A stretch of 64,000 nt of DNA from Asanoa ishikariensis (lineage in GTDB: Bacteria; Actinomycetota; Actinomycetes; Mycobacteriales; Micromonosporaceae), in contig NZ_FNQB01000002.1 in NCBI RefSeq assembly GCF_900107455.1, positions 930,001-994,000 of the forward strand, read 5' to 3'. How positions within the stretch are numbered: position 1 is the first letter of the stretch; each line of letters begins with the position of its first letter. Shown here one piece after another: positions 1 to 64,000 of this stretch. The notes under the pieces are model-generated. The model was not told the DNA's origin. It searched no databases and saw only the letters and a list, made by a program, of their open reading frames with translations. Made by a program: the position numbers and the translations under genes.

Positions 1-1
1 G

Positions 2-433
2 ACGCCCACGGTCTCGACCCTGTCCACCTCGTGGCGCGACACGGTCTCCGCGGACCGCAGCTTCGCCAAGGTCCGCTGGGATCGCTCGGTCGAGGTGCCG
101 GTGACGACCCTGGACGAAATGATCAAGGAGTACGGCGAGCCGGCCTTCTGCAAGATCGACGTGGAGGGCTTCGAGGCCGAGGTGCTGGCCGGGCTGTCCA
201 ACCCGGTGCGGGCGCTGAGCTTCGAATACCTGCCGATGGCGCACGACGCCGGGCTGGCGGTGCTCGGCCAGGTCGAGGCGCTGGGCGACTACGAGTACAA
301 CTACTCGCCGGTCGAGACCATGCGCTGGGCCCGCGAGTCGTGGATGAGCGCGGCGGAGCTCGTCGCCCTGTTCGGCGAGATCCGTCCGACGGGCCGTTCC
401 GGCGACGTGTACGCCCGCCTCCGCGCGTCGTGA
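2..433 (+). CDS. FkbM-family methyltransferase, C-terminal part (5' end outside window)
   Basis: The frame is open from base 2 to the TGA at 431-433, so only the last 143 or so residues are present. The text has the FkbM C-terminal pattern: VPVTTLDEM, then CKIDVEGFEAEVLAG, then a run ending in GDVYARLRAS. In this family the D-V-E-G strand lies at the end of the SAM-binding Rossmann fold and the LDE segment precedes it. FkbM proteins transfer methyl groups to sugar or polyketide hydroxyls; the substrate here cannot be told. The next gene starts inside the stop (GTGA), so the two are probably cotranscribed. An internal ATG at 95 is not a plausible start because family homology continues upstream of it. 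Confidence 0.85.
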   Translation, partial: TPTVSTLSTSWRDTVSADRSFAKVRWDRSVEVPVTTLDEMIKEYGEPAFCKIDVEGFEAEVLAGLSNPVRALSFEYLPMAHDAGLAVLGQVEALGDYEYNYSPVETMRWARESWMSAAELVALFGEIRPTGRSGDVYARLRAS

Positions 434-963
434 ACCGCGCCGTCATCCTGCTCACCGGCATCCAGGCGGCGGGCAAGTCGACGGTGGCCCAGGCGCTCGC
501 GGAGCGGCTGCCGCGCTCGGCGCACGTGCGCGGCGACGTGTTCCGCCGGATGGTCGTCAGCGGGCGGGCCGAGATGAGTCCGGTGCCGTCGGCAGAAGCG
601 CTCGCGCAGCTCCGCCTGCGATACCGGCTGGCCGCCCAGGTCAGCGACGCCTACTTCGAGGCGGGGCTGACGGTGGTCACCCAGGACGTCATCCTCGGAG
701 AGTCCCTGGGGGAGATGGTCGGCCTGATCAAGAGCCGTCCGCTGCTGGTGGTCGTGCTCGCGCCGCGGCCGGCCGCGATCGCCGAGCGAGAGGCCGGGCG
801 GGGCAAGGTCGCCTACGGGACCTTCGCGATCGAGCAGCTCGAACGGGTGCTGCGTGACGAGACGCCGCGGATCGGGTTGTGGCTGGACACGTCGGAGCAG
901 ACGGTCGCCGAGACGGTGGACGAGATCCTGGCCAGGGCGTGGACCGAAGCGATGGTGCCGTGA
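430..963 (+). CDS. Small AAA / phosphotransferase-like P-loop ATPase
   Basis: This 177-residue protein starts at GTG 430, overlapping the upstream stop by four bases. Residues 6-20 form a Walker A loop (LLTGIQAAGKST). An RGDVFRRM segment follows, like the lid or acceptor region of chloramphenicol-phosphotransferase-like and zeta-toxin-like kinases, then TVVTQDVILG in the Walker B position. The size and layout fit the AAA_33 or CPT-like family, which phosphorylates small molecules. Its target is unknown. Coupling to an FkbM methyltransferase hints at work on the same sugar or metabolite, but that is inference. A longer reading of the frame back to base 31 only overlaps the upstream gene and is rejected. 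Confidence 0.75.
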   Translation: MNRAVILLTGIQAAGKSTVAQALAERLPRSAHVRGDVFRRMVVSGRAEMSPVPSAEALAQLRLRYRLAAQVSDAYFEAGLTVVTQDVILGESLGEMVGLIKSRPLLVVVLAPRPAAIAEREAGRGKVAYGTFAIEQLERVLRDETPRIGLWLDTSEQTVAETVDEILARAWTEAMVP

Positions 964-1000
964 GGGTGCCCGCCGGCGCGCTCGGCAGGCAGCCCGCTGT

Positions 1001-1042
1001 CTAGCAGCCGCAGTCGCAGCCACATCCGCAGCATCCGCGCAT
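1001..1042 (-). CDS. 13-residue cysteine-rich mini-peptide, candidate metal-binding peptide
   Basis: Read on the minus strand, an ATG at 1042 opens a 14-codon frame closed by TAG at 1003-1001. It encodes MRGCCGCGCDCGC, with six cysteines in 13 residues. A very strong ribosome-binding site (AAAGGAGGTGA) lies eight bases upstream and overlaps the stop codon of the merR gene; the gap between that stop and this ATG is six bases. The arrangement predicts translation coupled to a metal-type MerR regulator. The Cys-Gly pattern looks like a minimal metallothionein-type thiolate cluster. What is seen is the frame, the Shine-Dalgarno site and the composition; metal binding is inferred. I know of no described family for it. 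Confidence 0.6.
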   Translation of the reverse strand: MRGCCGCGCDCGC

Positions 1043-1048
1043 CCTCGC

Positions 1049-1456
1049 TCACCTCCTTTCGGCGTCGGTCCCGGGCGGGCACCAGGTCCCCGGCTCGGGC
1101 GGCGGGCAGTCCGGCGACGGCAGCGCGTCGATCATCCGCACCATCTCGGCGCGCAGCGCGGCCAGCCGGGCCAGCTCCGCGTCGAGCTCGGCCAGGCGCC
1201 GCGTGAGCAGCTCCTCGGCCGGCTCGCACGGGCACACCCCGGTGTCCCGCACCGCCAGCAGCTCGCCGATGTCGCGCAGCCGCAACCCGAGCCGCTGCCC
1301 ACCCTGGATGAACCGCACCCGGTCCGCCGCGCTCTCGTCGTACGCCCGGTAGCCGGACGCCGTCCGCGGCGGCGGCCGCAGCAGCCCGACCCGCTCGTAG
1401 TACCGGACGGTGTCCGCGGAAACGCCCGCCACCTGCGCCAACTCGGCAACCCGCAT
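1049..1456 (-). CDS. MerR-family, heavy-metal-type transcriptional regulator
   Basis: The protein has 135 residues starting at ATG 1456. The N-terminus has the MerR winged-helix pattern (MRVAELAQVAGVSADTVRYYE, then VGLLRP...GYRAYD). A long dimerisation helix follows (RRLAELDAELARLAALRAEM). A CPC motif near residue 86 and two further cysteines in the C-terminal tail (PDCPPPEPGTWCPP) fit the metal-responsive branch of MerR proteins. Longer starts to 1633 would run through the operator and are rejected. A palindromic MerR operator lies 15 bp upstream, inside this gene's own promoter, so autoregulation is expected. A cysteine mini-peptide follows six bases after the stop, and a SCO6745-type gene diverges on the other strand. 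The metal cannot be named. Confidence 0.88.
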   Translation of the reverse strand: MRVAELAQVAGVSADTVRYYERVGLLRPPPRTASGYRAYDESAADRVRFIQGGQRLGLRLRDIGELLAVRDTGVCPCEPAEELLTRRLAELDAELARLAALRAEMVRMIDALPSPDCPPPEPGTWCPPGTDAERR

Positions 1457-1470
1457 GAGCACCACGCTAA

Positions 1471-1492
1471 ACCTTGGAGCACACTCCAAAGT
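1471..1492. promoter_or_regulatory. MerR operator in an elongated-spacer promoter
   Basis: The dyad ACCTTGGAG-CACA-CTCCAAAGT matches the classical MerR metal operator with one changed base. On the minus strand it sits between a TTGACT -35 and a TTTAGCGT -10, a spacer of 19-20 bp, as MerR activators need. The -10 lies only about seven bases before the merR ATG, so the transcript is probably leaderless or nearly so. The same dyad may also influence the divergent gene at 1536. Confidence 0.85.
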
Positions 1493-1535
1493 CAAGCGCT
1501 GGATCGATGGACATGCCGCCGGTACGGTCGGCGCC

Positions 1536-2375
1536 ATGGACTCGCTGCCGCGCACCATGTGGACGCTGTTCGAGCCGATCCACTCGGTCACGTACTTCAC
1601 GCCGCAGGCCAAGGAGGCGTTCGAGGCGGCCAACCTGCGCGGCTTCTGGCGCGGCTACTTCGCCGGCCGGGCGGCGCCGCTGGGTGCGGTCGACGCGGCC
1701 CCGGTCATCGCGCTGTTCTGGGGCTTCGCACCGGGCATGGTGACCCGGGCACTGCCCGACGTCTGGTCCCGGGCGACGCCCGCGGAGTCGCTGGCGGCCC
1801 GCCTGGCCGGTGCCCGCGCCTCGCTGGCGGCGCTGCTCGACGGCGTCGGCCCGGTCGACGAGGCCGCCGACCTGCTCCGCGAGGCGGCGTCCGCAGTGCC
1901 GACCGTGGGCCGCGTGCTGGGCGCCGCGAACGCCGCGTTGCCGTGGCCGGAGGACCCGATCGGGAGGCTTTGGCAGGCGGCCACGATCCTGCGCGAGCAC
2001 CGCGGCGACGGCCACGTCGCGGCGCTGCTGGTGGCCGGCCTGGACGGCCCGGAGACCGGCGTCTGGCGGGCCTCGATCGACCAGCGCCGCGACTATCTCC
2101 AGCCGGCCCGCGGCTGGTCGGACGACGACTGGATCGCGGCGGTCAAACGGCTCAGCGACCGCGGCTGGCTGGACGACTCCGGCGCGGCCACGCAGGTCGC
2201 CCTGGACGCCCGCGCCGAGATCGAGGCGACCACCGACCGGCTGGCCGCCGCGCCCTGGCAGCACCTGGGCGAGGCCGGCACCGCGCGCCTCCGCGAGGTG
2301 CTCCGCCCGTTGGCGGTCCGCGTCCGCGCGGCCCTGCCCGCGGAGACGCCGATCGGCCTGCCCGCCATCGTGTGA
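1536..2375 (+). CDS. SCO6745-family protein
   Basis: The protein has 279 residues, starting at ATG 1536 (MDSLPRTMWTLFEPIHSVTYF). The conserved opening (MWTLFEP.H..TYF..., then AFEAANLRGFWRGYFAGRAAPLG) and the ending around REVLRPLAVRVRAALP match the actinobacterial SCO6745 family, which some tools describe as having a winged-helix part. No catalytic motif is visible. The molecular role is unknown. It diverges from the merR gene with the MerR dyad in the shared 80-bp region, so metal-linked control is possible but not shown. The in-frame extension back to 1410 would overlap the operator and is not supported. Confidence 0.75.
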   Translation: MDSLPRTMWTLFEPIHSVTYFTPQAKEAFEAANLRGFWRGYFAGRAAPLGAVDAAPVIALFWGFAPGMVTRALPDVWSRATPAESLAARLAGARASLAALLDGVGPVDEAADLLREAASAVPTVGRVLGAANAALPWPEDPIGRLWQAATILREHRGDGHVAALLVAGLDGPETGVWRASIDQRRDYLQPARGWSDDDWIAAVKRLSDRGWLDDSGAATQVALDARAEIEATTDRLAAAPWQHLGEAGTARLREVLRPLAVRVRAALPAETPIGLPAIV

Positions 2376-2449
2376 GCCGCCAGACACGCCCGGTGGGCAT
2401 GAATCCGCCGGGCGTCAGGTTTCATGAATCGGGCACCGCGGAAGGTCGC

Positions 2450-2475
2450 GGAACCCGACGAGCCGTCCCGGGTAT
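2450..2475 (+). promoter_or_regulatory. Possible stress-type promoter for the membrane protein
   Basis: GGAACC at 2450-2455 and GGGTAT at 2470-2475 are 14 bp apart and stand 46 bp before the next ATG. GGGTAT resembles the -10 of general-stress sigma factors in actinobacteria; the -35 half is less typical. This is a weak call from the sequence alone. Confidence 0.25.
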
Positions 2476-2521
2476 GACGCCCGCCTCGACCCGCCTCATC
2501 GCAACAACAGAGGTGTCAGTC

Positions 2522-2932
2522 ATGAAACTCTCGTCTCGCTTCGCATTGGACATGGTTTACCTGACCGCGGGAGCGTTCCTGCTCGTCGCCGCGATGACGT
2601 TCACGTCCGGGACCGCCGGTTGGCTCGCCTTCGCGGTGGGCGCCGGGGTGACGCTGCTAGCCGGCCTCAGCGCCGTCCGGGCGACCCAGCGGGCCACCAG
2701 GATCGGCCACGGCATCGTGGCGGTGGCGGCGCTCTGGTCACTGGTCGCCGCGCTGACCTTCACGGGCGCCACCCAGACCTGGCTGGTCTTCGCGAACGCC
2801 GCCGGCCTGGCCCTGCTCGCCGTGGCCGACCTGGTCAGCCACGAGGTCACCACCGAGAGGGTGGTCCACGAGTTGGTCGTGCAGAACGCGCCGCACGACC
2901 AGACGGTGGCGGAGCCCTTGCGGGCCGCCTAA
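2522..2932 (+). CDS. Small four-helix membrane protein
   Basis: The protein has 136 residues. ATG 2522 has a good Shine-Dalgarno sequence (AGAGGTGTCAGTC) just before it, which decides this start over several in-frame upstream codons. Four hydrophobic segments at about residues 8-30, 35-52, 63-82 and 86-105 come as two similar pairs: M-TFTSGTAGWLAFAVGAGVTLL and A-LTFTGATQTWLVFANAAGLALL. This suggests an internal duplication like that of SPW-repeat membrane proteins. The tail is hydrophilic (HEVTTERVVHELVVQNAPHD). Function is unknown. The gene ends just before a strong terminator and appears to be a single transcription unit. Confidence 0.7.
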   Translation: MKLSSRFALDMVYLTAGAFLLVAAMTFTSGTAGWLAFAVGAGVTLLAGLSAVRATQRATRIGHGIVAVAALWSLVAALTFTGATQTWLVFANAAGLALLAVADLVSHEVTTERVVHELVVQNAPHDQTVAEPLRAA

Positions 2933-2945
2933 GTCAGAACCTGAG

Positions 2946-2986
2946 AACGCGAAGGTGGCGGGCCCAGTGCCCGCCACCTTCGCGTT
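2946..2986. terminator. Perfect 18-bp stem terminator
   Basis: AACGCGAAGGTGGCGGGC pairs with its exact complement across a five-base loop (CCAGT) and is followed by a T on the plus side. The symmetry suits termination from both directions, between the membrane protein gene (plus) and the GGDEF/EAL gene (minus). Confidence 0.85.
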
Positions 2987-3018
2987 TACGACGCGGAGCC
3001 GCGGACCGCGGCCGGGTT

Positions 3019-3066
3019 AGCAAGGGGCCCTTCCTATGCGGAAAGCGATAAGAAGGGTCCCTTGCT
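3019..3066. repeat. REP-like intergenic palindrome
   Basis: AGCAAGGGGCCCTTC at 3019-3033 and GAAGGGTCCCTTGCT at 3052-3066 are inverted repeats with one G-T mismatch around an 18-base centre. It lies directly after the stop of the minus-strand GGDEF/EAL gene. From memory, near-identical palindromes are scattered between genes in Micromonospora-type genomes, so this is probably a REP element that may also act as a terminator. Confidence 0.7.
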
Positions 3067-5133
3067 TCAGTTGTTCGGGGTGAGCGGGCGGTAGCGGCCC
3101 AGCCATTCGACTAGCTCGTCGGCCGGCATCGGGCGGGCGTAGAACCAGCCCTGCGCCACGTGGCAGCCGACCGAGCGGAGCAGGCGCCAGGTGCGCTCGT
3201 CCTCGACGCCCTCGGCGACCACCCGTAGGCCGAGCGCGCCGGCCAGGTCGATGACGGTGCGGACGATGGCATGGTCGTCGGCGTCGGTCGCCATGCCCAG
3301 CACGAACGAGCGGTCGACCTTGACCTCGGTCAACGGCAGCCGGCGCAGGTGCTGCATCGACGAGTAGCCGGTGCCGAAGTCGTCCAGGGCGATCGCCACG
3401 CCGAGCTTGGCCAGTTCCGAGATGGTCGCCAGCACGCGCCGCGGGTCGGCCATCAGGGCGCCCTCGGTGATCTCCAGTTGGAGCTGGTCGGGAGAGACCC
3501 CGAAGCGGGCCAGCCGTTCCCTGATCTGGTCGACGATCTCCAGGGTGTGCAGGTCGCGGATGCTGACGTTGACGGCCGCCCGCAGCGTCACACCGGCGGC
3601 CTGCCACTTGGCCAACTGCTCGACCACGTCGTCGACGACCCGGCGGGTGAGCAGGCGCATGACCGCGCTCTGCTCGGCCACTTTGATCAGCTCTTCGGGG
3701 TCGACCATGCCGCGCGTCGGGTGCCGCCAGCGCAGCAGCGCCTCGACGCCGACCACCTCGCCGGTCTGGATCTCGATCTGCGGCTGGTAGTACATCGTGA
3801 TCTCGCCGGCGGCCATGGTGGCCAGGTCCGGGTCGAGCGCGCGCCGCAGGTCGCCGAGCAGGCTCAGGCGCTCGGGCGTGTTGTGGTCGGACTCGGGCTT
3901 GTAGACGACGACCGTGTCGTTGCGGTGCTTGGCGTCGTACATGGCCACGTCGGCGTGCCGCATCAGCGTCGCGAAGTCGTCGCCGTGCTCCGGGAACAGC
4001 GCGATGCCGATCGAGCCGGCGACGTCGAGCGGCAGGCCGTCCAGCGCGACCGGCTCGGACAGCGCGGTCACGATGCGGTCGGCCAGCGCCCGGGCGCCGG
4101 CGGCGTCGGTCAACCGGGGCGTCAGGATGGCGAACTCGTCGCCGCCGAGCCGGGCGACGACGTCGTGCCGGTCGACCGCCTCGACCAGGCGGCCGCTCAC
4201 CTCGACCAGCAACTGGTCGCCGACCGCGTGGCCGAGCGCGTCGTTGACGTGCTTGAACCGGTCGATGTCGAGCAGCAGCAGGGCGAAGTGCCGGTCGGCC
4301 GCGCCAGCCGCGGCGCGGGCGCAGTGCAGGGTGGCCTGCTCGTGCACCTCCGCCAGCAGGGCCTTGCGGTTGGCCAGGCCGGTGAGCGGGTCGAGCCGGG
4401 CAAGCTGCTCCTGCTCGGACGACAGGCGCGACATCCGGTAGACCGCGAACAGCGGCACCAGCATCAGCGGGATCAACGCGACGCTGTGCGACGCCGGCCC
4501 GACCAGGATCGGAGCGAGCAGGAGCAGGGCGCCGATCGAGACGGACTCGAAGGCGACACCCTGGCGGAAGGTGGTCCACCAGTTGCCGCCGGAGTGCAGC
4601 CGAACCGCGATGGTCACTGTGCCGTACTTGACGACGAACCAGGCCACCGCCGCCAGTGTCACCGCGGCCACGTCGATCCAGGTTGGACCGGAGCCCTCTC
4701 CGAACGCCGTCTCGCCCAGGGCGTAGGTGACCGCCTCCGCCGCGCCCAGAGCCAGCGTGTACTGCGCGATGTTGAACACCGCGCGCCACACCGCGTGCCG
4801 CATCCGCCATGAGGACACCACGACCGCGGCCGCCTGCACCAGCACGGCGGGGCCGAGCCCCCACGCCAGCAGGATCGCGAACGTGAAGCAGATGGACGGG
4901 AAAACCGCGGAGCTCTGGCGGCGGCCGGGCGGCGTGAACGGCCGGTAGTCACAAAGGACAGCCAGCGCCGCCATCACCCAGAACGCGGCCGGCAGGTCAG
5001 GAAGCGTCTCGGTCAGCCGCGCGACCGGCATGGCGGCCACCAGCACGGCCGCGGCGATGACCGCACCGACGAACGTGTAGAACGACCGCGCCCGTTCGGC
5101 GGGAACGTAGTTACGACGCGCGGCAGCGTCCAT
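3067..5133 (-). CDS. Membrane-anchored GGDEF-EAL protein (cyclic di-GMP turnover)
   Basis: The protein has 688 residues from ATG 5133, chosen because GGAGG stands five bases upstream; an ATG at 5160 has no such site. About six hydrophobic segments fill residues 20-250. A GGDEF domain follows, with LDIDRFKHVND and an intact [10 protein letters not shown] near residue 330. Then comes an EAL domain with YYQPQIE, VEALLRWRH near residue 464, NVS, ITEG, LDDFGTGYSS, KVDRSF and AEGVED. Both domains keep their catalytic residues, so either synthesis or breakdown of cyclic di-GMP is possible. There is no recognisable sensor other than the membrane region. It stands alone, behind a REP palindrome and facing ligA. 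Confidence 0.93.
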   Translation of the reverse strand: MDAAARRNYVPAERARSFYTFVGAVIAAAVLVAAMPVARLTETLPDLPAAFWVMAALAVLCDYRPFTPPGRRQSSAVFPSICFTFAILLAWGLGPAVLVQAAAVVVSSWRMRHAVWRAVFNIAQYTLALGAAEAVTYALGETAFGEGSGPTWIDVAAVTLAAVAWFVVKYGTVTIAVRLHSGGNWWTTFRQGVAFESVSIGALLLLAPILVGPASHSVALIPLMLVPLFAVYRMSRLSSEQEQLARLDPLTGLANRKALLAEVHEQATLHCARAAAGAADRHFALLLLDIDRFKHVNDALGHAVGDQLLVEVSGRLVEAVDRHDVVARLGGDEFAILTPRLTDAAGARALADRIVTALSEPVALDGLPLDVAGSIGIALFPEHGDDFATLMRHADVAMYDAKHRNDTVVVYKPESDHNTPERLSLLGDLRRALDPDLATMAAGEITMYYQPQIEIQTGEVVGVEALLRWRHPTRGMVDPEELIKVAEQSAVMRLLTRRVVDDVVEQLAKWQAAGVTLRAAVNVSIRDLHTLEIVDQIRERLARFGVSPDQLQLEITEGALMADPRRVLATISELAKLGVAIALDDFGTGYSSMQHLRRLPLTEVKVDRSFVLGMATDADDHAIVRTVIDLAGALGLRVVAEGVEDERTWRLLRSVGCHVAQGWFYARPMPADELVEWLGRYRPLTPNN

Positions 5134-5206
5134 CCCCACCTCCCCGCTCGCCCCACACAATGCGCCCCCCGGCGCCGGCCACAGTGCACTAAAGATCCCA
5201 CCCTAT

Positions 5207-5224
5207 GGTTGCCATACGCCAACC
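5207..5224. promoter_or_regulatory. Imperfect 18-bp palindrome upstream of the GGDEF-EAL gene
   Basis: GGTTGCCATACGCCAACC has complementary ends (GGTTG and CAACC) and sits 74 bp before the GGDEF-EAL start, in a fairly AT-rich stretch after ligA. It may be an operator. No clear -35 and -10 pair was found around it. Confidence 0.25.
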
Positions 5225-5298
5225 GAGCGAAAGGGACAGAGTCGTAATTAAGTTGGTATAGACGGCAAGCGGGCAACTATGGGCCGATAGCCGTCAGC

Positions 5299-7431
<2,133 letters not shown>

Positions 7432-7488
7432 CTACCTCCGGGAGGACTAGGTCTACCCAGCAACCTAGCCGCCCCGTACGACAAAGTC

Positions 7489-7851
7489 TCAGACCTCGAA
7501 CACCAGACAGAACGGGTGCCCCGCCGGGTCCTCGAAGACCCGGAAGTCCGCCCCGTCACCGGGCAGCCGCTTCGCGCCCAGAGCGATGGCCTGCGACTCC
7601 GCCTGGTCGATGTCGTCGACCATCACGTCCAGGTGGAGCTGCTGCGGCCGCTCCGGGTCGGGCCAGCGCGGTTCGCGCAGGTCGGACGCGAGCTGGAAGG
7701 CGATCCGGACCCGGTCGTCCGAGATCACCACCCAGCCTTCGCGCTTGTGCGTGACGGGCATGCCGAGCAACTCGCTGTAGAACCCGGCCAGAGCGGACGG
7801 ATCCGGACAGTCGATCACGACGTTGTAGAGGCGGCCGATCATGCCCGACAT
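7489..7851 (-). CDS. VOC-superfamily (glyoxalase-like) protein
   Basis: This 120-residue, single-domain protein has the beta-alpha-beta-beta-beta pattern of the VOC fold: GRLYNVVIDCPDPSALAGFYSELLGMPV at the start, LHLDVMVDDIDQAE in the middle and FEDPAGHPFCLVFEV at the end. It matches the Glyoxalase_6 subgroup often found beside ligA in actinobacteria. Metal-ligand positions are only partly kept, so it may be a binding or resistance-type protein and not a true glyoxalase. An alternative start three codons later (ATG 7842) cannot be excluded. It lies between ligA and the MetE-like gene, on the same strand. Confidence 0.8.
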   Translation of the reverse strand: MSGMIGRLYNVVIDCPDPSALAGFYSELLGMPVTHKREGWVVISDDRVRIAFQLASDLREPRWPDPERPQQLHLDVMVDDIDQAESQAIALGAKRLPGDGADFRVFEDPAGHPFCLVFEV

Positions 7852-7872
7852 CTTTCCCTACCTGGCCGCCGG

Positions 7873-8871
7873 TTATTCCTCGACGAGCCGACGCCCGGCG
7901 TCCCGGCAGGCCGCGAGCACGTCCTTGGCGTAGGTCAGGGAGGCGCCCGCCAGCCCGCAGGTCGGCGTCACCACCACCTGCTGCGGCAGCAGCCGCGCAT
8001 CGAAGCCGAGGTGGTGCCAGACCGTGCGTACCCGGTCGACCAGGTCCTTGTGGCTCGGCGCGCGCGTGCCGCTGGTCGGCGCCACGCCGGCCAGCAGGCC
8101 CACGCCGGCGTCGATCGCCTCACCCAGCGGGTCGAGGGCCGTGACCAGCGAGAGGTCGATCGACAGGGCGCTGGCGCCCGCCGCGACGAGCAGCGAGATG
8201 GGCACGTCCGGCGCACAGCAGTGGAACACCGTCGGCGCGTCGACCCGGGACACGAGCTCGCGCAGCGCGTCGGTGGCCGTGGTGACCTCGACCGGCCGGT
8301 ACACGCTGAACCCGCTCTCGGTCGGGACGTGGCCGGCCAGCACCGTCGGCAGCGACGGCTCGTCGATCTGGAGCAGCACGGTCGCGCCGGGCAGCCGGCG
8401 CCGCACGTCCTCGACGTACCGCCGCAGCCCTTCCGCCAGCGACGCGGTCAGGTCGCGGACCGCGCCCGGGTCGCGCAGCAGGCGCCCACCGATCGGCAGG
8501 TCAACGCCGGCGGCCATCGTGTACGGCCCGGCCGCCTGCACCTTGACCACGCCGGTGTAGCCGTCACCCTGCTCGGTGAGCTGGTCGAGGTCGCGGTCCA
8601 GCAGGTCGAACGCGCGGCGCAGGTCGCGACCGGGCCGGGAGGCGATCCGCCAGCGCCCGGTATAGACCTCGACCGGCATGTCGACCAGGAACGCCGACGT
8701 CCGCCCGATGATGTCGGCACCGGCGCCCCGGTCCGGCAGTTCGGGGAGATGCGGCAGGTCAGGAAGCTCGCCCAGCACCACCCGCTGCGTCTCGGCGATG
8801 TCGGTGCCGGGCATCGAGCCGACACCCGTCGCGCTGCCGGCCGGCCACAACCATCGTTCCTGCTCATTCAC
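7873..8871 (-). CDS. Core-MetE-like methionine synthase homologue
   Basis: The protein has 332 residues from GTG 8871, which overlaps the end of the upstream gene by eight bases; the frame extended to 8922 would lie further inside that gene and is less likely. Only the C-terminal half of cobalamin-independent methionine synthase is represented. The zinc-ligand positions appear kept: HCC near residue 218 (VFHCCAP), the glutamate of IDEPS, and the cysteine of TPTCGLAGAS. Lacking the N-terminal folate domain, it corresponds to core-MetE proteins, which take the methyl group from a donor other than polyglutamyl folate. A similar gene neighbours ligA in mycobacteria (Rv3015c, from memory). The methyl donor is unknown here. 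Confidence 0.8.
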   Translation of the reverse strand: MNEQERWLWPAGSATGVGSMPGTDIAETQRVVLGELPDLPHLPELPDRGAGADIIGRTSAFLVDMPVEVYTGRWRIASRPGRDLRRAFDLLDRDLDQLTEQGDGYTGVVKVQAAGPYTMAAGVDLPIGGRLLRDPGAVRDLTASLAEGLRRYVEDVRRRLPGATVLLQIDEPSLPTVLAGHVPTESGFSVYRPVEVTTATDALRELVSRVDAPTVFHCCAPDVPISLLVAAGASALSIDLSLVTALDPLGEAIDAGVGLLAGVAPTSGTRAPSHKDLVDRVRTVWHHLGFDARLLPQQVVVTPTCGLAGASLTYAKDVLAACRDAGRRLVEE

Positions 8872-9598
8872 GAGGCAGGAGCCTACCGATGACCTGGGTA
8901 CGGGTAGCCGGGTGACCGTCACGCCAGAGCCACACCACGTCGCGCCCGAACGACTCGACCAGCAGCGCGAACGCGACCAGGAGGAGCACCACGTTGGCCC
9001 GGAACGGCAGCACGCCGGCAGTGGTCGTGATCAGCGCGATGCCCTGGGTCGCGGCCACCACCTTGCGCCAGTAGCGGGGCGGGAGCGTGCCGCGCATCCA
9101 GCGGGTCGACCAGATGCCGAGCAGGAACGCGTACCGCATGCCGCCGATCGCCAGCACCCACCAGCCGGCGGAACCGGCCACGTACAGGCTGAGCACGAGG
9201 AGCAGGAACGAGTCGGCTTCCATGTCGAACCGCGCGCCGAACGCCGACGTCGTGCCGGTGCGCCGGGCTACCTGCCCGTCGACGCCGTCGAGCAGCAGCG
9301 CGACGACCACCAGGCTGACGATCGCACCGACCGCCGGCGCGTGCTCGAGCGAGTCGACGACGAGCGCCGTGACCACCCCGATCAGGGTCGTCCGACCGGC
9401 CGTCACCCAGTCGGCTGGGCCGTACCCGTTGAGTCCGGATGATGACAGTCCGTGTTGGAGAAGGATCATCGTGACGAGTGCGAACGCGACGCCTGTGAAC
9501 CAGGCGACAGCGCCCATGCCGACCGCGGCCCCCACCGCAACAAGCACTGTGAGCTGGGCAAACATGCCGACCAGGGGGCCGGACCGAACCAGGCGCAT
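8864..9598 (-). CDS. CDP-alcohol phosphatidyltransferase family membrane protein
   Basis: The protein has 244 residues from ATG 9598 and about six transmembrane segments. The full signature of the family is present: DG-VDGQVAR, eight residues, G, three residues, D, three residues, D (DGQVARRTGTTSAFGARFDMEAD, four aspartates conserved). These enzymes join an alcohol phosphate to a CDP-linked lipid or polyol. The acceptor cannot be read from the sequence. It diverges over an 81-bp gap from the pterin/GCHII operon and overlaps the MetE-like gene behind it. The shared promoter region suggests it belongs functionally with the plus-strand operon, which also has a flippase-like protein and a membrane phosphotransferase. 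Confidence 0.88.
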   Translation of the reverse strand: MRLVRSGPLVGMFAQLTVLVAVGAAVGMGAVAWFTGVAFALVTMILLQHGLSSSGLNGYGPADWVTAGRTTLIGVVTALVVDSLEHAPAVGAIVSLVVVALLLDGVDGQVARRTGTTSAFGARFDMEADSFLLLVLSLYVAGSAGWWVLAIGGMRYAFLLGIWSTRWMRGTLPPRYWRKVVAATQGIALITTTAGVLPFRANVVLLLVAFALLVESFGRDVVWLWRDGHPATRTQVIGRLLPRE

Positions 9599-9679
9599 CG
9601 TTCCTCCGTGTCATGAAGCGGCACCAGATAGCACGGGAGATGGGATCGTTCGGTTCATGAACATGACGGAGAGCCACGA
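9599..9679. promoter_or_regulatory. Divergent promoter region between the CDP-alcohol transferase and the pterin/GCHII operon
   Basis: Both genes must be started from these 81 bp. A perfect 10-bp palindrome, GTTCATGAAC, lies at about 9653-9662, and a related TCATGAA occurs at 9611-9617. The plus-strand gene has a Shine-Dalgarno sequence (GGAGAG) seven bases before ATG 9680. No confident -10 or -35 boxes were found. Confidence 0.35.
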
Positions 9680-10657
9680 ATGAGCCTGTCGGAACGCGCA
9701 TTCTGGGTGGTCAAGCCCGGCTTCGGCGAGATCCGCCCGGCCGCCGTCGACCCACCCGGTCCCGACGAGGTTCTGGTCCGCACGATCCGGTCCGGTGTCA
9801 GCCGGGGCACCGAGACCTTGGTGTTCCGCGGCGCTGTGCCGGCGAGCCAGCATACGGTCATGCGCGCGCCCTTCCAGGAGGGTGACTTCGCCGGATCGGT
9901 GAAGTACGGCTACCTGAACGTGGGCGTGGTCGAGCAGGGCCCGGCCGAGCTGCTCGGGCGCACGGTGTTCTGCCTTTACCCACATCAGAGCGCGTATGTG
10001 GTGCCCGCGTCAGCGGTCGTCCCGGTGCCGGACGACGTGCCACCGTCGCGCGCGGTGCTGGCCGGCACGGTGGAGACCGCGGTCAACGCGCTCTGGGACG
10101 CGCCACCGCTGGTCGGCGACCGGGTCACTGTGGTCGGTGGCGGCATGGTCGGTTGCGGCGTCGCGCGGCTGCTGGCGCGGTTCCCGGGCGTGGCGGTCGA
10201 GCTCGTCGACGTCGACCCCGCGCGAGCCGCGACGGCGGCGGAACTCGGTGTCGACTTCGCCCATCCGGATGACGCCGCGACCGGTCGTGATCTGGTCTTC
10301 CACGCCAGCGCCTCGGAGGCGGGCCTGCGTCGAAGTTTGGCTCTGCTCCGCCCGGAGGGCACGGTGGTCGAGCTGAGCTGGTACGGCGACCGCGAGGTCA
10401 GCGTGCCGCTCGGTGCCGGGTTCCACTCCGGACGCCTCGCCATCCGGGCGAGCCAGGTCGGCATGGTCGCGCCGGCCCGGCGTTCGAGCCGGTCCTATGC
10501 GGACCGGATCGCGCTCGCCCTCGACCTGCTCCGCGATCCGACGTTCGACGCCCTGGTCAGCGGCGAACACCCGTTCGAGCGTCTACCCGACGTGCTCCCC
10601 GCACTCGCGTCTGGCAGCCTGGCCGGGTTGTGCCACGTCATCACCTACGGAGAGTAG
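9680..10657 (+). CDS. Zinc-type alcohol dehydrogenase homologue (MDR superfamily), first gene of the pterin/GCHII operon
   Basis: The protein has 325 residues. A GroES-like N-terminal domain ([18 protein letters not shown], then [11 protein letters not shown] and [16 protein letters not shown]) is followed by a Rossmann domain with [18 protein letters not shown] near residue 147. It resembles the BchC and bacteriochlorophyllide-dehydrogenase-like branch. In the first catalytic motif the usual cysteine is replaced (SGVSRGTE where CG.C.TD is typical), and the structural four-cysteine lobe is absent, so the active-site metal may be missing. It probably oxidises or reduces an intermediate of the cluster using NAD(P). 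The next gene begins eight bases after its stop. Confidence 0.85.
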
Positions 10658-10665
10658 AGAAACAC

Positions 10666-11064
10666 ATGTTCAGCGTCACGGTGCGCGATCACATGATGAT
10701 CGCCCACAGCTTCCGCGGCGAGGTCTTCGGCCCGGCTCAGCAGCTCCACGGTGCGACCTTCCTCGTCGACGCCACGTTCCGGCGGGCCGAGCTCGACGCG
10801 GACGGCATCGTCGTCGACATCGCCCTGGCCTCCGAGGAGCTCAAGGCCATCGTCGGGCAGTTCAACCTGCGCAACCTCGACGACGACCCGACGCTGGCCG
10901 GGATGAACACGACGACCGAGGTGCTGGCGAAGGTGATCGCGGACCGGCTGGCCGAGCGGGCCTCCTCCGGCGCGCTCGGTGCGGGCGGGCCGGAGCTGGC
11001 CGGCATCACCGTCACCCTGCACGAGTCGCACATCGCGTGGGCGAGCTACGAGCGATCGCTGTGA
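10666..11064 (+). CDS. 6-pyruvoyl-tetrahydropterin synthase / QueD-like protein with altered zinc site
   Basis: The protein has 132 residues from ATG 10666 (GGAGAG upstream). The PTPS fold is recognisable from the first histidine (MMIAHSF), the second (QQLHGATF), the [15 protein letters not shown] helix (the PT.E motif) and the C-terminal [11 protein letters not shown], which supplies the catalytic His and Glu. In known PTPS and QueD enzymes the second motif reads HGH and a cysteine lies just before it; here the third zinc ligand is alanine and the cysteine is missing. The chemistry is therefore likely to differ from 6-carboxytetrahydropterin synthesis. It overlaps the next gene by four bases. 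Confidence 0.82.
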
Positions 11065-12068
11065 ACCTTTCGCCGCCGGGCGGCGTACAGGTCATCGTGC
11101 CCGACGACATCGACAACCCGGCATTCCCCAGCGGTGGGAACGCGTACGACCGCCGGGTCCTCGATGCCCTGGTGGGGCTCGGCTGGACGGTGCGTGAGCA
11201 CCTGGTTCCGGTCGGTGCTCCGCTGGGTCCGGTGTTCGATGCACTGCCCGACGGCGATCTGGTCCTGGTCGACGGTCTGCTGGCGCCGGACGTGCCGGTG
11301 GACCGGGTCGGTCGGCTGCGCCTCGTCGTGCTGGCCCACATGGTGTTCGGCACGCCGGCCGAGCGGGCCGTGCTGGCCGCCGCCGACGCGGTCCTGACCA
11401 CCAGCGAGTGGTGCCGCCGGCACCTCGCCGACGCCTACGGTGTCGTGGCCACGGCGGCCGCGCCCGGCGTCGAGCCCCAACCGGTCACGTCGCCCAGCGC
11501 GACCGGTGAGCGGCTGCTCTGCGTCGCCGCCGTCCTGCCCCACAAGGGCCAGGACGTGCTCGCCGACGCCCTCACAGCGCTGCCCGAGGCGGGCTGGAGC
11601 TGCCGGTGCGTGGGCTCGCTGGACCGGGAGCCCGACTTCGCCGCCGAGGTGCGCGGGCGGGCGCCGGCCGCGATGCGGTTCACCGGCCCGCTGGTGGGTG
11701 CCGACCTCGACGCCGCGTACGCCGACGCCGACCTGCTCGTGCTGCCGTCCCGCGCGGACTCGTACGGGATGGTGGTCACCGAGGCCCTGGCCCGGGGCAT
11801 CCCCGTGCTGACCACCACCGCCCAGGGACTGCCCGACACGCTGGGCCGCGCACCCGACGGCAGCCGGCCCGGGATGTTGGTCCCGCCCGGTGACTCCGGC
11901 GCGCTGGCCGCCGCGCTGCGGCGTTGGCTCACCGAACCCTCCGCCCGTGACGCGCTGCGCAGGTCCGCCCTCGAACGTCGCACGACGCTGACGGGCTGGC
12001 CGGTCACCGCGAAGCTGGCCTCCGATGTCCTGTCCACGGTCGCGATGCGGGAGAGCACGAGCAGATGA
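11061..12068 (+). CDS. Glycosyltransferase, GT4 family (GT-B fold)
   Basis: The protein has 335 residues from GTG 11061, inside the preceding stop. The C-terminal half shows the GT4 pattern: [20 protein letters not shown] for the second Rossmann domain, then [27 protein letters not shown], in which the first of the two usual glutamates is aspartate. The N-terminus ([25 protein letters not shown]) holds the acceptor domain. It should transfer a sugar from a nucleotide donor to the product of the cluster or to a lipid carrier; neither donor nor acceptor can be named. No membrane segment is present. It overlaps the methyltransferase gene by four bases. Confidence 0.9.
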
Positions 12069-12871
12069 CGAGCGCCCTGATGCCCAAGGCCAGCCCCAAC
12101 TGGCTGCGCCTGCGTGAAGCCGCCGACGCGGCCGCACGCTCCGCCGAGCTCGTCGCCGAGGTGCACGAGCGGATCGGTGCGGCGAGCCGGTTGGTGATCC
12201 ACGACCTGGGCTGCGGCACCGGCTCGGCGGCCCGCTGGCTCGCACCGCAGCTACCGGCCGCGCAGCACTGGATCATGTGGGACCGCGACCCGGACCTGCT
12301 GGCCGCGGCCATGTCCGGCAAGCCGGAGCAGATCACCGCCGCGACCCGGCAGCGCGATCTGGGCACCCTGACCGCCGCCGACCTGGCCGGGGCCGACCTG
12401 GTCACCGCCTCGGCGCTGATCGACGTGCTGACCCTCGACGAGGTCGAGGCGATCGCGGCGGCGTGCGCGGGGGCCGGCGTACCCGCGTTGATCATGCTGT
12501 CGGTCGTCGGGCGGGTGGAGCTCGACCCGGCCGACCCGTTCGACGACGAGGTCGCGGCCGCCTTCAACGCGCACCAGCGGCGCGCGGTGGGTGGTCGCCG
12601 CCTGCTCGGCCCGGACGCGGTAGCCGCGCTGTCCGACGCGTTCGCCCGTCACGGGGTGTCGACCACGCTGCGGCCCAGTCCCTGGGAGCTCGGCGTGGAC
12701 GACCGGGATCTGCTCGTGGTCTGGTTCCAGGAGTGGCTGGACGCCGCCGTCGAGCAGGTGCCCGCGCTCGGCAAGCCCTCCACCGGCTACGCCCGCCGCC
12801 GGCTCGCGGAGATCGCTGACGGGCGCCTCACCGCGACCGTCCACCACGTCGACCTGCTGGCCACGCCGTGA
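12065..12871 (+). CDS. Class I SAM-dependent methyltransferase
   Basis: The protein has 268 residues from ATG 12065. Motif I is clear (VIHDLGCGTGSAARWLA, residues about 44-60) and is followed by IMWDRDPDLLAAA, giving the acidic residue that holds SAM. LVTASALIDVLT corresponds to motif post-II/III. The N-terminal helices (WLRLREAADAAARSAELV) and the end (GYARRRLAEIADGRL) are typical of a small family found in actinobacterial clusters with PTPS-like genes, though I cannot name its substrate. It is coupled by four-base overlaps to the genes on both sides, so it almost certainly acts in the same pathway. Confidence 0.88.
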   Translation: MTSALMPKASPNWLRLREAADAAARSAELVAEVHERIGAASRLVIHDLGCGTGSAARWLAPQLPAAQHWIMWDRDPDLLAAAMSGKPEQITAATRQRDLGTLTAADLAGADLVTASALIDVLTLDEVEAIAAACAGAGVPALIMLSVVGRVELDPADPFDDEVAAAFNAHQRRAVGGRRLLGPDAVAALSDAFARHGVSTTLRPSPWELGVDDRDLLVVWFQEWLDAAVEQVPALGKPSTGYARRRLAEIADGRLTATVHHVDLLATP

Positions 12872-13800
12872 CCCGGGCACAGTTCTGGGGCTGGGCCCGC
12901 CTCGTCGGTGGCGGGGCCGTGCTGGTCGTGCTGGTCTGGCGGCTGGGCAGTGGGCCGTTCCTCACAGGCCTGCGCGGGGTCAACGCCACCGCGGTGACCA
13001 TCGCCTTCACGATCGGCGTAGTGACCACCGTGGCCTGCGCCTACCGGTGGGCGCTGGTGGCCCGCGGGCTCGGCGTGACGCTGCCGCTGCGGGAGGCGGT
13101 CGGCGCCTACTACCGGGCGCAGTTCCTCAACACGACGCTGCCCGGTGGAGTGGTCGGCGACGTGCACCGGGCGGTCCGGCACGGCAAGGACATCGGCGAC
13201 GTCAAACTGGGCGTACGCGCGGTCGTGGTCGAACGGATGGCCGGCTTCGTGGTGACGATCGCCCTGTCGGTGATCACCCTGGCCGTGTTCCCGTCGCCGG
13301 TGCGTAGGCACATGCCGATGGCCGTGGCCGCGCTGGCGGTCGTGGCGCTGGTCGCGTACCTGGTCAAGGGCCGGATGCGGATCCGCACCGGCCTGTTCTC
13401 GGCCCGCACCGGCATCGGCGTGGTGCTCACCACCGCGGCCGTGCTGGCCGGTCACCTGATCACCTTCCTGGTCGCGGCGCGGACGGCGGGAGCCACCGCC
13501 CCGCTGACCCTGCTAGCCCCGCTGACCCTGCTCGCCCTGCTGGCGATGGCGCTGCCCTGCAACATCGCGGGCTGGGGTCCGCGCGAAGGGGTGGCCGCCT
13601 GGGCGTTCGGCGCCGCCGGTCTGACCTCCGAGCAGGGCGTCGCGACCGCGGTCGTGTTCGGCGTGTTGGCGCTGGTCGCGAGCCTGCCGGGGGCCGTGGT
13701 GCTGGTGCTGCGTTGGGCGGACGCCCGTCGCGCTGCGGAGAAACCGGTAATGCTGGAACATGAGCGTGTCCACCGGCAACCGGAGTACAGCCATGGCTGA
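12868..13800 (+). CDS. Lysylphosphatidylglycerol-synthase-type transmembrane protein (UPF0104), flippase-like
   Basis: The protein has 310 residues from GTG 12868, with about eight transmembrane segments. Family hallmarks are the loop YYRAQFLNTTLPGGVVGDVHRAVR near residues 83-108 and NIAGWGPREGVAAW near residue 232. Members include the flippase domain of MprF and many proteins beside glycosyltransferases in lipid or glycan pathways. There is no aminoacyl-transferase domain, so it is not a lysyl-phosphatidylglycerol synthase. The likely job is to move a lipid-linked or amphiphilic product across the membrane, inferred from context. It overlaps the genes on both sides (four bases and eight bases). 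Confidence 0.87.
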   Translation: MTRAQFWGWARLVGGGAVLVVLVWRLGSGPFLTGLRGVNATAVTIAFTIGVVTTVACAYRWALVARGLGVTLPLREAVGAYYRAQFLNTTLPGGVVGDVHRAVRHGKDIGDVKLGVRAVVVERMAGFVVTIALSVITLAVFPSPVRRHMPMAVAALAVVALVAYLVKGRMRIRTGLFSARTGIGVVLTTAAVLAGHLITFLVAARTAGATAPLTLLAPLTLLALLAMALPCNIAGWGPREGVAAWAFGAAGLTSEQGVATAVVFGVLALVASLPGAVVLVLRWADARRAAEKPVMLEHERVHRQPEYSHG

Positions 13801-14485
13801 GCGGCCCTACATCGTGCTGAGCTGTGCGATGTCGATCGACGGATACGTCAACGACACCGCCGACGACCGCCTCATGCTCTCCAACGAGGCCGACTTCCAC
13901 CGGGTCGACGAGGTTCGGGCGAGCTGCGACGCGATCCTGGTCGGCGCCGAGACGGTCCGTCGCGACAACCCGCGTCTCGTGGTGAAGTCGCCGGAGCACC
14001 GGGCGGCCCGGGTGGCCCGCGGCGAGCACCCCACGCCGCGCAAGGTGACCGTCACCGAGGGCGGCGACCTCGACGCGGAAGCCGCCTTCTTCCAGTCGGA
14101 GGACGCCGAGAAATTCGTCTACTGCGCGACCTCCACCGTGGAACAGACCCGGCGGCGACTGGGCGCGCATGCCACCGTCGTCGACGGCGGTCAGCCGGTC
14201 AACCTGCGCCAGGTCACCGAGGACCTCTACGCTCGCGGCGTCAGCCGGCTGATGGTCGAGGGCGGCGGCACGATCCACACCCAGTTCCTGTGCGAGGAGC
14301 TCGCCGACGAGCTGCACCTGGTGGTGGCACCGTTCTTCGTCGGCGACTCCAAGGCACCCAGGTTCGTCGGCGACGGGGACTTCCCCTGGTGCCAGGAGCG
14401 CCAGGCGACCCTGGCCGAGGTTCGCCAGGTGGGCGACGTAGTGCTGCTGCGCTATGCCCTGTCGCCCCGGTTCGGCACCGTCTGA
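13793..14485 (+). CDS. RibD C-terminal-domain (dihydrofolate-reductase-like) reductase
   Basis: The protein has 230 residues from ATG 13793, with CCGGAG upstream and an eight-base overlap with the previous stop. The RibD-C fold is shown by VLSCAMSIDGYVND, then DAILVGAETVRRDNPRL, then LMVEGGGTIHTQFL. There is no deaminase domain. Stand-alone proteins of this kind reduce the ribosyl side chain of 2,5-diamino-6-ribosylamino-pyrimidinone 5'-phosphate (RIB7 type), the direct product of GTP cyclohydrolase II. As the next gene is exactly that enzyme, the two very probably act in series. The final product of the operon is unknown. Confidence 0.88.
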   Translation: MAERPYIVLSCAMSIDGYVNDTADDRLMLSNEADFHRVDEVRASCDAILVGAETVRRDNPRLVVKSPEHRAARVARGEHPTPRKVTVTEGGDLDAEAAFFQSEDAEKFVYCATSTVEQTRRRLGAHATVVDGGQPVNLRQVTEDLYARGVSRLMVEGGGTIHTQFLCEELADELHLVVAPFFVGDSKAPRFVGDGDFPWCQERQATLAEVRQVGDVVLLRYALSPRFGTV

Positions 14486-14496
14486 TGAGGAGATTG

Positions 14497-15129
14497 ATGG
14501 ACGACGCGACGATACGCACGCAGGTATCGGTCCCCCTTCGGTTCCCCGACGGCTACGCCACGAAGGCGGAGGTGTTCACGTTCCACGGTCTCGTGGACAA
14601 CCGCGAGCACATCGCGTTCGGGCTCGGCGACTGGCGCGACACCCTGGCCCGGGACGAGGCGCCCCTGGTGCGGCCGCACAGCGAGTGCCTGACCGGTGAC
14701 GTGTTCGGCAGCGAGCGCTGCGACTGCGGCCCGCAGTTGCGCGAGGCGGTCGAGCGGATCAGCAACGCCGGCGGCCTACTGCTCTACCTCCGGCAGGAGG
14801 GGCGGGGCATCGGCCTCTACGCGAAGCTCGACGCGTATGCCTTGCAGGACACCGGAATGGACACGTACGAGGCGAACCTCGCGCTCGGGCACGGCGAGGA
14901 CGAGCGCGACTACACGCCCGCCGCGCAGATGCTGCGCGCCCTCGGCGTATCGCGGATCGCGTTGCTCTCCAACAATCCCGACAAGGAGGAGCAGCTCACG
15001 TCGCTGGGCGTGGCGGTCACGAAGCGGGTGCCGACCCGGCTGCACCTGTCCCCGGCCAACGCGGGCTACCTGGCGGCCAAGGCCAGATACGCCCGACGGA
15101 CGGTGGAGCCGGACTGGCTCGCGTCGTGA
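14497..15129 (+). CDS. ribA: GTP cyclohydrolase II (stand-alone RibA)
   Basis: The protein has 210 residues from ATG 14497, with GAGGAG five bases upstream; an ATG at 14485 in the same frame is the alternative. Zinc ligands are SECLTGDVFGSERCDCG (three cysteines), and the signature LRQEGRGIGLYAKLDAYALQD is complete. The tyrosine equivalent to Tyr105 of the E. coli enzyme is kept, unlike the Streptomyces form with methionine there that makes only the formylated product (recalled from work on S. coelicolor). It should therefore convert GTP to the diamino-pyrimidine. There is no fused dihydroxybutanone-phosphate synthase. Its place in this operon suggests a role separate from housekeeping riboflavin synthesis. 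Confidence 0.93.
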   Translation: MDDATIRTQVSVPLRFPDGYATKAEVFTFHGLVDNREHIAFGLGDWRDTLARDEAPLVRPHSECLTGDVFGSERCDCGPQLREAVERISNAGGLLLYLRQEGRGIGLYAKLDAYALQDTGMDTYEANLALGHGEDERDYTPAAQMLRALGVSRIALLSNNPDKEEQLTSLGVAVTKRVPTRLHLSPANAGYLAAKARYARRTVEPDWLAS

Positions 15130-16721
15130 AGAGCCGGATCCTGACCGGCCTGGCCGCTTTCTTCGTTCTCCTGCTCCTGCTCGTGCCCGACGACTTCGCC
15201 GCACTGAGCCCGTGGGCCCTGCTGGCGATCCCGCTGGAGGCGCTGGTCGGCGTCGCCGTCGTGGTGTTCCTGCCGCCGCGCGTCCGCACGGTGGTCGGCA
15301 TCGTCGCCGGCGTCCTGCTCGGCGCGATCAGCATCCTCAAGCTGCTCGACCTGGGCTTCGGCGTCACGCTGTCCCGGCAGTTCGACCCGCTCTCGGACTG
15401 GTCGCTGTTCCGCGCGGCGTCCGAGTGGGTCTCCGAGTCGTTCGGCAAGCCCGGCGCGGTCGGCGCCGTGATCGTGGCGATCCTGCTCGCGTTGGCGCTG
15501 CCGGTGTTGGCGGTGCTGTCGATCCTGCGGCTGTCCCGCGTGGTGTCGGTGCGCCGGAACCTCGCGCTGCGGGTCGTCGCCGGGCTCGCCGTGGTCTGGG
15601 TGACGCTGGCGATCCTGGGCGTGCACCTGGTGCCCGGCATCCCGGTCGCCGGCCGGAGCACGGCCGCGGCGGCCTACGACCACGCCGCCCAGCTTCGCGC
15701 GGACATCAGGGACCAGGCGGCGTACGACCGCGAGGAGTCCACCGACGCCTACCGCGACGTACCCGCTTCCCAGCTCCTGCAAGGGTTGAAGGGCAAGGAC
15801 GTCATCTTCGCGTTCGTGGAGAGCTACGGCCGCGACGCGGTGAACTACCCGCAGACCGCCGCCCTGCTCGCGTCGCGTACACAGCAGTTGACCGCGGCCG
15901 GCTTCCAGTCCAGCAGCGGTTGGCTGACTTCGTCGACGATCGGCGGCGGAAGCTGGCTCGCCCACTCGACGTTCCAGTCGGGTCTGTGGATCGACAGCCA
16001 GCGGCGGTACGGGAAGTTCACGGAAGGCACGCGCTACACGCTGACGACGGCGTTCTCCAAGGCCGGCTGGCGCACGGTGGCCGTGATGCCGGCCAACCGG
16101 CGCGACTGGCCCGAGGGCGCGGTCTACGGCTGGGACAAGGAGTACGACGACCGGACGCTCGGCTACAAGGGCCAGGGCTACGCGTTCTCCTCGATCCCGG
16201 ACCAGTTCACGATGCACTCGTTCCACGGCACCGAGTTGGCCCAGCCGCTGCCCGCCCGCAAGCCGGTGATGGCCGAGATCGACCTGTTGTCCAGCCACGC
16301 GCCGTGGACCCCGGTGCCGCCGATGATGGACTGGGACAAGCTCGGCGACGGCTCGACGTATCCGGGCAACGGCGGCAAGGGCGGCAACCCTGACGAGATC
16401 AACAACGAGGACGCGAACACGGTCCGGGACAACTACCGGCGTACGGTCGAGTACTCGGTCGACAGCCTGGTGTCCTATATGGAGAAGTACGGCAACGAGA
16501 ACACCGTCATGGTGATGCTCGGCGACCACCAGCCGTCCCCGATCATCACCGGCTCTGACCCGAACCGCGACATCCCGATCACCGTGATCGCCAAGGACCC
16601 GTCTGTCCTGCCGCGCATCGCGAGCTGGGGTTGGTCACCCGGGCTGGCCCCGGTCGCCGACGGCCCGGTCTGGCGCATGGACGCCTTCCGCGACCGCTTC
16701 CTCGCCGCGTTCGCCAAGTAG
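15126..16721 (+). CDS. LtaS/sulfatase-type membrane phosphotransferase or hydrolase
   Basis: The protein has 531 residues from GTG 15126, overlapping the ribA stop. About five transmembrane segments fill residues 5-175, followed by an extracellular alkaline-phosphatase-superfamily domain: DVIFAFVESYGRDAV near residue 222, STIGGGSWLAHSTFQSGL carrying the candidate nucleophile Ser/Thr, DLLSSHAPWTP, and MVMLGDHQP near residue 463. This architecture is that of lipoteichoic acid synthase and phosphoethanolamine transferases. It may attach or remove a phospho-group on the exported product. It ends 87 bp inside the convergent TetR gene. It is the last gene of the operon. Confidence 0.85.
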   Translation: MKSRILTGLAAFFVLLLLLVPDDFAALSPWALLAIPLEALVGVAVVVFLPPRVRTVVGIVAGVLLGAISILKLLDLGFGVTLSRQFDPLSDWSLFRAASEWVSESFGKPGAVGAVIVAILLALALPVLAVLSILRLSRVVSVRRNLALRVVAGLAVVWVTLAILGVHLVPGIPVAGRSTAAAAYDHAAQLRADIRDQAAYDREESTDAYRDVPASQLLQGLKGKDVIFAFVESYGRDAVNYPQTAALLASRTQQLTAAGFQSSSGWLTSSTIGGGSWLAHSTFQSGLWIDSQRRYGKFTEGTRYTLTTAFSKAGWRTVAVMPANRRDWPEGAVYGWDKEYDDRTLGYKGQGYAFSSIPDQFTMHSFHGTELAQPLPARKPVMAEIDLLSSHAPWTPVPPMMDWDKLGDGSTYPGNGGKGGNPDEINNEDANTVRDNYRRTVEYSVDSLVSYMEKYGNENTVMVMLGDHQPSPIITGSDPNRDIPITVIAKDPSVLPRIASWGWSPGLAPVADGPVWRMDAFRDRFLAAFAK

Positions 16722-17351
16722 GCCGGTCAGCAGGGCCCGCAGGGCGCGGCCGAAGAGGTCGTCCTTCGGTGGAGGTCCGGGGTTGGCCAGCGCGGCCGCC
16801 AGATGTGGGTGGTGCGCGGGGTCGAGGGCCGCGAACGGCTGCGCGTCGGCGTTCGTCGTGGCGCGGCTGAACAGGACCACCACGCCGGTCATCAGCGCGA
16901 TCGCTTCGAACTTGGCGGTGGTGGGCGCCGGGACCTCGCGCAGGACGCCGAGGCAATGGTCGAACCAGGAGAGCGTCTCCGGGCCGGCACCGGTCGGGCG
17001 TTGGCTCAGCTCGCCCAGCCAGCGGTGCCGGCGGTGCAGGTCGAGCTGTCGTTCGGCCAGGGCCTGCAGGTCGTCGAGCCAGTCGCCCTTCGGTCGCGGG
17101 TACGGCCGTAGCTCGCCCACCGCGCGGTCGGTCATCAGGTCGAGCAGGTCGTCGCGGGACGACAGATAGCGGTAGAGCGAGCCGGCCGTGGTGTCCAACG
17201 CCGTGGCGACCGCGCGCATCGAGACCGCGGGTAGTCCTTCGACGTCGGCCAGTCTCATGGCGGCCGCCACGATCTCGTTCCGGCTGTGTCCGGGCGCCGG
17301 TCCACGCCGGCCGCGTTCGGGTCGGGTCCAGATGGGTTGCGCGTCGCTCAC
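16635..17351 (-). CDS. TetR-family repressor
   Basis: The protein has 238 residues from GTG 17351. A DNA-binding domain follows a basic, proline-rich start: SRNEIVAAAMRLADVEGLPAVSMRAVATALDTTAGSLYRYLSSRDDLLDLM. The C-terminal part (DLQALAERQLDLHRRHRWLGELSQRP) is a TetR_C-type ligand domain. The last 29 codons run antisense to the 3' end of the sulfatase-type gene. A -10-like TACAGT lies six bases before the GTG, so the message may be leaderless. A 25-bp palindrome between it and the divergent hydrolase gene is the expected operator, giving autoregulation and control of the hydrolase. Confidence 0.85.
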   Translation of the reverse strand: MSDAQPIWTRPERGRRGPAPGHSRNEIVAAAMRLADVEGLPAVSMRAVATALDTTAGSLYRYLSSRDDLLDLMTDRAVGELRPYPRPKGDWLDDLQALAERQLDLHRRHRWLGELSQRPTGAGPETLSWFDHCLGVLREVPAPTTAKFEAIALMTGVVVLFSRATTNADAQPFAALDPAHHPHLAAALANPGPPPKDDLFGRALRALLTGLLGERGEEAVAEGVHAPDRAVGDRGQPG

Positions 17352-17362
17352 CGCATAACTGT

Positions 17363-17387
17363 AAACTGCAAACGACGTTCGCAGTTT
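17363..17387. promoter_or_regulatory. TetR operator in the divergent promoter
   Basis: AAACTGC (17363-17369) and GCAGTTT (17381-17387) form inverted arms around 11 bases, and AACG continues the symmetry inside. The dyad lies 12 bp from both the GTG of the repressor and the ATG of the hydrolase, covering both promoters. Confidence 0.7.
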
Positions 17388-17399
17388 AGGGGAGGGGTC

Positions 17400-18239
17400 A
17401 TGGAGCGGGTCACGACATTCGACGGCGCCACCATCGCGCTGCATTCGACGGGCACGGGGCCGGGCATCGTGGTGGTGCACGGAGGCGGCGTGACGATCGA
17501 CGTCTACCGGCGCTTCGCGGCGGCGCTGGCCGACCGGTTCACCGTGCATCTCTACAACCGCCGGGGCCGGGCCGACGCGTGCGCGCGGGTGCTGCCCTAC
17601 ACCTTCGAGCAGGAGGTCGACGACCTGTCGGCGGTGCTCGCGCACACCGGCGCGGTCAACGTGGTCGGGCACAGCGGCGGCGGCTTCATCGCACTGTCGG
17701 CCGCGCTGCGGCTGCCGATCGAGCGGCTCGCGCTCTACGACGCGGCGATCTCGATCGACGGCAGCTTTCCGGCGGCGTGGCTGCCCGCCGCTCGCGCGGC
17801 GGCTGGGGCCGGCGACCTGCCCCGGGCCATGGCGCTGACCGCTGGTGGCATCAACACGCACCAGGCCACATCGCGGTTGCCGCTCCCGGTGCAGGTGGCG
17901 ATGTGTCGGCTGTTCCTGCGCACGCCGATCGGCCGGATGATGGGCGACCTGCTGCCGATGACACTCGACGAGTCCGCCCTGATCGCGGCGGCCGACGGCT
18001 CCGCCGACCGCTGGGCCGGCGTGACCGCGTCGGTGCTGCTGGCCTGCGGGGCCAAGGGTCCGCGCTACTACGTGGCCGCCGACGATGCCCTGGCTGCCGC
18101 GCTGCCGCACGCCCGGGCCCTGGAGATCCCGGGCTGCGGCCACGACGGCATCAACCGCGCACCCGCGCACCTGGTCGAGGTGTTCGCGGACTTCTTCGCG
18201 ATCCCTGCGCCGCGGCCTTCCGGCGAGCCCGTCCTCTGA
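17400..18239 (+). CDS. Alpha/beta hydrolase
   Basis: The protein has 279 residues from ATG 17400, with a strong GGGGAGGGG site. The fold is given by GIVVVHGGGVTIDVYR (oxyanion hole), VNVVGHSGGGFIALS with the nucleophile serine near residue 96, and IPGCGHDGIN with the catalytic histidine near residue 250. The acid is not certain. Small hydrolases controlled by a neighbouring TetR repressor often act on esters, lactones or signalling molecules, and the substrate may be the repressor's ligand. It diverges from the TetR gene across the palindromic operator. A hairpin-forming dispersed repeat follows the stop. Confidence 0.87.
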   Translation: MERVTTFDGATIALHSTGTGPGIVVVHGGGVTIDVYRRFAAALADRFTVHLYNRRGRADACARVLPYTFEQEVDDLSAVLAHTGAVNVVGHSGGGFIALSAALRLPIERLALYDAAISIDGSFPAAWLPAARAAAGAGDLPRAMALTAGGINTHQATSRLPLPVQVAMCRLFLRTPIGRMMGDLLPMTLDESALIAAADGSADRWAGVTASVLLACGAKGPRYYVAADDALAAALPHARALEIPGCGHDGINRAPAHLVEVFADFFAIPAPRPSGEPVL

Positions 18240-18240
18240 A

Positions 18241-18304
18241 GCGAAGCGAGCGGTCCCCGGCGGGAGCGACGGTCGTGCCGCTCGCGAACCCGGGAACCGC
18301 TCGT
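18241..18304 (+). repeat. Dispersed intergenic repeat, copy 1 (hairpin-forming)
   Basis: The core CCGGCGGGAGCGACGGTCG is preceded by GCGAAGCGAGCGGTCC and followed by ACCCGGGAACCGCTCG. The ends (CGAGCGGT and ACCGCTCG) are inverted, so the element can fold and may serve as terminator for the hydrolase gene. A second copy is at 34153-34211, and a 21-base piece in reverse is at 63431-63451. Confidence 0.7.
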
Positions 18305-18325
18305 TCGTTTAGTCCTTTTAGGACT

Positions 18326-19825
18326 TCAGCTCGCGCCGAGGCGTTCGAGAATGAGCTCTCGAACCGTCTTGGCGTCAGCCTGCCCCTTGGTGGTCTTCAT
18401 GACGGCGCCGACCAGGGCGCCGGCCGCGGCCACCTTGCCGTCGCGGACCTTGGCGGCCACGTCCGGGTTGGCGGCGATGGCCTCGTCGACCGCGGCCGTC
18501 AGCGCGCCGGTGTCGGAGACGACGGCGAGCCCGCGGGCCTCCATCACCTCCGTCGGGGAGCCCTCGCCGGCGACGACGCCCTCGATGACCACCCGCGCCA
18601 GCTTGTCGTTGAGCTTGCCGCTGTCGACCAGCGTCTGAAGCTCGGCGACCTGCGCGGGGGTGGCACCCACGGACGCGAGGTCGATGCCGGCCTCGTTGGC
18701 ACGCCGGGCGAGCTCGCCCAGCCACCACTTGCGGGCAGCCGCCGCGGTGGCACCCGCCGCGACCGTCTCCTCGATCAGCTCGACCGCGCCCGCGTTGACC
18801 ACGGACTGCATGTCCAGATCGGACAGACCCCAGGACTCCTGGATGCGCTTGCGACGATCCCGCGGCGGCTCCGGAAGAGCCAACCGAAGCGATTCGACCC
18901 AGGCCGGGTCCGGTGCGAGCGGCACCAGGTCGGGCTCCGGGAAGTAGCGGTAGTCGGTCGCCGTCTCCTTCGAGCGGCCCGGGCGGGTGTCGCCGGTCTC
19001 CTCGGAGAAGTGCCGGGTCTCCTGGACGATCCGGCCGCCGCCCTCGAGCACCGCGGACTGGCGGATGATCTCGGTGCGGACTGCGCGTTCGACGGAGCGC
19101 AGCGAGTTGACGTTCTTGGTCTCGGTGCGGGTGCCCCATTCGTCGCCGGGCCGGTTGAGCGACGTGTTGACGTCGCAGCGCAGCGAGCCCTCTTCCATCC
19201 GGACGTCCGAGACGCCGAGGCCGCGGATCACCTCGCGAAGCTCGGTGACGTAGGCGCGGGCCACCTCGGGCGCGAGCGCTCCGGTGCCCGGGACCGGCTT
19301 GGTGACGATCTCGACCAGCGGGATGCCGGCGCGGTTGTAGTCGACCAGCGACTCGGTCGCGCCGTGGATGCGGCCGGTGGCACCACCGACGTGCAGCGTC
19401 TTGCCGGTGTCCTCCTCGAGGTGCACCCGCTCGATGCCGATCCGGACGGTCTTGCCGTCGACCTCGACGTCCAGGTAGCCGTCGACGCACAGCGGCTCGT
19501 CGTACTGGCTGATCTGGAAGTTCTTCGGCATGTCCGGGTAGAAGTAGTTCTTCCGGGCGAACCGGCACCAGGTGGCGATCGAGCAGTTCAGCGCCAGGCC
19601 GATCCGGATCGTCGCCTCGATGGCCGCCTTGTTGGCCACCGGCAGCGAACCGGGCAGGCCGAGGCAGACCGGGCAGACCCGGGTGTTGGGCTCGCCGCCG
19701 AAGTCGGTCGGGCAGCCGCAGAACATCTTGGTGTTGGTGCCGAGCTCGACGTGGGTCTCCAGGCCGATCACGGGCTCGAAGCCGGCGATCGCCTCGTCGT
19801 AGGTGGGCAGCGTCGTGGTGGTCAT
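18326..19825 (-). CDS. gatB: Asp-tRNA(Asn)/Glu-tRNA(Gln) amidotransferase subunit B
   Basis: The protein has 499 residues from ATG 19825, overlapping the gatA stop by one base (ATGA). GatB landmarks are clear: [36 protein letters not shown] (zinc cysteines), [44 protein letters not shown] and the C-terminal YqeY-like helical tail ending [22 protein letters not shown]. With GatA and GatC it converts Glu-tRNA(Gln) and Asp-tRNA(Asn) to the amidated forms; GatB holds the kinase-like site and the tRNA tail domain. It is the last gene of the gatCAB unit. Confidence 0.98.
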
Positions 19826-21315
19826 CAGCCCTCCAGGGACGGCGGGGTCAGCGTGCCGACGGCGGACTCGAGCGCGGCGGCGACCCGGTACATGCGGTCG
19901 TCGGCCATGGTCGGCGCCATGATCTGGAAGCCGACCGGGAGCCCTTCGGAGAGACCGCAGGGCACCGAGATGCCCGGGCCGCCGTACAGGTTGGTCGGGA
20001 TCGTGAAGAGGTCCGCGAGATACATCTGGTACGGGTCGGAGGTGCGCGACCCGAACGGGAACGCCACGAACGGCGTGGTCGGCGAGACCAGCACGTCGAC
20101 CTGCTCGAAGGCGGCGTTGAAGTCCTGCGTGATCAGCGTGCGGACCTTCTGCGCCTGGCCGTAGTAGGCGTCGTAGTAGCCGCTGGACAGCGCGTACGTG
20201 CCGAGCATGATCCGGCGCTTGACCTCGGGGCCGAAGCCGGCCTCGCGGGTCAGCGACATGACCTCTTCGAGCGAGCGGTTGCCGTCGTCGCCGACCCGCA
20301 GCCCGAAGCGGACCCCGTCGAACCGGGCGAGGTTCGAGGAGCACTCGCTCGGCGCGATCAGGTAGTAGGCGGGCAGCGCGTACTGGAAGTGCGGCGCGGA
20401 CACCTCGACGACCTCGGCGCCCAGCTTGGTGAGCGCCGCCAGCGCGTCGTGGAAAGCGGCCAGGACGCCGGGCTCGGCACCCTCGCCGTTGAACTCGGTG
20501 ACCACGCCGAGCTTCACGCCGGTCAGGTCGCCGGTCATGCCGAGCCGGGCGGCCTCGACCACCGGCGGGACCGCCTGCGGGATCGAGGTCGAGTCGCGCC
20601 AGTCGTGGCCGGCCATCACCTCGTGCAGCAGGGCCGCGTCGAGCACGGTGCGGGCGCACGGGCCGGGGGTGTCGAGGCTCGACGAGAAGGCGATGAGCCC
20701 GTAGCGGGAGGTGCCGCCGTAGGTGGGCTTCGAGCCGACCGTGCCGGTGACCGCGCCGGGCTGGCGGATCGAGCCGCCGGTGTCGGTGCCGATCGCCAGC
20801 GGCGCCTCGTAGGCGGCGATCGCGGCCGCGCTGCCGCCGCCCGAGCCGCCCGGGATCCGGCCGAGGTCCCACGGGTTGTTGGTCGGCCCGTAGGCGGAGT
20901 ATTCCGTCGACGAGCCCATCGCGAACTCGTCCATGTTGGTCTTGCCGAGGATCACGGTGCCCGCGTCCCGCAGTCGCTCGACCACCGTCGAGTCGTACGG
21001 GGGACGCCAGCCCTCGAGGATCTTGGAGCCGGCCGTGGTCGGCACGCCGCGGGTGGTCAGCACGTCCTTGACGGCGACGGGAACACCGGCGAGGGGGCCG
21101 AGCTCGTCGCCGGCGGCCCGCTTGGCGTCGACCTTGCGGGCCGCGTTGATCGCGCCGTCGGCGTCGACGTGCAGGAAGGCGTGCACCTTGCCGTCGACCG
21201 CGGCGATCCGGTCGAGATGCGCCCGGGTCACCTCCTCGGCCGATGCGTCGCCCTTGGCGATCGTCCCGGCGAGCTCGGCGGCGGTCATCCTGGTCAGGTC
21301 GGACACTGTTGTCAC
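19825..21315 (-). CDS. gatA: Asp-tRNA(Asn)/Glu-tRNA(Gln) amidotransferase subunit A
   Basis: The protein has 496 residues from GTG 21315, which overlaps the gatC stop by four bases and has GAGGAGG upstream. It is an amidase-signature enzyme. The catalytic lysine is in [11 protein letters not shown] near residue 80, and the cis-serine and nucleophile serine are in [32 protein letters not shown] near residues 155-180. It releases ammonia from glutamine for the GatB subunit. Order and overlap (gatC-gatA-gatB) are standard. No unusual feature was seen. Confidence 0.98.
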
Positions 21316-21611
21316 GCCTCCTCGTCCAGGATGCGCGGCACCCGGAACCGGTCGTCCTCGACATCCGGCGCGCCCGCGAGGGCCTCTTCCCGGGTCAGGC
21401 AGTTGATCACGACGTCTTCCCGCAGCACGTTGGTCAACGGCACGGAGTGCGAGGTCGGCGGAATGTCAGCCGCCGCCACCTCACCCACCCGCGCCACGGC
21501 CTGGAGAATCACGTCCAGCTGGCCGGCAAACGTGTCGAGCTCCTGCTCGGTCACGGCGAGCCGCGAGAGCCGCGCGAGATGCGCGACCTCATCGCGGGAA
21601 ATGGCAGCCAT
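21312..21611 (-). CDS. gatC: Asp-tRNA(Asn)/Glu-tRNA(Gln) amidotransferase subunit C
   Basis: The protein has 99 residues from ATG 21611, with AAGGGGG upstream. The text ([33 protein letters not shown]) is the canonical GatC helical start, and the end [11 protein letters not shown] matches the usual final motif. GatC holds GatA and GatB together. It is the first gene of the operon; the roughly 210 bp between it and the divergent esterase gene must hold both promoters. A long reading of this frame back to 22742 is only antisense shadow. Confidence 0.96.
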
Positions 21612-21824
21612 CAGTGCCCCCTTGCGTCGTGTGGGCGATTCGTATGTGGTCAGCAGCGAGCGTGGCACGCTCTTCGCGACCCGAGCGAGTCTATTTGTCC
21701 GCCGGGGGTGGTCGGTCGCGGCCCCTCCGTGATTGCCGTCGCGAAACCGGGGCCGGGTTGCGATGCCGTATCGACATCGAGTGCGGGGCTGCGTGCGGAT
21801 GGTGATGATCGCCACCCTCGTCCC

Positions 21825-22757
21825 ATGACCACTTGGCCGCGCCACCGACGTCAGAGCCTCATCGCGATGTGTTCCGCAGCCCTCGTCACCCTGCTCGCCG
21901 CCGGGTGTGGCGGGACCGACCAGCCGGAGTCCGCGCCGACGGTCGCCGCCACGACGGCCGTTCCGAAACCCGAGGAGAAGCCCGGCCCGGGTGACCACGA
22001 CCTGACCCTGCCATGGGACGGCAAGCAGCGCGACTACACGCTCCACGCGCCGCCCGGCTGCACGCCCGGCGAGCCGATGCCGCTCGTGCTGGCCTTCCAC
22101 CCGTACCCCGGCACGGGCAAAGGGGTTCGGGTCACCACGGGTCTTGACGCGCTCGCCGACAAGCACGGCTTCCTCGTGGCCTATCCGAACGGCCTCGCGG
22201 GCGGGTTCAACGCGCTGGTCTGTTGCGGCAACGAAGACGACGTCGGGTTCGTCGGCGCGCTGGTCGAGCACCTCACGAAGAACTGGGGCGGGGACCCCGA
22301 CCGCGTGTACGCGACCGGCATCTCCAACGGCGCTGACCTGTCGTTCCGGATCGCGATCGACCTGCCGGGCGTGTTCGCGGCCGTCGCTCCGGTCAGCGGT
22401 GGGTTCGGCGGCCCTCGGGCGGCGGATCCCACGTACGCGCCGAAGGAGCCGGTCTCGGTGTTGACCTTCATCGGCGGTAAGGATCGTTTCATCGGCGAGT
22501 TCGAGGCAGGCATCAAGAACTGGCAGACCCGGTCGGCCTGCAAGCCCGGGAAGGCGACGTCGGTCAAGGGCGGCACCGGGATCACCCGCACCGTCGCTCC
22601 CTGCGGCAAGGGCGGCGAGTTCGTGACCTACCGCCTGCCGGAGCAGGGGCATAGCTGGCCCGGGGCGACTCAGGGCGGGCTCGCCGCGCCGGACGCCGGC
22701 ATCAACGCCTCGGAGTTGATCTGGGAGTTCTTCCAGGCCCACCCGCGTAAGTCCTGA
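21825..22757 (+). CDS. Secreted lipoprotein esterase, PHB-depolymerase / LpqC type
   Basis: The protein has 310 residues from ATG 21825. The N-terminus is a lipoprotein signal peptide: basic RHRR, hydrophobic [13 protein letters not shown], then the lipobox AAGC near residue 26. After a Pro/Glu linker comes an esterase domain with [15 protein letters not shown], the disulfide-like [29 protein letters not shown] (nucleophile serine of G-I-S-N-G), and EQGHSWPGA with the catalytic histidine. The family includes feruloyl esterases and PHB depolymerases, so it may release acyl groups from plant polymers outside the cell. A link to the sugar locus at 39-49 kb is only a guess. Confidence 0.87.
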
Positions 22758-22784
22758 CGACGGAGGGCCTGCCGGCGGTCGGGT

Positions 22785-25433
22785 TCAGTTCCCCTGGGTC
22801 AGCCGCTCCGCCAGGAAGGCTTCGAAGCGTTCGGCCGGGGCCGGGTGGGAGAGGGCGAAGCCCTGGCCGAGTTGGCAGCCGGCGGCGCGGGCCTGGTCGA
22901 TCTGGGCGCCGGACTCCAGGCCTTCCGCGATGATCTCCATGCCGAGTCGGCGGCCGACGCTGACCACGACGTCGATCAGCGGTTTCGCCATGCCGCCGCT
23001 CTGCCGGCTCGTGGCGTGCTCACCGACCAGGGCACGGTCGACCTTGAGGATGTCGATCGGCAGGCGGCGCAGGTGGGCCAGGCTCGCCTGGGCGGCGCCG
23101 AAGTCGTCGAGCGCCGTGCGTACGCCCAGCGCCCGCAGGCCCGCCAACTGGGTCACCACGGTCGGGGTGTCGGAGCCGACGCGGCCCTCGGCGATCTCGA
23201 TCACCAGGCGCTCTGGGGGAAGGCGGTTGGCGACCAGCGTCGCGGCGACCTGGCTGACGAAGTCGGGTGCGGCCAGCTCCGCCGGGGAGACGTTGACCGA
23301 GAGCCACAGCCGCGGGTCCCAGCCGGCGATGCGGCGGCAGGCGTCCTGGAGCACCCACTGGCCGATCTCGCCCATGACGCCCAGGTCCTCGGCGACCGGC
23401 AGCAGCTCGTTCGGGAGCACCGTGCCGAGGGCGGGACTGCGCCAGCGCAGCAGCGCCTCCGCGCCGACCGGCTGACCGTCGTGCAGGCCGAGGATCGGCT
23501 GGAAGACCAGATCGAGCTCGCCTCGGCTGGCCGCGCCCGGCAGTTCGCGCTCGAGGTCCATCCGGCGGACGAGCTGCTCTTCGAGGTACACGTCGTACCA
23601 CTCGATGCGGTTGCGGCCGAGCTGCCCCGCGCGGCGGCGGGCCAGGTCGGCCCGGCGCAGCACGTCGTCGACGCCGTCGCCGCCGGAGAGCTCGGCGAGG
23701 CCGACGCTGACGTAGATGTGCACGGTGGCGCCGGGCAGCAGGTACGGCTCGGTGAGCGCGGTCAACAGCCGGGTGCCCAGCGCGTACGCGACGACCGGGC
23801 CCTCGACGGTGACCACCGCGAACTCGTCGCCGGCCAGCCGGGCCGCCACGTCGTCGGTGCCGACCGTGGAGCGCAGTCGGCGGCCCACCTCGATCAGCAC
23901 GGCGTCGCCGACCTCGCGGCCGCGGGCGTCGTTGACCCCGGCGATGCCGTGCAGGTCGATCACCAGCAGGGCACCGGTGTGTCCCTCGACCGAGCGCTGG
24001 GTGGCGATCGTGCGCATCAGCTCGCGCCGGTTGGCCAGGCCGGTGAGCTGGTCGGTGAACGCCAGCTTGTGCAGCGTGCGCTCCAGGTGCCGGCGCTCGC
24101 CGACGTCGCGGATGTGCACCACCAGCCCGGCCACCTCGGGGATGCCGCGTTGGTCGCTGAGCGTCGACTCGGTGTCGCGCCAGGCGCCGTGGCCGTCGCG
24201 CAGCCGAGCGGGAACCAGCGCCGGGCGGGCGGCATCCTCACCGTCCTTGTCGGACAATGTCTGGTTGAGCACCGCCAGCACGTCGGCGGCGTCCTCAGGA
24301 TGCATCAGGTCAGGAAAGGCGCGACCGACGACGTCCGCATCGGACAGTCCGAACAGCCGGGCCGCTGCCGGTGACTGCCACCGCACCATCAGGTCCTCGC
24401 CGATCACCATGGTGAGGTCACCCGCGCCGGACACCAGCGAGCGGAAGTGCGCTTCCTGTGTGGACATTCGCTTGGCATAGCGGCGTACGTCGGAGACCGC
24501 GAACACCTCGCGCGCGACCACCGTCGGGATCACCAGGAGGCCGAGCACGACCGACGTCTCGTCGAACTCGCCTACGGCGACCAGGTGCCAGGCGGCGGCC
24601 AGGGTGGCGACGACGGCGGGGATGGTCAGCAACGGATACGCGGACAGTTGCGCCTCGGGCTCGCCGGCCGTCGCCGGTTCCACGCCGGCCTCGGTGCGCG
24701 CGGCGCCGGCGAGGATCAGCCCGGGGCTGACCGCGAGCGCCGCCCCCGCGACCAGCAGCGCCCAGTCCGGACCCCCGTACCCGAGGATGATCGCCAACCC
24801 GCCGATGCCGCTGAGAGCGGTGCCGACGCCGGCGCCGCACAGCCAGGCCGCCCGCCGGTAGGCGACCACCCGCAACACGATCACCGTGACGGTGGCGAGC
24901 CCGAACGACCCGAGCAGCGTCGCGGCGAGCGCCGCCGGCGGCATCGTGCCCGGCGGCGGCAGCAGCCAGACGGCGAACGCGATGCTGATGCCCAGGCTCA
25001 GGCCGTCGAAGCAGCGGCGCAGCCGGGCGTGCGTGGTGGTGGCGGCGCCGGGCAGCAGCAGGAGGCCGATCACGTAGAGCACGGACGCGAAGGCGAGACC
25101 GACGGCCGCGATCGTCGGCCGGGCGCTGGGCTGCGCGACGGTCAGGAGCACCACGGACACGCCGGTGGCCAGCGCGCCCATGCCCAGGTAGCCGGCACCG
25201 CGACACGGACCGAACGAGTGCACGCGGGCGTGGATGCGCAGCGCGAGCCGGACCAGCCGGAAGGTGCCGACGGCGGCCGTCAGCGCCGTCGCGGCCGCGA
25301 GGGCGGCCAACGCCGGCAGGACCCCTGCGCCCGCGCAGATCAACGTCGCCAGGGCCGCCGCGGGCGGCCCGGCGATGGCGACGATCCGCACGAACCGGGG
25401 CAGCTGTGGGGACGTAGATGACACGGTGGTCAT
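22785..25433 (-). CDS. Membrane PAS-GGDEF-EAL protein with degenerate GGDEF site
   Basis: The protein has 882 residues. About ten hydrophobic segments fill residues 15-310. A PAS domain follows (residues about 335-450, MVRWQSPAAARLFGLSDADVVGRAFPDLM). The GGDEF domain has AGDEF in place of GGDEF near residue 534 and VIDLHGIAGVND instead of DIDxFKxVND, so cyclase activity is doubtful. The EAL domain keeps AEALLRW near residue 659, NVSP, EIAEG, LDDFG, KVDR, AEGLE and QGFA, but loop 6 reads DDFGAAQASL, not DDFGTGYSS. It may be a phosphodiesterase with the GGDEF part as a GTP sensor. It ends 28 bp from the convergent esterase gene. Confidence 0.9.
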   Translation of the reverse strand: MTTVSSTSPQLPRFVRIVAIAGPPAAALATLICAGAGVLPALAALAAATALTAAVGTFRLVRLALRIHARVHSFGPCRGAGYLGMGALATGVSVVLLTVAQPSARPTIAAVGLAFASVLYVIGLLLLPGAATTTHARLRRCFDGLSLGISIAFAVWLLPPPGTMPPAALAATLLGSFGLATVTVIVLRVVAYRRAAWLCGAGVGTALSGIGGLAIILGYGGPDWALLVAGAALAVSPGLILAGAARTEAGVEPATAGEPEAQLSAYPLLTIPAVVATLAAAWHLVAVGEFDETSVVLGLLVIPTVVAREVFAVSDVRRYAKRMSTQEAHFRSLVSGAGDLTMVIGEDLMVRWQSPAAARLFGLSDADVVGRAFPDLMHPEDAADVLAVLNQTLSDKDGEDAARPALVPARLRDGHGAWRDTESTLSDQRGIPEVAGLVVHIRDVGERRHLERTLHKLAFTDQLTGLANRRELMRTIATQRSVEGHTGALLVIDLHGIAGVNDARGREVGDAVLIEVGRRLRSTVGTDDVAARLAGDEFAVVTVEGPVVAYALGTRLLTALTEPYLLPGATVHIYVSVGLAELSGGDGVDDVLRRADLARRRAGQLGRNRIEWYDVYLEEQLVRRMDLERELPGAASRGELDLVFQPILGLHDGQPVGAEALLRWRSPALGTVLPNELLPVAEDLGVMGEIGQWVLQDACRRIAGWDPRLWLSVNVSPAELAAPDFVSQVAATLVANRLPPERLVIEIAEGRVGSDTPTVVTQLAGLRALGVRTALDDFGAAQASLAHLRRLPIDILKVDRALVGEHATSRQSGGMAKPLIDVVVSVGRRLGMEIIAEGLESGAQIDQARAAGCQLGQGFALSHPAPAERFEAFLAERLTQGN

Positions 25434-25538
25434 CCCCTTGGGTGGAGGGGCCGGGGGAGTCGCGGCGACAAGATACCGCGCCTCACATCGTCAACGAGTA
25501 CACCTGGCGGAAAGTTACGCCGACTGATTTTCCCCAGG

Positions 25539-25952
25539 TCAGCCCAGCAGCGCGTAGACCGTGTGCGCCTGGGCCGCGGGCGCGCTGGCACCGTCGGGAG
25601 TCAGCGTGATGTCGGCGAAGGCGAGGGTGCGTCCGAGCTTGGTGACCTTGGCGAACACCTGGACGTCGACGCCGGCGATCGGACGCTGGAAGGTCGTCGA
25701 GAGCTGCACGGTGGTCATCGGCACGAACGCGGCCCGGGCGGCGGAGATCGCGATCACGGTGGCCGTGTCGGCGGCGGCCATCAGCGCCTGGCCGCTCATC
25801 GCGCCACCCTCGCGGGCCAGCCGGTCGGACCACGGCAGTCGCAGCGTGGCGATGCCGGGCTCGACGTGCTCGACCACCAGAGCGAGATCGCGCACCCAGG
25901 GTGCGAAGTTGTCGGCCAGGACTCCGTTGGCGTCTTCGACGGTGAATCCCAC
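25539..25952 (-). CDS. PaaI-type hotdog thioesterase
   Basis: The protein has 137 residues from GTG 25952. The hotdog pattern is clear: LADNFAPWVRDLALVVEHVEPGIATLRLPW, then the family loop REGGAMSGQALMAAADTATVIA with the helix that carries the catalytic Asp-like residue, then MTTVQLSTTFQRPIAG. It probably hydrolyses an acyl-CoA thioester; the acyl group is unknown. The frame runs on upstream to 26024, but that extension does not look like the family and the typical length is kept with the GTG. It stands as a single gene, with about 160 bp of plain sequence between it and the HTH gene. Confidence 0.82.
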   Translation of the reverse strand: MGFTVEDANGVLADNFAPWVRDLALVVEHVEPGIATLRLPWSDRLAREGGAMSGQALMAAADTATVIAISAARAAFVPMTTVQLSTTFQRPIAGVDVQVFAKVTKLGRTLAFADITLTPDGASAPAAQAHTVYALLG

Positions 25953-26114
25953 GTCCCGAGGGTACGGGCTGCGGGGTGCTTCCGTTGTGGCTCCGGCGCC
26001 GGTCGCACACGGCGTGCCAACCACACTCGCGGCTGAGCCCGCCAGGCCGGCGTGGTTGGGGCCGTCAACCGCTGCGGAGCCCCACCCGGTGGTCGTGACC
26101 GCTGGGTCGGCAGG

Positions 26115-27113
26115 TCAGGGTTCGTCGGGTGCGGCGGCGAGGGCCGCGCCCAGGGGCGTGAGGCGGTAGAAGACCGAGCGGCCCGTTCTCGCTCGGGTGA
26201 CCAGGCCGGCATCGCGGAGCACGGCGAGGTGGTCTCCCACCGCGCCGAGGGTCATACCGAGCGCGCCGACGAGTTGGGTGGTGCTGGCCGGCTCGACCAG
26301 GGACCGCAGCAACCGGGCGCGGGCGCGGCCGACCAGGCGGTCGAGGCCACCGGCGGCCGGCGCGTCGGTCGGTGCGGCGATGCCGCGCGCGGGGTAGACC
26401 AGTGCGTAGCCCTCCGGTGGATCGGCGCCGATCCAGCCGCGGCCGAAGCCGCCGGGCACCAGAACCAGACGGGCGCCGCCGACCACGTACGGTGCGCCGT
26501 CCCAGTCGTTCACCTGGATCGCGCCGCTGTCGAGCCAGCGGAAGCCCTCGCGCAGGCCCGCCAACGCCTTCGCCCAGCCGTAGGTGGCCAGCCGGCCGGC
26601 GCGCTGCACGACGTCGCGTTCCAACAGCGCCCGGCGCACCGGCCAGTCCGGCGCGAGGGTGTGGTCCCACAGCGTGGCGAGCCCGTCGGCGAGGCGGTCG
26701 AGGGCGTCCGGTGCGGTGAACGCCGGTGTCGGCCCGACCGCCGCGATCCGGCCCGCGTTGTGCGGCCCGGCGTGCGCGGTCAGGGCGAGGTCCCGGTGCA
26801 CCCGCTCGATCGGGGTGGATCGGATCCGGGCGAGCTCTGTGGCGAAGTCGGTGTCCATTCCGGACGGTGCCGGCACGAGGAAGTCGGGCGTCCAGCGGGC
26901 GTCGCGCATCGTGGTCAGCAGCGCGGCCAGCGTCGGCTCGGCGGAGGCGACCGCTTCGAAGACGGGCCGGTGGCGGTCGACCCAGGGTTCGAGCCAGCCG
27001 CGGGGTCCGCCGCGATCGGCGACCGTGGCCAGCGCACCGACGAGCTCGACCATGGGCGACAACGCGAAGCGAGTGTTGGCCAGGTCGGTCGGATCGACAA
27101 TTACTAAGGTCAT
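26115..27113 (-). CDS. ArsR-type winged-helix regulator with N-terminal DUF5937-like domain
   Basis: The protein has 332 residues from ATG 27113, with GAGGACG upstream. The long N-terminal part (VIVDPTDLANTRFALSPMVELVGALATV ... GLREGFRWLDSGAIQVND) is the domain found in a group of actinobacterial regulators. The C-terminus (LLRSLVEPASTTQLVGALGMTLGAVGDHLAVLRDAGLVTRARTGR) is an ArsR-type winged helix that recognises DNA. Such proteins almost always neighbour an MFS exporter gene, as here, 57 bp away on the other strand, so it probably represses that exporter. The ligand is unknown. Confidence 0.85.
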   Translation of the reverse strand: MTLVIVDPTDLANTRFALSPMVELVGALATVADRGGPRGWLEPWVDRHRPVFEAVASAEPTLAALLTTMRDARWTPDFLVPAPSGMDTDFATELARIRSTPIERVHRDLALTAHAGPHNAGRIAAVGPTPAFTAPDALDRLADGLATLWDHTLAPDWPVRRALLERDVVQRAGRLATYGWAKALAGLREGFRWLDSGAIQVNDWDGAPYVVGGARLVLVPGGFGRGWIGADPPEGYALVYPARGIAAPTDAPAAGGLDRLVGRARARLLRSLVEPASTTQLVGALGMTLGAVGDHLAVLRDAGLVTRARTGRSVFYRLTPLGAALAAAPDEP

Positions 27114-27170
27114 TTTCGTCCTCAGCCGAAACTCTACCGGTTCAGCCCGCGAGCGCCCGATAGTGCCGGC

Positions 27171-28391
27171 GTGACGACCTACCGCGAGATCTTCGCCAAC
27201 CGGGAGTTCCGAGCGATCTTCGCCGGCAACGCCGCGACGGTCGCGGGCAAGACGATCCAGATGCTGGCGCTCTCCGCGCTGGTGTACGCATCAACCGGTT
27301 CACCACTGCTGTCCGCACTGGCGTTCCTGGGCGGCCTCCTGCCTCAAGCGCTGGGCGCGATGACTCTGCTGGCCTACGCGGACCGGGTCCGACCACGCGG
27401 CTTCCTCGCCGCCTGGGACCTGGCCCGGGCCCTCGCGGCGGTGCTGCTGGCCACGGGCGTCCTGCCGGTCTGGGGCATGCTGCTGCTGATCATGGCCTTC
27501 GGCGTGGTCGACGCACTCAGCGGCGGCGTCCGCAGCGCGATCCTCGTGGACGTGCTCCCCGGCGGCTTCGTACTGGGCCGAGCGACCCTCAACATCTCCG
27601 TCGGCGCGATGCAGATCCTCGGCTTCGCCGCGGGCGGCACCCTGATCGCGACTTTGGGGCCGCACCGGTCTCTGGCGGTAGCCGCCGGGCTGATCGCGAT
27701 CTCAGCGGTGGCCACCTACTTCGGCCTGCGCACCCGAGCGCCACGCGCCACCGGCCGCGCCGGCGTGGCCGCCACCTGGCGCGGCAACCGAGCCCTGTTC
27801 GTGAACCGGTCAATCCGCGCGACCCTGCTGGCGAGCTGGGTGCCTAACGGCCTGATCGTCGGCGCGGAGGCCATGTACGTCCCCTACGCCGGCGACTGGG
27901 CCGCCGCCCTGTTCGTGGCGGCCGCGGCCGGCATGCTGGCCGGCGACCTGGCGGTCGGCCGTTTCATGCCCCGCGACATGCTGGACCGGTTCATCACCCC
28001 ACTGCAGGCGCTGCTTGCCGTGCCCTACCTGCTCTTCTTCCTGAATCCCGGCCTCGTGATCGGCGCGACGGCGGTGCTCGTGGCCTCGTTCGGCTACGCC
28101 GGCACGCTCGGCCTCCAGGCGCGGCTGGTCGACCGCACCCCGGAGGACCTGCGCGGCCAGGCACTCGGACTGGACAGCAGCGGCCGAATGACCTTCCAGG
28201 CGGTGGGCGCGGCCCTCGTCGGCTCGGTGGCCGAGGCGACAGGGCCGGCGGCCGCTATGACGGTGGCGGCGGTGGTCAGCCTGGCGGTGACCGCGCTGCT
28301 CCGGCCCCAACTGCGGCGGGACCGCCCGGCGGGCGCCGTCACCGGATCCGGTTCAGCCGGACTGGCGACGTCCGCGAGCCCGCCACGTTGA
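27171..28391 (+). CDS. MFS transporter (drug/metabolite exporter type)
   Basis: The protein has 406 residues from GTG 27171, with about 12 transmembrane segments. The start YREIFANREFRAIFAGNAATVAGKTIQMLALSALVY and the loop YADRVRPRGFLAAWDLARA correspond to the first and second helices and the conserved loop 2-3 of this MFS group. It lies divergent from the ArsR-type gene, with only 57 bp for both promoters. It is likely to export a small hydrophobic compound, with the regulator sensing it. Nothing in the sequence gives the substrate. Confidence 0.87.
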   Translation: MTTYREIFANREFRAIFAGNAATVAGKTIQMLALSALVYASTGSPLLSALAFLGGLLPQALGAMTLLAYADRVRPRGFLAAWDLARALAAVLLATGVLPVWGMLLLIMAFGVVDALSGGVRSAILVDVLPGGFVLGRATLNISVGAMQILGFAAGGTLIATLGPHRSLAVAAGLIAISAVATYFGLRTRAPRATGRAGVAATWRGNRALFVNRSIRATLLASWVPNGLIVGAEAMYVPYAGDWAAALFVAAAAGMLAGDLAVGRFMPRDMLDRFITPLQALLAVPYLLFFLNPGLVIGATAVLVASFGYAGTLGLQARLVDRTPEDLRGQALGLDSSGRMTFQAVGAALVGSVAEATGPAAAMTVAAVVSLAVTALLRPQLRRDRPAGAVTGSGSAGLATSASPPR

Positions 28392-28882
28392 TCGACGCAC
28401 CGCTGTAGCTAGCGACGGCCCGCGCCCGGCCCTGGGTTTGACCGTGCGCAGCCGTCGCTGGTGACGGCCGCGCCGGGTGTGACCCTGCGCTTGCGCCCGC
28501 CCCGGGTGTGACCATGCGCCGGCGCTCGCCGCCGCCGCTGGCGACGGCCCGCCCGCCCTGGGTGTGCCCGCCACAGCGCCGCCGACGATGCCTGCCTTGA
28601 CCGTGACGGCCAACGGCGCCTACGCCCGCCGCCAGCCCTGGGTGTGACCGTGCACCGCGCTCGAGCGCGAGTCACCGGTACACCGCGCGGCGTCCGGCGA
28701 GCAAAGTCGGAGCGCCACGTAGAAACTCGCCTCCCACCGGCCGAGCCACCTGCGGTGCCGGCCCGGGCGGCCTGCGGCTGGTCCGGCGACCGAGGCCTGG
28801 ACCCCCGCGTAGCGCGGCGGGCAAGATCCGACCTCTTACCGGGCGCTCACGCGGAGCGCGGCATCGTGAGAGACTGCCCGGC
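28392..28882. repeat. Non-coding stretch with degenerate repeats of a 20-base motif
   Basis: No convincing gene is present. A motif near CCCTGGGTGTGACCGTGCGC occurs about five times, beginning near 28430, 28471, 28500, 28555 and 28635, with one to six changes, and GCGACGGCC-type words lie between the copies. Spacing is irregular (about 30-80 bp). The last 200 bp before the GT39-type gene look like ordinary upstream sequence, without a clear promoter. Confidence 0.55.
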
Positions 28883-30460
28883 GTGGCGATCCTGACCGGC
28901 GCGCAGACCTCCACGCCCGCAGTGTCGCCAGGTTCCGGCCGGCGCCGGCCGGGCGCCGCTGTGCTCACCGCTCTCGCGCTCGGGCTGGCCGGGCTCGGCT
29001 TCCGGATCGCCGTACTCCTCGCCGACGCCCCGCCGACCAACAGCGACGAGGGCACGATGGGCCTCGCGGCCCTGCACATCGGCCAGGGCAACGGGCTGCC
29101 GGTCTACTTCTACGGCCAGAACTACATGGGCACGCTCGAGGCGTACCTGGCCGCGCCCCTGGTCGCACTGGCCAACGGCTCGGTGTTCGCGCTCCGGCTG
29201 CCCAACCTGCTGCTCTACGCGGCCTTCCTGGCGGCGATGTGGGCGCTGACCAAGCGGCTGTACTCGCCGTGGTTCGCCACCTTCGTCGTCGGCCTGCTGG
29301 CCCTAGGATCCGACCGAATCCTCAAAAACCAGCTCATATCGGGCGGCGGCTACCCGGAGATCAACCCCGCCGGCGCCGCGCTCATGCTGCTCGCGGTCGG
29401 GCTCGCCGTGCGACCCCGCACCGCTGGGTACGCCGCCTTCGGACTGATCGCCGGCCTCATGGTGTGGGTCGATTGGCTGGTCCTCCCATATCTGGCCGCC
29501 GCGTCGTGCGTACTCCTGATGAAGAAGGCAGCGAAACGCGCCTGGATCGCGCTGGCGGGCGGCGTGCTCCTCGGCGCCGCGCCGCTCCTGATCCATGATC
29601 TGACCTCGCCCTGGAAGCACAGCGCGGTCCCGACGTTCCTCGGCCTCAATGGCGGCGGGATCGAGGCGTCGTGGGGCGACCGCCTGCACGGCGGCGTGCT
29701 GACCGGCATCCCGCTGGCCACCGGCCTCTGCGCCCCGGGCCGCTGCGAGCCCTGGCAACTCTGGTGGGCGCCCGCCTGGCTGATCCTGCTCGCCGTCGCC
29801 GGTTACGCCGGGTGGCGAACCTTCCGGACCCAAACCGATCGGGTACGCGCGGCGGGGCGCCTGGCGCTCGTCGGAGCAGCCCTGGTCAGCCTGGTGGTGT
29901 ACGCGCGTAGCAACGCCGCCGGCAACACCCCGATGGAGAGCGGTCGCTACCTGCACTGCCTCCTCATCTCGACGCCGGCCGTGCTGTGGCCACTGTGGAC
30001 GTTGCGCGGCCGGGTCACCCGCTGGGTCGGTGCCGCCGGCCTCGCCGTGGTCTGCGCCTTCTCGCTCGTGGCGACCGGCATGGTGGTGCACGAGCTGCCC
30101 CGGATCGCCGCCGTCGACGACCGGCAGGTAGGCCTGCTCGCCGAGCTCGACCGACGCGGCGTGACCCACGTCTATTCGGAATATTGGACCTGTAACTACA
30201 TCGCCTACATCTCCTCTGAGCGGGTGCGGTGCGCGGTGATCGCCGCCGACCTGGGGCCGGGTTTTGACCGGTACCAGCCCTACAAGAAGGCCGTCGCTGA
30301 CGCCCCCACGCGGACCTTCGCCCTGCCGACCGGCTCGGCGGAGAGCCAGGCGGTGCGGGAGTATCTCGACAGCCAACGGCTGACCTATGACGAGACCGTA
30401 GTCTCCGGGTACGACATCTATCAGCCGGCGACCCGCGTCGATCTTCCGCTGCCGGGCTGA
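28883..30460 (+). CDS. GT39/GT-C-type membrane glycosyltransferase
   Basis: The protein has 525 residues from GTG 28883, with about ten transmembrane segments. The first outer loop after helix 1 carries DAPPTNSDEGTMGL near residue 52; an Asp-Glu pair in this place is the catalytic mark of GT-C transferases of the PMT/ArnT kind. It is followed by PVYFYGQNYMGTLEAYLAAPLVAL, also typical. The C-terminal domain is soluble (YIAYISSERVRCAVIAADLG). Such enzymes use polyprenyl-phosphate sugars to modify lipids, proteins or wall polymers. It is followed after eight bases by a dehydrogenase gene, which may be cotranscribed. Confidence 0.78.
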   Translation: MAILTGAQTSTPAVSPGSGRRRPGAAVLTALALGLAGLGFRIAVLLADAPPTNSDEGTMGLAALHIGQGNGLPVYFYGQNYMGTLEAYLAAPLVALANGSVFALRLPNLLLYAAFLAAMWALTKRLYSPWFATFVVGLLALGSDRILKNQLISGGGYPEINPAGAALMLLAVGLAVRPRTAGYAAFGLIAGLMVWVDWLVLPYLAAASCVLLMKKAAKRAWIALAGGVLLGAAPLLIHDLTSPWKHSAVPTFLGLNGGGIEASWGDRLHGGVLTGIPLATGLCAPGRCEPWQLWWAPAWLILLAVAGYAGWRTFRTQTDRVRAAGRLALVGAALVSLVVYARSNAAGNTPMESGRYLHCLLISTPAVLWPLWTLRGRVTRWVGAAGLAVVCAFSLVATGMVVHELPRIAAVDDRQVGLLAELDRRGVTHVYSEYWTCNYIAYISSERVRCAVIAADLGPGFDRYQPYKKAVADAPTRTFALPTGSAESQAVREYLDSQRLTYDETVVSGYDIYQPATRVDLPLPG

Positions 30461-30467
30461 CGGTAAC

Positions 30468-31397
30468 GTGAGCCGTGTGAAGGTCTGGATCCCCCACCCG
30501 CACGGCCGCGACCTGATGGGTGCGGTGCCGGCCTCCGTGACGCTGGAGATCGCAGAGCGCCCCGACGCGCTCCCGTCCGATCCGGCCGACCTGGTGTTCT
30601 GGGTGCCGCCGTTCCTGGCGCTGTCCGACTCGGTGCGGCTGGCCGCTCAAATGCCTTCCCTGCGGGTGGTGCAGCTGCTCAGCGCGGGTGCCGACGCCTG
30701 GTCCGGCCACCTGCCGCCCGAGGTCAGCCTGCACGATGCCCGTGGCGTGCACGACTCGTCGACGGCCGAGTGGGTGCTCACCGCGATCCTGTCGTACCTG
30801 CGCGAGTTCCCCGGTTTTGCCCGCGCCCAGGCGCGGCACGACTGGTCATATGCGGCTTATGCGCCGACCGACGAACTGGCCGGCAAGCACGTCCTGATCG
30901 TCGGAGCCGGCTCGATCGGCACGGCGATCAAGTCCCGCCTGGAGCCGTTCGAGGTCACGGTGACGTCGGTGGCGCGCACGGCCCGCGACGGCGTACACCC
31001 GGTGTCCTCGCTGCCTTCTCTGTTGCCCGCCGCTGACGTGGTCGTGGTGATCGTGCCGCTCACGCCGGAGACCCGCGGCCTGGTCTCGACCGACTTCCTG
31101 GCCGCGATGAAGGACGGCGCGCTGCTCGTCAACGCGGCCCGCGGCCCGGTCGCGGACACGGATGCCCTGGTCGACGCGGTCTCGACCGGCCGGATCGGCG
31201 CGGCCGTCGACGTGACGGAGCCCGAGCCGCTGCCGGCTGGTCATCCGCTCTGGGACCTGCCGAACGTGCTGATCACCCCGCACGTGGCCGGCTCGGTCCG
31301 GGGGCTGCACCCGCGGGCGTACCGGCTGATCGGCGAACAGCTCCGCCGGTTCGTGGCCGGTGAGCCGTTGGTGAACGAGGTTGTCGGCGGCTACTGA
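30468..31397 (+). CDS. D-isomer-specific 2-hydroxyacid dehydrogenase
   Basis: The protein has 309 residues from GTG 30468; a second GTG at 30477 is possible. The NAD-binding loop is HVLIVGAGSIGTAIKSRLEPF near residue 143. Catalytic residues fit the family: Arg in VNAARGPVADTDALV, Glu in DVTEPEPLPAGHPLW, and His in ITPHVAGS near residue 275. It belongs to the hydroxypyruvate/glyoxylate-reductase-like group and is distinct from SerA at 57.5 kb, lacking its C-terminal domains. The actual substrate is not known. It ends 16 bp from the convergent PH-domain gene. Confidence 0.88.
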   Translation: MSRVKVWIPHPHGRDLMGAVPASVTLEIAERPDALPSDPADLVFWVPPFLALSDSVRLAAQMPSLRVVQLLSAGADAWSGHLPPEVSLHDARGVHDSSTAEWVLTAILSYLREFPGFARAQARHDWSYAAYAPTDELAGKHVLIVGAGSIGTAIKSRLEPFEVTVTSVARTARDGVHPVSSLPSLLPAADVVVVIVPLTPETRGLVSTDFLAAMKDGALLVNAARGPVADTDALVDAVSTGRIGAAVDVTEPEPLPAGHPLWDLPNVLITPHVAGSVRGLHPRAYRLIGEQLRRFVAGEPLVNEVVGGY

Positions 31398-31413
31398 GCC
31401 GTCCGCGGCCTGG

Positions 31414-31845
31414 CTACTTGGTGTTCTTCTGCCAGACGATGCCCTGGCCGCTGGCTTCGACGAGCCGGCTGACGTCGTCGCGGCGCACCGAGGCGAGGGT
31501 GACGGCGTAGCCGTCCCGGAGCAGGACCACCGCGCGCCCGCGGTCGTCGGTTGCCAGCTCGCGCACCTCTGACCAGGGAATCCGCTTGGTGCCCAAGAGT
31601 CCGCGAACGCGCATGCCGGACGAGTCGGCGTCGGTGCCGGAGCGGAGCACCCAGACAAAAACGGCGATCGGAACGATTAACAGGGGTACGAACAGCCACC
31701 GCACCGGCGAGCCGTCGTCCGTCGAGACGATGTCAGAGGGCAGATTCGGCCCGAACGCGATCGGGAGTATGCCGACGAACGCGATGAACGCGGCGATCAA
31801 GATCGATTGGTGCGGGCGGAAACGTACCTTGTTCATGTCGGCCAT
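31414..31845 (-). CDS. Small membrane protein with bacterial PH domain (CFP6-like)
   Basis: The protein has 143 residues from ATG 31845 (alternative ATG three codons on). Two transmembrane segments at about residues 15-33 and 48-68 precede a PH-like domain: SSGMRVRGLLGTKRIPWSEVRELATDDRGRAVVLLRDGYAVTLASV. In mycobacteria the related CFP6 (Rv3004, from memory) lies near ilvB, which agrees with the general order in this window. The role is unknown; such domains often act in membrane-associated complexes. Confidence 0.8.
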   Translation of the reverse strand: MADMNKVRFRPHQSILIAAFIAFVGILPIAFGPNLPSDIVSTDDGSPVRWLFVPLLIVPIAVFVWVLRSGTDADSSGMRVRGLLGTKRIPWSEVRELATDDRGRAVVLLRDGYAVTLASVRRDDVSRLVEASGQGIVWQKNTK

Positions 31846-31901
31846 CTTCCCACCCTCGCTTCGGCCCGTTTCTGTCGGTGGTCGCGCGCATACTCTTGCC
31901 C

Positions 31902-32984
31902 ATGACCGTCCTCCTGACCATCGGCACGAGCAAGGGCCTGTTCCTGGCGACCACCGAAAACCGGGTCGACTGGCAGGTCAGCGGGCCGCACTTCGCGATG
32001 ACATCGATCTACGCGGTCGGCATCGACCGCCGCCGTGCGACGCCGCGACTACTGGCCGGCGTCGACAGCTCCCATTTCGGCCCGAGCGTCGCGACCAGCG
32101 ACGACCTGGGCAAGACCTGGTCCGAGCCCGACGAGGCCCCGGTCGCCTTCCCGGCCGACACCGACACCTCGCTGGTCCGCGTCTGGCAGCTAGCGCCCGG
32201 ACCGGCGGGGGAGCCCGACGTGGTCTACGCGGGCACCCAGCCGTCGGCACTCTTCCGCTCCGAAGACGGCGGCCGCACGTTCACCCTGGTCAGAGCGCTG
32301 TGGGACCACCCGCACAGACCCGAGTGGGGTGCCGGCTTCGGCGGCCAGGCGATCCACACGATCCTGCCGCACCCCGAGGACCCGGCCCGGGTCCTGGTCG
32401 CCATGTCGACGGGCGGCGTCTACCGCACGAGTGACGGCGGATCGACCTGGTCGCCCGGCAACGCGGGCATCAAAGCCGGCTTCTTCCCGGACCCCTACCC
32501 GGAGTTCGGCCAGTGCGTGCACAAGGTGGCCCGCGACGCCGGCGACCCGACCCGCCTCTACGCGCAGAACCACGGCGGTGTCTACCGCTCCGACGACGAG
32601 GGCGCCACCTGGTCGTCGATCGCCGAAGGCCTGCCGAGCGACTTCGGCTTCCCGATCGTCACCCATCCGGGCCGCCCGGCCACCCTCTGGACCTTCCCGC
32701 TAGCGGCCGACAGCGAGCGCTTCCCACCCGACCACCGCTGCCGCGTCTTCCGCTCCACCGACGCCGGAACCTCCTGGGATGCCCTGTCGGCAGGCCTACC
32801 GACGGACCCCTTCTACCCGACGGTCCTGCGCGACGCGATGTGCGCCGACAACGCCACCCCCGCCGGCGTCTATTTCGGCACGCGCTCAGGCGAGGTCTGG
32901 TCCAGCCGCGACGAGGGCGAGTCGTGGGTCCAGGTAGCGGCCCACCTACCCGACGTGCTGTCGGTGAAAGCGGCGGAGCTATGA
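31902..32984 (+). CDS. BNR/Asp-box beta-propeller protein (sialidase-like fold)
   Basis: The protein has 360 residues from ATG 31902. At least six Asp-box repeats are visible: SDDLGKTW, SEDGGRTF, TSDGGSTW, SDDEGATW, STDAGTSW and SRDEGESW, spaced about 40-70 residues. This is a six- or seven-bladed propeller as in sialidases and Vps10-like proteins. No signal peptide is seen (MTVLLTIGTSKGLFLATTEN), so it is cytoplasmic, which makes a secreted glycosidase unlikely. The start overlaps nothing; a CATACT -10-like box lies eight bases upstream. It is joined to the MoaD-like gene by an ATGA overlap, suggesting that the two proteins work together. Confidence 0.88.
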   Translation: MTVLLTIGTSKGLFLATTENRVDWQVSGPHFAMTSIYAVGIDRRRATPRLLAGVDSSHFGPSVATSDDLGKTWSEPDEAPVAFPADTDTSLVRVWQLAPGPAGEPDVVYAGTQPSALFRSEDGGRTFTLVRALWDHPHRPEWGAGFGGQAIHTILPHPEDPARVLVAMSTGGVYRTSDGGSTWSPGNAGIKAGFFPDPYPEFGQCVHKVARDAGDPTRLYAQNHGGVYRSDDEGATWSSIAEGLPSDFGFPIVTHPGRPATLWTFPLAADSERFPPDHRCRVFRSTDAGTSWDALSAGLPTDPFYPTVLRDAMCADNATPAGVYFGTRSGEVWSSRDEGESWVQVAAHLPDVLSVKAAEL

Positions 32985-33265
32985 CCGCAGCCGTCACGAT
33001 CCTGCTGCCCGGCGTGCTCCGAGCGGAGGCCGCCGACCAAAGCCGCTTGACCGTCGACACCACCGGCTCCCTACGCACGGTCCTCGACGCCGTAGCGGAG
33101 GCCTGGCCACGCCTCGACCGCCGCCTCCGCGACGAACAAGGCGCCCTACGCCGCTACGTCAACATCTACGTCGACGGAAACGACTGCCGCCGCTCCGGCG
33201 GCCTCGACACCCCAGTCCCACCCGGCGCCGAGATCCAGGTCCTCCCATCGGTAGCCGGCGGCTAG
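32981..33265 (+). CDS. MoaD/ThiS-like ubiquitin-fold protein
   Basis: The protein has 94 residues from ATG 32981, overlapping the propeller stop by four bases. The beta-grasp text (VTILLPGVLRAEAADQSRLTVDTTGSLRTVLDAVAEAWPRL ... YVNIYVDGNDCR) ends in PGAEIQVLPSVAGG. A terminal Gly-Gly is the site of adenylation and thiocarboxylate formation in MoaD, ThiS and the CysO-type sulfur carriers, so it should be a working carrier or protein modifier. No E1-like (MoeB/ThiF) gene and no molybdopterin or thiamine gene is nearby. Cotranscription with a BNR propeller is the only clue to its role. Confidence 0.88.
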   Translation: MTAAVTILLPGVLRAEAADQSRLTVDTTGSLRTVLDAVAEAWPRLDRRLRDEQGALRRYVNIYVDGNDCRRSGGLDTPVPPGAEIQVLPSVAGG

Positions 33266-33290
33266 AACGACCAAGGCCCGCCTGACCGGG

Positions 33291-33450
33291 CAGGCGGCTA
33301 GGGCGAGCGCGGCGCGGTTCGGGCAGGCGGTGGGTCACTGGCTAGGGCGAGCACGGCCCGCCGGCCCGTGCAGGCGGCTAGGGCGAGCGCGGCGCGGTTC
33401 GGCCAGGCGGCGGGCCGCTGGCTAGGGCGAGTGGGGCCTGCCGGTCGGCT
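33291..33450 (+). repeat. Two tandem copies of an 80-bp intergenic unit
   Basis: CAGGCGGCTAGGGCGAGCGC begins at 33291 and again at 33371, exactly 80 bp apart, and the rest of the unit (GGCGCGGTTCGG, then CTGGCTAGGGCGAG) recurs with a few changes. It leads straight into the 91-bp array. Confidence 0.8.
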
Positions 33451-33458
33451 AGGCAGCA

Positions 33459-33860
33459 GGCCACCGGCAGGTAGTGCGCGGTCCTGCCGGTCCGGGCGGG
33501 CGGCAAGCTGCCGCTGGAAGAGCGTGGCCCCTGGTCTTGGCACGCGGCAGGCCAAGGGCCGGGAGTGCGCGGTCTTGCCGGTCCGGGCGGGCGGCAAACT
33601 GCCGCTGGAAGAGCGTGGCCCCTGGTCTTGGCACGCGGCAGGCCAAGGGCCGGGAGTGCGCGGTCTTGCCGGTCCGGGCGGGCGGCAAACTGCCGCTGGA
33701 AGAGCGTGGCCCCTGGTCTTGGCACGCGGCAGGCCAAGGGCCGGGAGTGCGCGGTCTTGCCGGTCCGGGCGGGCGGCAAACTGCCGCTGGAAGAGCGTGG
33801 CCCCTGGTCCTGGCACGCAGTAGGCCACCGGCAGGGAGTGCGTGGCCCGCCGGTCATGGC
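33459..33860 (+). repeat. 91-bp tandem repeat array (four copies plus edges)
   Basis: Units beginning GTGCGCGGTC start at 33474, 33565, 33656 and 33747, and a fifth partial start is at 33838, always 91 bp apart. The inner copies are almost identical. The period is not a multiple of three, so open frames through it change at each unit and are not genes. Each unit holds a hairpin (GCGGCAAACTGCCGC) and a second inverted pair (CTTGG...CCAAG). Both edges share CAGGCCACCGGCAGG-like words, which may have allowed unequal crossing-over. From 33861 to 34140 I see no gene. Confidence 0.92.
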
Positions 33861-34152
33861 AGGCCGCAGGCTAATGAGAGCGAAGCCTGTCGGCCCAGCC
33901 ATGCGGCTGGACGCCGGCTCGCTGGCCGACGGCCAGCCCGCTCGAAGTCCCCCGGTCGCGGCGGGCTCTGCGCTCGCCGGGCGCAGGCCCGAGGAGCGGG
34001 GGACAACGACGCCGTCGGCCACCGTCGGCGTGGAGGTCAAGAAACGCGGCCAATCGCCACGTCTCGGCAGATCTAGGAATTTCGTTGCTGCTCCGGCAGC
34101 AATCCTTTAACTAGATCTCCATCGCGCGACCCACCGCGGACCTGGCAGCGCA

Positions 34153-34211
34153 GCGAAGCGGAGCGGTCCCCGGCGGGAGCGACGGTCGCGCCCCGCCGCG
34201 GACCCGGGAAC
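34153..34211 (+). repeat. Dispersed intergenic repeat, copy 2
   Basis: This matches copy 1 at 18241 in GCGAAGCG, AGCGGTCCCCGGCGGGAGCG, ACGGTCG and ACCCGGGAAC, with one inserted G and a different centre. It lies 78 bp before the VOC gene. Confidence 0.7.
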
Positions 34212-34288
34212 ACCGATTTGCCCGGCTTATCCGTCGGACCATGCGATTCGTCCCAGCCGTGACCGACAGACAGGGTGACGATGGGCAG

Positions 34289-34681
34289 ATGGAACTCGTG
34301 ACCGAAGTGATCCCACGCCTTGTCGTAGCGGACGGAGCCGGCGCCGTGGCGTTCTACCAGCGGGCGCTCGGCGCCGCCGAGGGCAAGCGCTATACCGACG
34401 ACGACGGGCGGATCGTCCACACCGAACTCACCATCGGCAGCTCACGGCTCCACCTCAAGGACGAGGACGGCGGCGACCGGGCCCCGACCTCCCTCGGCGG
34501 CACCCCCGTGATCATGCATCTCGGCGTCACCGACGCCGACGCGGCCGCGAAGTCGCTGCTCGAGGCCGGTGCCACCACCGTCTTCCCGGTCGCAGACCAC
34601 GGCTACGGCATGAAAGACGGACGGTTCGCCGACCCTTACGGCCACCTCTGGATCGTGTCCGAACCGCTCGTCGAGGCCTGA
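34289..34681 (+). CDS. VOC-family (PhnB / glyoxalase-like) protein
   Basis: The protein has 130 residues from ATG 34289; an in-frame ATG at 34241 would add 16 residues unlike the family. It has the start ELVTEVIPRLVVADGAGAVAFYQRALGAAEGKRY, the middle HTELTIGSSRLHLKDED and the end GYGMKDGRFADPYGHLWIVSEP, typical of PhnB-like proteins. This group is related to demethylmenaquinone- and fosfomycin-type VOC proteins but rarely has a known substrate. It stands alone between repeat DNA and the sugar dehydrogenase gene. The Shine-Dalgarno sequence is weak. Confidence 0.8.
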   Translation: MELVTEVIPRLVVADGAGAVAFYQRALGAAEGKRYTDDDGRIVHTELTIGSSRLHLKDEDGGDRAPTSLGGTPVIMHLGVTDADAAAKSLLEAGATTVFPVADHGYGMKDGRFADPYGHLWIVSEPLVEA

Positions 34682-34764
34682 CCTCGGGGAACCACGGACC
34701 CGCCGCACGGCTCCGTTGATGCATGCGCACCGACTTGTCAGACAGCCCCGCTAGGCTGTGCCGG

Positions 34765-35952
34765 GTGACCGGCCATCCCTCGTTCCGACGACGCCTACGC
34801 CGCGGGTTTGCCGGCGGGGTTGTGGCTGCGCTGCTGTTCGCAGCCGGCGGTTGTGCGTTCGGGCCGCCCGAGCCTGACGCCGCGGGCAAGCCGCCCAACC
34901 TCCCCAAGCCCTCGGCCGATCCGTCGAAGACCAGCGGCGGGCTCGACCAGTCGGTCGCGGTCTCGGTCGTCGCAAAGGGGCTCGAGGTGCCCTGGGGCAT
35001 CGCGTTCCTGCCCGACGGTGGTGCGCTCGTCACCGAGCGCGACACCGCGCGGATTCGCAAGGTCGGTCCCGAGTCCGACACCAACGGGCTCAAGGTGACC
35101 ACCGTCCAGACGCTCGACGGGGTCGACGCGCAGGGTGAGGGCGGGCTGCTCGGCATCGCGGTGTCCCCGAAGTACGCCAGCGACAAGACGATCTTCGTCT
35201 ACTACTCGACCGCCCAGGACAACCGCGTCGCCAAGATGACGTTGGGTGGGCAGCCGCAGCCGATCGTCACCGGGATTCCGCTGTCCGGCATCCACAACGG
35301 CGGTCGGGTCGAGTTCGGGCCTGACGGCTTTCTCTACGTGACCACCGGCGACGCCTCGGAGCGCGGGCTCGCGCAGGACAAGGCCAGTCTCGGCGGCAAG
35401 ATCCTGCGGATGACGCCCGACGGCAAGCCGGCGCCCGGCAACCCGTTCCCCAACTCGCTGGTCTGGTCGTTGGGGCACCGCAACGTGCAGGGCATCGCCT
35501 GGGACGCGGGCAAGCGGCTCTGGGCCACCGAGTTCGGGCAGAGCACCTGGGACGAGATCAACCAGATCCGGCCGGGCAAGAACTACGGCTGGCCGACGGT
35601 CGAGGGCAAGGCCGAGGGTGCCAACCAGGGCAAGTTCGTCGATCCGCTGGTCACCTGGCCGACCAGCGAGTCGTCCTGCTCGGGCGCGGCGATCATCGAC
35701 CGGCTGCTGATCGCGGCCTGCCTGCGCGGCGAGCGGCTGTGGGCGATGGAGCTCACCGACTCCGGCACGATCCTGGGCGCTCCGCGGGCGCTGTTGCAGG
35801 GCGAATACGGCCGCCTGCGGGCCGCGGTGGCCGCACCCGACGGCTCGCTCTGGATCAGCACCTCCAACAAAGACGGCCGGGGCGACCCGGAGCCCGACGA
35901 CGACCGCATCCTGCGTCTCGTGTTCTCCGACGGCGGCGCGGGAAAGAGTTGA
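34765..35952 (+). CDS. PQQ-dependent sugar dehydrogenase-type lipoprotein (GSDH/Asd family)
   Basis: The protein has 395 residues from GTG 34765, with a signal peptide ([23 protein letters not shown]) and the lipidated cysteine near residue 30. ATG 34723 is an alternative start. The six-bladed propeller has [80 protein letters not shown] and [11 protein letters not shown], all family hallmarks including the catalytic His in IHNGGR. It may oxidise sugars outside the membrane if PQQ is available, or just bind them. Mycobacterial LppZ, located near ilvB, is similar from memory. Confidence 0.9.
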
Positions 35953-35970
35953 CCGCGCGCGCAGCGGGTA

Positions 35971-37569
35971 ATGATGGATCACGTGACCCCTCAGGAGGAT
36001 GAGCCGAAGCCGCAGCGGCGGCGCGCCCGGATGTGGTCGGCCGTGCGCCGCGCCGCGGTGTCCCGGTTCACCCGGCGCACCGGCGTGCTCTTCGCGATCC
36101 TCGGCGTCTCCCTCGTCGGCCTGGTCGTCGGCGTGCTCCTCGGCGCCCGCGCGCAGACGGACATCGGCCCTTTCCAGGCCGAGATGTCGGTACGCCCCGC
36201 GACCAGCGGCGAGACCGAGGTGGTCGTACCGCCGCTGGGCGCGCTGCACATCAACAGCCACGACGGCCCGCTGCGGCTGACGGTCCGGCTCGGCGCCCTC
36301 GACCAGGGCCGCACCCAGGCGCTGATCAGCGACCCGTCCGGGATCACCCGGGCCAGCCAGACGGTGGTCGACGACCTCCAGACGGGCATCCTGCGGCTCG
36401 GCTTCCGTACCGTCTCGGTCTCGGTCCTCGGCGCTGTCGTGATCGGCCTGCTGGTTTTCCGCAGCACCCGGCGCGCGGCCTGGTGCGGCGGCGTCGCCCT
36501 GCTGGTCACCACGAGCACCTTCGGGCTCGCGGTCGGCACGCTGCGGCCGAATTCGATCGAGCAGCCACGGTACGAGGGCCTGCTGGTCAACGCCCCCGCG
36601 ATCGTCGGTGACGCACGGCGGATCGCGCAGGACTACGGCAAGTACGCCGAGCAGCTCAAGGCCATCGTCGCCAACGTCAGCCGGATCTACACGACCGTCA
36701 ACAAGCTGCCGAACTACGAGCAGAGCGACGGTGGCATCCGCATCCTGCACGTCTCCGACCTGCACCTGAACCCGTCGGCCTGGCCCACGATCCGCACCGT
36801 GGTCGAGCAGTTCGACATCGACGCGGTGATCGACACCGGCGACATCACCGACTGGGGCTCCGAGCCGGAGGCCACCTACGTCGGCTCGATCTCCCTGCTC
36901 GGCGTCCCGTACGTCTACATCCGCGGCAATCACGACTCCGCCGTCACCGCGGCCGCGGTCGGCCGCCAGCGCGGCGCGATCGTCCTCGAGAACCAGGTCG
37001 TCGACGTGGCCGGTCTACGCATCGCCGGCATCGGTGACCCGCGCTTCACCCCCGACAAGGAGACGTCACCGACCGGCGCGGGGCGTTCACGACAGGTCAT
37101 CGAGCAGGTGTACGACGCAGGCTCCCGCCTGGCCGCGACGATCAAGGCGAGCGGCAAGCCGGCCGACATCTGCCTGGTGCACGACCCGGAGTCGGCGCCG
37201 GCCCTCAACGGCGTCTGCCCGACCATCCTCGCCGGCCACCTGCACCACCGCGAGGTGCGCATGCTCCCGAAGCTGCCGAACGTCCCGAACCCGGCCCGCG
37301 TCCTGGTCGAGGGTTCGACGGGCGGTGCGGGCCTACGCGGCCTGGAGGGCGAGCAGCCGACGCCGCTGCAGATGTCGGTGCTCTACTTCGACGACGCCAA
37401 GACCTTGCAGGCATACGACGACATCCAACTCGGGGGTACGGGCCAGGCCCAGGTCACCCTCAACCGCACAGTGGTCGAACGCCCGCGCCCGGCCAACTCG
37501 GGCACGCCGACCCCGACCCCCACGGCGACCGCGACCCCGACCACTCCGGCAACGCCCGCGGGCGACTGA
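35971..37569 (+). CDS. Membrane-anchored metallophosphoesterase
   Basis: The protein has 532 residues from ATG 35971 (GTG 35983 is possible). One segment at about residues 38-60 and two at 150-195 cross the membrane. The phosphoesterase domain carries VSDLHLN near residue 263, DTGDITDWG, IRGNHDSA, LVHDPE and AGHLHHRE, i.e. all five metal-binding blocks. The C-terminus ends in a Thr/Pro-rich tail (SGTPTPTPTATATPTTPA). It probably works on a phosphate ester or pyrophosphate at the outer face of the membrane. It lies 18 bp after the lipoprotein gene and may be cotranscribed with it. A terminator follows before glyA. Confidence 0.88.
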   Translation: MMDHVTPQEDEPKPQRRRARMWSAVRRAAVSRFTRRTGVLFAILGVSLVGLVVGVLLGARAQTDIGPFQAEMSVRPATSGETEVVVPPLGALHINSHDGPLRLTVRLGALDQGRTQALISDPSGITRASQTVVDDLQTGILRLGFRTVSVSVLGAVVIGLLVFRSTRRAAWCGGVALLVTTSTFGLAVGTLRPNSIEQPRYEGLLVNAPAIVGDARRIAQDYGKYAEQLKAIVANVSRIYTTVNKLPNYEQSDGGIRILHVSDLHLNPSAWPTIRTVVEQFDIDAVIDTGDITDWGSEPEATYVGSISLLGVPYVYIRGNHDSAVTAAAVGRQRGAIVLENQVVDVAGLRIAGIGDPRFTPDKETSPTGAGRSRQVIEQVYDAGSRLAATIKASGKPADICLVHDPESAPALNGVCPTILAGHLHHREVRMLPKLPNVPNPARVLVEGSTGGAGLRGLEGEQPTPLQMSVLYFDDAKTLQAYDDIQLGGTGQAQVTLNRTVVERPRPANSGTPTPTPTATATPTTPATPAGD

Positions 37570-37676
37570 CGATCAGGGGCGCTCGGCCGACGCGCTGGGT
37601 GCGGCGTCGGCCGACCGCTCGGTAACGCGGGCTTGGCTGCGGCTTGATGCTGCCCAGCCCACGGCTGCTCATGCGG

Positions 37677-37702
37677 CGGGCCGGCACGTCGGTGCCGGCC
37701 CG
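37677..37702. terminator. Convergent terminator between the phosphoesterase gene and glyA
   Basis: CGGGCCGGCAC and GTGCCGGCCCG pair perfectly over 11 bp with a GTCG loop. It lies 16 bp before the end of glyA on the opposite strand, so it may serve both transcripts. Confidence 0.75.
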
Positions 37703-37718
37703 CCCACACGGTTGCTGA

Positions 37719-38987
37719 TCAGGCGGCGCGGTACCCCGGCATCGGGAAGGCGGCGAGCAGGTCGCGGACCTCACCGGCGATGCGGTCGATGGTCGCCTCG
37801 TCGTCCTTGAGCGCGGCCGCGACCGTCTCGTCCATCCACGCGGCCACCTGCGGCATGTGCTCCTCGGTCAGGCCGCGGGTGGTCAGGGCCGCCGTACCGA
37901 GCCGGATGCCGGACGGGTCGAACGGCTTGCGGGTGTCGTAGGGCACTGTGTTGTAGTTGAGCTCGATGCCCGCCCGGTCGAGTGCCTGGGCGGCCGGCTT
38001 GCCGGCGATGTCCTTGCTGGTCAGGTCGGCCAGGATCAGGTGGTTGTCGGTGCCGCCGGAGCTGAGCGTGAAACCGTGCTCGGTCAGCGCGGTCGCGAGC
38101 GCCGCCGCGTTGGCGACGACATGGTGCGCGTACCGGCGGAAGTCCTGCGTCCCCGCCTCCCGCAACGCCACCGCGATGGCGGCGGTCGTGTGGTTGTGCG
38201 GGCCGCCCTGGAGGCCGGGGAAGACTGCCTTGTCGATCGCCGTCGCGTGCTCGGCGGTCGCCATGATCATGGCGCCGCGCGGGCCGCGGAGGGTCTTGTG
38301 CGTGGTCGTGGTGATCACGTCGGCGTGGCCGACCGGCGACGGGTGCGCGCCGCCCGCGATCAGGCCGGCGATGTGGGCGATGTCGGCCACCAGGACGGCG
38401 CCGACCTCGCGGGCGATCGCGGCGAAACCCGGGAAGTCGATGGTCCGGGGTACGGCGGTGCCGCCGCAGAAGATCACCTTGGGGCGCTCGGCGAGGGCAA
38501 GGTCGCGTACCTCGTCGAGGTCGATCCGGCCGGTTTCCCGGTTCACCGCGTAGCGGACCGGGTTGAACCACTTGCCCGTCGCGGAGACCGACCAGCCGTG
38601 CGTGAGGTGGCCGCCCATCGGCAGCGCCATGCCCATCACGGTGTCGCCCGGCTGCAGGAACGCCAGGTAGACGGCGAGGTTGGCGGGCGACCCCGAGTAC
38701 GGCTGGACGTTGGCGTGATCGACACCGAACAGGCTCTTCGCCCGGTCGATCGCCAGCGTCTCGATCGGGTCGATGAGCTGCTGGCCCTCGTAGTAGCGCT
38801 TGCCGGCGTAGCCCTCGCTGTATTTGTTGGTCAGCACGGTGGAACTCGCCTCGAGCACCGCCTCGGAGACGTAGTTCTCGGACGCGATCATCCGCAGCTT
38901 GTCGTGCTGCCGGGTGGCCTCGGCTTCGATCAACGTGGCGAGCTGCGGGTCTTCGGCGGTCAGGTGGGGGATCGGTGGCACGTGCAC
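37719..38987 (-). CDS. glyA: Serine hydroxymethyltransferase
   Basis: The protein has 422 residues from GTG 38987, with AGGAGA six bases upstream, which rules out the longer frame to 39143. It is a fold-type I PLP enzyme: RMIASENYVSEAVLEA, TNKYSEGYAGKRYYEG, the PLP lysine in ADVITTTTHKTLRGPRGAMI near residue 230, and RLGTAALTTRGLTEEHM. It makes glycine and methylene-tetrahydrofolate from serine. A ZTP riboswitch in its leader connects expression with folate and purine status, and it also sits in a region with serine synthesis (serA at 57.5 kb). Start codon and length are ordinary for the family. Confidence 0.97.
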   Translation of the reverse strand: MHVPPIPHLTAEDPQLATLIEAEATRQHDKLRMIASENYVSEAVLEASSTVLTNKYSEGYAGKRYYEGQQLIDPIETLAIDRAKSLFGVDHANVQPYSGSPANLAVYLAFLQPGDTVMGMALPMGGHLTHGWSVSATGKWFNPVRYAVNRETGRIDLDEVRDLALAERPKVIFCGGTAVPRTIDFPGFAAIAREVGAVLVADIAHIAGLIAGGAHPSPVGHADVITTTTHKTLRGPRGAMIMATAEHATAIDKAVFPGLQGGPHNHTTAAIAVALREAGTQDFRRYAHHVVANAAALATALTEHGFTLSSGGTDNHLILADLTSKDIAGKPAAQALDRAGIELNYNTVPYDTRKPFDPSGIRLGTAALTTRGLTEEHMPQVAAWMDETVAAALKDDEATIDRIAGEVRDLLAAFPMPGYRAA

Positions 38988-39016
38988 GGCGTCTCCTGAG
39001 GCATCTGACGAACACC

Positions 39017-39101
39017 ACACCCAGGCGCGCGGTGCGGCGTTGCCTGCGGTCGCTCCCCGGTGGTCAGTTCCACCTCGCTGCGCCAGTCGCGAGTACCCCG
39101 A
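39017..39101 (-). ncRNA. ZTP (pfl) riboswitch in the glyA leader
   Basis: Read on the minus strand the leader contains CGCGACTGGCG, then GGTGG...CCACCGGGGAGCGA, then GCGCCTGGGTG about 30 bases later. These are the two halves of the ZTP aptamer, with the strongly conserved GGGGAGCGA and GCGCCTGGG elements. The end of the aptamer stands about 30 bases before the glyA GTG. ZTP (or ZMP) accumulates when 10-formyl-tetrahydrofolate is short, so binding should raise GlyA production. A TAGCAT box upstream (39105-39110 complement) may be the -10. Confidence 0.92.
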
Positions 39102-39175
39102 AATGCTAGCCGAGTCGGCGGTACGCGACGGCGACGGCGCCAAGGCATCGAAGCCTGCTAAAGCAACCGGTTAAG

Positions 39176-39233
39176 TGGGTGCGCTCCCATCGGTGCCTCC
39201 GTCGATGGCCCAGAGAGGATGGGAGCGCTCTTG
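39176..39233 (+). promoter_or_regulatory. Two CebR/CelR-type operator boxes upstream of the ABC operon
   Basis: TGGGTGCGCTCCCA at 39176-39189 and TGGGAGCGCTCTTG at 39220-39233 match the 14-bp dyad TGGGAGCGCTCCCA bound by cellobiose-sensing LacI repressors (CebR, CelR) at 13 and 11 of 14 positions. The second box runs into TTGACG (39231-39236), a good -35. Overlapping the first box on its left is AAGCAACCGGTTAAGT (39161-39176), a weaker copy of the other operator found in this locus. Confidence 0.75.
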
Positions 39234-39265
39234 ACGACAGGGGAAACGCATGTTTCAGTGTCTCT

Positions 39266-39281
39266 ACTTACCCGGTTAAGT
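39266..39281 (+). promoter_or_regulatory. LacI-type operator ACTTACCCGGTTAAGT of the ABC operon
   Basis: The 16-bp near-perfect palindrome lies 49 bp before the binding-protein ATG, downstream of the -35-like TTGACG. The same half-site CCGGTTAAGT recurs at 39167 and 45542, and a related site occurs before the beta-mannosidase gene (46658). The most likely binder is the LacI-family protein encoded at 45546-46568. Confidence 0.75.
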
Positions 39282-39330
39282 GATCTCCGTTACATCGCAC
39301 GTCGGGAGCTCCCAGTTGAGGAGGACGGCA

Positions 39331-41067
39331 ATGCGCAGGCGGTCAAGGTGGCTGGTGGCGGGCGCGCTCGCGCTCACCATGGGAATGGCCGGGTGCACCG
39401 GCGACGACGGCGCGGCCACGTCGGGTGCGGGCGGACTGCCCGGCCCCGCTGGAGGCGGCGGCGCTTATCCGCGCAACGAGACGCTCTACACGAGCGGCAC
39501 CCAGTGGGGGCCGCCGAACAGTTGGAACCCGATCATCCCGGGCTACGCGATGGGCACCGTCGGGCTGGCGTACGAGACGCTGTTCCTCTTCGACCCGCAG
39601 AAGACGGAGATCACCCCGTGGCTGGCGGAGAAGGGCGAGTGGGCCGACAAGACCTACACGCTGACCCTGCGCGAGGGCATCACCTGGAGCGACGGCAAGC
39701 CGCTGACCGCGGACGACGTCAAGTACACGGCCGAGCTCGGGAAGATCAAAGCCGTCCCGTACAGCAATCTTTGGACCTGGTTGTCGGCGGTTGACGTGGT
39801 CGACCCGCGCACCGTGAAGTTCACCTTCTCCGACCCACGGATCCAGGAGTGGGAGAACTGGCTCTACGAGAACGCGATCGTGCCCAAGCACGTCTGGGAG
39901 TCGCGCTCCGAGGCCGACATCACGACGACCGCCAACGAGAAGCCGGTCGGCACCGGGCCGTACGAGTACCTGACCCACGACCAGGACCGCATGGTGTGGA
40001 AGAAGAAGGCCGGCTGGTGGGCAACTAAAGCGCTTAACCTCGACGTCAAGCCGAACTACATCGTCGACATCGTCAACTCCAGCAACGAGGTCGCGCTCGG
40101 GCTGTTGCTGCAGGGCAACATGGACCTGTCGAACAACTTCCTGCCGGGCATCGCCAACCTGGTCAAGGGCGAATTCAAGATCAAGACGTACTACGCCGAG
40201 CCGCCCTACATGCTGTCCGCCAACACCGCGATGCTGATCCCCAACACCACCAAGGCGCCGATGAACGACGTCGCGTTCCGGCGGGCGTTGGCCAGCTCGA
40301 TCGAGACGAAGAAGATCGTCGAGGGGGTGTACGGCAACATCGTCCGCGCGGCCAACCCCACGGGGCTGCTGCCGGTCTGGGACCAGTTCGTCGACCAGAG
40401 TGTGGTGAGCCAGAACGGCTTCAGCTTCGACACCGCCAAGGCGAAGAAGACCCTCGCGGACGCGGGCTACAAGGACACCAACCGCGACGGCTTCATCGAG
40501 GGCAAGGACGGTAAACCGGTCAAGCTGTCGCTGATCGTGCCGGCCGGCTGGACCGACTGGATGGAAGCGGCCCGGGTGATCAGCGCCGGCGCGCAGGCCG
40601 CCGGGATCAACGTCGTGCCCGAGTTCCCCGACGCCGGTGCGCTCGACGACGCCCGCACCGCCGGCACGTTCGACCTGGTGCTCAACAACTGGGCCGGCCT
40701 GTCCAACACGCCGTGGAACTTCTACAACTACGTCTTCCAGTTGCCCGTCCAGAAGCAGCAGTTCGCTGCCAACTTCGCGCGCTACGAGAACAAGACGGCG
40801 TGGGACCTGGTGCAGAAGCTGGCGCGTACCGCGAAGGATGCTCCCGAGTTCAAGACCACCATGAGCGAGCTGGAGCGGATCCACCTCACCGAGCTACCGA
40901 TGATCCCGCTCTGGTACAACGGTCTTTGGGCGCAGTTCAACACAGCACATTGGACCAACTGGCCGTCGTCGGCCGGTGACGCGCCCAAGGATCTGCCGAC
41001 CACGTGGAACAACCTGTGGGAGATGGGCAGCATCAAGATGCTGACCCAGCTGAAGCCGGTTGCCTGA
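39331..41067 (+). CDS. ABC transporter substrate-binding lipoprotein, SBP family 5 (Opp type)
   Basis: The protein has 578 residues from ATG 39331 (GAGGAGG nine bases upstream). The signal peptide MRRRSRWLVAGALALTMGMAGC ends in a lipobox with Cys22. After a Gly-rich linker the family-5 fold follows: NETLYTSGTQWGPPNSWNP, YETLFLFDP, LREGITWSDGKPLTADDVKYT and GTGPYEYLTHDQDR. Family-5 proteins bind peptides, nickel or oligosaccharides. The long linker, CebR boxes, LacI repressor and beta-mannosidase all favour manno- or cello-oligosaccharides, as known for Opp-like transporters of Thermotoga. This substrate is inferred from context, not from the binding site. Confidence 0.92.
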   Translation: MRRRSRWLVAGALALTMGMAGCTGDDGAATSGAGGLPGPAGGGGAYPRNETLYTSGTQWGPPNSWNPIIPGYAMGTVGLAYETLFLFDPQKTEITPWLAEKGEWADKTYTLTLREGITWSDGKPLTADDVKYTAELGKIKAVPYSNLWTWLSAVDVVDPRTVKFTFSDPRIQEWENWLYENAIVPKHVWESRSEADITTTANEKPVGTGPYEYLTHDQDRMVWKKKAGWWATKALNLDVKPNYIVDIVNSSNEVALGLLLQGNMDLSNNFLPGIANLVKGEFKIKTYYAEPPYMLSANTAMLIPNTTKAPMNDVAFRRALASSIETKKIVEGVYGNIVRAANPTGLLPVWDQFVDQSVVSQNGFSFDTAKAKKTLADAGYKDTNRDGFIEGKDGKPVKLSLIVPAGWTDWMEAARVISAGAQAAGINVVPEFPDAGALDDARTAGTFDLVLNNWAGLSNTPWNFYNYVFQLPVQKQQFAANFARYENKTAWDLVQKLARTAKDAPEFKTTMSELERIHLTELPMIPLWYNGLWAQFNTAHWTNWPSSAGDAPKDLPTTWNNLWEMGSIKMLTQLKPVA

Positions 41068-42059
41068 TGAGGCGGTACTTCGGACGCAAGCTCGCGATCT
41101 ATGCGCTGACCTTCGTCGTCGCGGTGACGATCAACTGGATCATCCCCCGGTTCATGCCGGGGGACCCGGTCCTGCGGATGCTGACCCGCACGTCGGTCTC
41201 GAACCCCGAGGCGGTCGCGCCGATGCGGGCGTACTACGAGAACGTGTTCGGGCTCGACGTTCCATTGTGGAACCAGTACGTCAACTACTGGGTAGAGCTG
41301 TTTCAGGGCAACCTGGGTGTCAGCGTCTGGCTGTTCCCCGCACCGGTGGCAGACGTCATCCTCAACGCGGTGCCGTACACGCTGGCGCTCCTGCTGCCCT
41401 CGATCCTCCTGAGTTGGTGGGCCGGCAACAAGGTGGGCGCGCTGGCGGCCCGCAGCACGTGGCTGGACAACACCGCGCTGCCGGTCTCGTACGCGCTGAC
41501 CGCCACGCCGTACATGTGGCTCGGCATCCTGCTGGCCTGGGGCCTGGGCATCGTGGCGGGAGTGTTCCCGGTGGCCGGCGGCTACAGCTTCGAACTGCGC
41601 CCGGACTGGTCGTGGGTCTTCGTCGGAAGCCTTGCCCGGCACTGGTTCCTACCGTTCCTCTCGCTGTTCCTGGTGGCCTTCGGCGGCTGGGCGATCGGCA
41701 TGCGCAACCTGATCATCTACGAGCTGGAGGCCGACTACGCGAACTATCTCGCGGCGCTCGGCGCACCACGCCGACTGATCCGCCGGTACGCCTTCCGCAA
41801 CGCGCTCCTGCCGCAGATCACCGGGTTAGCCCTACAGCTCGGCGTCCTGGTGTCCGGCGCGTTGGTGACCGAGATCGTGTTCGCCTACCCGGGCCTCGGC
41901 CACCTGATCCTGCAAGCGATCCAGAACCAGGACTTCTTCCTACTGCAAGGCGCCTTCCTGTTCATCGTGATCGGCGTGCTGGCAGCCAACTTCGTGATCG
42001 ACATCGTCTACGTCCTGGTGGACCCACGCACCCGATCAGGCATGCAGGGGGCGACGTGA
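41067..42059 (+). CDS. ABC transporter permease (OppB type)
   Basis: The protein has 330 residues from ATG 41067, sharing one base with the stop before it (TGATG). It has six or so transmembrane segments. The N-terminal FGRKLAIYALTFVVAVTINWIIPRFMPGDP and the loop GWAIGMRNLIIYELEADYANYLAALGAPRRLIRRYAFRNALLPQ are typical OppB features, with the EAA-type coupling motif near residue 225. It forms the channel with the second permease. It contains a TTA leucine codon (41826-41828). A block of junction repeats follows directly, beginning with GTG inside its stop. Confidence 0.92.
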   Translation: MRRYFGRKLAIYALTFVVAVTINWIIPRFMPGDPVLRMLTRTSVSNPEAVAPMRAYYENVFGLDVPLWNQYVNYWVELFQGNLGVSVWLFPAPVADVILNAVPYTLALLLPSILLSWWAGNKVGALAARSTWLDNTALPVSYALTATPYMWLGILLAWGLGIVAGVFPVAGGYSFELRPDWSWVFVGSLARHWFLPFLSLFLVAFGGWAIGMRNLIIYELEADYANYLAALGAPRRLIRRYAFRNALLPQITGLALQLGVLVSGALVTEIVFAYPGLGHLILQAIQNQDFFLLQGAFLFIVIGVLAANFVIDIVYVLVDPRTRSGMQGAT

Positions 42060-42124
42060 GTGAGCGAGGTTGGCTCGGTCGTCGTGGGTCTTGCTCCGCG
42101 GACCGGAGGGAGGGGGCGGCGTGA
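42056..42124 (+). CDS. 22-codon coupling ORF in the junction repeat
   Basis: The frame from GTG 42056 overlaps the OppB-type stop by four bases (GTGA) and ends with TGA 42122-42124, in which the next GTG is embedded. The product would be a short Arg/Ser/Gly-rich peptide beginning VSERGWLGRRGS. Its likely purpose is to hand ribosomes down the operon, and the peptide itself may do nothing. It is unlike any family known to me. Confidence 0.35.
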   Translation: MSERGWLGRRGSCSADRREGAA

Positions 42125-42458
42125 CTGAGCGAAGCGTGCGGGGTTGGAGCCGCGAGGTCCAGACCGCAGGGTCGGCCGGGTCGTGGGCGGCGGTGTCGTC
42201 GAGCACCCGCTCCGCCTCGGTCGTCGTGGGTCTTGCTCCTGCGCCAGCATCACCGCGGTCCACGCCTCGTCGGGCCGGCCGCCGGTGTGGACCGGAGGGA
42301 GGGTGTGGCGTGAGTGAGCGAATCCTGCGGGGTTGGGTCGGTCGTCGTGGGTCTTGCTCCCGTGGATCGGAGGGAGGGTGTGGCGTGAGTGAGCGAAGCG
42401 AGCGCGGTTGGCTCAGCCGACGTCGGTCTTGCTCCGCCTGCCGAAGGGAGGGGGCGGC
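42056..42458 (+). repeat. Four repeated junction units between the two permease genes
   Basis: Units start at 42056, 42121, 42310 and 42385. Each begins GTGAGTGAGCGA (or GTGACTGAGCGA), continues with GGTTGG, TCGTCGTGGGTCTTGCTCC or near variants, and ends with GGAGGGAGGG-GGC just before the next GTG or ATG. So each unit carries a start codon at its front and a Shine-Dalgarno sequence at its end. Unit lengths are 65, 189 (with an insert), 75 and 74 bp. The array pushes the second permease 400 bp away from the first without breaking start/stop overlap. Confidence 0.88.
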
Positions 42459-42462
42459 ATGA
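42121..42462 (+). CDS. 113-codon coupling ORF covering junction-repeat units 2-4
   Basis: The frame runs from GTG 42121 to TGA 42460-42462 and overlaps both neighbours by four bases: the 22-codon ORF before it and the second permease after it (ATGA). The peptide repeats the text SER-x-x-RGW-x-x-RRGSCS three times, which simply reflects the DNA repeats. Middle codons 18-60 derive from the unit-2 insert. If translated it would be basic and unstructured. I regard translation as plausible and an independent function as unlikely. Confidence 0.35.
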   Translation: MTERSVRGWSREVQTAGSAGSWAAVSSSTRSASVVVGLAPAPASPRSTPRRAGRRCGPEGGCGVSERILRGWVGRRGSCSRGSEGGCGVSERSERGWLSRRRSCSACRREGAA

Positions 42463-43373
42463 CCGACACCGATCACTTGGCGGCGCCTGGCGTACCCGTG
42501 CTCGCTGAACCGGTTGTCCCACCGGCCGGCCGGAGCCGCGAGACGCTGCATTTCGCGCTGCGCAACAAGAAAGTCGTCGGCGCGGTGGTGGTGATCCTGG
42601 GCTTCCTCGTGCTCGGCCTGGTCGCACCGCTGTTCACGAACCACGGACCCAACGAGTACGTGGGCCCGCCGGCGGCGCCACCCTCGACCGAGTACTGGTT
42701 CGGCACGACCACGTTCGGGCAGGACGTGTTTCTTCAGTTCGCCAACGGCATCCGGTCGACGTTCGTGGTCGGCCTGCTCGGCGGCGGCCTGGCCGCGCTG
42801 ATCGGGATGACGGTCGGCTTCGTCGCCGGCTACCGGGGCGGTCTGGTCGACGAGCTGCTCAACATGCTGACCAACATCGTCCTCGTGCTTCCGGCGCTGG
42901 CAGTCCTGATCATCCTGCACGCGTACGTAGGCGTCACCTCGGTGCCGATGCAGGCGCTGTTCATCGGCCTGTTCTCCTGGCCGTGGGTGGCCCGGGCGGT
43001 GCGGGCGCAGACGTTCTCGCTGAGGTCACGGGAGTTCGTCGACCTGGCCCGGTTAAGTGGTATGCGCCCGCTCGCGGTCATCCGCCGGGAGATCGCGCCG
43101 AACATGAGCTCCTACCTGTTCATGACGTTCATCCTGCTGTTCGGCGGCTCCGTGCTGATGGCCGCCACGCTCGACTTCATCGGCCTGGGCCCGACCGACG
43201 CGATCTCGCTCGGGTTGATGATGAACAGCGCGGTCCACTGGAGCGCCCTCCATCTAGGACTGTGGTGGTGGTTCGTACCACCCGGCGCGGCGATCACAGC
43301 GATCGTCGGCGCGCTCTACGTGATGAACGTCGGCCTCGACGAGGTCTTCAACCCCAAGCTGCGGGAGATGTGA
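42459..43373 (+). CDS. ABC transporter permease (OppC type)
   Basis: The protein has 304 residues from ATG 42459. The first transmembrane segment (KVVGAVVVILGFLVLGLVAPLF) is followed by the OppC mark STEYWFGTTTFGQDVF. The coupling loop is SREFVDLARLSGMRPLAVIRREIAPNM near residues 190-216, and further segments lead to the end NPKLREM. The codon for Leu199 is TTA (43053) and lies in CCCGGTTAAGTG, an operator-like sequence. It pairs with the OppB-type protein. The next gene starts at the stop (GTG 43376). Confidence 0.92.
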   Translation: MTDTDHLAAPGVPVLAEPVVPPAGRSRETLHFALRNKKVVGAVVVILGFLVLGLVAPLFTNHGPNEYVGPPAAPPSTEYWFGTTTFGQDVFLQFANGIRSTFVVGLLGGGLAALIGMTVGFVAGYRGGLVDELLNMLTNIVLVLPALAVLIILHAYVGVTSVPMQALFIGLFSWPWVARAVRAQTFSLRSREFVDLARLSGMRPLAVIRREIAPNMSSYLFMTFILLFGGSVLMAATLDFIGLGPTDAISLGLMMNSAVHWSALHLGLWWWFVPPGAAITAIVGALYVMNVGLDEVFNPKLREM

Positions 43374-43375
43374 CC

Positions 43376-44329
43376 GTGAGCCTCCAGGTCGACGACCTCC
43401 GGGTCTACTACCGGACGCTCAGAGGCGACGTCCGGGCCCTCGACGGCGTCTCGTTCACGGTGGACGACGGCGAGATCATGGGCGTCGTCGGCGAGTCCGG
43501 TTGTGGCAAGTCCACATTGGGCAAGTCGCTGGTCCGCCTGGACAACCGAATGAGACACGTGGGCGGCACGGTGACCGTCGACGGCCAGCCCCTGCCGATC
43601 GGCGACGACCGCGCGATGAACCGGTTCCGCTTCAAGTCCGTGTCGATCATCCCGCAGTACGCGATGAGCGCCCTCAACCCGACCCGTCGTATCGGCCGCC
43701 TGGTTGCCGACCTGCTGGGCGCGCACGGAATGTCGTACGCCACCATGCGCCCGGAACTGATCCGTCGCCTGACCTTGGTCGGCCTACCGGAGACGGTCCT
43801 CGACAACTACCCGATCGAGCTGTCCGGAGGCATGAAGCAGCGCGTGGTGCTCGTCCTGTCCACCCTCTGTGACCCCGCCCTGCTCGTGGCCGACGAGGTC
43901 ACGTCGGCGTTGGACGTGTCGACCCAGCGGGCGGTCGCCCAAACCCTGGTCGAGTTCCGGGACCGGGGCTACGTGCGCGGCATGCTGGTGGTCACCCACG
44001 ACATCTCGCTGGTCTACCAGATCGCCGACACGATCATGGTGATGTACGCGGGGCGCCTGGCCGAGAAGGCGCCCTCCGATGTGGTCGTAACGGAACCGCT
44101 TCATCCCTACACGCAGCTACTGATCGGTGCCCTACCCGAAGTCGGCGCCCGATTCAGCGAACGGAAGTTAACCGGCATACCCGGCCGCCCGCCGGGCCTG
44201 CGCAACCCGCCGAAGGGCTGCCGGTTCCGCGCGCGCTGCCCGCTCGCCTTCGACAAGTGCGCGGAGCAGCCACCCTTCGTGGAAGTCGCCAAGAACCACC
44301 AGGTGGCCTGCTGGAAGGCAGGCTCATGA
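43376..44329 (+). CDS. ABC transporter ATP-binding protein (OppD type)
   Basis: The protein has 317 residues. GTG 43376 was preferred to GTG 43370 because GGGAG is then about eight bases away. ATPase motifs are Walker A GESGCGKST near residue 40, the Q-loop IIPQYAMSALNP, the signature LSGGMKQR, Walker B LLVADE and the switch histidine VVTHDIS. The C-terminal oligopeptide/dipeptide extension (PPGLRNPPKGCRFRARCPLAFDKC) with four cysteines fits the OppD/DppD subfamily, where it can hold an iron-sulfur cluster. A TTA codon at 44168 overlaps TTAACCGG. The following repeat ORF begins inside its stop. Confidence 0.92.
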   Translation: MSLQVDDLRVYYRTLRGDVRALDGVSFTVDDGEIMGVVGESGCGKSTLGKSLVRLDNRMRHVGGTVTVDGQPLPIGDDRAMNRFRFKSVSIIPQYAMSALNPTRRIGRLVADLLGAHGMSYATMRPELIRRLTLVGLPETVLDNYPIELSGGMKQRVVLVLSTLCDPALLVADEVTSALDVSTQRAVAQTLVEFRDRGYVRGMLVVTHDISLVYQIADTIMVMYAGRLAEKAPSDVVVTEPLHPYTQLLIGALPEVGARFSERKLTGIPGRPPGLRNPPKGCRFRARCPLAFDKCAEQPPFVEVAKNHQVACWKAGS

Positions 44330-44772
44330 CCACACCACCCACGCGGCCGCCGCGCGCCAGTGCCGGGCCGCACAGCCGAGAAGGCGAGGCTTGGGTCGAG
44401 CGTCACAGCGCGGCGGCCAGGCTGGGAAGCCGAGGCGGCGAGGTTCGGGTCGGGTGCGACCGCGCTGTGGTCCGGCGGGGGAGCCGAGGCGGCGAGGTTC
44501 GGGTCGGGCGCCACGGCGCTGTGGTCCGGTTGCGGAGCCAAAGCGGCCAGGCTTGGAGCGAGCGCGACCGTGCCGCGGTAAGGCCGCAGGGCCGAGGCGG
44601 CCAGGCTTGGGTCGGGCCCAACCGCGCCGGGGCCTGGCTGGAGAGCCGAAGCGACCAGGCTTGGGCCGCGCCACACCGCGCAGCGGCCCGGCCCGGGTGC
44701 CGAAGCAATCAGGCGACGGCCGAGCGCCATCCACGGCACGGCGGAGAGCGGGGTCAGCATGCTGCGGCTTGA
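44326..44772 (+). CDS. 148-codon ORF made of 18-residue repeats, coupled into the operon
   Basis: ATG 44326 overlaps the OppD-type stop (ATGA), and the frame stays open to 44772, 14 bp inside the next ATPase gene. Apart from about 16 leading residues it consists of six 18-residue repeats of the form SRGGxVRVGxxRAVVRxG, followed by a partial one. The text is Arg-rich and has no known domain. Because the repeat period is a multiple of three the frame survives copy changes, which keeps coupling between the two ATPase genes. Whether a stable protein is made is not known. Confidence 0.4.
   Translation: MTTPPTRPPRASAGPHSREGEAWVERHSAAARLGSRGGEVRVGCDRAVVRRGSRGGEVRVGRHGAVVRLRSQSGQAWSERDRAAVRPQGRGGQAWVGPNRAGAWLESRSDQAWAAPHRAAARPGCRSNQATAERHPRHGGERGQHAAA
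44374..44727 (+). repeat. 54-bp tandem repeat between the two ATPase genes
   Basis: Units start at 44374, 44428, 44482, 44536, 44590 and 44644, with a partial one at 44698; all full units are exactly 54 bp. Best-kept words are AGCCGAGGCGGC, GAGGTTCGGGTCGGG or CAGGCTTGGGTCGGG, and ACCGCGC. Copies diverge by about 10-30 percent. Confidence 0.9.
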
Positions 44773-45553
44773 CCAGGTGTCGAAGACCTTTCGGCTCGGT
44801 GCGTTCGGCAGTCGCGAGCTGACGGCGGTCAAGGACGTGTCGTTGACGGTCGAGCCGGGCGAGGTGGTCTCGCTCATCGGGGAGAGCGGCAGCGGCAAGA
44901 CCACGATCGGCCGCATGGTGCTTGGTCTCGCCTCGCCCAACAAGGGCCGGGTCACCTTCGACGGTGTCCAGGTTTCGGGGCTGCGCGGGCGGGCGCTGCA
45001 CGGTTACCACCGCCAGGTGCAGGGCGTGTTTCAAGACCCGTTCAGCACGTTCAACCCCGTGTTCAAGGCGGACCGCGTCTTCGCACTGGTACGTGACGGC
45101 TTCTTCAGATCGGTGCCCGCGGCCCAATGGCGGCAGCGGGTCGAGACGGCTCTGCACGGGGTGCGGCTGGAGCCCGCGGACGTGCTGGACAAGTACCCCC
45201 ACCAGCTCAGCGGCGGTCAGCTTCAGCGGATGCTGATCGCCCGGGCGCTGTTGCTCGACATCCGGCTACTGGTCGCCGACGAGATCATCAGCATGCTCGA
45301 CGCCTCGACTCGGATCGACGTGCTGAATCTGCTCGGTGAGCTCAAGTCTTCCGGGCTCGGCGTTCTCTTCGTCACCCACGACCTGGCCCTGGGCACGTAC
45401 ATCAGCGATCGCACCGTCATTCTCCGCGCCGGGGAGGTGGTCGAGGCCGGCCCTACGGAAACGGTATTCACCAACCCAAGCCACGAATACACCCGCAATC
45501 TGCTCGCGGCTGTTCCGCATTTGCACCGGCGTTGGGATGAACCGGTTAAGTAG
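44759..45553 (+). CDS. ABC transporter ATP-binding protein (OppF type)
   Basis: The protein has 264 residues from ATG 44759 (GGAGAG upstream). Motifs are Walker A GESGSGKTT near residue 42, the Q-loop VQGVFQDPFSTFNP, the signature LSGGQLQR, Walker B LLVADEI and the switch VTHDLA. It has the short OppF-like tail (SHEYTRNLLAAVPHL). With the OppD-type protein it powers the transporter. Its last codons (GAA CCG GTT AAG TAG) form the operator-like site GATGAACCGGTTAAGT, and the gene overlaps the convergent LacI gene by eight bases. Confidence 0.93.
   Translation: MLRLDQVSKTFRLGAFGSRELTAVKDVSLTVEPGEVVSLIGESGSGKTTIGRMVLGLASPNKGRVTFDGVQVSGLRGRALHGYHRQVQGVFQDPFSTFNPVFKADRVFALVRDGFFRSVPAAQWRQRVETALHGVRLEPADVLDKYPHQLSGGQLQRMLIARALLLDIRLLVADEIISMLDASTRIDVLNLLGELKSSGLGVLFVTHDLALGTYISDRTVILRAGEVVEAGPTETVFTNPSHEYTRNLLAAVPHLHRRWDEPVK
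45536..45551. promoter_or_regulatory. Operator-like site at the convergent ends of the OppF-type and lacI genes
   Basis: GATGAACCGGTTAAGT shares the core AACCGGTTAAGT with the operators upstream of the ABC operon. It covers the stop of the ATPase gene and overlaps the stop of the LacI gene. It may serve as a roadblock or looping site for the LacI protein. Confidence 0.45.
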
Positions 45554-46568
45554 ACGTTGTCGGGCGGGCGGTGCTGGCCCGGGGCACCAGCTTGGCCGTC
45601 GCGTCCTGTACCGAGCCGACGGGCTGGCCCGCGATGGCCGCCAGTAGGTGGCGTGCCGCCAGGGCACCGTACGCGGGGATGTCGCGCGTCAGTGCCGTCA
45701 GCGCCGGATGCACCAGCCGGCACAGCGGCGAGTCGTCGAAGGCCACTATGGACAGGTCGCCGGGGACCGTCAGGCCCATCTCCTGGGCTACGCCCAGGCC
45801 GGCGATCGCCATCACGTCGTTGTCGTAGATCACCGCAGTCGGTCGCGTCTCGCCGCTGAGTAGGCGTCTGGTCGCCCGCGCACCTTCCTCGCCCGAGTAG
45901 TCCGTCCCCACCGTCAGCGCGGCCGTGACGCCGAGGCGCTCGCACGCGCCCCTGAACGCGGACGCCCGGACGTGGGTGTGCCACAGGTCCGGCAGACCCG
46001 CCACCCGCGCGATCCGGCGGTGGCCGAGTGCCGCCAGGTACTCGACGGTCTCGATCAGCGCCATGGCGTCGTCGTTCCAGACGTTCGGCACGTCGCCGAC
46101 GCCCTCCGGGCCGCCCACCACCACCGCGGGCAGGTGCAGGTCGGTCACCACCGGGATGCGGGGATCACCGACCCGCAGGTCGCAGACGAGCACTCCGTCG
46201 ACGCGGCGTTCGCCCCACCACCGTCGGTATACGCCGATCTCGGCGTCGGCGTCGGCCACGATCTGCAGCATCAACGCCTGGCCGCGGGCCGACAGCTCCG
46301 CCTCGACGCCGCTGATCAGCTCCATGTAGAACGGTTCGAAGCCGAGCACCCGGGCGGGCCGGCGCAACGCCAGGCCGATGGTGTCGGCCGCCGCGCCGGA
46401 CAGGGCGCGGGCCGCGCTGTGCGGGTTGAAGCCGATCTCCTCGGCGATGGCGAGGATCCGGCGTCGCGTCGTCTCCGAGACGCCGCGTTGGCCGTTGAGG
46501 GCGTAGGAGACCGCGCCCTTGGACACGCCCGCTCGGGCGGCGATGTCGGCAATCGTCGGCCGCTTCAC
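45546..46568 (-). CDS. LacI-family repressor of the oligosaccharide locus
   Basis: The protein has 340 residues from GTG 46568, selected because GGGAGG lies six bases upstream; the frame to 46607 lacks such a site. The DNA-binding part is RPTIADIAARAGVSKGAVSYALNGQRGVSETTRRRIL, followed by the hinge helix NPHSAARALSG. The sugar-binding domain has FYMELISGVEAEL and VYDND-type segments (AVIYDNDVMAIAGL, FDDSPLCRLVHPALTAL). It lies between the transporter operon and the GH2 gene, both of which carry ACTTA-CCGGTT-type sites. It should release them when a mannose- or glucose-containing oligosaccharide is present. Confidence 0.92.
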   Translation of the reverse strand: MKRPTIADIAARAGVSKGAVSYALNGQRGVSETTRRRILAIAEEIGFNPHSAARALSGAAADTIGLALRRPARVLGFEPFYMELISGVEAELSARGQALMLQIVADADAEIGVYRRWWGERRVDGVLVCDLRVGDPRIPVVTDLHLPAVVVGGPEGVGDVPNVWNDDAMALIETVEYLAALGHRRIARVAGLPDLWHTHVRASAFRGACERLGVTAALTVGTDYSGEEGARATRRLLSGETRPTAVIYDNDVMAIAGLGVAQEMGLTVPGDLSIVAFDDSPLCRLVHPALTALTRDIPAYGALAARHLLAAIAGQPVGSVQDATAKLVPRASTARPTTST

Positions 46569-46620
46569 CCAATGCCTCCCGCACCCGCAGGACCATGACA
46601 AGGGCAAGCTATCACCGCCG

Positions 46621-46673
46621 TTGACAGCATTCCCGCGCCCATCGTACCGTCAATTCTACTTATCCGGTTCAGC
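46621..46673 (+). promoter_or_regulatory. Promoter and LacI operator of the beta-mannosidase gene
   Basis: TTGACA at 46621-46626 and TACCGT at 46645-46650 are 18 bp apart. ACTTATCCGGTTCAGC at 46658-46673 follows just after the expected transcription start and resembles the operators upstream of the ABC operon (consensus ACTTAACCGGTTAAGT, four changes). A repressor there would block elongation. Confidence 0.7.
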
Positions 46674-46701
46674 AGCTCGGATCGGCGAAGGGTCGACGCC
46701 C

Positions 46702-49272
46702 ATGCGGAAACCGCTCAATTCCGGCTGGACCCTGATGCCCGCGTCGGGCGCTGAGGTGCCGCCCGAAGTCGTCGCCGTCGGTCCGATTCCCGCGACGGTG
46801 CCGGGCTGCGTGCACACCGACCTGCTCGCCGCCGGCCTGATCCCGGATCCGTTCCACGACCGCAACGAGACCGCGTTGCACTGGATCGGTGAGACGACCT
46901 GGCACTACGCCACGACCTTCGCCTGGCACGGGCCTGGCGGCCACGACCGGGTCGACCTGGTCTGCGCGGGCCTCGACACCGTCGCCGAGATCGAGCTCAA
47001 CGGCGTCCCGCTGGGCAGCACCGCCAACATGCACCGGTCCTATCGCTTCGACGTGCGCGACGGTCTGCGTCCCGGAAGCAACGAGCTGAGGATCGTCTTT
47101 CGGCCGGCCCGCGAGTACGCCCGGCATTGGCAGCGGGAACTCGGCGACCGGCCGAACGCCTATCCTGAACCGTTCAACTTCATCCGCAAGATGGCCTGCA
47201 ACTTCGGCTGGGACTGGGGTCCGACGCTGGTCACCGCCGGCATCTGGCAACCGATCGAGCTCGACCTGTGGCACACCGCCCGGCTGCAGCGGGTCCGTCC
47301 ACTGGTGACCGTCGACGCCAACTCCGGCCGGGTGGACGTGCACGCCGACATCGAGCGCGCCGCAGACGGCCCGCTCACCCTCACCGCCACGATCGCCACC
47401 CACACACCCAGCCACGCCGCCGAAAACAACACAGCCACCCACACAGCCAGCCAAACAACCGCCAGCCACGCGACCAGCGACAGACCCGGCCACACAGCCA
47501 GCCAAACAACCGCCGGCCACGGAGCCAGCCACACGACCAGCGACAGAGCCAGCCACGCGACCAGCCACACCGCCAGCACCACCGTCGACAACAGCACCGC
47601 CACGGCCACCGTCCACGTGCCGAACCCGCGGCTCTGGTGGCCACGGGGCTACGGCGAGCAGCCCCGCTACGACCTCGAGGTCACCCTGACCGACAGCGCC
47701 GGCACAAAGCTCGACACCTGGCACCGGAAGATCGGCTTCCGCGACGTCCGCCTGGACACCGCACCGGACGAGCACGGCACCCCCTTCACGGTCACCGTCA
47801 ACGACCAACCGATCTTCGTCCGCGGCGTCAACTGGATCCCGGACGACGTCTTCCCGACCCGGATCACCCGGGACCGACTCGAGCAAAGATTCCGCCAGGC
47901 ACAGGACGCCAACGTCAACCTGCTCCGCGTCTGGGGCGGCGGCCGCTACGAGTCCGACGACTTCTACGACCTCGCCGACGAGTACGGCCTGATGGTCACC
48001 CAGGACTTCCTGTTCGCGTGCGCGGCGTACCCGGAGGAAGAGCCGTTCGCCTCCGAGGTCGCGGCCGAGGCCGCCGAGCAGGTGGTCCGCCTCGCCAGCC
48101 ACCCGAGCCTGCTCTGGTGGTGCGGCAACAACGAGAACCTCTGGGGCCACGAAGACTGGGGCTGGCGCGCGGAGCTCGGGGAGCGCACGTGGGGCGCCGG
48201 CTACTACCACCGCGTGCTGCCCGAGATCGTCGAAAGACTCGACCCGACCCGCCCCTACTGGCCAGGCAGCCCGTGGTCAGGCACAAAAGACCGCCACCCG
48301 AACGACCCCGCCCACGGCACCATGCACATCTGGGACGTCTGGAACAGGCTCGACTACGCCCACTACCGCGATCACCGTCCACGCTTCGTCGCGGAGTTCG
48401 GCTACCAGGCACCCCCCGCCTGGGCCACCATCGAAGCGTCGATCACAGACGACCCACTGACCCCGACCTCCCCGGGGATGAGCCACCACCAGAGGGCGGC
48501 CGACGGTGACCAGAAGCTCCAACGTGGACTTGACGCCCACTTCAAAGAGCCCCGCGACACAGCCGACTGGCACTACCTGACCCAGGTCAACCAGGCCCGC
48601 GCCATCACCACCGCCGTCGAGCACTTCCGCGCGCTACGGCCGTACTGCATGGGCACGATCGTCTGGCAACTCAACGACTGCTGGCCGGTCACGTCCTGGA
48701 GCGCGGTGGACGGCCAAGGCAGGCGCAAGCCCATGTGGCACGCCCTGCGCCGCGCGTACGCGGACCGGCTCCTCACCCTCGACCAGACCAGGGCCGTGCT
48801 GGTCAACGAGACCGCGACGCCCTGGCATACCGAGCTCACCGTGCAAAGGTCCACCTTGGACGGCAAGAGCCAGGAAGAAAGGAAGCTAAAGGTCACCGTC
48901 GCGCCATACGGCAAGGAAGAGCTGGCACACGACGTGAGCCGACCGGACGACCTGCGCGCGGAAGTGCTCTGGGCCGAGGCAGACGGAGCCGACCGCGCCT
49001 GGCACTTCTACGCGGAAGACAAGGACATCGCGTACCCACAGGCCGCCTACGACGTCGCGCTGAAAGGACGGAACAAGCTGACCGTCACGGCCCGCACGTT
49101 CCTGCGGGACCTCACCGTCTATCCGGACCGGCTGGACCCGGCCGCGGAGGCCGACGACGCCCTGAGAAACCTGTTCCCGGGCGAGGCGGTCACCTTCACC
49201 ATCGTGACCGCCGCCGCCCTGGACGAACGGAAGCTGACGAGCAAGCCCGTGCTCCGCTGCGTCAACGACTAG
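46702..49272 (+). CDS. Glycoside hydrolase family 2 beta-mannosidase
   Basis: The protein has 856 residues from ATG 46702. There is no signal peptide, so it acts inside the cell on imported oligosaccharides. The jelly-roll sugar-binding domain (LHWIGETTWHYATTFAW ... DTVAEIELNGVPLG) is followed by an Ig-like domain holding a Thr/His/Ser-rich insert of about 65 residues (about 232-296), then the TIM barrel. Acid/base glutamate is in WWCGNNENLWGHEDWGW near residue 478 and the nucleophile in FVAEFGYQ near residue 563; GNNE is the beta-mannosidase form. It probably removes mannose from the non-reducing end. It has a LacI operator in its promoter. Confidence 0.93.
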   Translation: MRKPLNSGWTLMPASGAEVPPEVVAVGPIPATVPGCVHTDLLAAGLIPDPFHDRNETALHWIGETTWHYATTFAWHGPGGHDRVDLVCAGLDTVAEIELNGVPLGSTANMHRSYRFDVRDGLRPGSNELRIVFRPAREYARHWQRELGDRPNAYPEPFNFIRKMACNFGWDWGPTLVTAGIWQPIELDLWHTARLQRVRPLVTVDANSGRVDVHADIERAADGPLTLTATIATHTPSHAAENNTATHTASQTTASHATSDRPGHTASQTTAGHGASHTTSDRASHATSHTASTTVDNSTATATVHVPNPRLWWPRGYGEQPRYDLEVTLTDSAGTKLDTWHRKIGFRDVRLDTAPDEHGTPFTVTVNDQPIFVRGVNWIPDDVFPTRITRDRLEQRFRQAQDANVNLLRVWGGGRYESDDFYDLADEYGLMVTQDFLFACAAYPEEEPFASEVAAEAAEQVVRLASHPSLLWWCGNNENLWGHEDWGWRAELGERTWGAGYYHRVLPEIVERLDPTRPYWPGSPWSGTKDRHPNDPAHGTMHIWDVWNRLDYAHYRDHRPRFVAEFGYQAPPAWATIEASITDDPLTPTSPGMSHHQRAADGDQKLQRGLDAHFKEPRDTADWHYLTQVNQARAITTAVEHFRALRPYCMGTIVWQLNDCWPVTSWSAVDGQGRRKPMWHALRRAYADRLLTLDQTRAVLVNETATPWHTELTVQRSTLDGKSQEERKLKVTVAPYGKEELAHDVSRPDDLRAEVLWAEADGADRAWHFYAEDKDIAYPQAAYDVALKGRNKLTVTARTFLRDLTVYPDRLDPAAEADDALRNLFPGEAVTFTIVTAAALDERKLTSKPVLRCVND
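47395..47600 (+). repeat. In-frame 51-bp repeat and low-complexity insert in the GH2 gene
   Basis: CACACAGCCAGCCAAACAAC begins at 47440 and 47491, 51 bp (17 codons) apart; the peptide is TASQTTASHATSDRPGH and then a variant. Around it the words ACCAGC-GAC-AG and CAGCCAC recur. The stretch uses ACA, CAA and AAC codons and is much lower in GC than its surroundings. Confidence 0.85.
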
Positions 49273-51120
49273 CTACTCCGGCACCTTCCGGTAAGCGCCG
49301 TCGCTGGCCGAGGTCGCCATCGACGCGTACGCCCGCAGTGCCGCCGACACGGCCCGTACCCGGTTGATCGGCGTGTAGGGCTTGTCGCGCTTCTCCTGTG
49401 CGATCCGCCGAGCTTCCAGAACGTCGTCCGACACGTTGAGTGTCAGCGCACGAGAAGGGATGTCGATGACGATCTCGTCGCCCTCTTCGATCAGGGCGAT
49501 CAGACCGCCGCCGGCCGCCTCGGGCGAGACGTGCCCGATGGACAGGCCCGACGTACCCCCGGAGAACCGCCCGTCGGTGATCAGCGCGCATGCCTTGCCG
49601 AGCCCGCGTCCCTTGAGGAACGAGGTCGGGTAGAGCATCTCCTGCATGCCCGGCCCACCCCGCGGCCCCTCGTAGCGGATGACCACCACGTCGCCCGGCT
49701 GGATCTCCTTGGCCAGGATCGCGTCGACCGCGTCCTCCTGCGACTCGAACACCTTGGCCGGCCCGCGGAAATTCCACAGCTCCTCGTCGACACCGGCGGT
49801 CTTCACCACCGAGCCTTCCGGCGCCAGGTTCCCGTGCAGGATGGCCAGACCACCATCGGCCGTGTACGCGTGCGCGAAGTCCCGGATGCACCCGTCGGCG
49901 GCGTCGGTGTCCAACGTGGACCACCGGTTGGACGTCGAGAACGGCTCGGTGGTCCGCACCCCGCCCGGCGCCGCGTGGAACAGCTCGACCGCCTCAGGCG
50001 AAGTGGAACCGCTGCGGATGTCCCACTCGTCGAGCCAGGAGGACAGCGAGGACGAGTGCACCGAGTGCACCGAGGTGTCCAGCGCCCCGCCCCGGGCCAG
50101 CTCGCCCAGGATGGCCGGGATGCCGCCGGCGCGGTGCACGTCTTCCATGTGGTATTTCTGCGTGTTCGGCGCCACCTTGGCCAGGCACGGCACCCGGCGC
50201 GAGATCGCGTCGATGTCGGTGACACCGAAGTCGAGCTCGGCCTCGCGCGCCGCGGCCAGCAGGTGCAGCACGGTGTTGGTGGAACCGCCCATGGCCACGT
50301 CGAGCGCGACCGCGTTCTCGAACGCCGGCCGGGTCGCGATGTTGCGCGGCAGCACCGACTCGTCGTCGCCGTCGTAGTAGCGCTTGGCCAGGTCGACGAC
50401 CGTGCGCCCCGCGTCGAGGAAGAGCCGGCGCCGGGCCGAGTGCGTGGCCAGCGTCGAGCCGTTGCCGGGCAGCGCCAGGCCGATCGCCTCGGTCAGGCAG
50501 TTCATCGAGTTGGCGGTGAACATGCCGGAGCAGGACCCGCAGGTGGGACAGGCGGACTTCTCGATCTCGCTCAACTCGGCGTCGGACACCGAGTCGTTGG
50601 AGGAGGCGATCATCGCGTCGATCAGGTCGAGCTTGTTGCCCACGACGCCGTCGACGGCGATCGTCTTGCCGGCCTCCATCGGCCCACCGGAGACGAACAC
50701 GGTGGGGATGTTGAGCCGGAGCGCGGCGATCAGCATGCCCGGCGTGATCTTGTCGCAGTTCGAGATGCAGACCAGAGCGTCGGCGCAGTGCGCGTTCACC
50801 ATGTACTCGACCGCGTCCGCGATCAGCTCGCGGCTCGGCAGCGAGTAGAGCATGCCGCCGTGGCCCATCGCGATGCCGTCGTCGACGGCGATCGTGTTGA
50901 ACTCGCGGCCGACGCCGCCGGCCTCCGTCACCGCCTCGGACACCAGCGAGCCCATGTTGCGAAGGTGCACATGCCCGGGTACGAACTGCGTGAAGCTGTT
51001 GGCGATCGCCACGATCGGCTTACCGAAGTCGTCGTCGGTCATCCCGGTGGCCCGCCAGAGGGCCCGGGCTCCCGCCATCGTCCGCCCGTGGGTGGAAGTT
51101 CTGGAACGCAGTTCAGGCAT
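49273..51120 (-). CDS. ilvD: Dihydroxy-acid dehydratase
   Basis: The protein has 615 residues from ATG 51120, the expected start ([21 protein letters not shown]), although no good Shine-Dalgarno sequence precedes it, so a leaderless or weakly translated message is possible. The iron-sulfur cysteines are in [11 protein letters not shown] and [20 protein letters not shown], and the conserved ILPxxS-type end is [23 protein letters not shown]. It dehydrates dihydroxy-isovalerate and dihydroxy-methylvalerate for valine and isoleucine, following IlvC. It lies on the opposite strand to ilvBHC, with the GH2 gene ending only 1 bp after its own end (convergent). Confidence 0.97.
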
Positions 51121-51300
51121 GTTGTCAAGTCTCGCACCACGAAACCGGATGAGCGCTCGTGAGGTACGCCAAACGTCCACCAGGCGAGACAACAGCGGGC
51201 GTGATTTGCGCCATATGCCGGAATGTGCGCAACGAGCCAGTACCTCACACGTCGCACAGAGAGTCCCCCATGCACGGTTTCGATCCTGCACAGTTGATGC

Positions 51301-53709
51301 GTGCACTTCGGGACTGGTGCTGCGTTGGCGGCCGCCGCAGGCACCTTGGCGGCCGCGGTCGTCACGGTCCTGTTGGTCTCATCGGCGCGCGCCCGAGTGG
51401 GCGCCGCCCGGCAGGCCCACCTCATGCTCGCGATCGGCAGCGCCCTCGCCGCGCTGACCACCGCGATCGCCCTCGTCGGTGTCCTCACGTTCGCCGAGCA
51501 ATGGGGCCACCACCAGGCGGCCCGCACCAACTTCGCGATCGGCATCGGCATCGGCACGGCGATCAGCTCCACGGTGATGTGCGCCGGTCTGCTCCGGCTG
51601 CCGTGGGCGGCCGGCACCCGGCGGATCGCCGGCCGGCACCTGCTCGACGCGTTGGTGATCGCGTTCGCGCTGTGGTTCGTCGGCTGGGTGCTGGTCTCCC
51701 CACCGGCCCAGATCTTCGGCTCGGCGACCCCGCGGCCGTGCGTCGGCATCTTCATCGCCGCCGGAGCCGCGGCGCTCGCGGTCGGCATCGTCGTGATCGT
51801 CACCATGCGCGGCGCCGGCTCCCGGTTGCGCCTGCTGCTGATGGGCTGCGGTGCGATCTCGGTGGCCGCCTGCGGCGTCGGGCTCACCGCCGGGCTCTGC
51901 CAGGGCGGCCCCGGTCTGGCCACGCTCAGCGGCGTGGTGATGCCGATCGCGCTGATGGTCGTCGCGTTCGCCGGTCGCGGCCAGGACACCGAGGCGATCG
52001 CCGAGCTCGACGTCATCCGGCGCGGTGCGTCCTACGCGTTCGTCCCGATGATGGCGATGGCGATCTCCGGCATGGTGCACGTGATGGCCGGCGGGCAGAT
52101 CACCATGATGGGCATCGCGCTCGGCAGCCTGGAGGGTTTCGCCCTTGCCGTCCGGCAGTTCGTGGCGCTCCGCGACGTGCGCAACTACGCGATCCGGATG
52201 CAGGACCGCGAGGCACACTTCAAGGAGCTCGCGCACACCGACCCGCTCACCGGGCTGGCCAACCGGCGCGGTCTGCTCCGCGCGCTGGCCGAAGAGGTCG
52301 AGCCCGACAAGCCGTGCGTGCTGCTCGGCCTCGATCTCGACGGCTTCAAGAACGTCAACGACATGCGCGGCCACGACGTCGGCGACGACGTGCTGGTCGA
52401 GGTCGGCCAGCGGCTGCGGATGAACCTGCGCCCCGGCGACGTGGCGGCCCGGCTCGGCGGCGACGAGTTCGCGGTGCTGATGTGGGCCAAGCCGCACGAG
52501 GCGCTGGGTGCCGCCGAGCGCCTGCTCGGGGTGCTCAACAAGCCCTACGAGCAGCAGTCCGGCCGGGTCTTCCTGAGCGTCAGCATCGGCGTCGCCGGCG
52601 CCGAGACGGCGGCCGACGACACCACGCTGCTCCAGCACGCCGACCTCGCGCTGCGCTATGCCAAGCAGCGCGGCAAGAACCGGGTCGAGCGCTACCACGC
52701 CTCCTACGACCAGCTCCTGCGCCGGCGCACCACGATCGAGCACGAGCTGCGCGGCGCGATCGACCGGGGCGAGGTGCATCTCGCGTTCCAGCCCGTGGTG
52801 ATCATGCCGTCGATCCGCCCGGTCGGTGCCGAGGCGCTGATCCGTTGGCACCACCCGGTTCTCGGCGCCGTGCGGCCCGACGAGTTCATCCCGATCGCCG
52901 AAGAGTGCGGCATGATCGCCAAGATCGGCGCCTGGGTCCTCCATCAGGCATGCCACCAGCTCTCACGGTGGTTGGCCGACGGGCACGACGTCTGGGTCAG
53001 CGTCAACGTCTCGCCGCGCGAGCTGCACGCGGCCGAATATGTCGACCAGGTCGCCGACGCCCTGCGCGCACACCGCGTCCCGCCGCAACGGCTGGTGCTG
53101 GAGGTGACCGAGCAGGCGGTCGCCATCGACCTCGACGAGCTGATCAAGCGGTTGCGGGCGCTGCGCGCGATCGGCGTACGCATCGCGCTCGACGATTTCG
53201 GCAGTGGGTTCTCCTCGCTCGGCCAGCTCCGCCGCCTGCCGATCGACATCCTCAAGATCGACCACAGCCTGGTCGCCGAGACCGAGCCGAGCGTCGACCA
53301 CGGGCTCGCACCGCTGGTCACGCTGGCTGGCGGGATCGAGCCCTCCGGCAAGGGAAAAACCCAGGGCGGCCCGCTCGTGGACATCGTGGTCCGGCTAGGC
53401 CACCGGCTCGGCCTCGAAGTGATCGCCGAGGGTGTCACCAACCAGCGCGAACAGGCCGCGGTCCAGGGCGCCGGGTGCCGCTTCGGCCAGGGCCAGCTCT
53501 TCGGCTGGGGTGTGCCGGCGGAGCACTTCGAGGCGTTGCTCGACGCGTCCACATCCCCGGGCGCCCGACCCGAAAAGATCAAGACCGACAAGATCGCTGA
53601 TCGCCCTGCGTGTGGGGAGCTCGCGCCGCCCGCCCAGCGGCTCGCCCCGACACCCCCCGTCCAAGATGTGGGATCAGTTGACTCATCCCGCGAGATACGT
53701 CAGAGTTAG
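51301..53709 (+). CDS. Membrane GGDEF-EAL protein
   Basis: The protein has 802 residues from GTG 51301; no good Shine-Dalgarno sequence is seen, so the start is uncertain. About eight to ten transmembrane segments at residues 8-290 form an MHYT-like or MASE-like sensor. The GGDEF domain has [11 protein letters not shown] and [10 protein letters not shown] near residue 386. The EAL domain has [16 protein letters not shown] near residue 511, [25 protein letters not shown] and AEGVT. All catalytic residues of both domains are kept. An insertion of about 30 residues ([20 protein letters not shown]) sits before the last part of the EAL domain. The 180 bp before it hold both this promoter and that of ilvD. 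Confidence 0.92.
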
Positions 53710-53713
53710 CCCC

Positions 53714-53749
53714 ATGTCGCCACGCTGGTCGTCTCGAGTACTTACCTGA
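53714..53749 (+). CDS. Candidate ilvB leader peptide (11 residues)
   Basis: ATG 53714 opens MSPRWSSRVLT, which stops at TGA 53747-53749, one base before the first hairpin of the ilvB leader. It ends Val-Leu-Thr, in keeping with attenuation by charged branched-chain tRNA, though it has only two such codons, fewer than typical ilv leaders. No strong Shine-Dalgarno sequence precedes it. The call rests on its location. Confidence 0.4.
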   Translation: MSPRWSSRVLT

Positions 53750-53809
53750 GCGCACTCTCGTTCTTAGAGAGTGCGCCGGCCCCGTGCATCTGCACGAGGG
53801 CCATTTTTG
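53750..53809 (+). terminator. ilvB leader hairpins with intrinsic terminator (attenuator)
   Basis: GCGCACTCTC and GAGAGTGCGC (53750-53759 and 53767-53776) make a perfect 10-bp hairpin. It is followed at once by GGCCCCGTGCA-TC-TGCACG-A-GGGCC (53778-53802) and then ATTTTTG. The second is a proper intrinsic terminator, about 88 bp before the ilvB ATG. Such an arrangement ahead of a biosynthetic operon suggests transcription attenuation. Confidence 0.75.
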
Positions 53810-53896
53810 TGCCCGGACACACGTGACCCCGATCACCGAAGGTCACCAAAGAACACCAACACCACACGAGCGCAGAACCGAGCGAAGGCACCCGCC

Positions 53897-55794
53897 ATGA
53901 CGAGACCCACTCCCGAGACCATCGCCCATCGGATCCACGCCACTCCCGCGACGGTCGCCGCCCAGGCGGCGCACGGCAACCACGCCGAGCGCCAGCAGCC
54001 GACGGAGCGGCACCAGGCCGAGCGCCCGGTGCCGGCCGCCCCGCCCGCCCCGGCCAAGATCACCGGCGCGCAGTCGCTCGTCAAGTCGCTCGAGTCGCTC
54101 GGCGTCGAGGTCGCGTTCGGGATCCCGGGTGGAGCGATCCTCCCCTTGTACGACCCGATCTACGACTCGTCGGTCCGCCACATCCTCGTCCGCCACGAGC
54201 AGGGCGCGGGTCACGCGGCCACCGGCTACGCCCAGGCCACCGGCAAGGTCGGCGTCTGCATCGCCACCTCCGGGCCGGGCGCGACCAACCTGGTCACGCC
54301 GATCGCCGACGCGTACATGGACTCGGTCCCGATCGTCGCGATCACCGGTCAGGTGCCGCGCCCGTCGATCGGCACGGATGCCTTCCAGGAAGCCGACATC
54401 CAGGGCATCACACTGCCCATCACGAAGCACAACTTCCTCGTGCAGAACGCCGAGGAGATCCCGCAGATCCTGGCCGAGGCGTTCCACCTGGCCAGCACCG
54501 GCCGGCCCGGCCCGGTCCTGGTCGACGTGCCCAAGGATGTGCTGACGGCGCAGACCACGTTCTCCTGGCCGCCGACGCTCGACCTGCCCGGCTACCGGCC
54601 GACGCTGCACCCGCACGGCAAGCAGATCCGCGAGGCCGCGCGGCTGATGAGCAGTGCCAAGCGCCCCGTCCTGTACGTCGGCGGCGGCGTGCTCAAGGCC
54701 GGCGCCACCGAGGGGCTGCGCAAGCTCGCCGAGCTGACCGGCATCCCGGTGGTCACCACGCTGATGGCCCGCGGCGCCTTCCCCGACTCGCACCAGCAGC
54801 ACCTCGGCATGCCCGGCATGCACGGCACGGTCGCCGCTGTCTACGCGTTGCAGAAGTCCGACGTGCTGGTCTGCCTCGGCGCGCGCTTCGACGACCGGGT
54901 GACCGGCAAGCTCGACTCGTTCGCGCCGGACGCGGCGATCGTCCACGCCGACATCGACCCCGCCGAGATCGGCAAGAACCGCGCTGCGGACGTCCCGATC
55001 GTGGGTGACGCCCGCTTCGTGATCGACGAGCTGATCGGCGCTATCACCGCCGAGCAGGCCGCCGGTCGCACCGGCGACCGCACCGCGTGGTGGGGCCAGC
55101 TCGACGACCTGCGTCAGCGCTACCCCCTCGGCTACGACGAGCCCTCCGACGGCACGCTCGCGCCGCAGTACGTGATCGAGCGGATCGGCAAGATCGCCGG
55201 ACCGGACGCGATCTACTGCGCCGGCGTCGGCCAGCACCAGATGTGGGCCTCGCAGTTCATCAGCTACGAGAAGCCGCACTCCTGGCTCAACTCCGGCGGC
55301 GCCGGCACGATGGGCTACGCGGTGCCAGCGGCGATGGGTGCGAAGGTCGGCATGCCGGGCACGACGGTGTGGGCGATCGACGGCGACGGCTGCTTCCAGA
55401 TGACCAACCAGGAGCTGGCGACCTGCGCGCTGGAGGGCATCCCGATCAAGGTCGCTGTGATCAACAACGGCAACCTCGGCATGGTCCGGCAGTGGCAGAC
55501 GCTGTTCTACGGCGAGCGCTACTCGAACACCGACCTGGGCACGCACAAGCACCGCATCCCCGACTTCGTGAAGCTGGCCGAGGCGCTCGGCTGCATCGGG
55601 CTGCGCTGCGAGACGAAGGAAGACGTCGACAAGACGATCGAGGCCGCGATGGCGATCAACGACGCCCCGGTGGTCATCGACTTCGTGGTCGGCAAAGACG
55701 CCATGGTGTGGCCGATGGTGGCCGCCGGCACCAGCAACGACGAGATCATGTTCGCCCGCGGCGTCCGCCCGGCCTTCGACGAGGATGAGCTGTA

Positions 55795-55795
<1 letters not shown>
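53897..55795 (+). CDS. ilvB: Acetolactate synthase, large subunit
   Basis: The protein has 632 residues from ATG 53897. A 55-residue Ala/Pro/His-rich N-terminal extension precedes the enzyme proper. The ThDP enzyme pattern is complete: [15 protein letters not shown], the catalytic glutamate in [34 protein letters not shown], and the cofactor motif [32 protein letters not shown]. It joins two pyruvates, or pyruvate and 2-ketobutyrate, as the first step for valine, leucine and isoleucine. Transcription passes an attenuator-like leader. It shares one base with ilvH. Confidence 0.97.
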
Positions 55796-57346
<1,551 letters not shown>

Positions 57347-57432
57347 CGACCAACACGTTCGGGCTCTGAGTGCAGGTCCCGACGGGGCGAAAGCTCCCGT
57401 TGTGAGGGCAAACACGCCACAGGGAGAACATG

Positions 57433-57489
57433 GGGCGCCGGCCGGCCGCCTACCATTTCAGTGGTAGGCAGCCGCTGCCGGCGCCCTTT
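57433..57489 (+). terminator. Strong two-part hairpin between ilvC and serA
   Basis: GGGCGCCGGC (57433-57442) pairs with GCCGGCGCCC (57477-57486), and inside it GCCTACCA pairs with TGGTAGGC (57462-57469). TTT follows. It terminates ilvC, or acts as attenuator for serA, whose ATG is 20 bp further on. Confidence 0.78.
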
Positions 57490-57508
57490 CCCTAATTTAC
57501 GAGGACCT

Positions 57509-59107
57509 ATGACTCCCGTAGTTCTTATCGCCGAAGAATTGGCCCCCGCCGCCATCGATGTGCTCGCGCACGACTTCGACGTCCGCCACGTCGACGGCTC
57601 CGACCGCGAGGCATTGCTGCCGGCGCTGGCCGAAGCCGACGCGGTGATCGTCCGCAGCGCCACCCAGATCGACGCCGCCGCGATCGCGGCCGCGCCGCGA
57701 CTCAAGGTCGTGGCCCGCGCGGGTGTCGGGCTCGACAACGTCGAGGTGCCCGCCGCCACCGCGCGTGGCGTCATGGTGGTCAACGCGCCGACGTCCAACA
57801 TCGTGTCCGCTGCGGAGCAGGCGGTCGCGCTGCTGCTCGCCGTCGCGCGCAACACGGCGAGCGCGAGCTCCGCGCTCAAGGCAGGGGAGTGGAAGCGGTC
57901 CAAGTACACCGGTGTCGAGGTCCAGGGGAAGACCGTCGGCGTGGTGGGTCTTGGTCGCATCGGCGTGCTGTTCGCCCAGCGGATCGCGGCGTTCGGCACC
58001 CGGCTGATCGCCTACGACCCCTACGTGCAGCCGGCCCGGGCCGCGCAGCTCGGCGTGCGCCTGGTGGGTCTGGAGGAGTTGCTGCGGGAGAGCGACTTCA
58101 TCTCCATCCACCTGCCGAAGACGCCGGAGACCGTCGGCCTGATCGGTGAGAAGGAACTGGCGCTGGTCAAGCCCGGCGTCCGGATCGTCAACGCCGCACG
58201 CGGTGGGCTGATCGACGAGCAGGCGCTCGCCGACGCGATCGCCGAGGGCCGGGTCGGCGGTGCCGGCATCGACGTGTACTCCAAGGAGCCGTGCACCTCG
58301 TCGCCGCTGTTCGCATTCGACAACGTGGTCGCCACGCCGCACCTGGGCGCGTCCACCGCCGAGGCGCAGGACAAGGCCGGCCTCGCCGTGGCCCGCTCGG
58401 TCAAGCTGGCGCTCCAGGGTGAGTTCGTGCCCGACGCGGTCAACGTCCAGGCCGGCGGCGTCGTCGCCGAAGACGTCCGCCCGCTGCTGCCGCTCGCCGA
58501 GAAGCTCGGCCGCGCGTTCACCGCGGTCGCCGGCGGGGTCGCCGCCAGCGTGACCGTCGAGGTCAGCGGCGAGATCCTGGCCAACGAGGTGTCGGTGCTC
58601 AAGCTCGCCGCCACCAAGGGCCTGTTCGCGTCCGTCGTCGAGGAGCAGGTCACCTACGTCAACGCCCCGCACATCGCGGCGGACCGTGGCGTCGAGGTCG
58701 ACCTGGTCACCCTGACCGACACCAGCGAGCAGCCGACGCTGGTCACGGTCCGCGGCGCGCTGCCGGACGGCCGTTCGGTGAGCGTCTCGGGCACCGTCAC
58801 CATCTCGGGCAGCCGCGAGGTCGCCAAGCTGACCGAAGTGGACGGTTTCGCGCTCGAGCTGGCCGCCGACGGCATCCTGCTCTTCTTCCGCTACGCCGAC
58901 CGGCCCGGTGTGGTCGGTGCGATCGGTTCGATCCTCGGTGAGGCGGGCGTCAACATCGCCGCCATGCAGGTGGCCCGGCGCGAGGCCGGCGGTGAGGCGC
59001 TGATGACGCTGACCGTCGACAACTCGGTCGACGCGGAACTGCTCGCGGCCGCCCAGGCCAAGATCGGCGCCGGTTCGGCCAGCGCGGTGGACCTGCGTAC
59101 CGAATAG
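57509..59107 (+). CDS. serA: D-3-phosphoglycerate dehydrogenase (long, type I)
   Basis: The protein has 532 residues from ATG 57509, with GAGGAC upstream. The N-terminal catalytic and NAD-binding domains have VARAGVGLDNVEVPAAT, VGVVGLGRIGVLFAQRIAAFG near residue 148, the arginine in NAARGGLIDEQAL, and HLGASTAEAQ. They are followed by the intervening domain (VNVQAGGVVAEDVRPLLPLAEKLG) and a C-terminal ACT domain (FFRYADRPGVVGAIGSILGEAGVNIAAMQVAR), the form of mycobacteria and actinobacteria. It starts serine synthesis from 3-phosphoglycerate and is inhibited by serine through the ACT domain. A terminator follows. Confidence 0.97.
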   Translation: MTPVVLIAEELAPAAIDVLAHDFDVRHVDGSDREALLPALAEADAVIVRSATQIDAAAIAAAPRLKVVARAGVGLDNVEVPAATARGVMVVNAPTSNIVSAAEQAVALLLAVARNTASASSALKAGEWKRSKYTGVEVQGKTVGVVGLGRIGVLFAQRIAAFGTRLIAYDPYVQPARAAQLGVRLVGLEELLRESDFISIHLPKTPETVGLIGEKELALVKPGVRIVNAARGGLIDEQALADAIAEGRVGGAGIDVYSKEPCTSSPLFAFDNVVATPHLGASTAEAQDKAGLAVARSVKLALQGEFVPDAVNVQAGGVVAEDVRPLLPLAEKLGRAFTAVAGGVAASVTVEVSGEILANEVSVLKLAATKGLFASVVEEQVTYVNAPHIAADRGVEVDLVTLTDTSEQPTLVTVRGALPDGRSVSVSGTVTISGSREVAKLTEVDGFALELAADGILLFFRYADRPGVVGAIGSILGEAGVNIAAMQVARREAGGEALMTLTVDNSVDAELLAAAQAKIGAGSASAVDLRTE

Positions 59108-59124
59108 GGTTTCGAAAGCACGAA

Positions 59125-59159
59125 AACGGGACGGGTGGCCATTTGCCGCCCGTCCCGTT
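59125..59159. terminator. Bidirectional terminator after serA
   Basis: AACGGGACGGGTGGC and GCCGCCCGTCCCGTT pair over 15 bp with one G-T pair and a CATTT loop, and the flanks are AAAA and TTATT. It serves serA and the convergent hypothetical gene. Confidence 0.85.
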
Positions 59160-59169
59160 ATTCATGTTG

Positions 59170-59520
59170 TCAGGAGGTCATCGCCCCTGGCGGGTAGACC
59201 GTGCCGTCCTGCGGATCGAACAACAGCAACCCGTGCTTGCCGGCGAGCTCCTCGACGGCCAACAGCACCTCGTCGGGGCAGTCCTCGTCGAGCTTCATCT
59301 CCACGTGGTCAGCGGCCACGTGAAGAGGCGTGACCGCCCACGGCGAAGCGTTCGTGTTCCGGTCGGGGTACGCCGACGTCATCGCGGCATAGAAGTCGGC
59401 GATCTTCCGGTGCGGGGCACCGTCAACGTGCTCGCCCTGTCGACACAGCTCAAAGGCCGCGCCCACATCCTCTGCCGAGGCGTCCGGCTCCATCGCCCAG
59501 ACCACCAGATCGAAACTCAC
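59170..59520 (-). CDS. Conserved hypothetical protein
   Basis: The protein has 116 residues from GTG 59520 (VSFDLVVWAMEPDASAEDVGAAFELC). The frame runs on to 59688, but the extension passes through a large inverted repeat and is not credible. The protein is acidic, without membrane segment or signal peptide; it ends LLLFDPQDGTVYPPGA. The pattern FDL-VW and LFDPQ..VYPP recurs in small actinobacterial proteins of unknown function. It may be in the promoter range of the inverted repeat at 59541. I cannot give a function. Confidence 0.65.
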   Translation of the reverse strand: MSFDLVVWAMEPDASAEDVGAAFELCRQGEHVDGAPHRKIADFYAAMTSAYPDRNTNASPWAVTPLHVAADHVEMKLDEDCPDEVLLAVEELAGKHGLLLFDPQDGTVYPPGAMTS

Positions 59521-59540
59521 GGGCCATACTGTGCCATATG

Positions 59541-59652
59541 GCTTGGGGGCTTCGTGGCGCCGAGGAGGTCGTGTTCTGCGGCGCCCTCTGTCCATTGCTT
59601 CGCTCGGACAGAGAGCGCCGCAGAACACGACCGCGCCACTACGCCCCCAAGC
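59541..59652. repeat. 112-bp inverted repeat (large hairpin)
   Basis: GCTTGGGGGC (59541-59550) matches GCCCCCAAGC (59643-59652), and inner blocks GTGGCGC / GCGCCAC, CGTGTTCTGCGGCGC / GCGCCGCAGAACACG and CTCTGTCC / GGACAGAG continue the pairing down to a loop of about 11 bases. The left arm has about eight bases without a partner (CGAGGAGG). It may be a MITE-like element or a transcribed hairpin; no target-site duplication was recognised. Confidence 0.85.
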
Positions 59653-60066
59653 GTGTGCCGCCACCGTTCTGGTCGCGGTAGTCGCCACGGTTTGCGGTGG
59701 ACACCTTCTCGCCTTTCGTCGGGCAAGAACCTGTCGACTCGCGCGCCGTTTTGGGTGCGGGTTTTCTGTGGTTTCGCAGGGGTCGCATCTTCGTCGGACG
59801 TGACAAAACCCTTCGGGTACGTCAAACGTCGCTGACTCCGTGGACGCGCTTAAGCCTCTGTCACGCCAAAAAAATCAGCTCCCCCGCCGCCTCGGCAATG
59901 GCGATGGGGGAGCTGATCTACGTTCGCGTGCACTGGTTGCGCACTGCGGAGGGTGGCTCACAGCAACGACGCTTTAGCGGTCACCCGAAGACCGTGTCGG
60001 CGCCGAACAACCTCACTGCGTAACCGCGTGACCACGCTATCGATTCTCTGGCGGGAGACGCAAGGG
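59653..60066. other. Intergenic stretch without gene, holding a minus-strand terminator
   Basis: No convincing gene is seen. ATCAGCTCCCCC (59874-59885) pairs with GGGGGAGCTGAT (59906-59917); on the minus strand it is followed by a run of seven U, an excellent intrinsic terminator. It lies about 150 bp beyond the ApbE-type stop, so it may end that transcript or a small RNA made from 59920-60060. Confidence 0.6.
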
Positions 60067-60876
60067 TCAGACAGCGCCGCGTGTCGCGTACTCCTCCTGC
60101 AACAAGCTCGCCGTATAGCCCTCTGCGGTAGGGAACCACGCCAGTCCCGCGTCTCCGGCCGCGTAGAGAGCTGTCGCATATGCGTCAGCTACGGCCAGGT
60201 CAGGGCCCATGACCGTCGCGGCGCGGATCTCGTCCACCGGGGTCGCGCGGTGCGGGTCGACCACATGGCCTCGGCGGCCGGTCACGCCGGAGGTGCCGAT
60301 GGCGCCGGACGTGAGCTCGAGCTGCACCGGTTTGCGGCGCGCGTCGTACGGGTGGTGCACCGCGACTATCCATGGGCCGCCGTGGGGGGCGTTTCCGCGT
60401 ACCGTCAGGTCGCCTCCACTGGCCACCGCGTAGTCGGTGATGCCGGCGGCCCGGACGCGGGCGGCGGCGCGTTCCATGGCCCAGCCTTTGACCAGCGCAC
60501 TCGGGTCGAAGCCGCCGGGTGCGGACCAGGCGTCGAACCAGCCGTCGGTGGCGGCGCGCATGGCGTCGCAGCGGGCCACGAGATCGGCCAGGGGCGCGTA
60601 GGCGTCGGGCGCGACCTCACCGCGGCGGAGGCGGGCGACCAGACTGGCCTCGCGCAGCGGGCTGTACGCGAAGTCGATCGCGCGCAGTTCCGCGACCGCG
60701 TCGGCGATGGCGGCCGCGAGCTCCTTGCGGCTCATCGCGGCGGGGCTGACCAGAGTCAGCGTGAAACCCGCGGTCGAGGTCTGCACGTTGTGGTGCGCGA
60801 CCAAGCCACCGTTGGCGGCGGCGGGGTGGGCGAGCGTCGTGGCCGAGCCGCTGCCTAGGCGTAGGTCTGGGCGCAT
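60067..60876 (-). CDS. apbE: FAD:protein FMN transferase (ApbE family)
   Basis: The protein has 269 residues from ATG 60876. It has the ApbE core: SPLREASLVARLRRGE, GWFDAWSAPGGFDPSALVKGWAMERAAARV (the D-P-S-x-x-V-K-G motif), the ASGGDLTVRG strand, GAIGTSGVTGRRG and the metal site ADAYATALYAAG. There is no signal peptide, so it acts in the cytoplasm or is not exported. It attaches FMN to a threonine of a partner flavoprotein; no D-(G/S)-x-T-x-(S/A)-T acceptor gene lies in the window. It stands alone between the terminator region and leuB, in the opposite orientation. Confidence 0.88.
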   Translation of the reverse strand: MRPDLRLGSGSATTLAHPAAANGGLVAHHNVQTSTAGFTLTLVSPAAMSRKELAAAIADAVAELRAIDFAYSPLREASLVARLRRGEVAPDAYAPLADLVARCDAMRAATDGWFDAWSAPGGFDPSALVKGWAMERAAARVRAAGITDYAVASGGDLTVRGNAPHGGPWIVAVHHPYDARRKPVQLELTSGAIGTSGVTGRRGHVVDPHRATPVDEIRAATVMGPDLAVADAYATALYAAGDAGLAWFPTAEGYTASLLQEEYATRGAV

Positions 60877-60953
60877 TGGGCCCCCTTCCGGCTGTGACTG
60901 CGTTAAACCTAGGATTTGCGGGTGACGGGGGCATGAGCACCGGCTGAGAGTTT

Positions 60954-61055
60954 GCTGGGTAAGTCTGCCCGATTCCGCATAGTGGGAGTCACATACCGCT
61001 TTGCGGGACGATGACTTAACGTTTGTTAGACGTTTCGTTACGAAGGAGCTTTGAC
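60954..61055 (+). promoter_or_regulatory. leuB promoter region
   Basis: TTGCTG at about 60952 and CATAGT at 60978-60983 are possible -35 and -10 boxes, though 20 bp apart. CATAGTGGGA (60978-60987) resembles, from memory, the operator of IclR-type regulators of leucine genes (LtbR/NdgR) in actinobacteria. A small hairpin CCGCTTTGCGG lies at about 60997. AAGGAG stands seven bases before GTG 61056. Confidence 0.4.
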
Positions 61056-62093
61056 GTGTCTGTGGCGCGGATCGCGGTGGTGGCCGGAGACGGCATCGGA
61101 CCCGAGGTGATCGACCAGGCGCGCAAGGTGCTCGACGCGGTCCTTCCGGGCGTCGAGGCGACCGAATACGACCTCGGCGCCGCGCGCTACCACCGCACCG
61201 GCGAGGTGCTGCCCGACTCGGTGCTCGACGAGCTGCGGGGGCACGACGCGATCCTGCTCGGCGCCGTCGGCGACCCGACCGTGCCGCCGGGCGTGCTCGA
61301 GCGTGGCCTGCTGCTCAAGCTCCGCTTCGCCTTCGACCAATACGTCAACCTGCGCCCCTCGCGGCTCTTCCCGGGCGTGGTCAGCCCGCTGGCCGGGGTC
61401 AAGCCCGGCGAGATCGACATGATCGTGGTGCGCGAGGGCACCGAGGGTCTCTACGCCGGCGCTGGCGGCGGCCTCCACCGGGGCACGCCCGCCGAGATCG
61501 CGACCGAGGAGAGCCTCAACACGCGGCACGGTGTCGAGCGGGTCATCCGCGACGCCTTCGCGCGGGCCTCGCGGCGCCCCCGCCGCAAGGTCACCCTCGT
61601 CCACAAGACCAACGTGCTCACCCACGCCGGCTCGTTGTGGGCGCGCACGTTCGACGCGGTCGCCGCCGAGCACCCCGACGTGGCCACCGAATACCAGCAC
61701 GTCGACGCCGCCGCGATGTTCCTCGTGACCCAGCCGCAGCGCTACGACGTGATCGTCACCGACAACCTCTTCGGTGACATCCTCACTGACATCGCCGCCG
61801 CCGTGACCGGTGGCATCGGCATGGCCGCCAGCGGTTGCATCAACCCCGAGCGGGTCCACCCGTCGATGTTCGAGCCGGTGCACGGCTCGGCGCCCGACAT
61901 CGCCGGCAAGGGCGTGGCCGACCCGGCCGCGGCCGTGCTCTCGGTGTCGCTGCTGCTCGACCACCTCGGGCACGCCGACGCCGCACACCGAGTAGCCGAG
62001 GCGGTCGCGGCCGAGCTGGCCGGACGCACGTCCGGCACGCAGTTGCGCACCGCCGAGGTCGGCGACCGGCTCGCTGCCGGCGCCGTCGGCTGA
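61056..62093 (+). CDS. leuB: 3-isopropylmalate dehydrogenase
   Basis: The protein has 345 residues from GTG 61056, with AAGGAG upstream, preferred to the frame start at 61023. It has [45 protein letters not shown] (the substrate-binding arginines), [28 protein letters not shown] (catalytic lysine), and the metal site [27 protein letters not shown]. This form belongs to the actinobacterial branch. It oxidises 3-isopropylmalate for leucine. leuA, leuC and leuD are not in the window. ilvE follows after 160 bp. Confidence 0.96.
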
Positions 62094-62253
62094 ACGTTTC
62101 GCACCACTAGGCGTCGGAAGAATCAGGACCCTTCGGGCGAACCGCTTCGCTCGACGCCCTCTCGCCCTTGAACGACCGTTCGGGGTAAGTTTCTTGCGCA
62201 GCCTTTACTGAGCGTTGCCGGCAGCCGCCGGCTTACCTGGAGGTCCAACGCCG

Positions 62254-63348
62254 ATGAGCGGTGGTGACAAGCTCGACTTCGAGATTCGCCCGAATCCCCA
62301 GCCGGTAACCGCCGCCGAGCGCGCCGCGCTGATGGTCGACCCAGGGTTCGGCCGAGTCTTCACCGACCACATGGTGACCGCACGTTACGCCGACGGAAAG
62401 GGCTGGTACGAGGCCCGCGTCGAGGCCCGCGCCCCGATCCCGATGGATCCGGCCAGCGCGGTGCTGCACTACGCACAAGAGATCTTCGAGGGCCTGAAGG
62501 CATATCGGAACGCCGACGGCACGGTGACCATGTTCCGCCCGGAGGCCAACGCCGCGCGGTTCACCACCTCGGCCACCCGGCTGGCGATGCCCCACCTGCC
62601 CGAGGGCGCGTTCGTCGACTCACTGCGCCGGCTGATCAGCGTCGACCGCGAGTGGATCCCGAACGACGAGGAAGGCAGCCTCTACCTGCGCCCGTTCATG
62701 TTCGCCAGCGAGGTCTTCCTGGGCGTCCGCCCGGCGATGGAATACCTCTACGTGGTGATCGCGTCGCCGGTCGGCTCCTACTTCAAGCACGGCGTCAAGC
62801 CGGTCAACGTCTGGGTCAGCCCGAACTACACGCGGGCGGCCCCGGGCGGCACAGGCGCGGCAAAGTTCGGCGGCAACTACGCGGCGTCGCTGCTGCCCCA
62901 ACAGGAGGCGGCGGCCAACGGCTGCGACCAGGTCGTCTTCCTCGACGCGGTCGAGCAGCGCTGGATCGACGAGCTAGGCGGCATGAACATCTTCTTCGTG
63001 TACGACGACGGCACGCTGGTCACGCCGCCGCTCGGCACGATCCTGCCGGGCATCACCCGCGAGGCCATCATGCGCCTGGCCAACGACGACGGCCGAGCGG
63101 TGATCGAGCGGCCGGTGGCCTTCGACGAATGGCACGCCGACGCCGACCGCGGCCGCATCCGCGAGGCCTTCGCCTGCGGCACGGCAGCGGTAATCACCCC
63201 GATCGGCGAGGTCCGCTTCGAAGGAGGCTCGTTCAAAATGGGCGACGGCACCTCGGGCGACGTGACGATGGGCATCCGCAAGCGCCTGGTCGACATCCAA
63301 CGAGGCCGCTCAGCGGACCCCTACGGCTGGGTGCACAAGGTCCTCTGA
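62254..63348 (+). CDS. ilvE: Branched-chain-amino-acid aminotransferase
   Basis: The protein has 364 residues from ATG 62254, with GGAGG about ten bases upstream. It is a fold-type IV PLP enzyme: VLHYAQEIFEGLKAYRNADGTVTMFRPEANAAR, RPFMFASEVFLGVRPA, the PLP lysine in GTGAAKFGGNYAASLLPQQEA near residue 205, and LGGMNIFFVYDDGTLVTPPLGTILPGITRE. It makes the last step for valine, leucine and isoleucine and the first of their breakdown. The 160 bp between leuB and this gene contain GGGCGA/TCGCCC ends that may form a weak hairpin (62138-62167). A good terminator follows. Confidence 0.97.
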   Translation: MSGGDKLDFEIRPNPQPVTAAERAALMVDPGFGRVFTDHMVTARYADGKGWYEARVEARAPIPMDPASAVLHYAQEIFEGLKAYRNADGTVTMFRPEANAARFTTSATRLAMPHLPEGAFVDSLRRLISVDREWIPNDEEGSLYLRPFMFASEVFLGVRPAMEYLYVVIASPVGSYFKHGVKPVNVWVSPNYTRAAPGGTGAAKFGGNYAASLLPQQEAAANGCDQVVFLDAVEQRWIDELGGMNIFFVYDDGTLVTPPLGTILPGITREAIMRLANDDGRAVIERPVAFDEWHADADRGRIREAFACGTAAVITPIGEVRFEGGSFKMGDGTSGDVTMGIRKRLVDIQRGRSADPYGWVHKVL

Positions 63349-63360
63349 CCGTTTTCTCTC

Positions 63361-63396
63361 AAGGGCGCACCGGGTCTGGTCCCGGTGCGCCCTTTG
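63361..63396 (+). terminator. Intrinsic terminator after ilvE
   Basis: AAGGGCGCACCGGG and CCCGGTGCGCCCTT pair perfectly over 14 bp with the loop TCTGGT, followed by TTGCTT. Confidence 0.88.
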
Positions 63397-64000
63397 CTTG
63401 CTCCATTCGATGTCCCGGGCTCGTCGTGGGCACGACCGTCGCTCCCGCCGGAATCCGGCGTCCGCCGCTGGTCGCCCTCAACGCTTCCTATTTGGATCAC
63501 TGACCGTCTGATGTAGACGCTGTTGTCTGCGGGCCTTTCACGGATTGGTTCCTCTGCTGGCGGCCAGGGCCTGGCAGCGACCATGGATCCACTGGAGTCA
63601 TTTGGCCGAACCAATCCCGCTCGCCAAACCATCGGCCGTTGCTGCATCCGGGAACCCCCAGATGCGGCCGGCCAATTGGTTGCCTACCAGGGGACCGCAC
63701 GACCAGCGCGCCGCGATGCGTCGAGCTCCGCTGGCGACGGGGCAGCGCGGCCCGCAGCGACCACGCGGATTGTGGCTCGTGCCGGCTGTGTTGGCCGCGT
63801 GGGATTGCGACTCGTACTGGACCGCGGTGACCGCGCGGGATCACGGCTCGCGGCGGGCCGTGGTGGCTGCGCCCGGATTGCGGCTCGTGCCGGCCGTGTT
63901 GGCCGCGTGGGGTCGCGCTAGACCGCGCCGGATCGCGCTGACCGCGCTGATCGCGCCGGTCCGTGGTGACGGCGCTGGCCCCGCTGACTGCGCCGCGCCG
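63397..64000. other. Intergenic stretch without clear gene, with repeats
   Basis: No credible gene was found to the window end. A 21-base reverse piece of the dispersed repeat is at 63431-63451. A unit CGGATTG-GGCTCGTGCCGG, then GTGTTGGCCGCGTGG, occurs at 63766 and again at 63874, 108 bp apart, with weaker copies of GACCGCG words between and beyond. GTGACCGCGC and CTGACCGCGC words increase toward the end. Confidence 0.6.

Follow-up and report, generated by a model that had tools for sequence, protein, structure and literature searches.

A conserved nine-gene cluster of Asanoa ishikariensis and a possible route from GTP to a membrane-fixed ribityl-pyrimidine or pteridine compound

Introduction

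Several described systems share parts of the gene cluster considered here. Riboflavin biosynthesis (RibA/RibD) has in common with it GTP cyclohydrolase II (GCH2), a RibD_C reductase and, by prediction, the same early intermediates, but the deaminase, RibB, RibH and RibE have no counterpart in the cluster. In phosphatidylinositol-mannoside and lipoteichoic acid assembly, a CDP-alcohol transferase, a GT4 glycosyltransferase, a flippase-like protein and an LtaS/LtaP/GacH-like fold likewise occur together; here, in contrast, the head-group genes encode enzymes of a GTP-derived heterocycle, and none of the nine genes encodes an inositol phosphate synthase.

Part of a Streptomyces version of the cluster is already known, namely SCO6650 and SCO6655 of Streptomyces coelicolor. 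SCO6655, the cluster partner of SCO6650, was reportedly studied by Spoonamore et al. 2006 and is said to make a formylated intermediate, and SCO6650 was reportedly inactive on dihydroneopterin triphosphate. The window analysed here, a stretch of 64,000 nucleotides from Asanoa ishikariensis, shares the PTPS orthologue with the SCO6650-SCO6655 cluster and, judging from loci L100 and L113, the core gene order. The Streptomyces version combines a Met-type GCH2 with a creatininase-family gene, whereas in the window GCH2 is of the Tyr type and is accompanied by RibD_C and a linked LtaS-like gene. Among the open-licence papers listed, we found nothing on the cluster or its product, although print elsewhere is possible.

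Results

Gene organization

The nine genes, eight on the plus strand and one divergent, are all present at the positions given in Table 1. In agreement with the sequence-only reading that preceded this analysis, the plus-strand genes are tightly packed (two junctions have gaps of 8 and 11 bp, and all the others overlap), and the ninth gene diverges across 81 bp. In 16 aligned divergent regions, an RBS-like CCTCCGT and a short GTTC stretch are kept; inspection of the same regions by eye revealed no clear promoter motif, and no Rfam element was matched in positions 7000-18500.

Table 1. Features of the cluster in the window
Feature	Position	Strand	Evidence
CDP-alcohol phosphotransferase (PF01066), divergent ninth gene	8864-9598	-	Pfam 5e-15
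Divergent intergenic/promoter region, 81 bp	9599-9679	.	coordinates
ADH-type/MDR-type dehydrogenase (ADH), BchC-like, core gene 1	9680-10657	+	ADH_zinc_N 26.6, below cut-off 31.8
PTPS homologue, T-fold, SCO6650 orthologue, core gene 2	10666-11064	+	Pfam PTPS 5e-23
GT4 glycosyltransferase, core gene 3	11061-12068	+	Pfam 3e-23 on longer enclosing ORF 10413-12068
Class I SAM methyltransferase (MT), core gene 4	12065-12871	+	Pfam Methyltransf_25 3e-7
LPG_synthase_TM flippase-like membrane protein (LPG_TM)	12868-13800	+	Pfam 6e-24
RibD_C reductase without deaminase domain	13793-14485	+	Pfam 9e-43
GTP cyclohydrolase II (GCH2), Tyr form	14497-15129	+	Pfam GTP_cyclohydro2 4e-55
LtaS/GacH-like membrane phosphotransferase (predicted), alkaline-phosphatase fold	15126-16721	+	profile and Foldseek matches

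The start of a MetE-like gene (7873-8868) overlaps the stop of the CDP transferase, but we rejected it as a tenth member because, among 80 surveyed loci (some short-flanked), it occurs in the Asanoa locus L041 alone. The neighbouring TetR and abhydrolase genes were likewise rejected, being confined among these loci to L041, apart from an abhydrolase match of 26 bits in L119, the sole other.

Conservation and distribution

Of the 80 loci fetched, 62 had enough flank for comparison, a homologue being defined as a match of more than 100 bits within the locus. In these 62 loci, homologues were found for ADH and GT4 in 61 each, LPG_TM in 60, MT and GCH2 in 59 each, and the CDP transferase in 58, a degree of conservation that excludes chance grouping. 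Failure of these families to co-occur in other genomes had been named beforehand as grounds for abandoning the sequence-only reading; instead, they recur together widely. The same conserved neighbourhood bears out the proposed link to membrane enzymes of the glycolipid type.

ADH-PTPS-GT4-MT, the core order, is found again in Micromonosporaceae, Streptomyces, Rhizobiaceae, a gammaproteobacterium and haloarchaea. Six Rhizobiaceae plasmids have a homologue of each of the nine genes, and ADH adjoins PTPS in 16 of the 18 plasmid matches opened. The clusters of Agrobacterium and Thiodictyon contain cytochrome b561 genes (Pfam), and those of Peteryoungia and Rhizobium SL42 a gene annotated as cytochrome b. 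The core order was present in four of the seven haloarchaeal loci opened, and the CDP transferase in three (L150, L152 and L153); LPG_TM, the LtaS profile, GCH2 and RibD_C had no match in any of the seven, and a sulfatase-like gene adjoining the cluster in L152 scored 20 bits, under the Pfam cut-off of 25.

Smaller clusters also occur. Five deep-branching actinobacterial clusters (L122-L125, L129) have RibD_C-ADH-PTPS-GT4, with GCH2, the CDP transferase, LPG_TM and LtaS undetected within about 10 kb on either side, where very diverged copies could escape detection. The CDP transferase, LPG_TM and LtaS were also undetected in L121, L134, L138, L139, L143 and L148. In L148, GT4, a PfkB kinase and a member of the inositol-monophosphatase family lie nearby. 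The smaller clusters show that the membrane module is optional; in some lineages, the compound may therefore be soluble. Solitary PTPS homologues without a cluster are found on two Streptomyces plasmids (L141, L142) and in L118. Gene fusions, of GCH2 with RibD_C in Pseudonocardia (L071), of GT4 with MT in L046 and L123, and of the CDP transferase with LtaS in a Thermoleophilia MAG, suggest three modules.

Entry enzymes

The proposal that GCH2 and a deaminase-less RibD_C form the entry to the pathway is supported by the comparisons below and by the fusion of the two genes in Pseudonocardia. The window GCH2 matches PRK00393 at 250 bits, above the cut-off of 148, and reads KLDAYALQD and HSECLTGD...RCDCG; it thus retains three cysteines, which we take to be zinc ligands, and a tyrosine at E. 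coli position 105, presumably the switch residue. This Tyr form is predicted to yield the deformylated diaminopyrimidine. Among 78 GCH2 sequences compared, the switch residue is Met in all 42 Streptomyces loci with a creatininase-family gene and Tyr in 35 of the 36 loci without one (Ser in the remaining one), an association of Met with creatininase that comes from a single lineage, Streptomyces. BrbF, a creatininase-family protein described with ArfB among the riboflavin formamidases of bacteria and archaea, deformylates the very intermediate concerned at this entry step (PMC9478397). A creatininase-family gene, a candidate for the same activity, occurs in the clusters of Streptomyces and, at the H. 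marismortui locus, some 5 kb away from ADH, but is absent from the window. Two haloarchaeal loci carry GTP cyclohydrolase III, which is unrelated to GCH2. Taken together, this variation by lineage (GCH2 Tyr, GCH2 Met with creatininase, or GCH III) points to one family of intermediates.

For RibD_C, the top NCBIfam match is TIGR01508, the archaeal 2,5-diamino-6-ribosylamino-pyrimidinone-phosphate reductase, at 141.5 bits and thus short of the curated cut-off of 186.45. In Streptomyces, RibD_C lies in the locus in just 6 of 38 cases, and none of eight PTPS-holding Streptomyces genomes had a close homologue of the Streptomyces RibD_C (E 1e-20); the reduction of ribose to ribitol is therefore unproven in that genus.

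The sequence-only reading would have lost its basis had RibA and the reductase of the window been the sole riboflavin enzymes of the host. This is not the case: RibD, RibE, RibBA and RibH are encoded elsewhere, in a separate riboflavin operon (L003/L001), which accounts for the deaminase domain, DHBP synthase, lumazine synthase and riboflavin synthase, none of which is found among the nine genes. Neither condition speaks against the sequence-only reading. It is near certain that the nine genes constitute a dedicated pathway, separate from that of riboflavin.

The PTPS homologue and other core genes

The window PTPS homologue matches SCO6650 (PDB 3D7J) with a phmmer E-value of 1.9e-62 and is identical to it in 99 of 132 residues (75%). 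Given this identity and the studied partner SCO6655, the composition of the cluster is not wholly unprecedented; the earlier statement that no such pathway is known is corrected accordingly. The PTPS proteins nearest to SCO6650 are those of L100 and L113 (129/132 and 128/132), both of which carry the core order, and by orthology and this shared neighbourhood the window protein is assigned as a T-fold protein of the SCO6650 type.

In an alignment with QueD-like proteins, the catalytic Cys is replaced by Ala, FDH by FNL (LNY in most relatives) and HGH by HGA. On our assumption about the roles of these residues, the homologue has lost the catalytic Cys, the Asp-His pair and one zinc His, which makes canonical PTPS chemistry unlikely, whereas a Glu is kept at the position of the presumed pterin-anchoring Glu of QueD. 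The PTPS-I, II and III motifs given in PMC5041015 (CxxxHGH, CxxxxxHGH and ExxHGH) are all missing from the window protein, which reads GPAQQLHGA. It therefore has the T-fold and the aligned Glu in common with the PTPS/QueD/FolB-bypass family COG0720, as presented in that source, but neither the diagnostic motifs nor the catalytic Cys, and the missing motifs rule out a canonical QueD/PTPS identity. The homologue family numbers at least 556 relatives, and many plasmid members are publicly annotated as 6-carboxytetrahydropterin synthase.

The ADH has bchC as its top NCBIfam match, at 42.1 bits far under the cut-off of 291; 45 columns are invariant across 15 sequences that range from Actinomycetota to Haloarcula. 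The MT passes two Pfam cut-offs (Methyltransf_25, 31.7 vs 27 bits; Methyltransf_11, 21.4 vs 21.2), and a search with its model (pLDDT 90.8) returned generic class I enzymes only, so that no substrate is inferred.

The membrane module

The CDP transferase motif D-x2-D-G-x2-A-R-x8-G-x3-D-x3-D is invariant in 13 aligned sequences, including those of Rhizobiaceae and Haloarcula. LPG_TM scores 37.2 bits against TIGR00374 (cut-off 43.2). MprF, the LPG synthase, has a C-terminal synthase domain; the 310-residue window protein matches the transmembrane region alone and reaches 22.9 bits against bifunc_MprF (cut-off 600), and was rejected as a full MprF/LPG synthase.

The LtaS-like protein matches Pfam Sulfatase weakly (17.8 bits, below the cut-off of 25) and the profile of 4UOP, named 'lipoteichoic acid primase', at 4e-4. 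Foldseek matches include LtaP, GacH and LtaS, the best at 8e-8, with TM-scores of about 0.35-0.46 for a model with a mean pLDDT of only 69. E232, S276, H391, D467 and H468 are invariant in 11 aligned sequences. An LtaS or LtaP phosphoglycerol transferase would be expected to combine an alkaline-phosphatase fold, metal ligands and a nucleophilic Thr; the fold and metal-type residues agree with this, but the candidate nucleophile is Ser276.

Among 199 Streptomyces genomes, 87 hold both PTPS and the LtaS-like gene, 4 PTPS only, 1 LtaS only and 107 neither, that is, the LtaS-like gene is present in 87 of 91 PTPS-holding but 1 of 108 PTPS-less genomes, though mostly unlinked. The corresponding numbers for 150 genomes of the host family are 97, 2, 9 and 42, five of the nine genomes with LtaS only belonging to one genus; the statistics of this co-occurrence (Fisher) ignore phylogeny.

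Discussion

Several kinds of comparative evidence support the view that the nine genes form one functional unit with the proposed entry point. As for what this unit does, we consider it an even chance that the operon diverts GTP to a ribityl-pyrimidine or pteridine compound that is membrane-fixed in this host; the most likely product is a glycosylated, methylated ribityl-diaminopyrimidine or pteridine on a membrane lipid. Under this model, GCH2 would open GTP to 2,5-diamino-6-ribosylamino-4(3H)-pyrimidinone 5'-phosphate, and RibD_C would reduce the ribose to ribitol, the 2-amino group being kept because a deaminase is absent. From family knowledge only, we infer the remaining steps, their order and the lipid anchor: the PTPS homologue (T-fold, zinc-less) may, together with the dehydrogenase, alter or cyclise the ribityl product, GT4 would add a sugar and MT a methyl group, the CDP-alcohol transferase could join the polyol phosphate to a lipid by analogy with PI-phosphate and PG-phosphate synthases, LPG_TM might flip the conjugate, and the LtaS-like enzyme would decorate it outside, probably with glycerol phosphate. 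Tentatively, and with the chances somewhat against it, this would amount to a new class of membrane lipids with a glycosylated, methylated ribityl-aminopyrimidine or pteridine phospholipid head group, its core common to actinobacteria, proteobacteria and haloarchaea; in view of the cytochrome b561 genes inside some clusters, it may serve as a membrane-anchored cofactor with redox activity.

The product could instead be a glycosylated pteridine or pyrimidine that is soluble and exported and acts as a cofactor, pigment or signal, with the membrane proteins exporting it or modifying a separate, co-made sugar lipid. The clusters without a detected membrane module, and the core ADH-PTPS-GT4-MT being the most constant part, speak for this possibility; nevertheless, it appears rather unlikely given the near-universal retention of the CDP transferase in the 62 loci and its presence in haloarchaea too, its fusion with LtaS, and the co-occurrence of LtaS-like and PTPS genes across genomes. 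The annotation of plasmid homologues would fit a deazapurine or nucleoside natural product, with PTPS acting as in queuosine synthesis, but the motifs given in PMC5041015 are missing, QueE and QueC are not named beside the cluster in the annotation tables of the opened plasmid loci, and the GTP enzymes of the clusters are GCH II or III, which leaves this reading a slim chance.

Slimmer still is the chance that RibA and RibD_C provide ribitol phosphate for a wall polymer, by cleavage of the reduced nucleotide, the heterocycle being waste. The LtaS-like protein and the CDP-alcohol transferase are indeed enzymes of the teichoic-acid type; however, the chemistry would be wasteful, no ribitol cytidylyltransferase occurs among the nine genes, and PTPS, ADH and MT, although among the most conserved genes, would be left unexplained. 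Finally, GCH2 and RibD_C are riboflavin-type enzymes and might belong to a second supply operon for riboflavin (or F420) with unrelated neighbours. This explanation is disfavoured to the point of being barely credible: the host has another riboflavin operon, on which ground we rejected a second one, the deaminase and the DHBP, lumazine and riboflavin synthases are absent from the nine genes, and the association with PTPS, ADH, GT4 and MT holds across phyla.

A core that is conserved in two domains of life and for which no described product can be found is rare. Both the orphan PTPS homologue SCO6650 and the altered GTP cyclohydrolase SCO6655 would find their place in the pathway proposed here; the findings also suggest that many relatives annotated as 6-carboxytetrahydropterin synthase are not that enzyme. 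With the gene list at hand, the product can be tested for directly in S. coelicolor. Should it be lipid-bound, a GTP-derived heterocycle would join the known membrane head groups; if it is soluble, it would represent a new family of glycosylated pteridines.

Gene organization and conservation

The gene set and layout proposed in the sequence-only reading, eight plus-strand genes and a divergent CDP transferase gene, were borne out in full in the window (C4:930001-994000 of the 9.09-Mb host genome). Co-occurrence of these genes across actinobacteria, on which that reading depended, was examined with a nine-row alignment of the T-fold protein (PTPS), scanned against a collection of one genome per species (84,980 species), in which at least 556 stretches encode relatives. 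From the loci of the best 80 of these, we counted the 62 whose flanks reach 4 kb or more upstream and 8 kb or more downstream, leaving out 18 with short flanks, and scored a homologue at more than 100 bits anywhere in the locus. The genes do co-occur, with ADH found in 61 of the 62 loci drawn from the best 80.

Coordinates of the cluster genes and of neighbouring features (L numbers, surveyed loci)
Feature	Position	Strand	Remark
Eight plus-strand genes	window 9680-16721	+	junctions 8 bp, 11 bp or overlapping
CDP-alcohol transferase gene	diverges at window 9598	-	81 bp from plus-strand run
MetE-catalytic-domain-like gene (PF01717)	window 7873-8868	-	GTG start overlaps CDP transferase stop
Cytochrome b561 gene, Thiodictyon	L133:14528-15085		within cluster
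Cytochrome b561 gene, Agrobacterium	L135:15011-15544		within cluster
Sulfatase-like protein, H. marismortui pNG700	L152:6979-7845		under Pfam cut-off; immediately before ADH
Fused Gfo/Idh-aldo/keto reductase	L152:4919-6886		CDP transferase on one side, ADH on the other
FolB (dihydroneopterin aldolase)	L123:12101-12478		alongside deep-branching RibD_C-ADH-PTPS-GT4/MT cluster
PHP-domain gene	L123:7085-7846		same cluster

Loci with a homologue of each gene, among the 62 counted
Taxon	n	CDP transferase	ADH	GT4	MT	LPG_TM	RibD_C	GCH2	LtaS-like	Creatininase
Micromonosporaceae	20	17	20	20	18	19	20	20	15	0
Streptomyces	38	37	37	37	37	37	6	37	2	37
Other taxa	4	4	4	4	4	4	2	2	3	0

The closest PTPS among the matches listed is that of Asanoa siamensis (89%). 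A genome assigned to the host's genus has the LtaS-like gene at a position and score identical to those in the Asanoa genome that contains L041, and the host is thus probably Asanoa or closely related to it. One locus (L118) carries PTPS without the remaining cluster genes. Among the surveyed loci (best 80 of at least 556 relatives), the MetE-like gene occurs only at the Asanoa locus, L041. In an even draw across the phylum, 87 of 396 genomes match PTPS at E 1e-3; nine of these encode a full-length or near-full-length protein at 53% identity or more, and most others are distant. ADH, GT4, MT, CDP transferase, LPG_TM and LtaS are all absent from three QueD-like control loci (L126-L128), one of which, L127, has GCH2 and a weak RibD_C match. 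Two Streptomyces giant plasmids (L141, L142) carry solitary close PTPS homologues (66-68% identity); no other cluster genes were detected in these loci, and both hold sigma-factor and regulator genes.

PTPS matches 21 plasmid records, and ADH adjoins it in 16 of the 18 opened. Outside actinobacteria, all nine genes have homologues on six Rhizobiaceae plasmids (L135, L136, L144-L147), and a plasmid of the gammaproteobacterium Thiodictyon carries ADH-PTPS-GT4-MT-cytochrome b561-RibD-CDP transferase-LtaS-like. The cytochrome b561 genes of the Thiodictyon and Agrobacterium clusters hint at a redox role for the product. The seven haloarchaeal plasmid loci opened contain ADH (7), PTPS (6), MT (6) and CDP transferase (3), with no match to RibD_C, GCH2, LPG_TM or the LtaS profile. 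Four keep the order ADH-PTPS-GT4-MT (L152, L153, L154, L156), interrupted in L153 by one opposite-strand gene; the unannotated PTPS of L152 may be broken because its match is split in two pieces. A Gfo/Idh gene lies upstream of the CDP transferase in L150, and in Pseudonocardia, Rhizobiaceae and Palleronia, FkbM-family methyltransferase genes recurrently adjoin the cluster (L085, L071, L136, L147, L148).

Entry chemistry

The sequence-only reading would have lost its footing had GCH2 and RibD_C been the only riboflavin enzymes of the host. A separate operon encodes RibD with its deaminase, RibE, RibBA and RibH, and the window genes are thus extra copies. The host genome holds 26 RibD_C-family matches. 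The known switch residue of GCH2 is Tyr in the canonical enzyme and Met in SCO6655. Among 78 aligned sequences, all 42 whose locus includes a creatininase-family gene have Met at this position; of the other 36, 35 have Tyr (including L127, outside the cluster loci) and one, L071, has Ser. This association counts as a single event because all Met cases are Streptomyces. BrbF, a creatininase-family enzyme, deformylates precisely the formylated intermediate (PMC9478397). In two haloarchaeal loci, the unrelated GTP cyclohydrolase III (PF05165, 3e-81 and 2e-87) overlaps the ADH start, with PTPS not detectable in one of them (L151); in the H. marismortui locus, a creatininase-family gene lies about 5 kb from ADH. 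In Pseudonocardia L071, GCH2 and RibD_C are fused. These differing entry enzymes point to one intermediate family common to the lineages, (formyl)diamino-ribosylaminopyrimidinone phosphate. RibD_C may not be universal, being undetected in most Streptomyces loci and all seven haloarchaeal loci; a close homologue of the Streptomyces cluster enzyme was found in none of eight Streptomyces genomes holding PTPS. Six Streptomyces loci combine a creatininase-family gene and RibD_C.

The T-fold protein

The window PTPS is 75% identical to SCO6650 (PDB 3D7J). The structural study of SCO6650 reportedly found neither zinc nor PTPS activity, and described a site suited to a pterin-like ligand. In QueD, a Glu anchors the pterin ring, and the Cys, FDH and HGH residues have catalytic or zinc roles. 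Aligned with QueD-like proteins, the window PTPS keeps the Glu and has Ala at the catalytic Cys; FDH is replaced by FNL (LNY in most relatives, LHY in a deep actinobacterial branch), and Ala takes the place of the final His of HGH in the main clade, with HGH intact in the deep branch. The window protein matched none of the PTPS-I, II and III motifs as given in PMC5041015.

Tailoring enzymes and membrane module

In L046 and L123, GT4 is fused to MT. The CDP transferase retains the complete family motif; in a Thermoleophilia MAG (L061), it (residues 68-291) shares one 830-residue stop-to-stop frame with the LtaS-like domain (313-828), where a domain overlap flag is due to small secondary pieces. 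The LtaS-like model (mean pLDDT 69) best matches LtaP, GacH and LtaS, and E232, S276, H391, D467 and H468 are invariant. In tests that ignore phylogeny, PTPS and this enzyme co-occur in 87 of 199 Streptomyces genomes (PTPS only, 4; LtaS-like only, 1; neither, 107) and in 97 of 150 host-family genomes (2, 9 and 42, respectively), five of the nine LtaS-only genomes belonging to a single genus, g242. Despite this genome co-occurrence, the LtaS-like gene lies near the cluster in just 2 of 38 Streptomyces loci (best 80 of at least 556). A lipid may not be obligatory: no CDP transferase, LPG_TM or LtaS was seen in the stretches examined of L121-L125, L129, L134, L138, L139, L143 and L148.

A proposed model of the pathway

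Studies exist of two proteins from the S. coelicolor cluster, SCO6650 (3D7J) and SCO6655, the latter named in a title cited in PMC3509567. SCO6655 is tabulated with genes that anticorrelate with predicted flux and are mostly up in the stationary phase (PMC2853524), and SCO6652 in a mycelium-stage comparison (PMC3610822). No account of the pathway was found among the open-licence papers listed in literature searches. We regard the pathway as a whole as new, with the caution that its enzymes are members of known families and that the literature covered was open-licence.

Under the proposed model, GTP would be converted to a diaminopyrimidine and then to its ribityl form, which PTPS and ADH would modify before a sugar and a methyl group are added. 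The CDP transferase would attach the product to a lipid, the lipid-linked product would be flipped across the membrane, and the LtaS-like enzyme would decorate it on the outside. We infer the PTPS/ADH chemistry, the donors and acceptors, the order of steps and the lipid anchor. Comparative evidence supports the entry intermediate and a link of the LtaS-like enzyme to the pathway, and it likewise supports the view that these genes form one functional unit.
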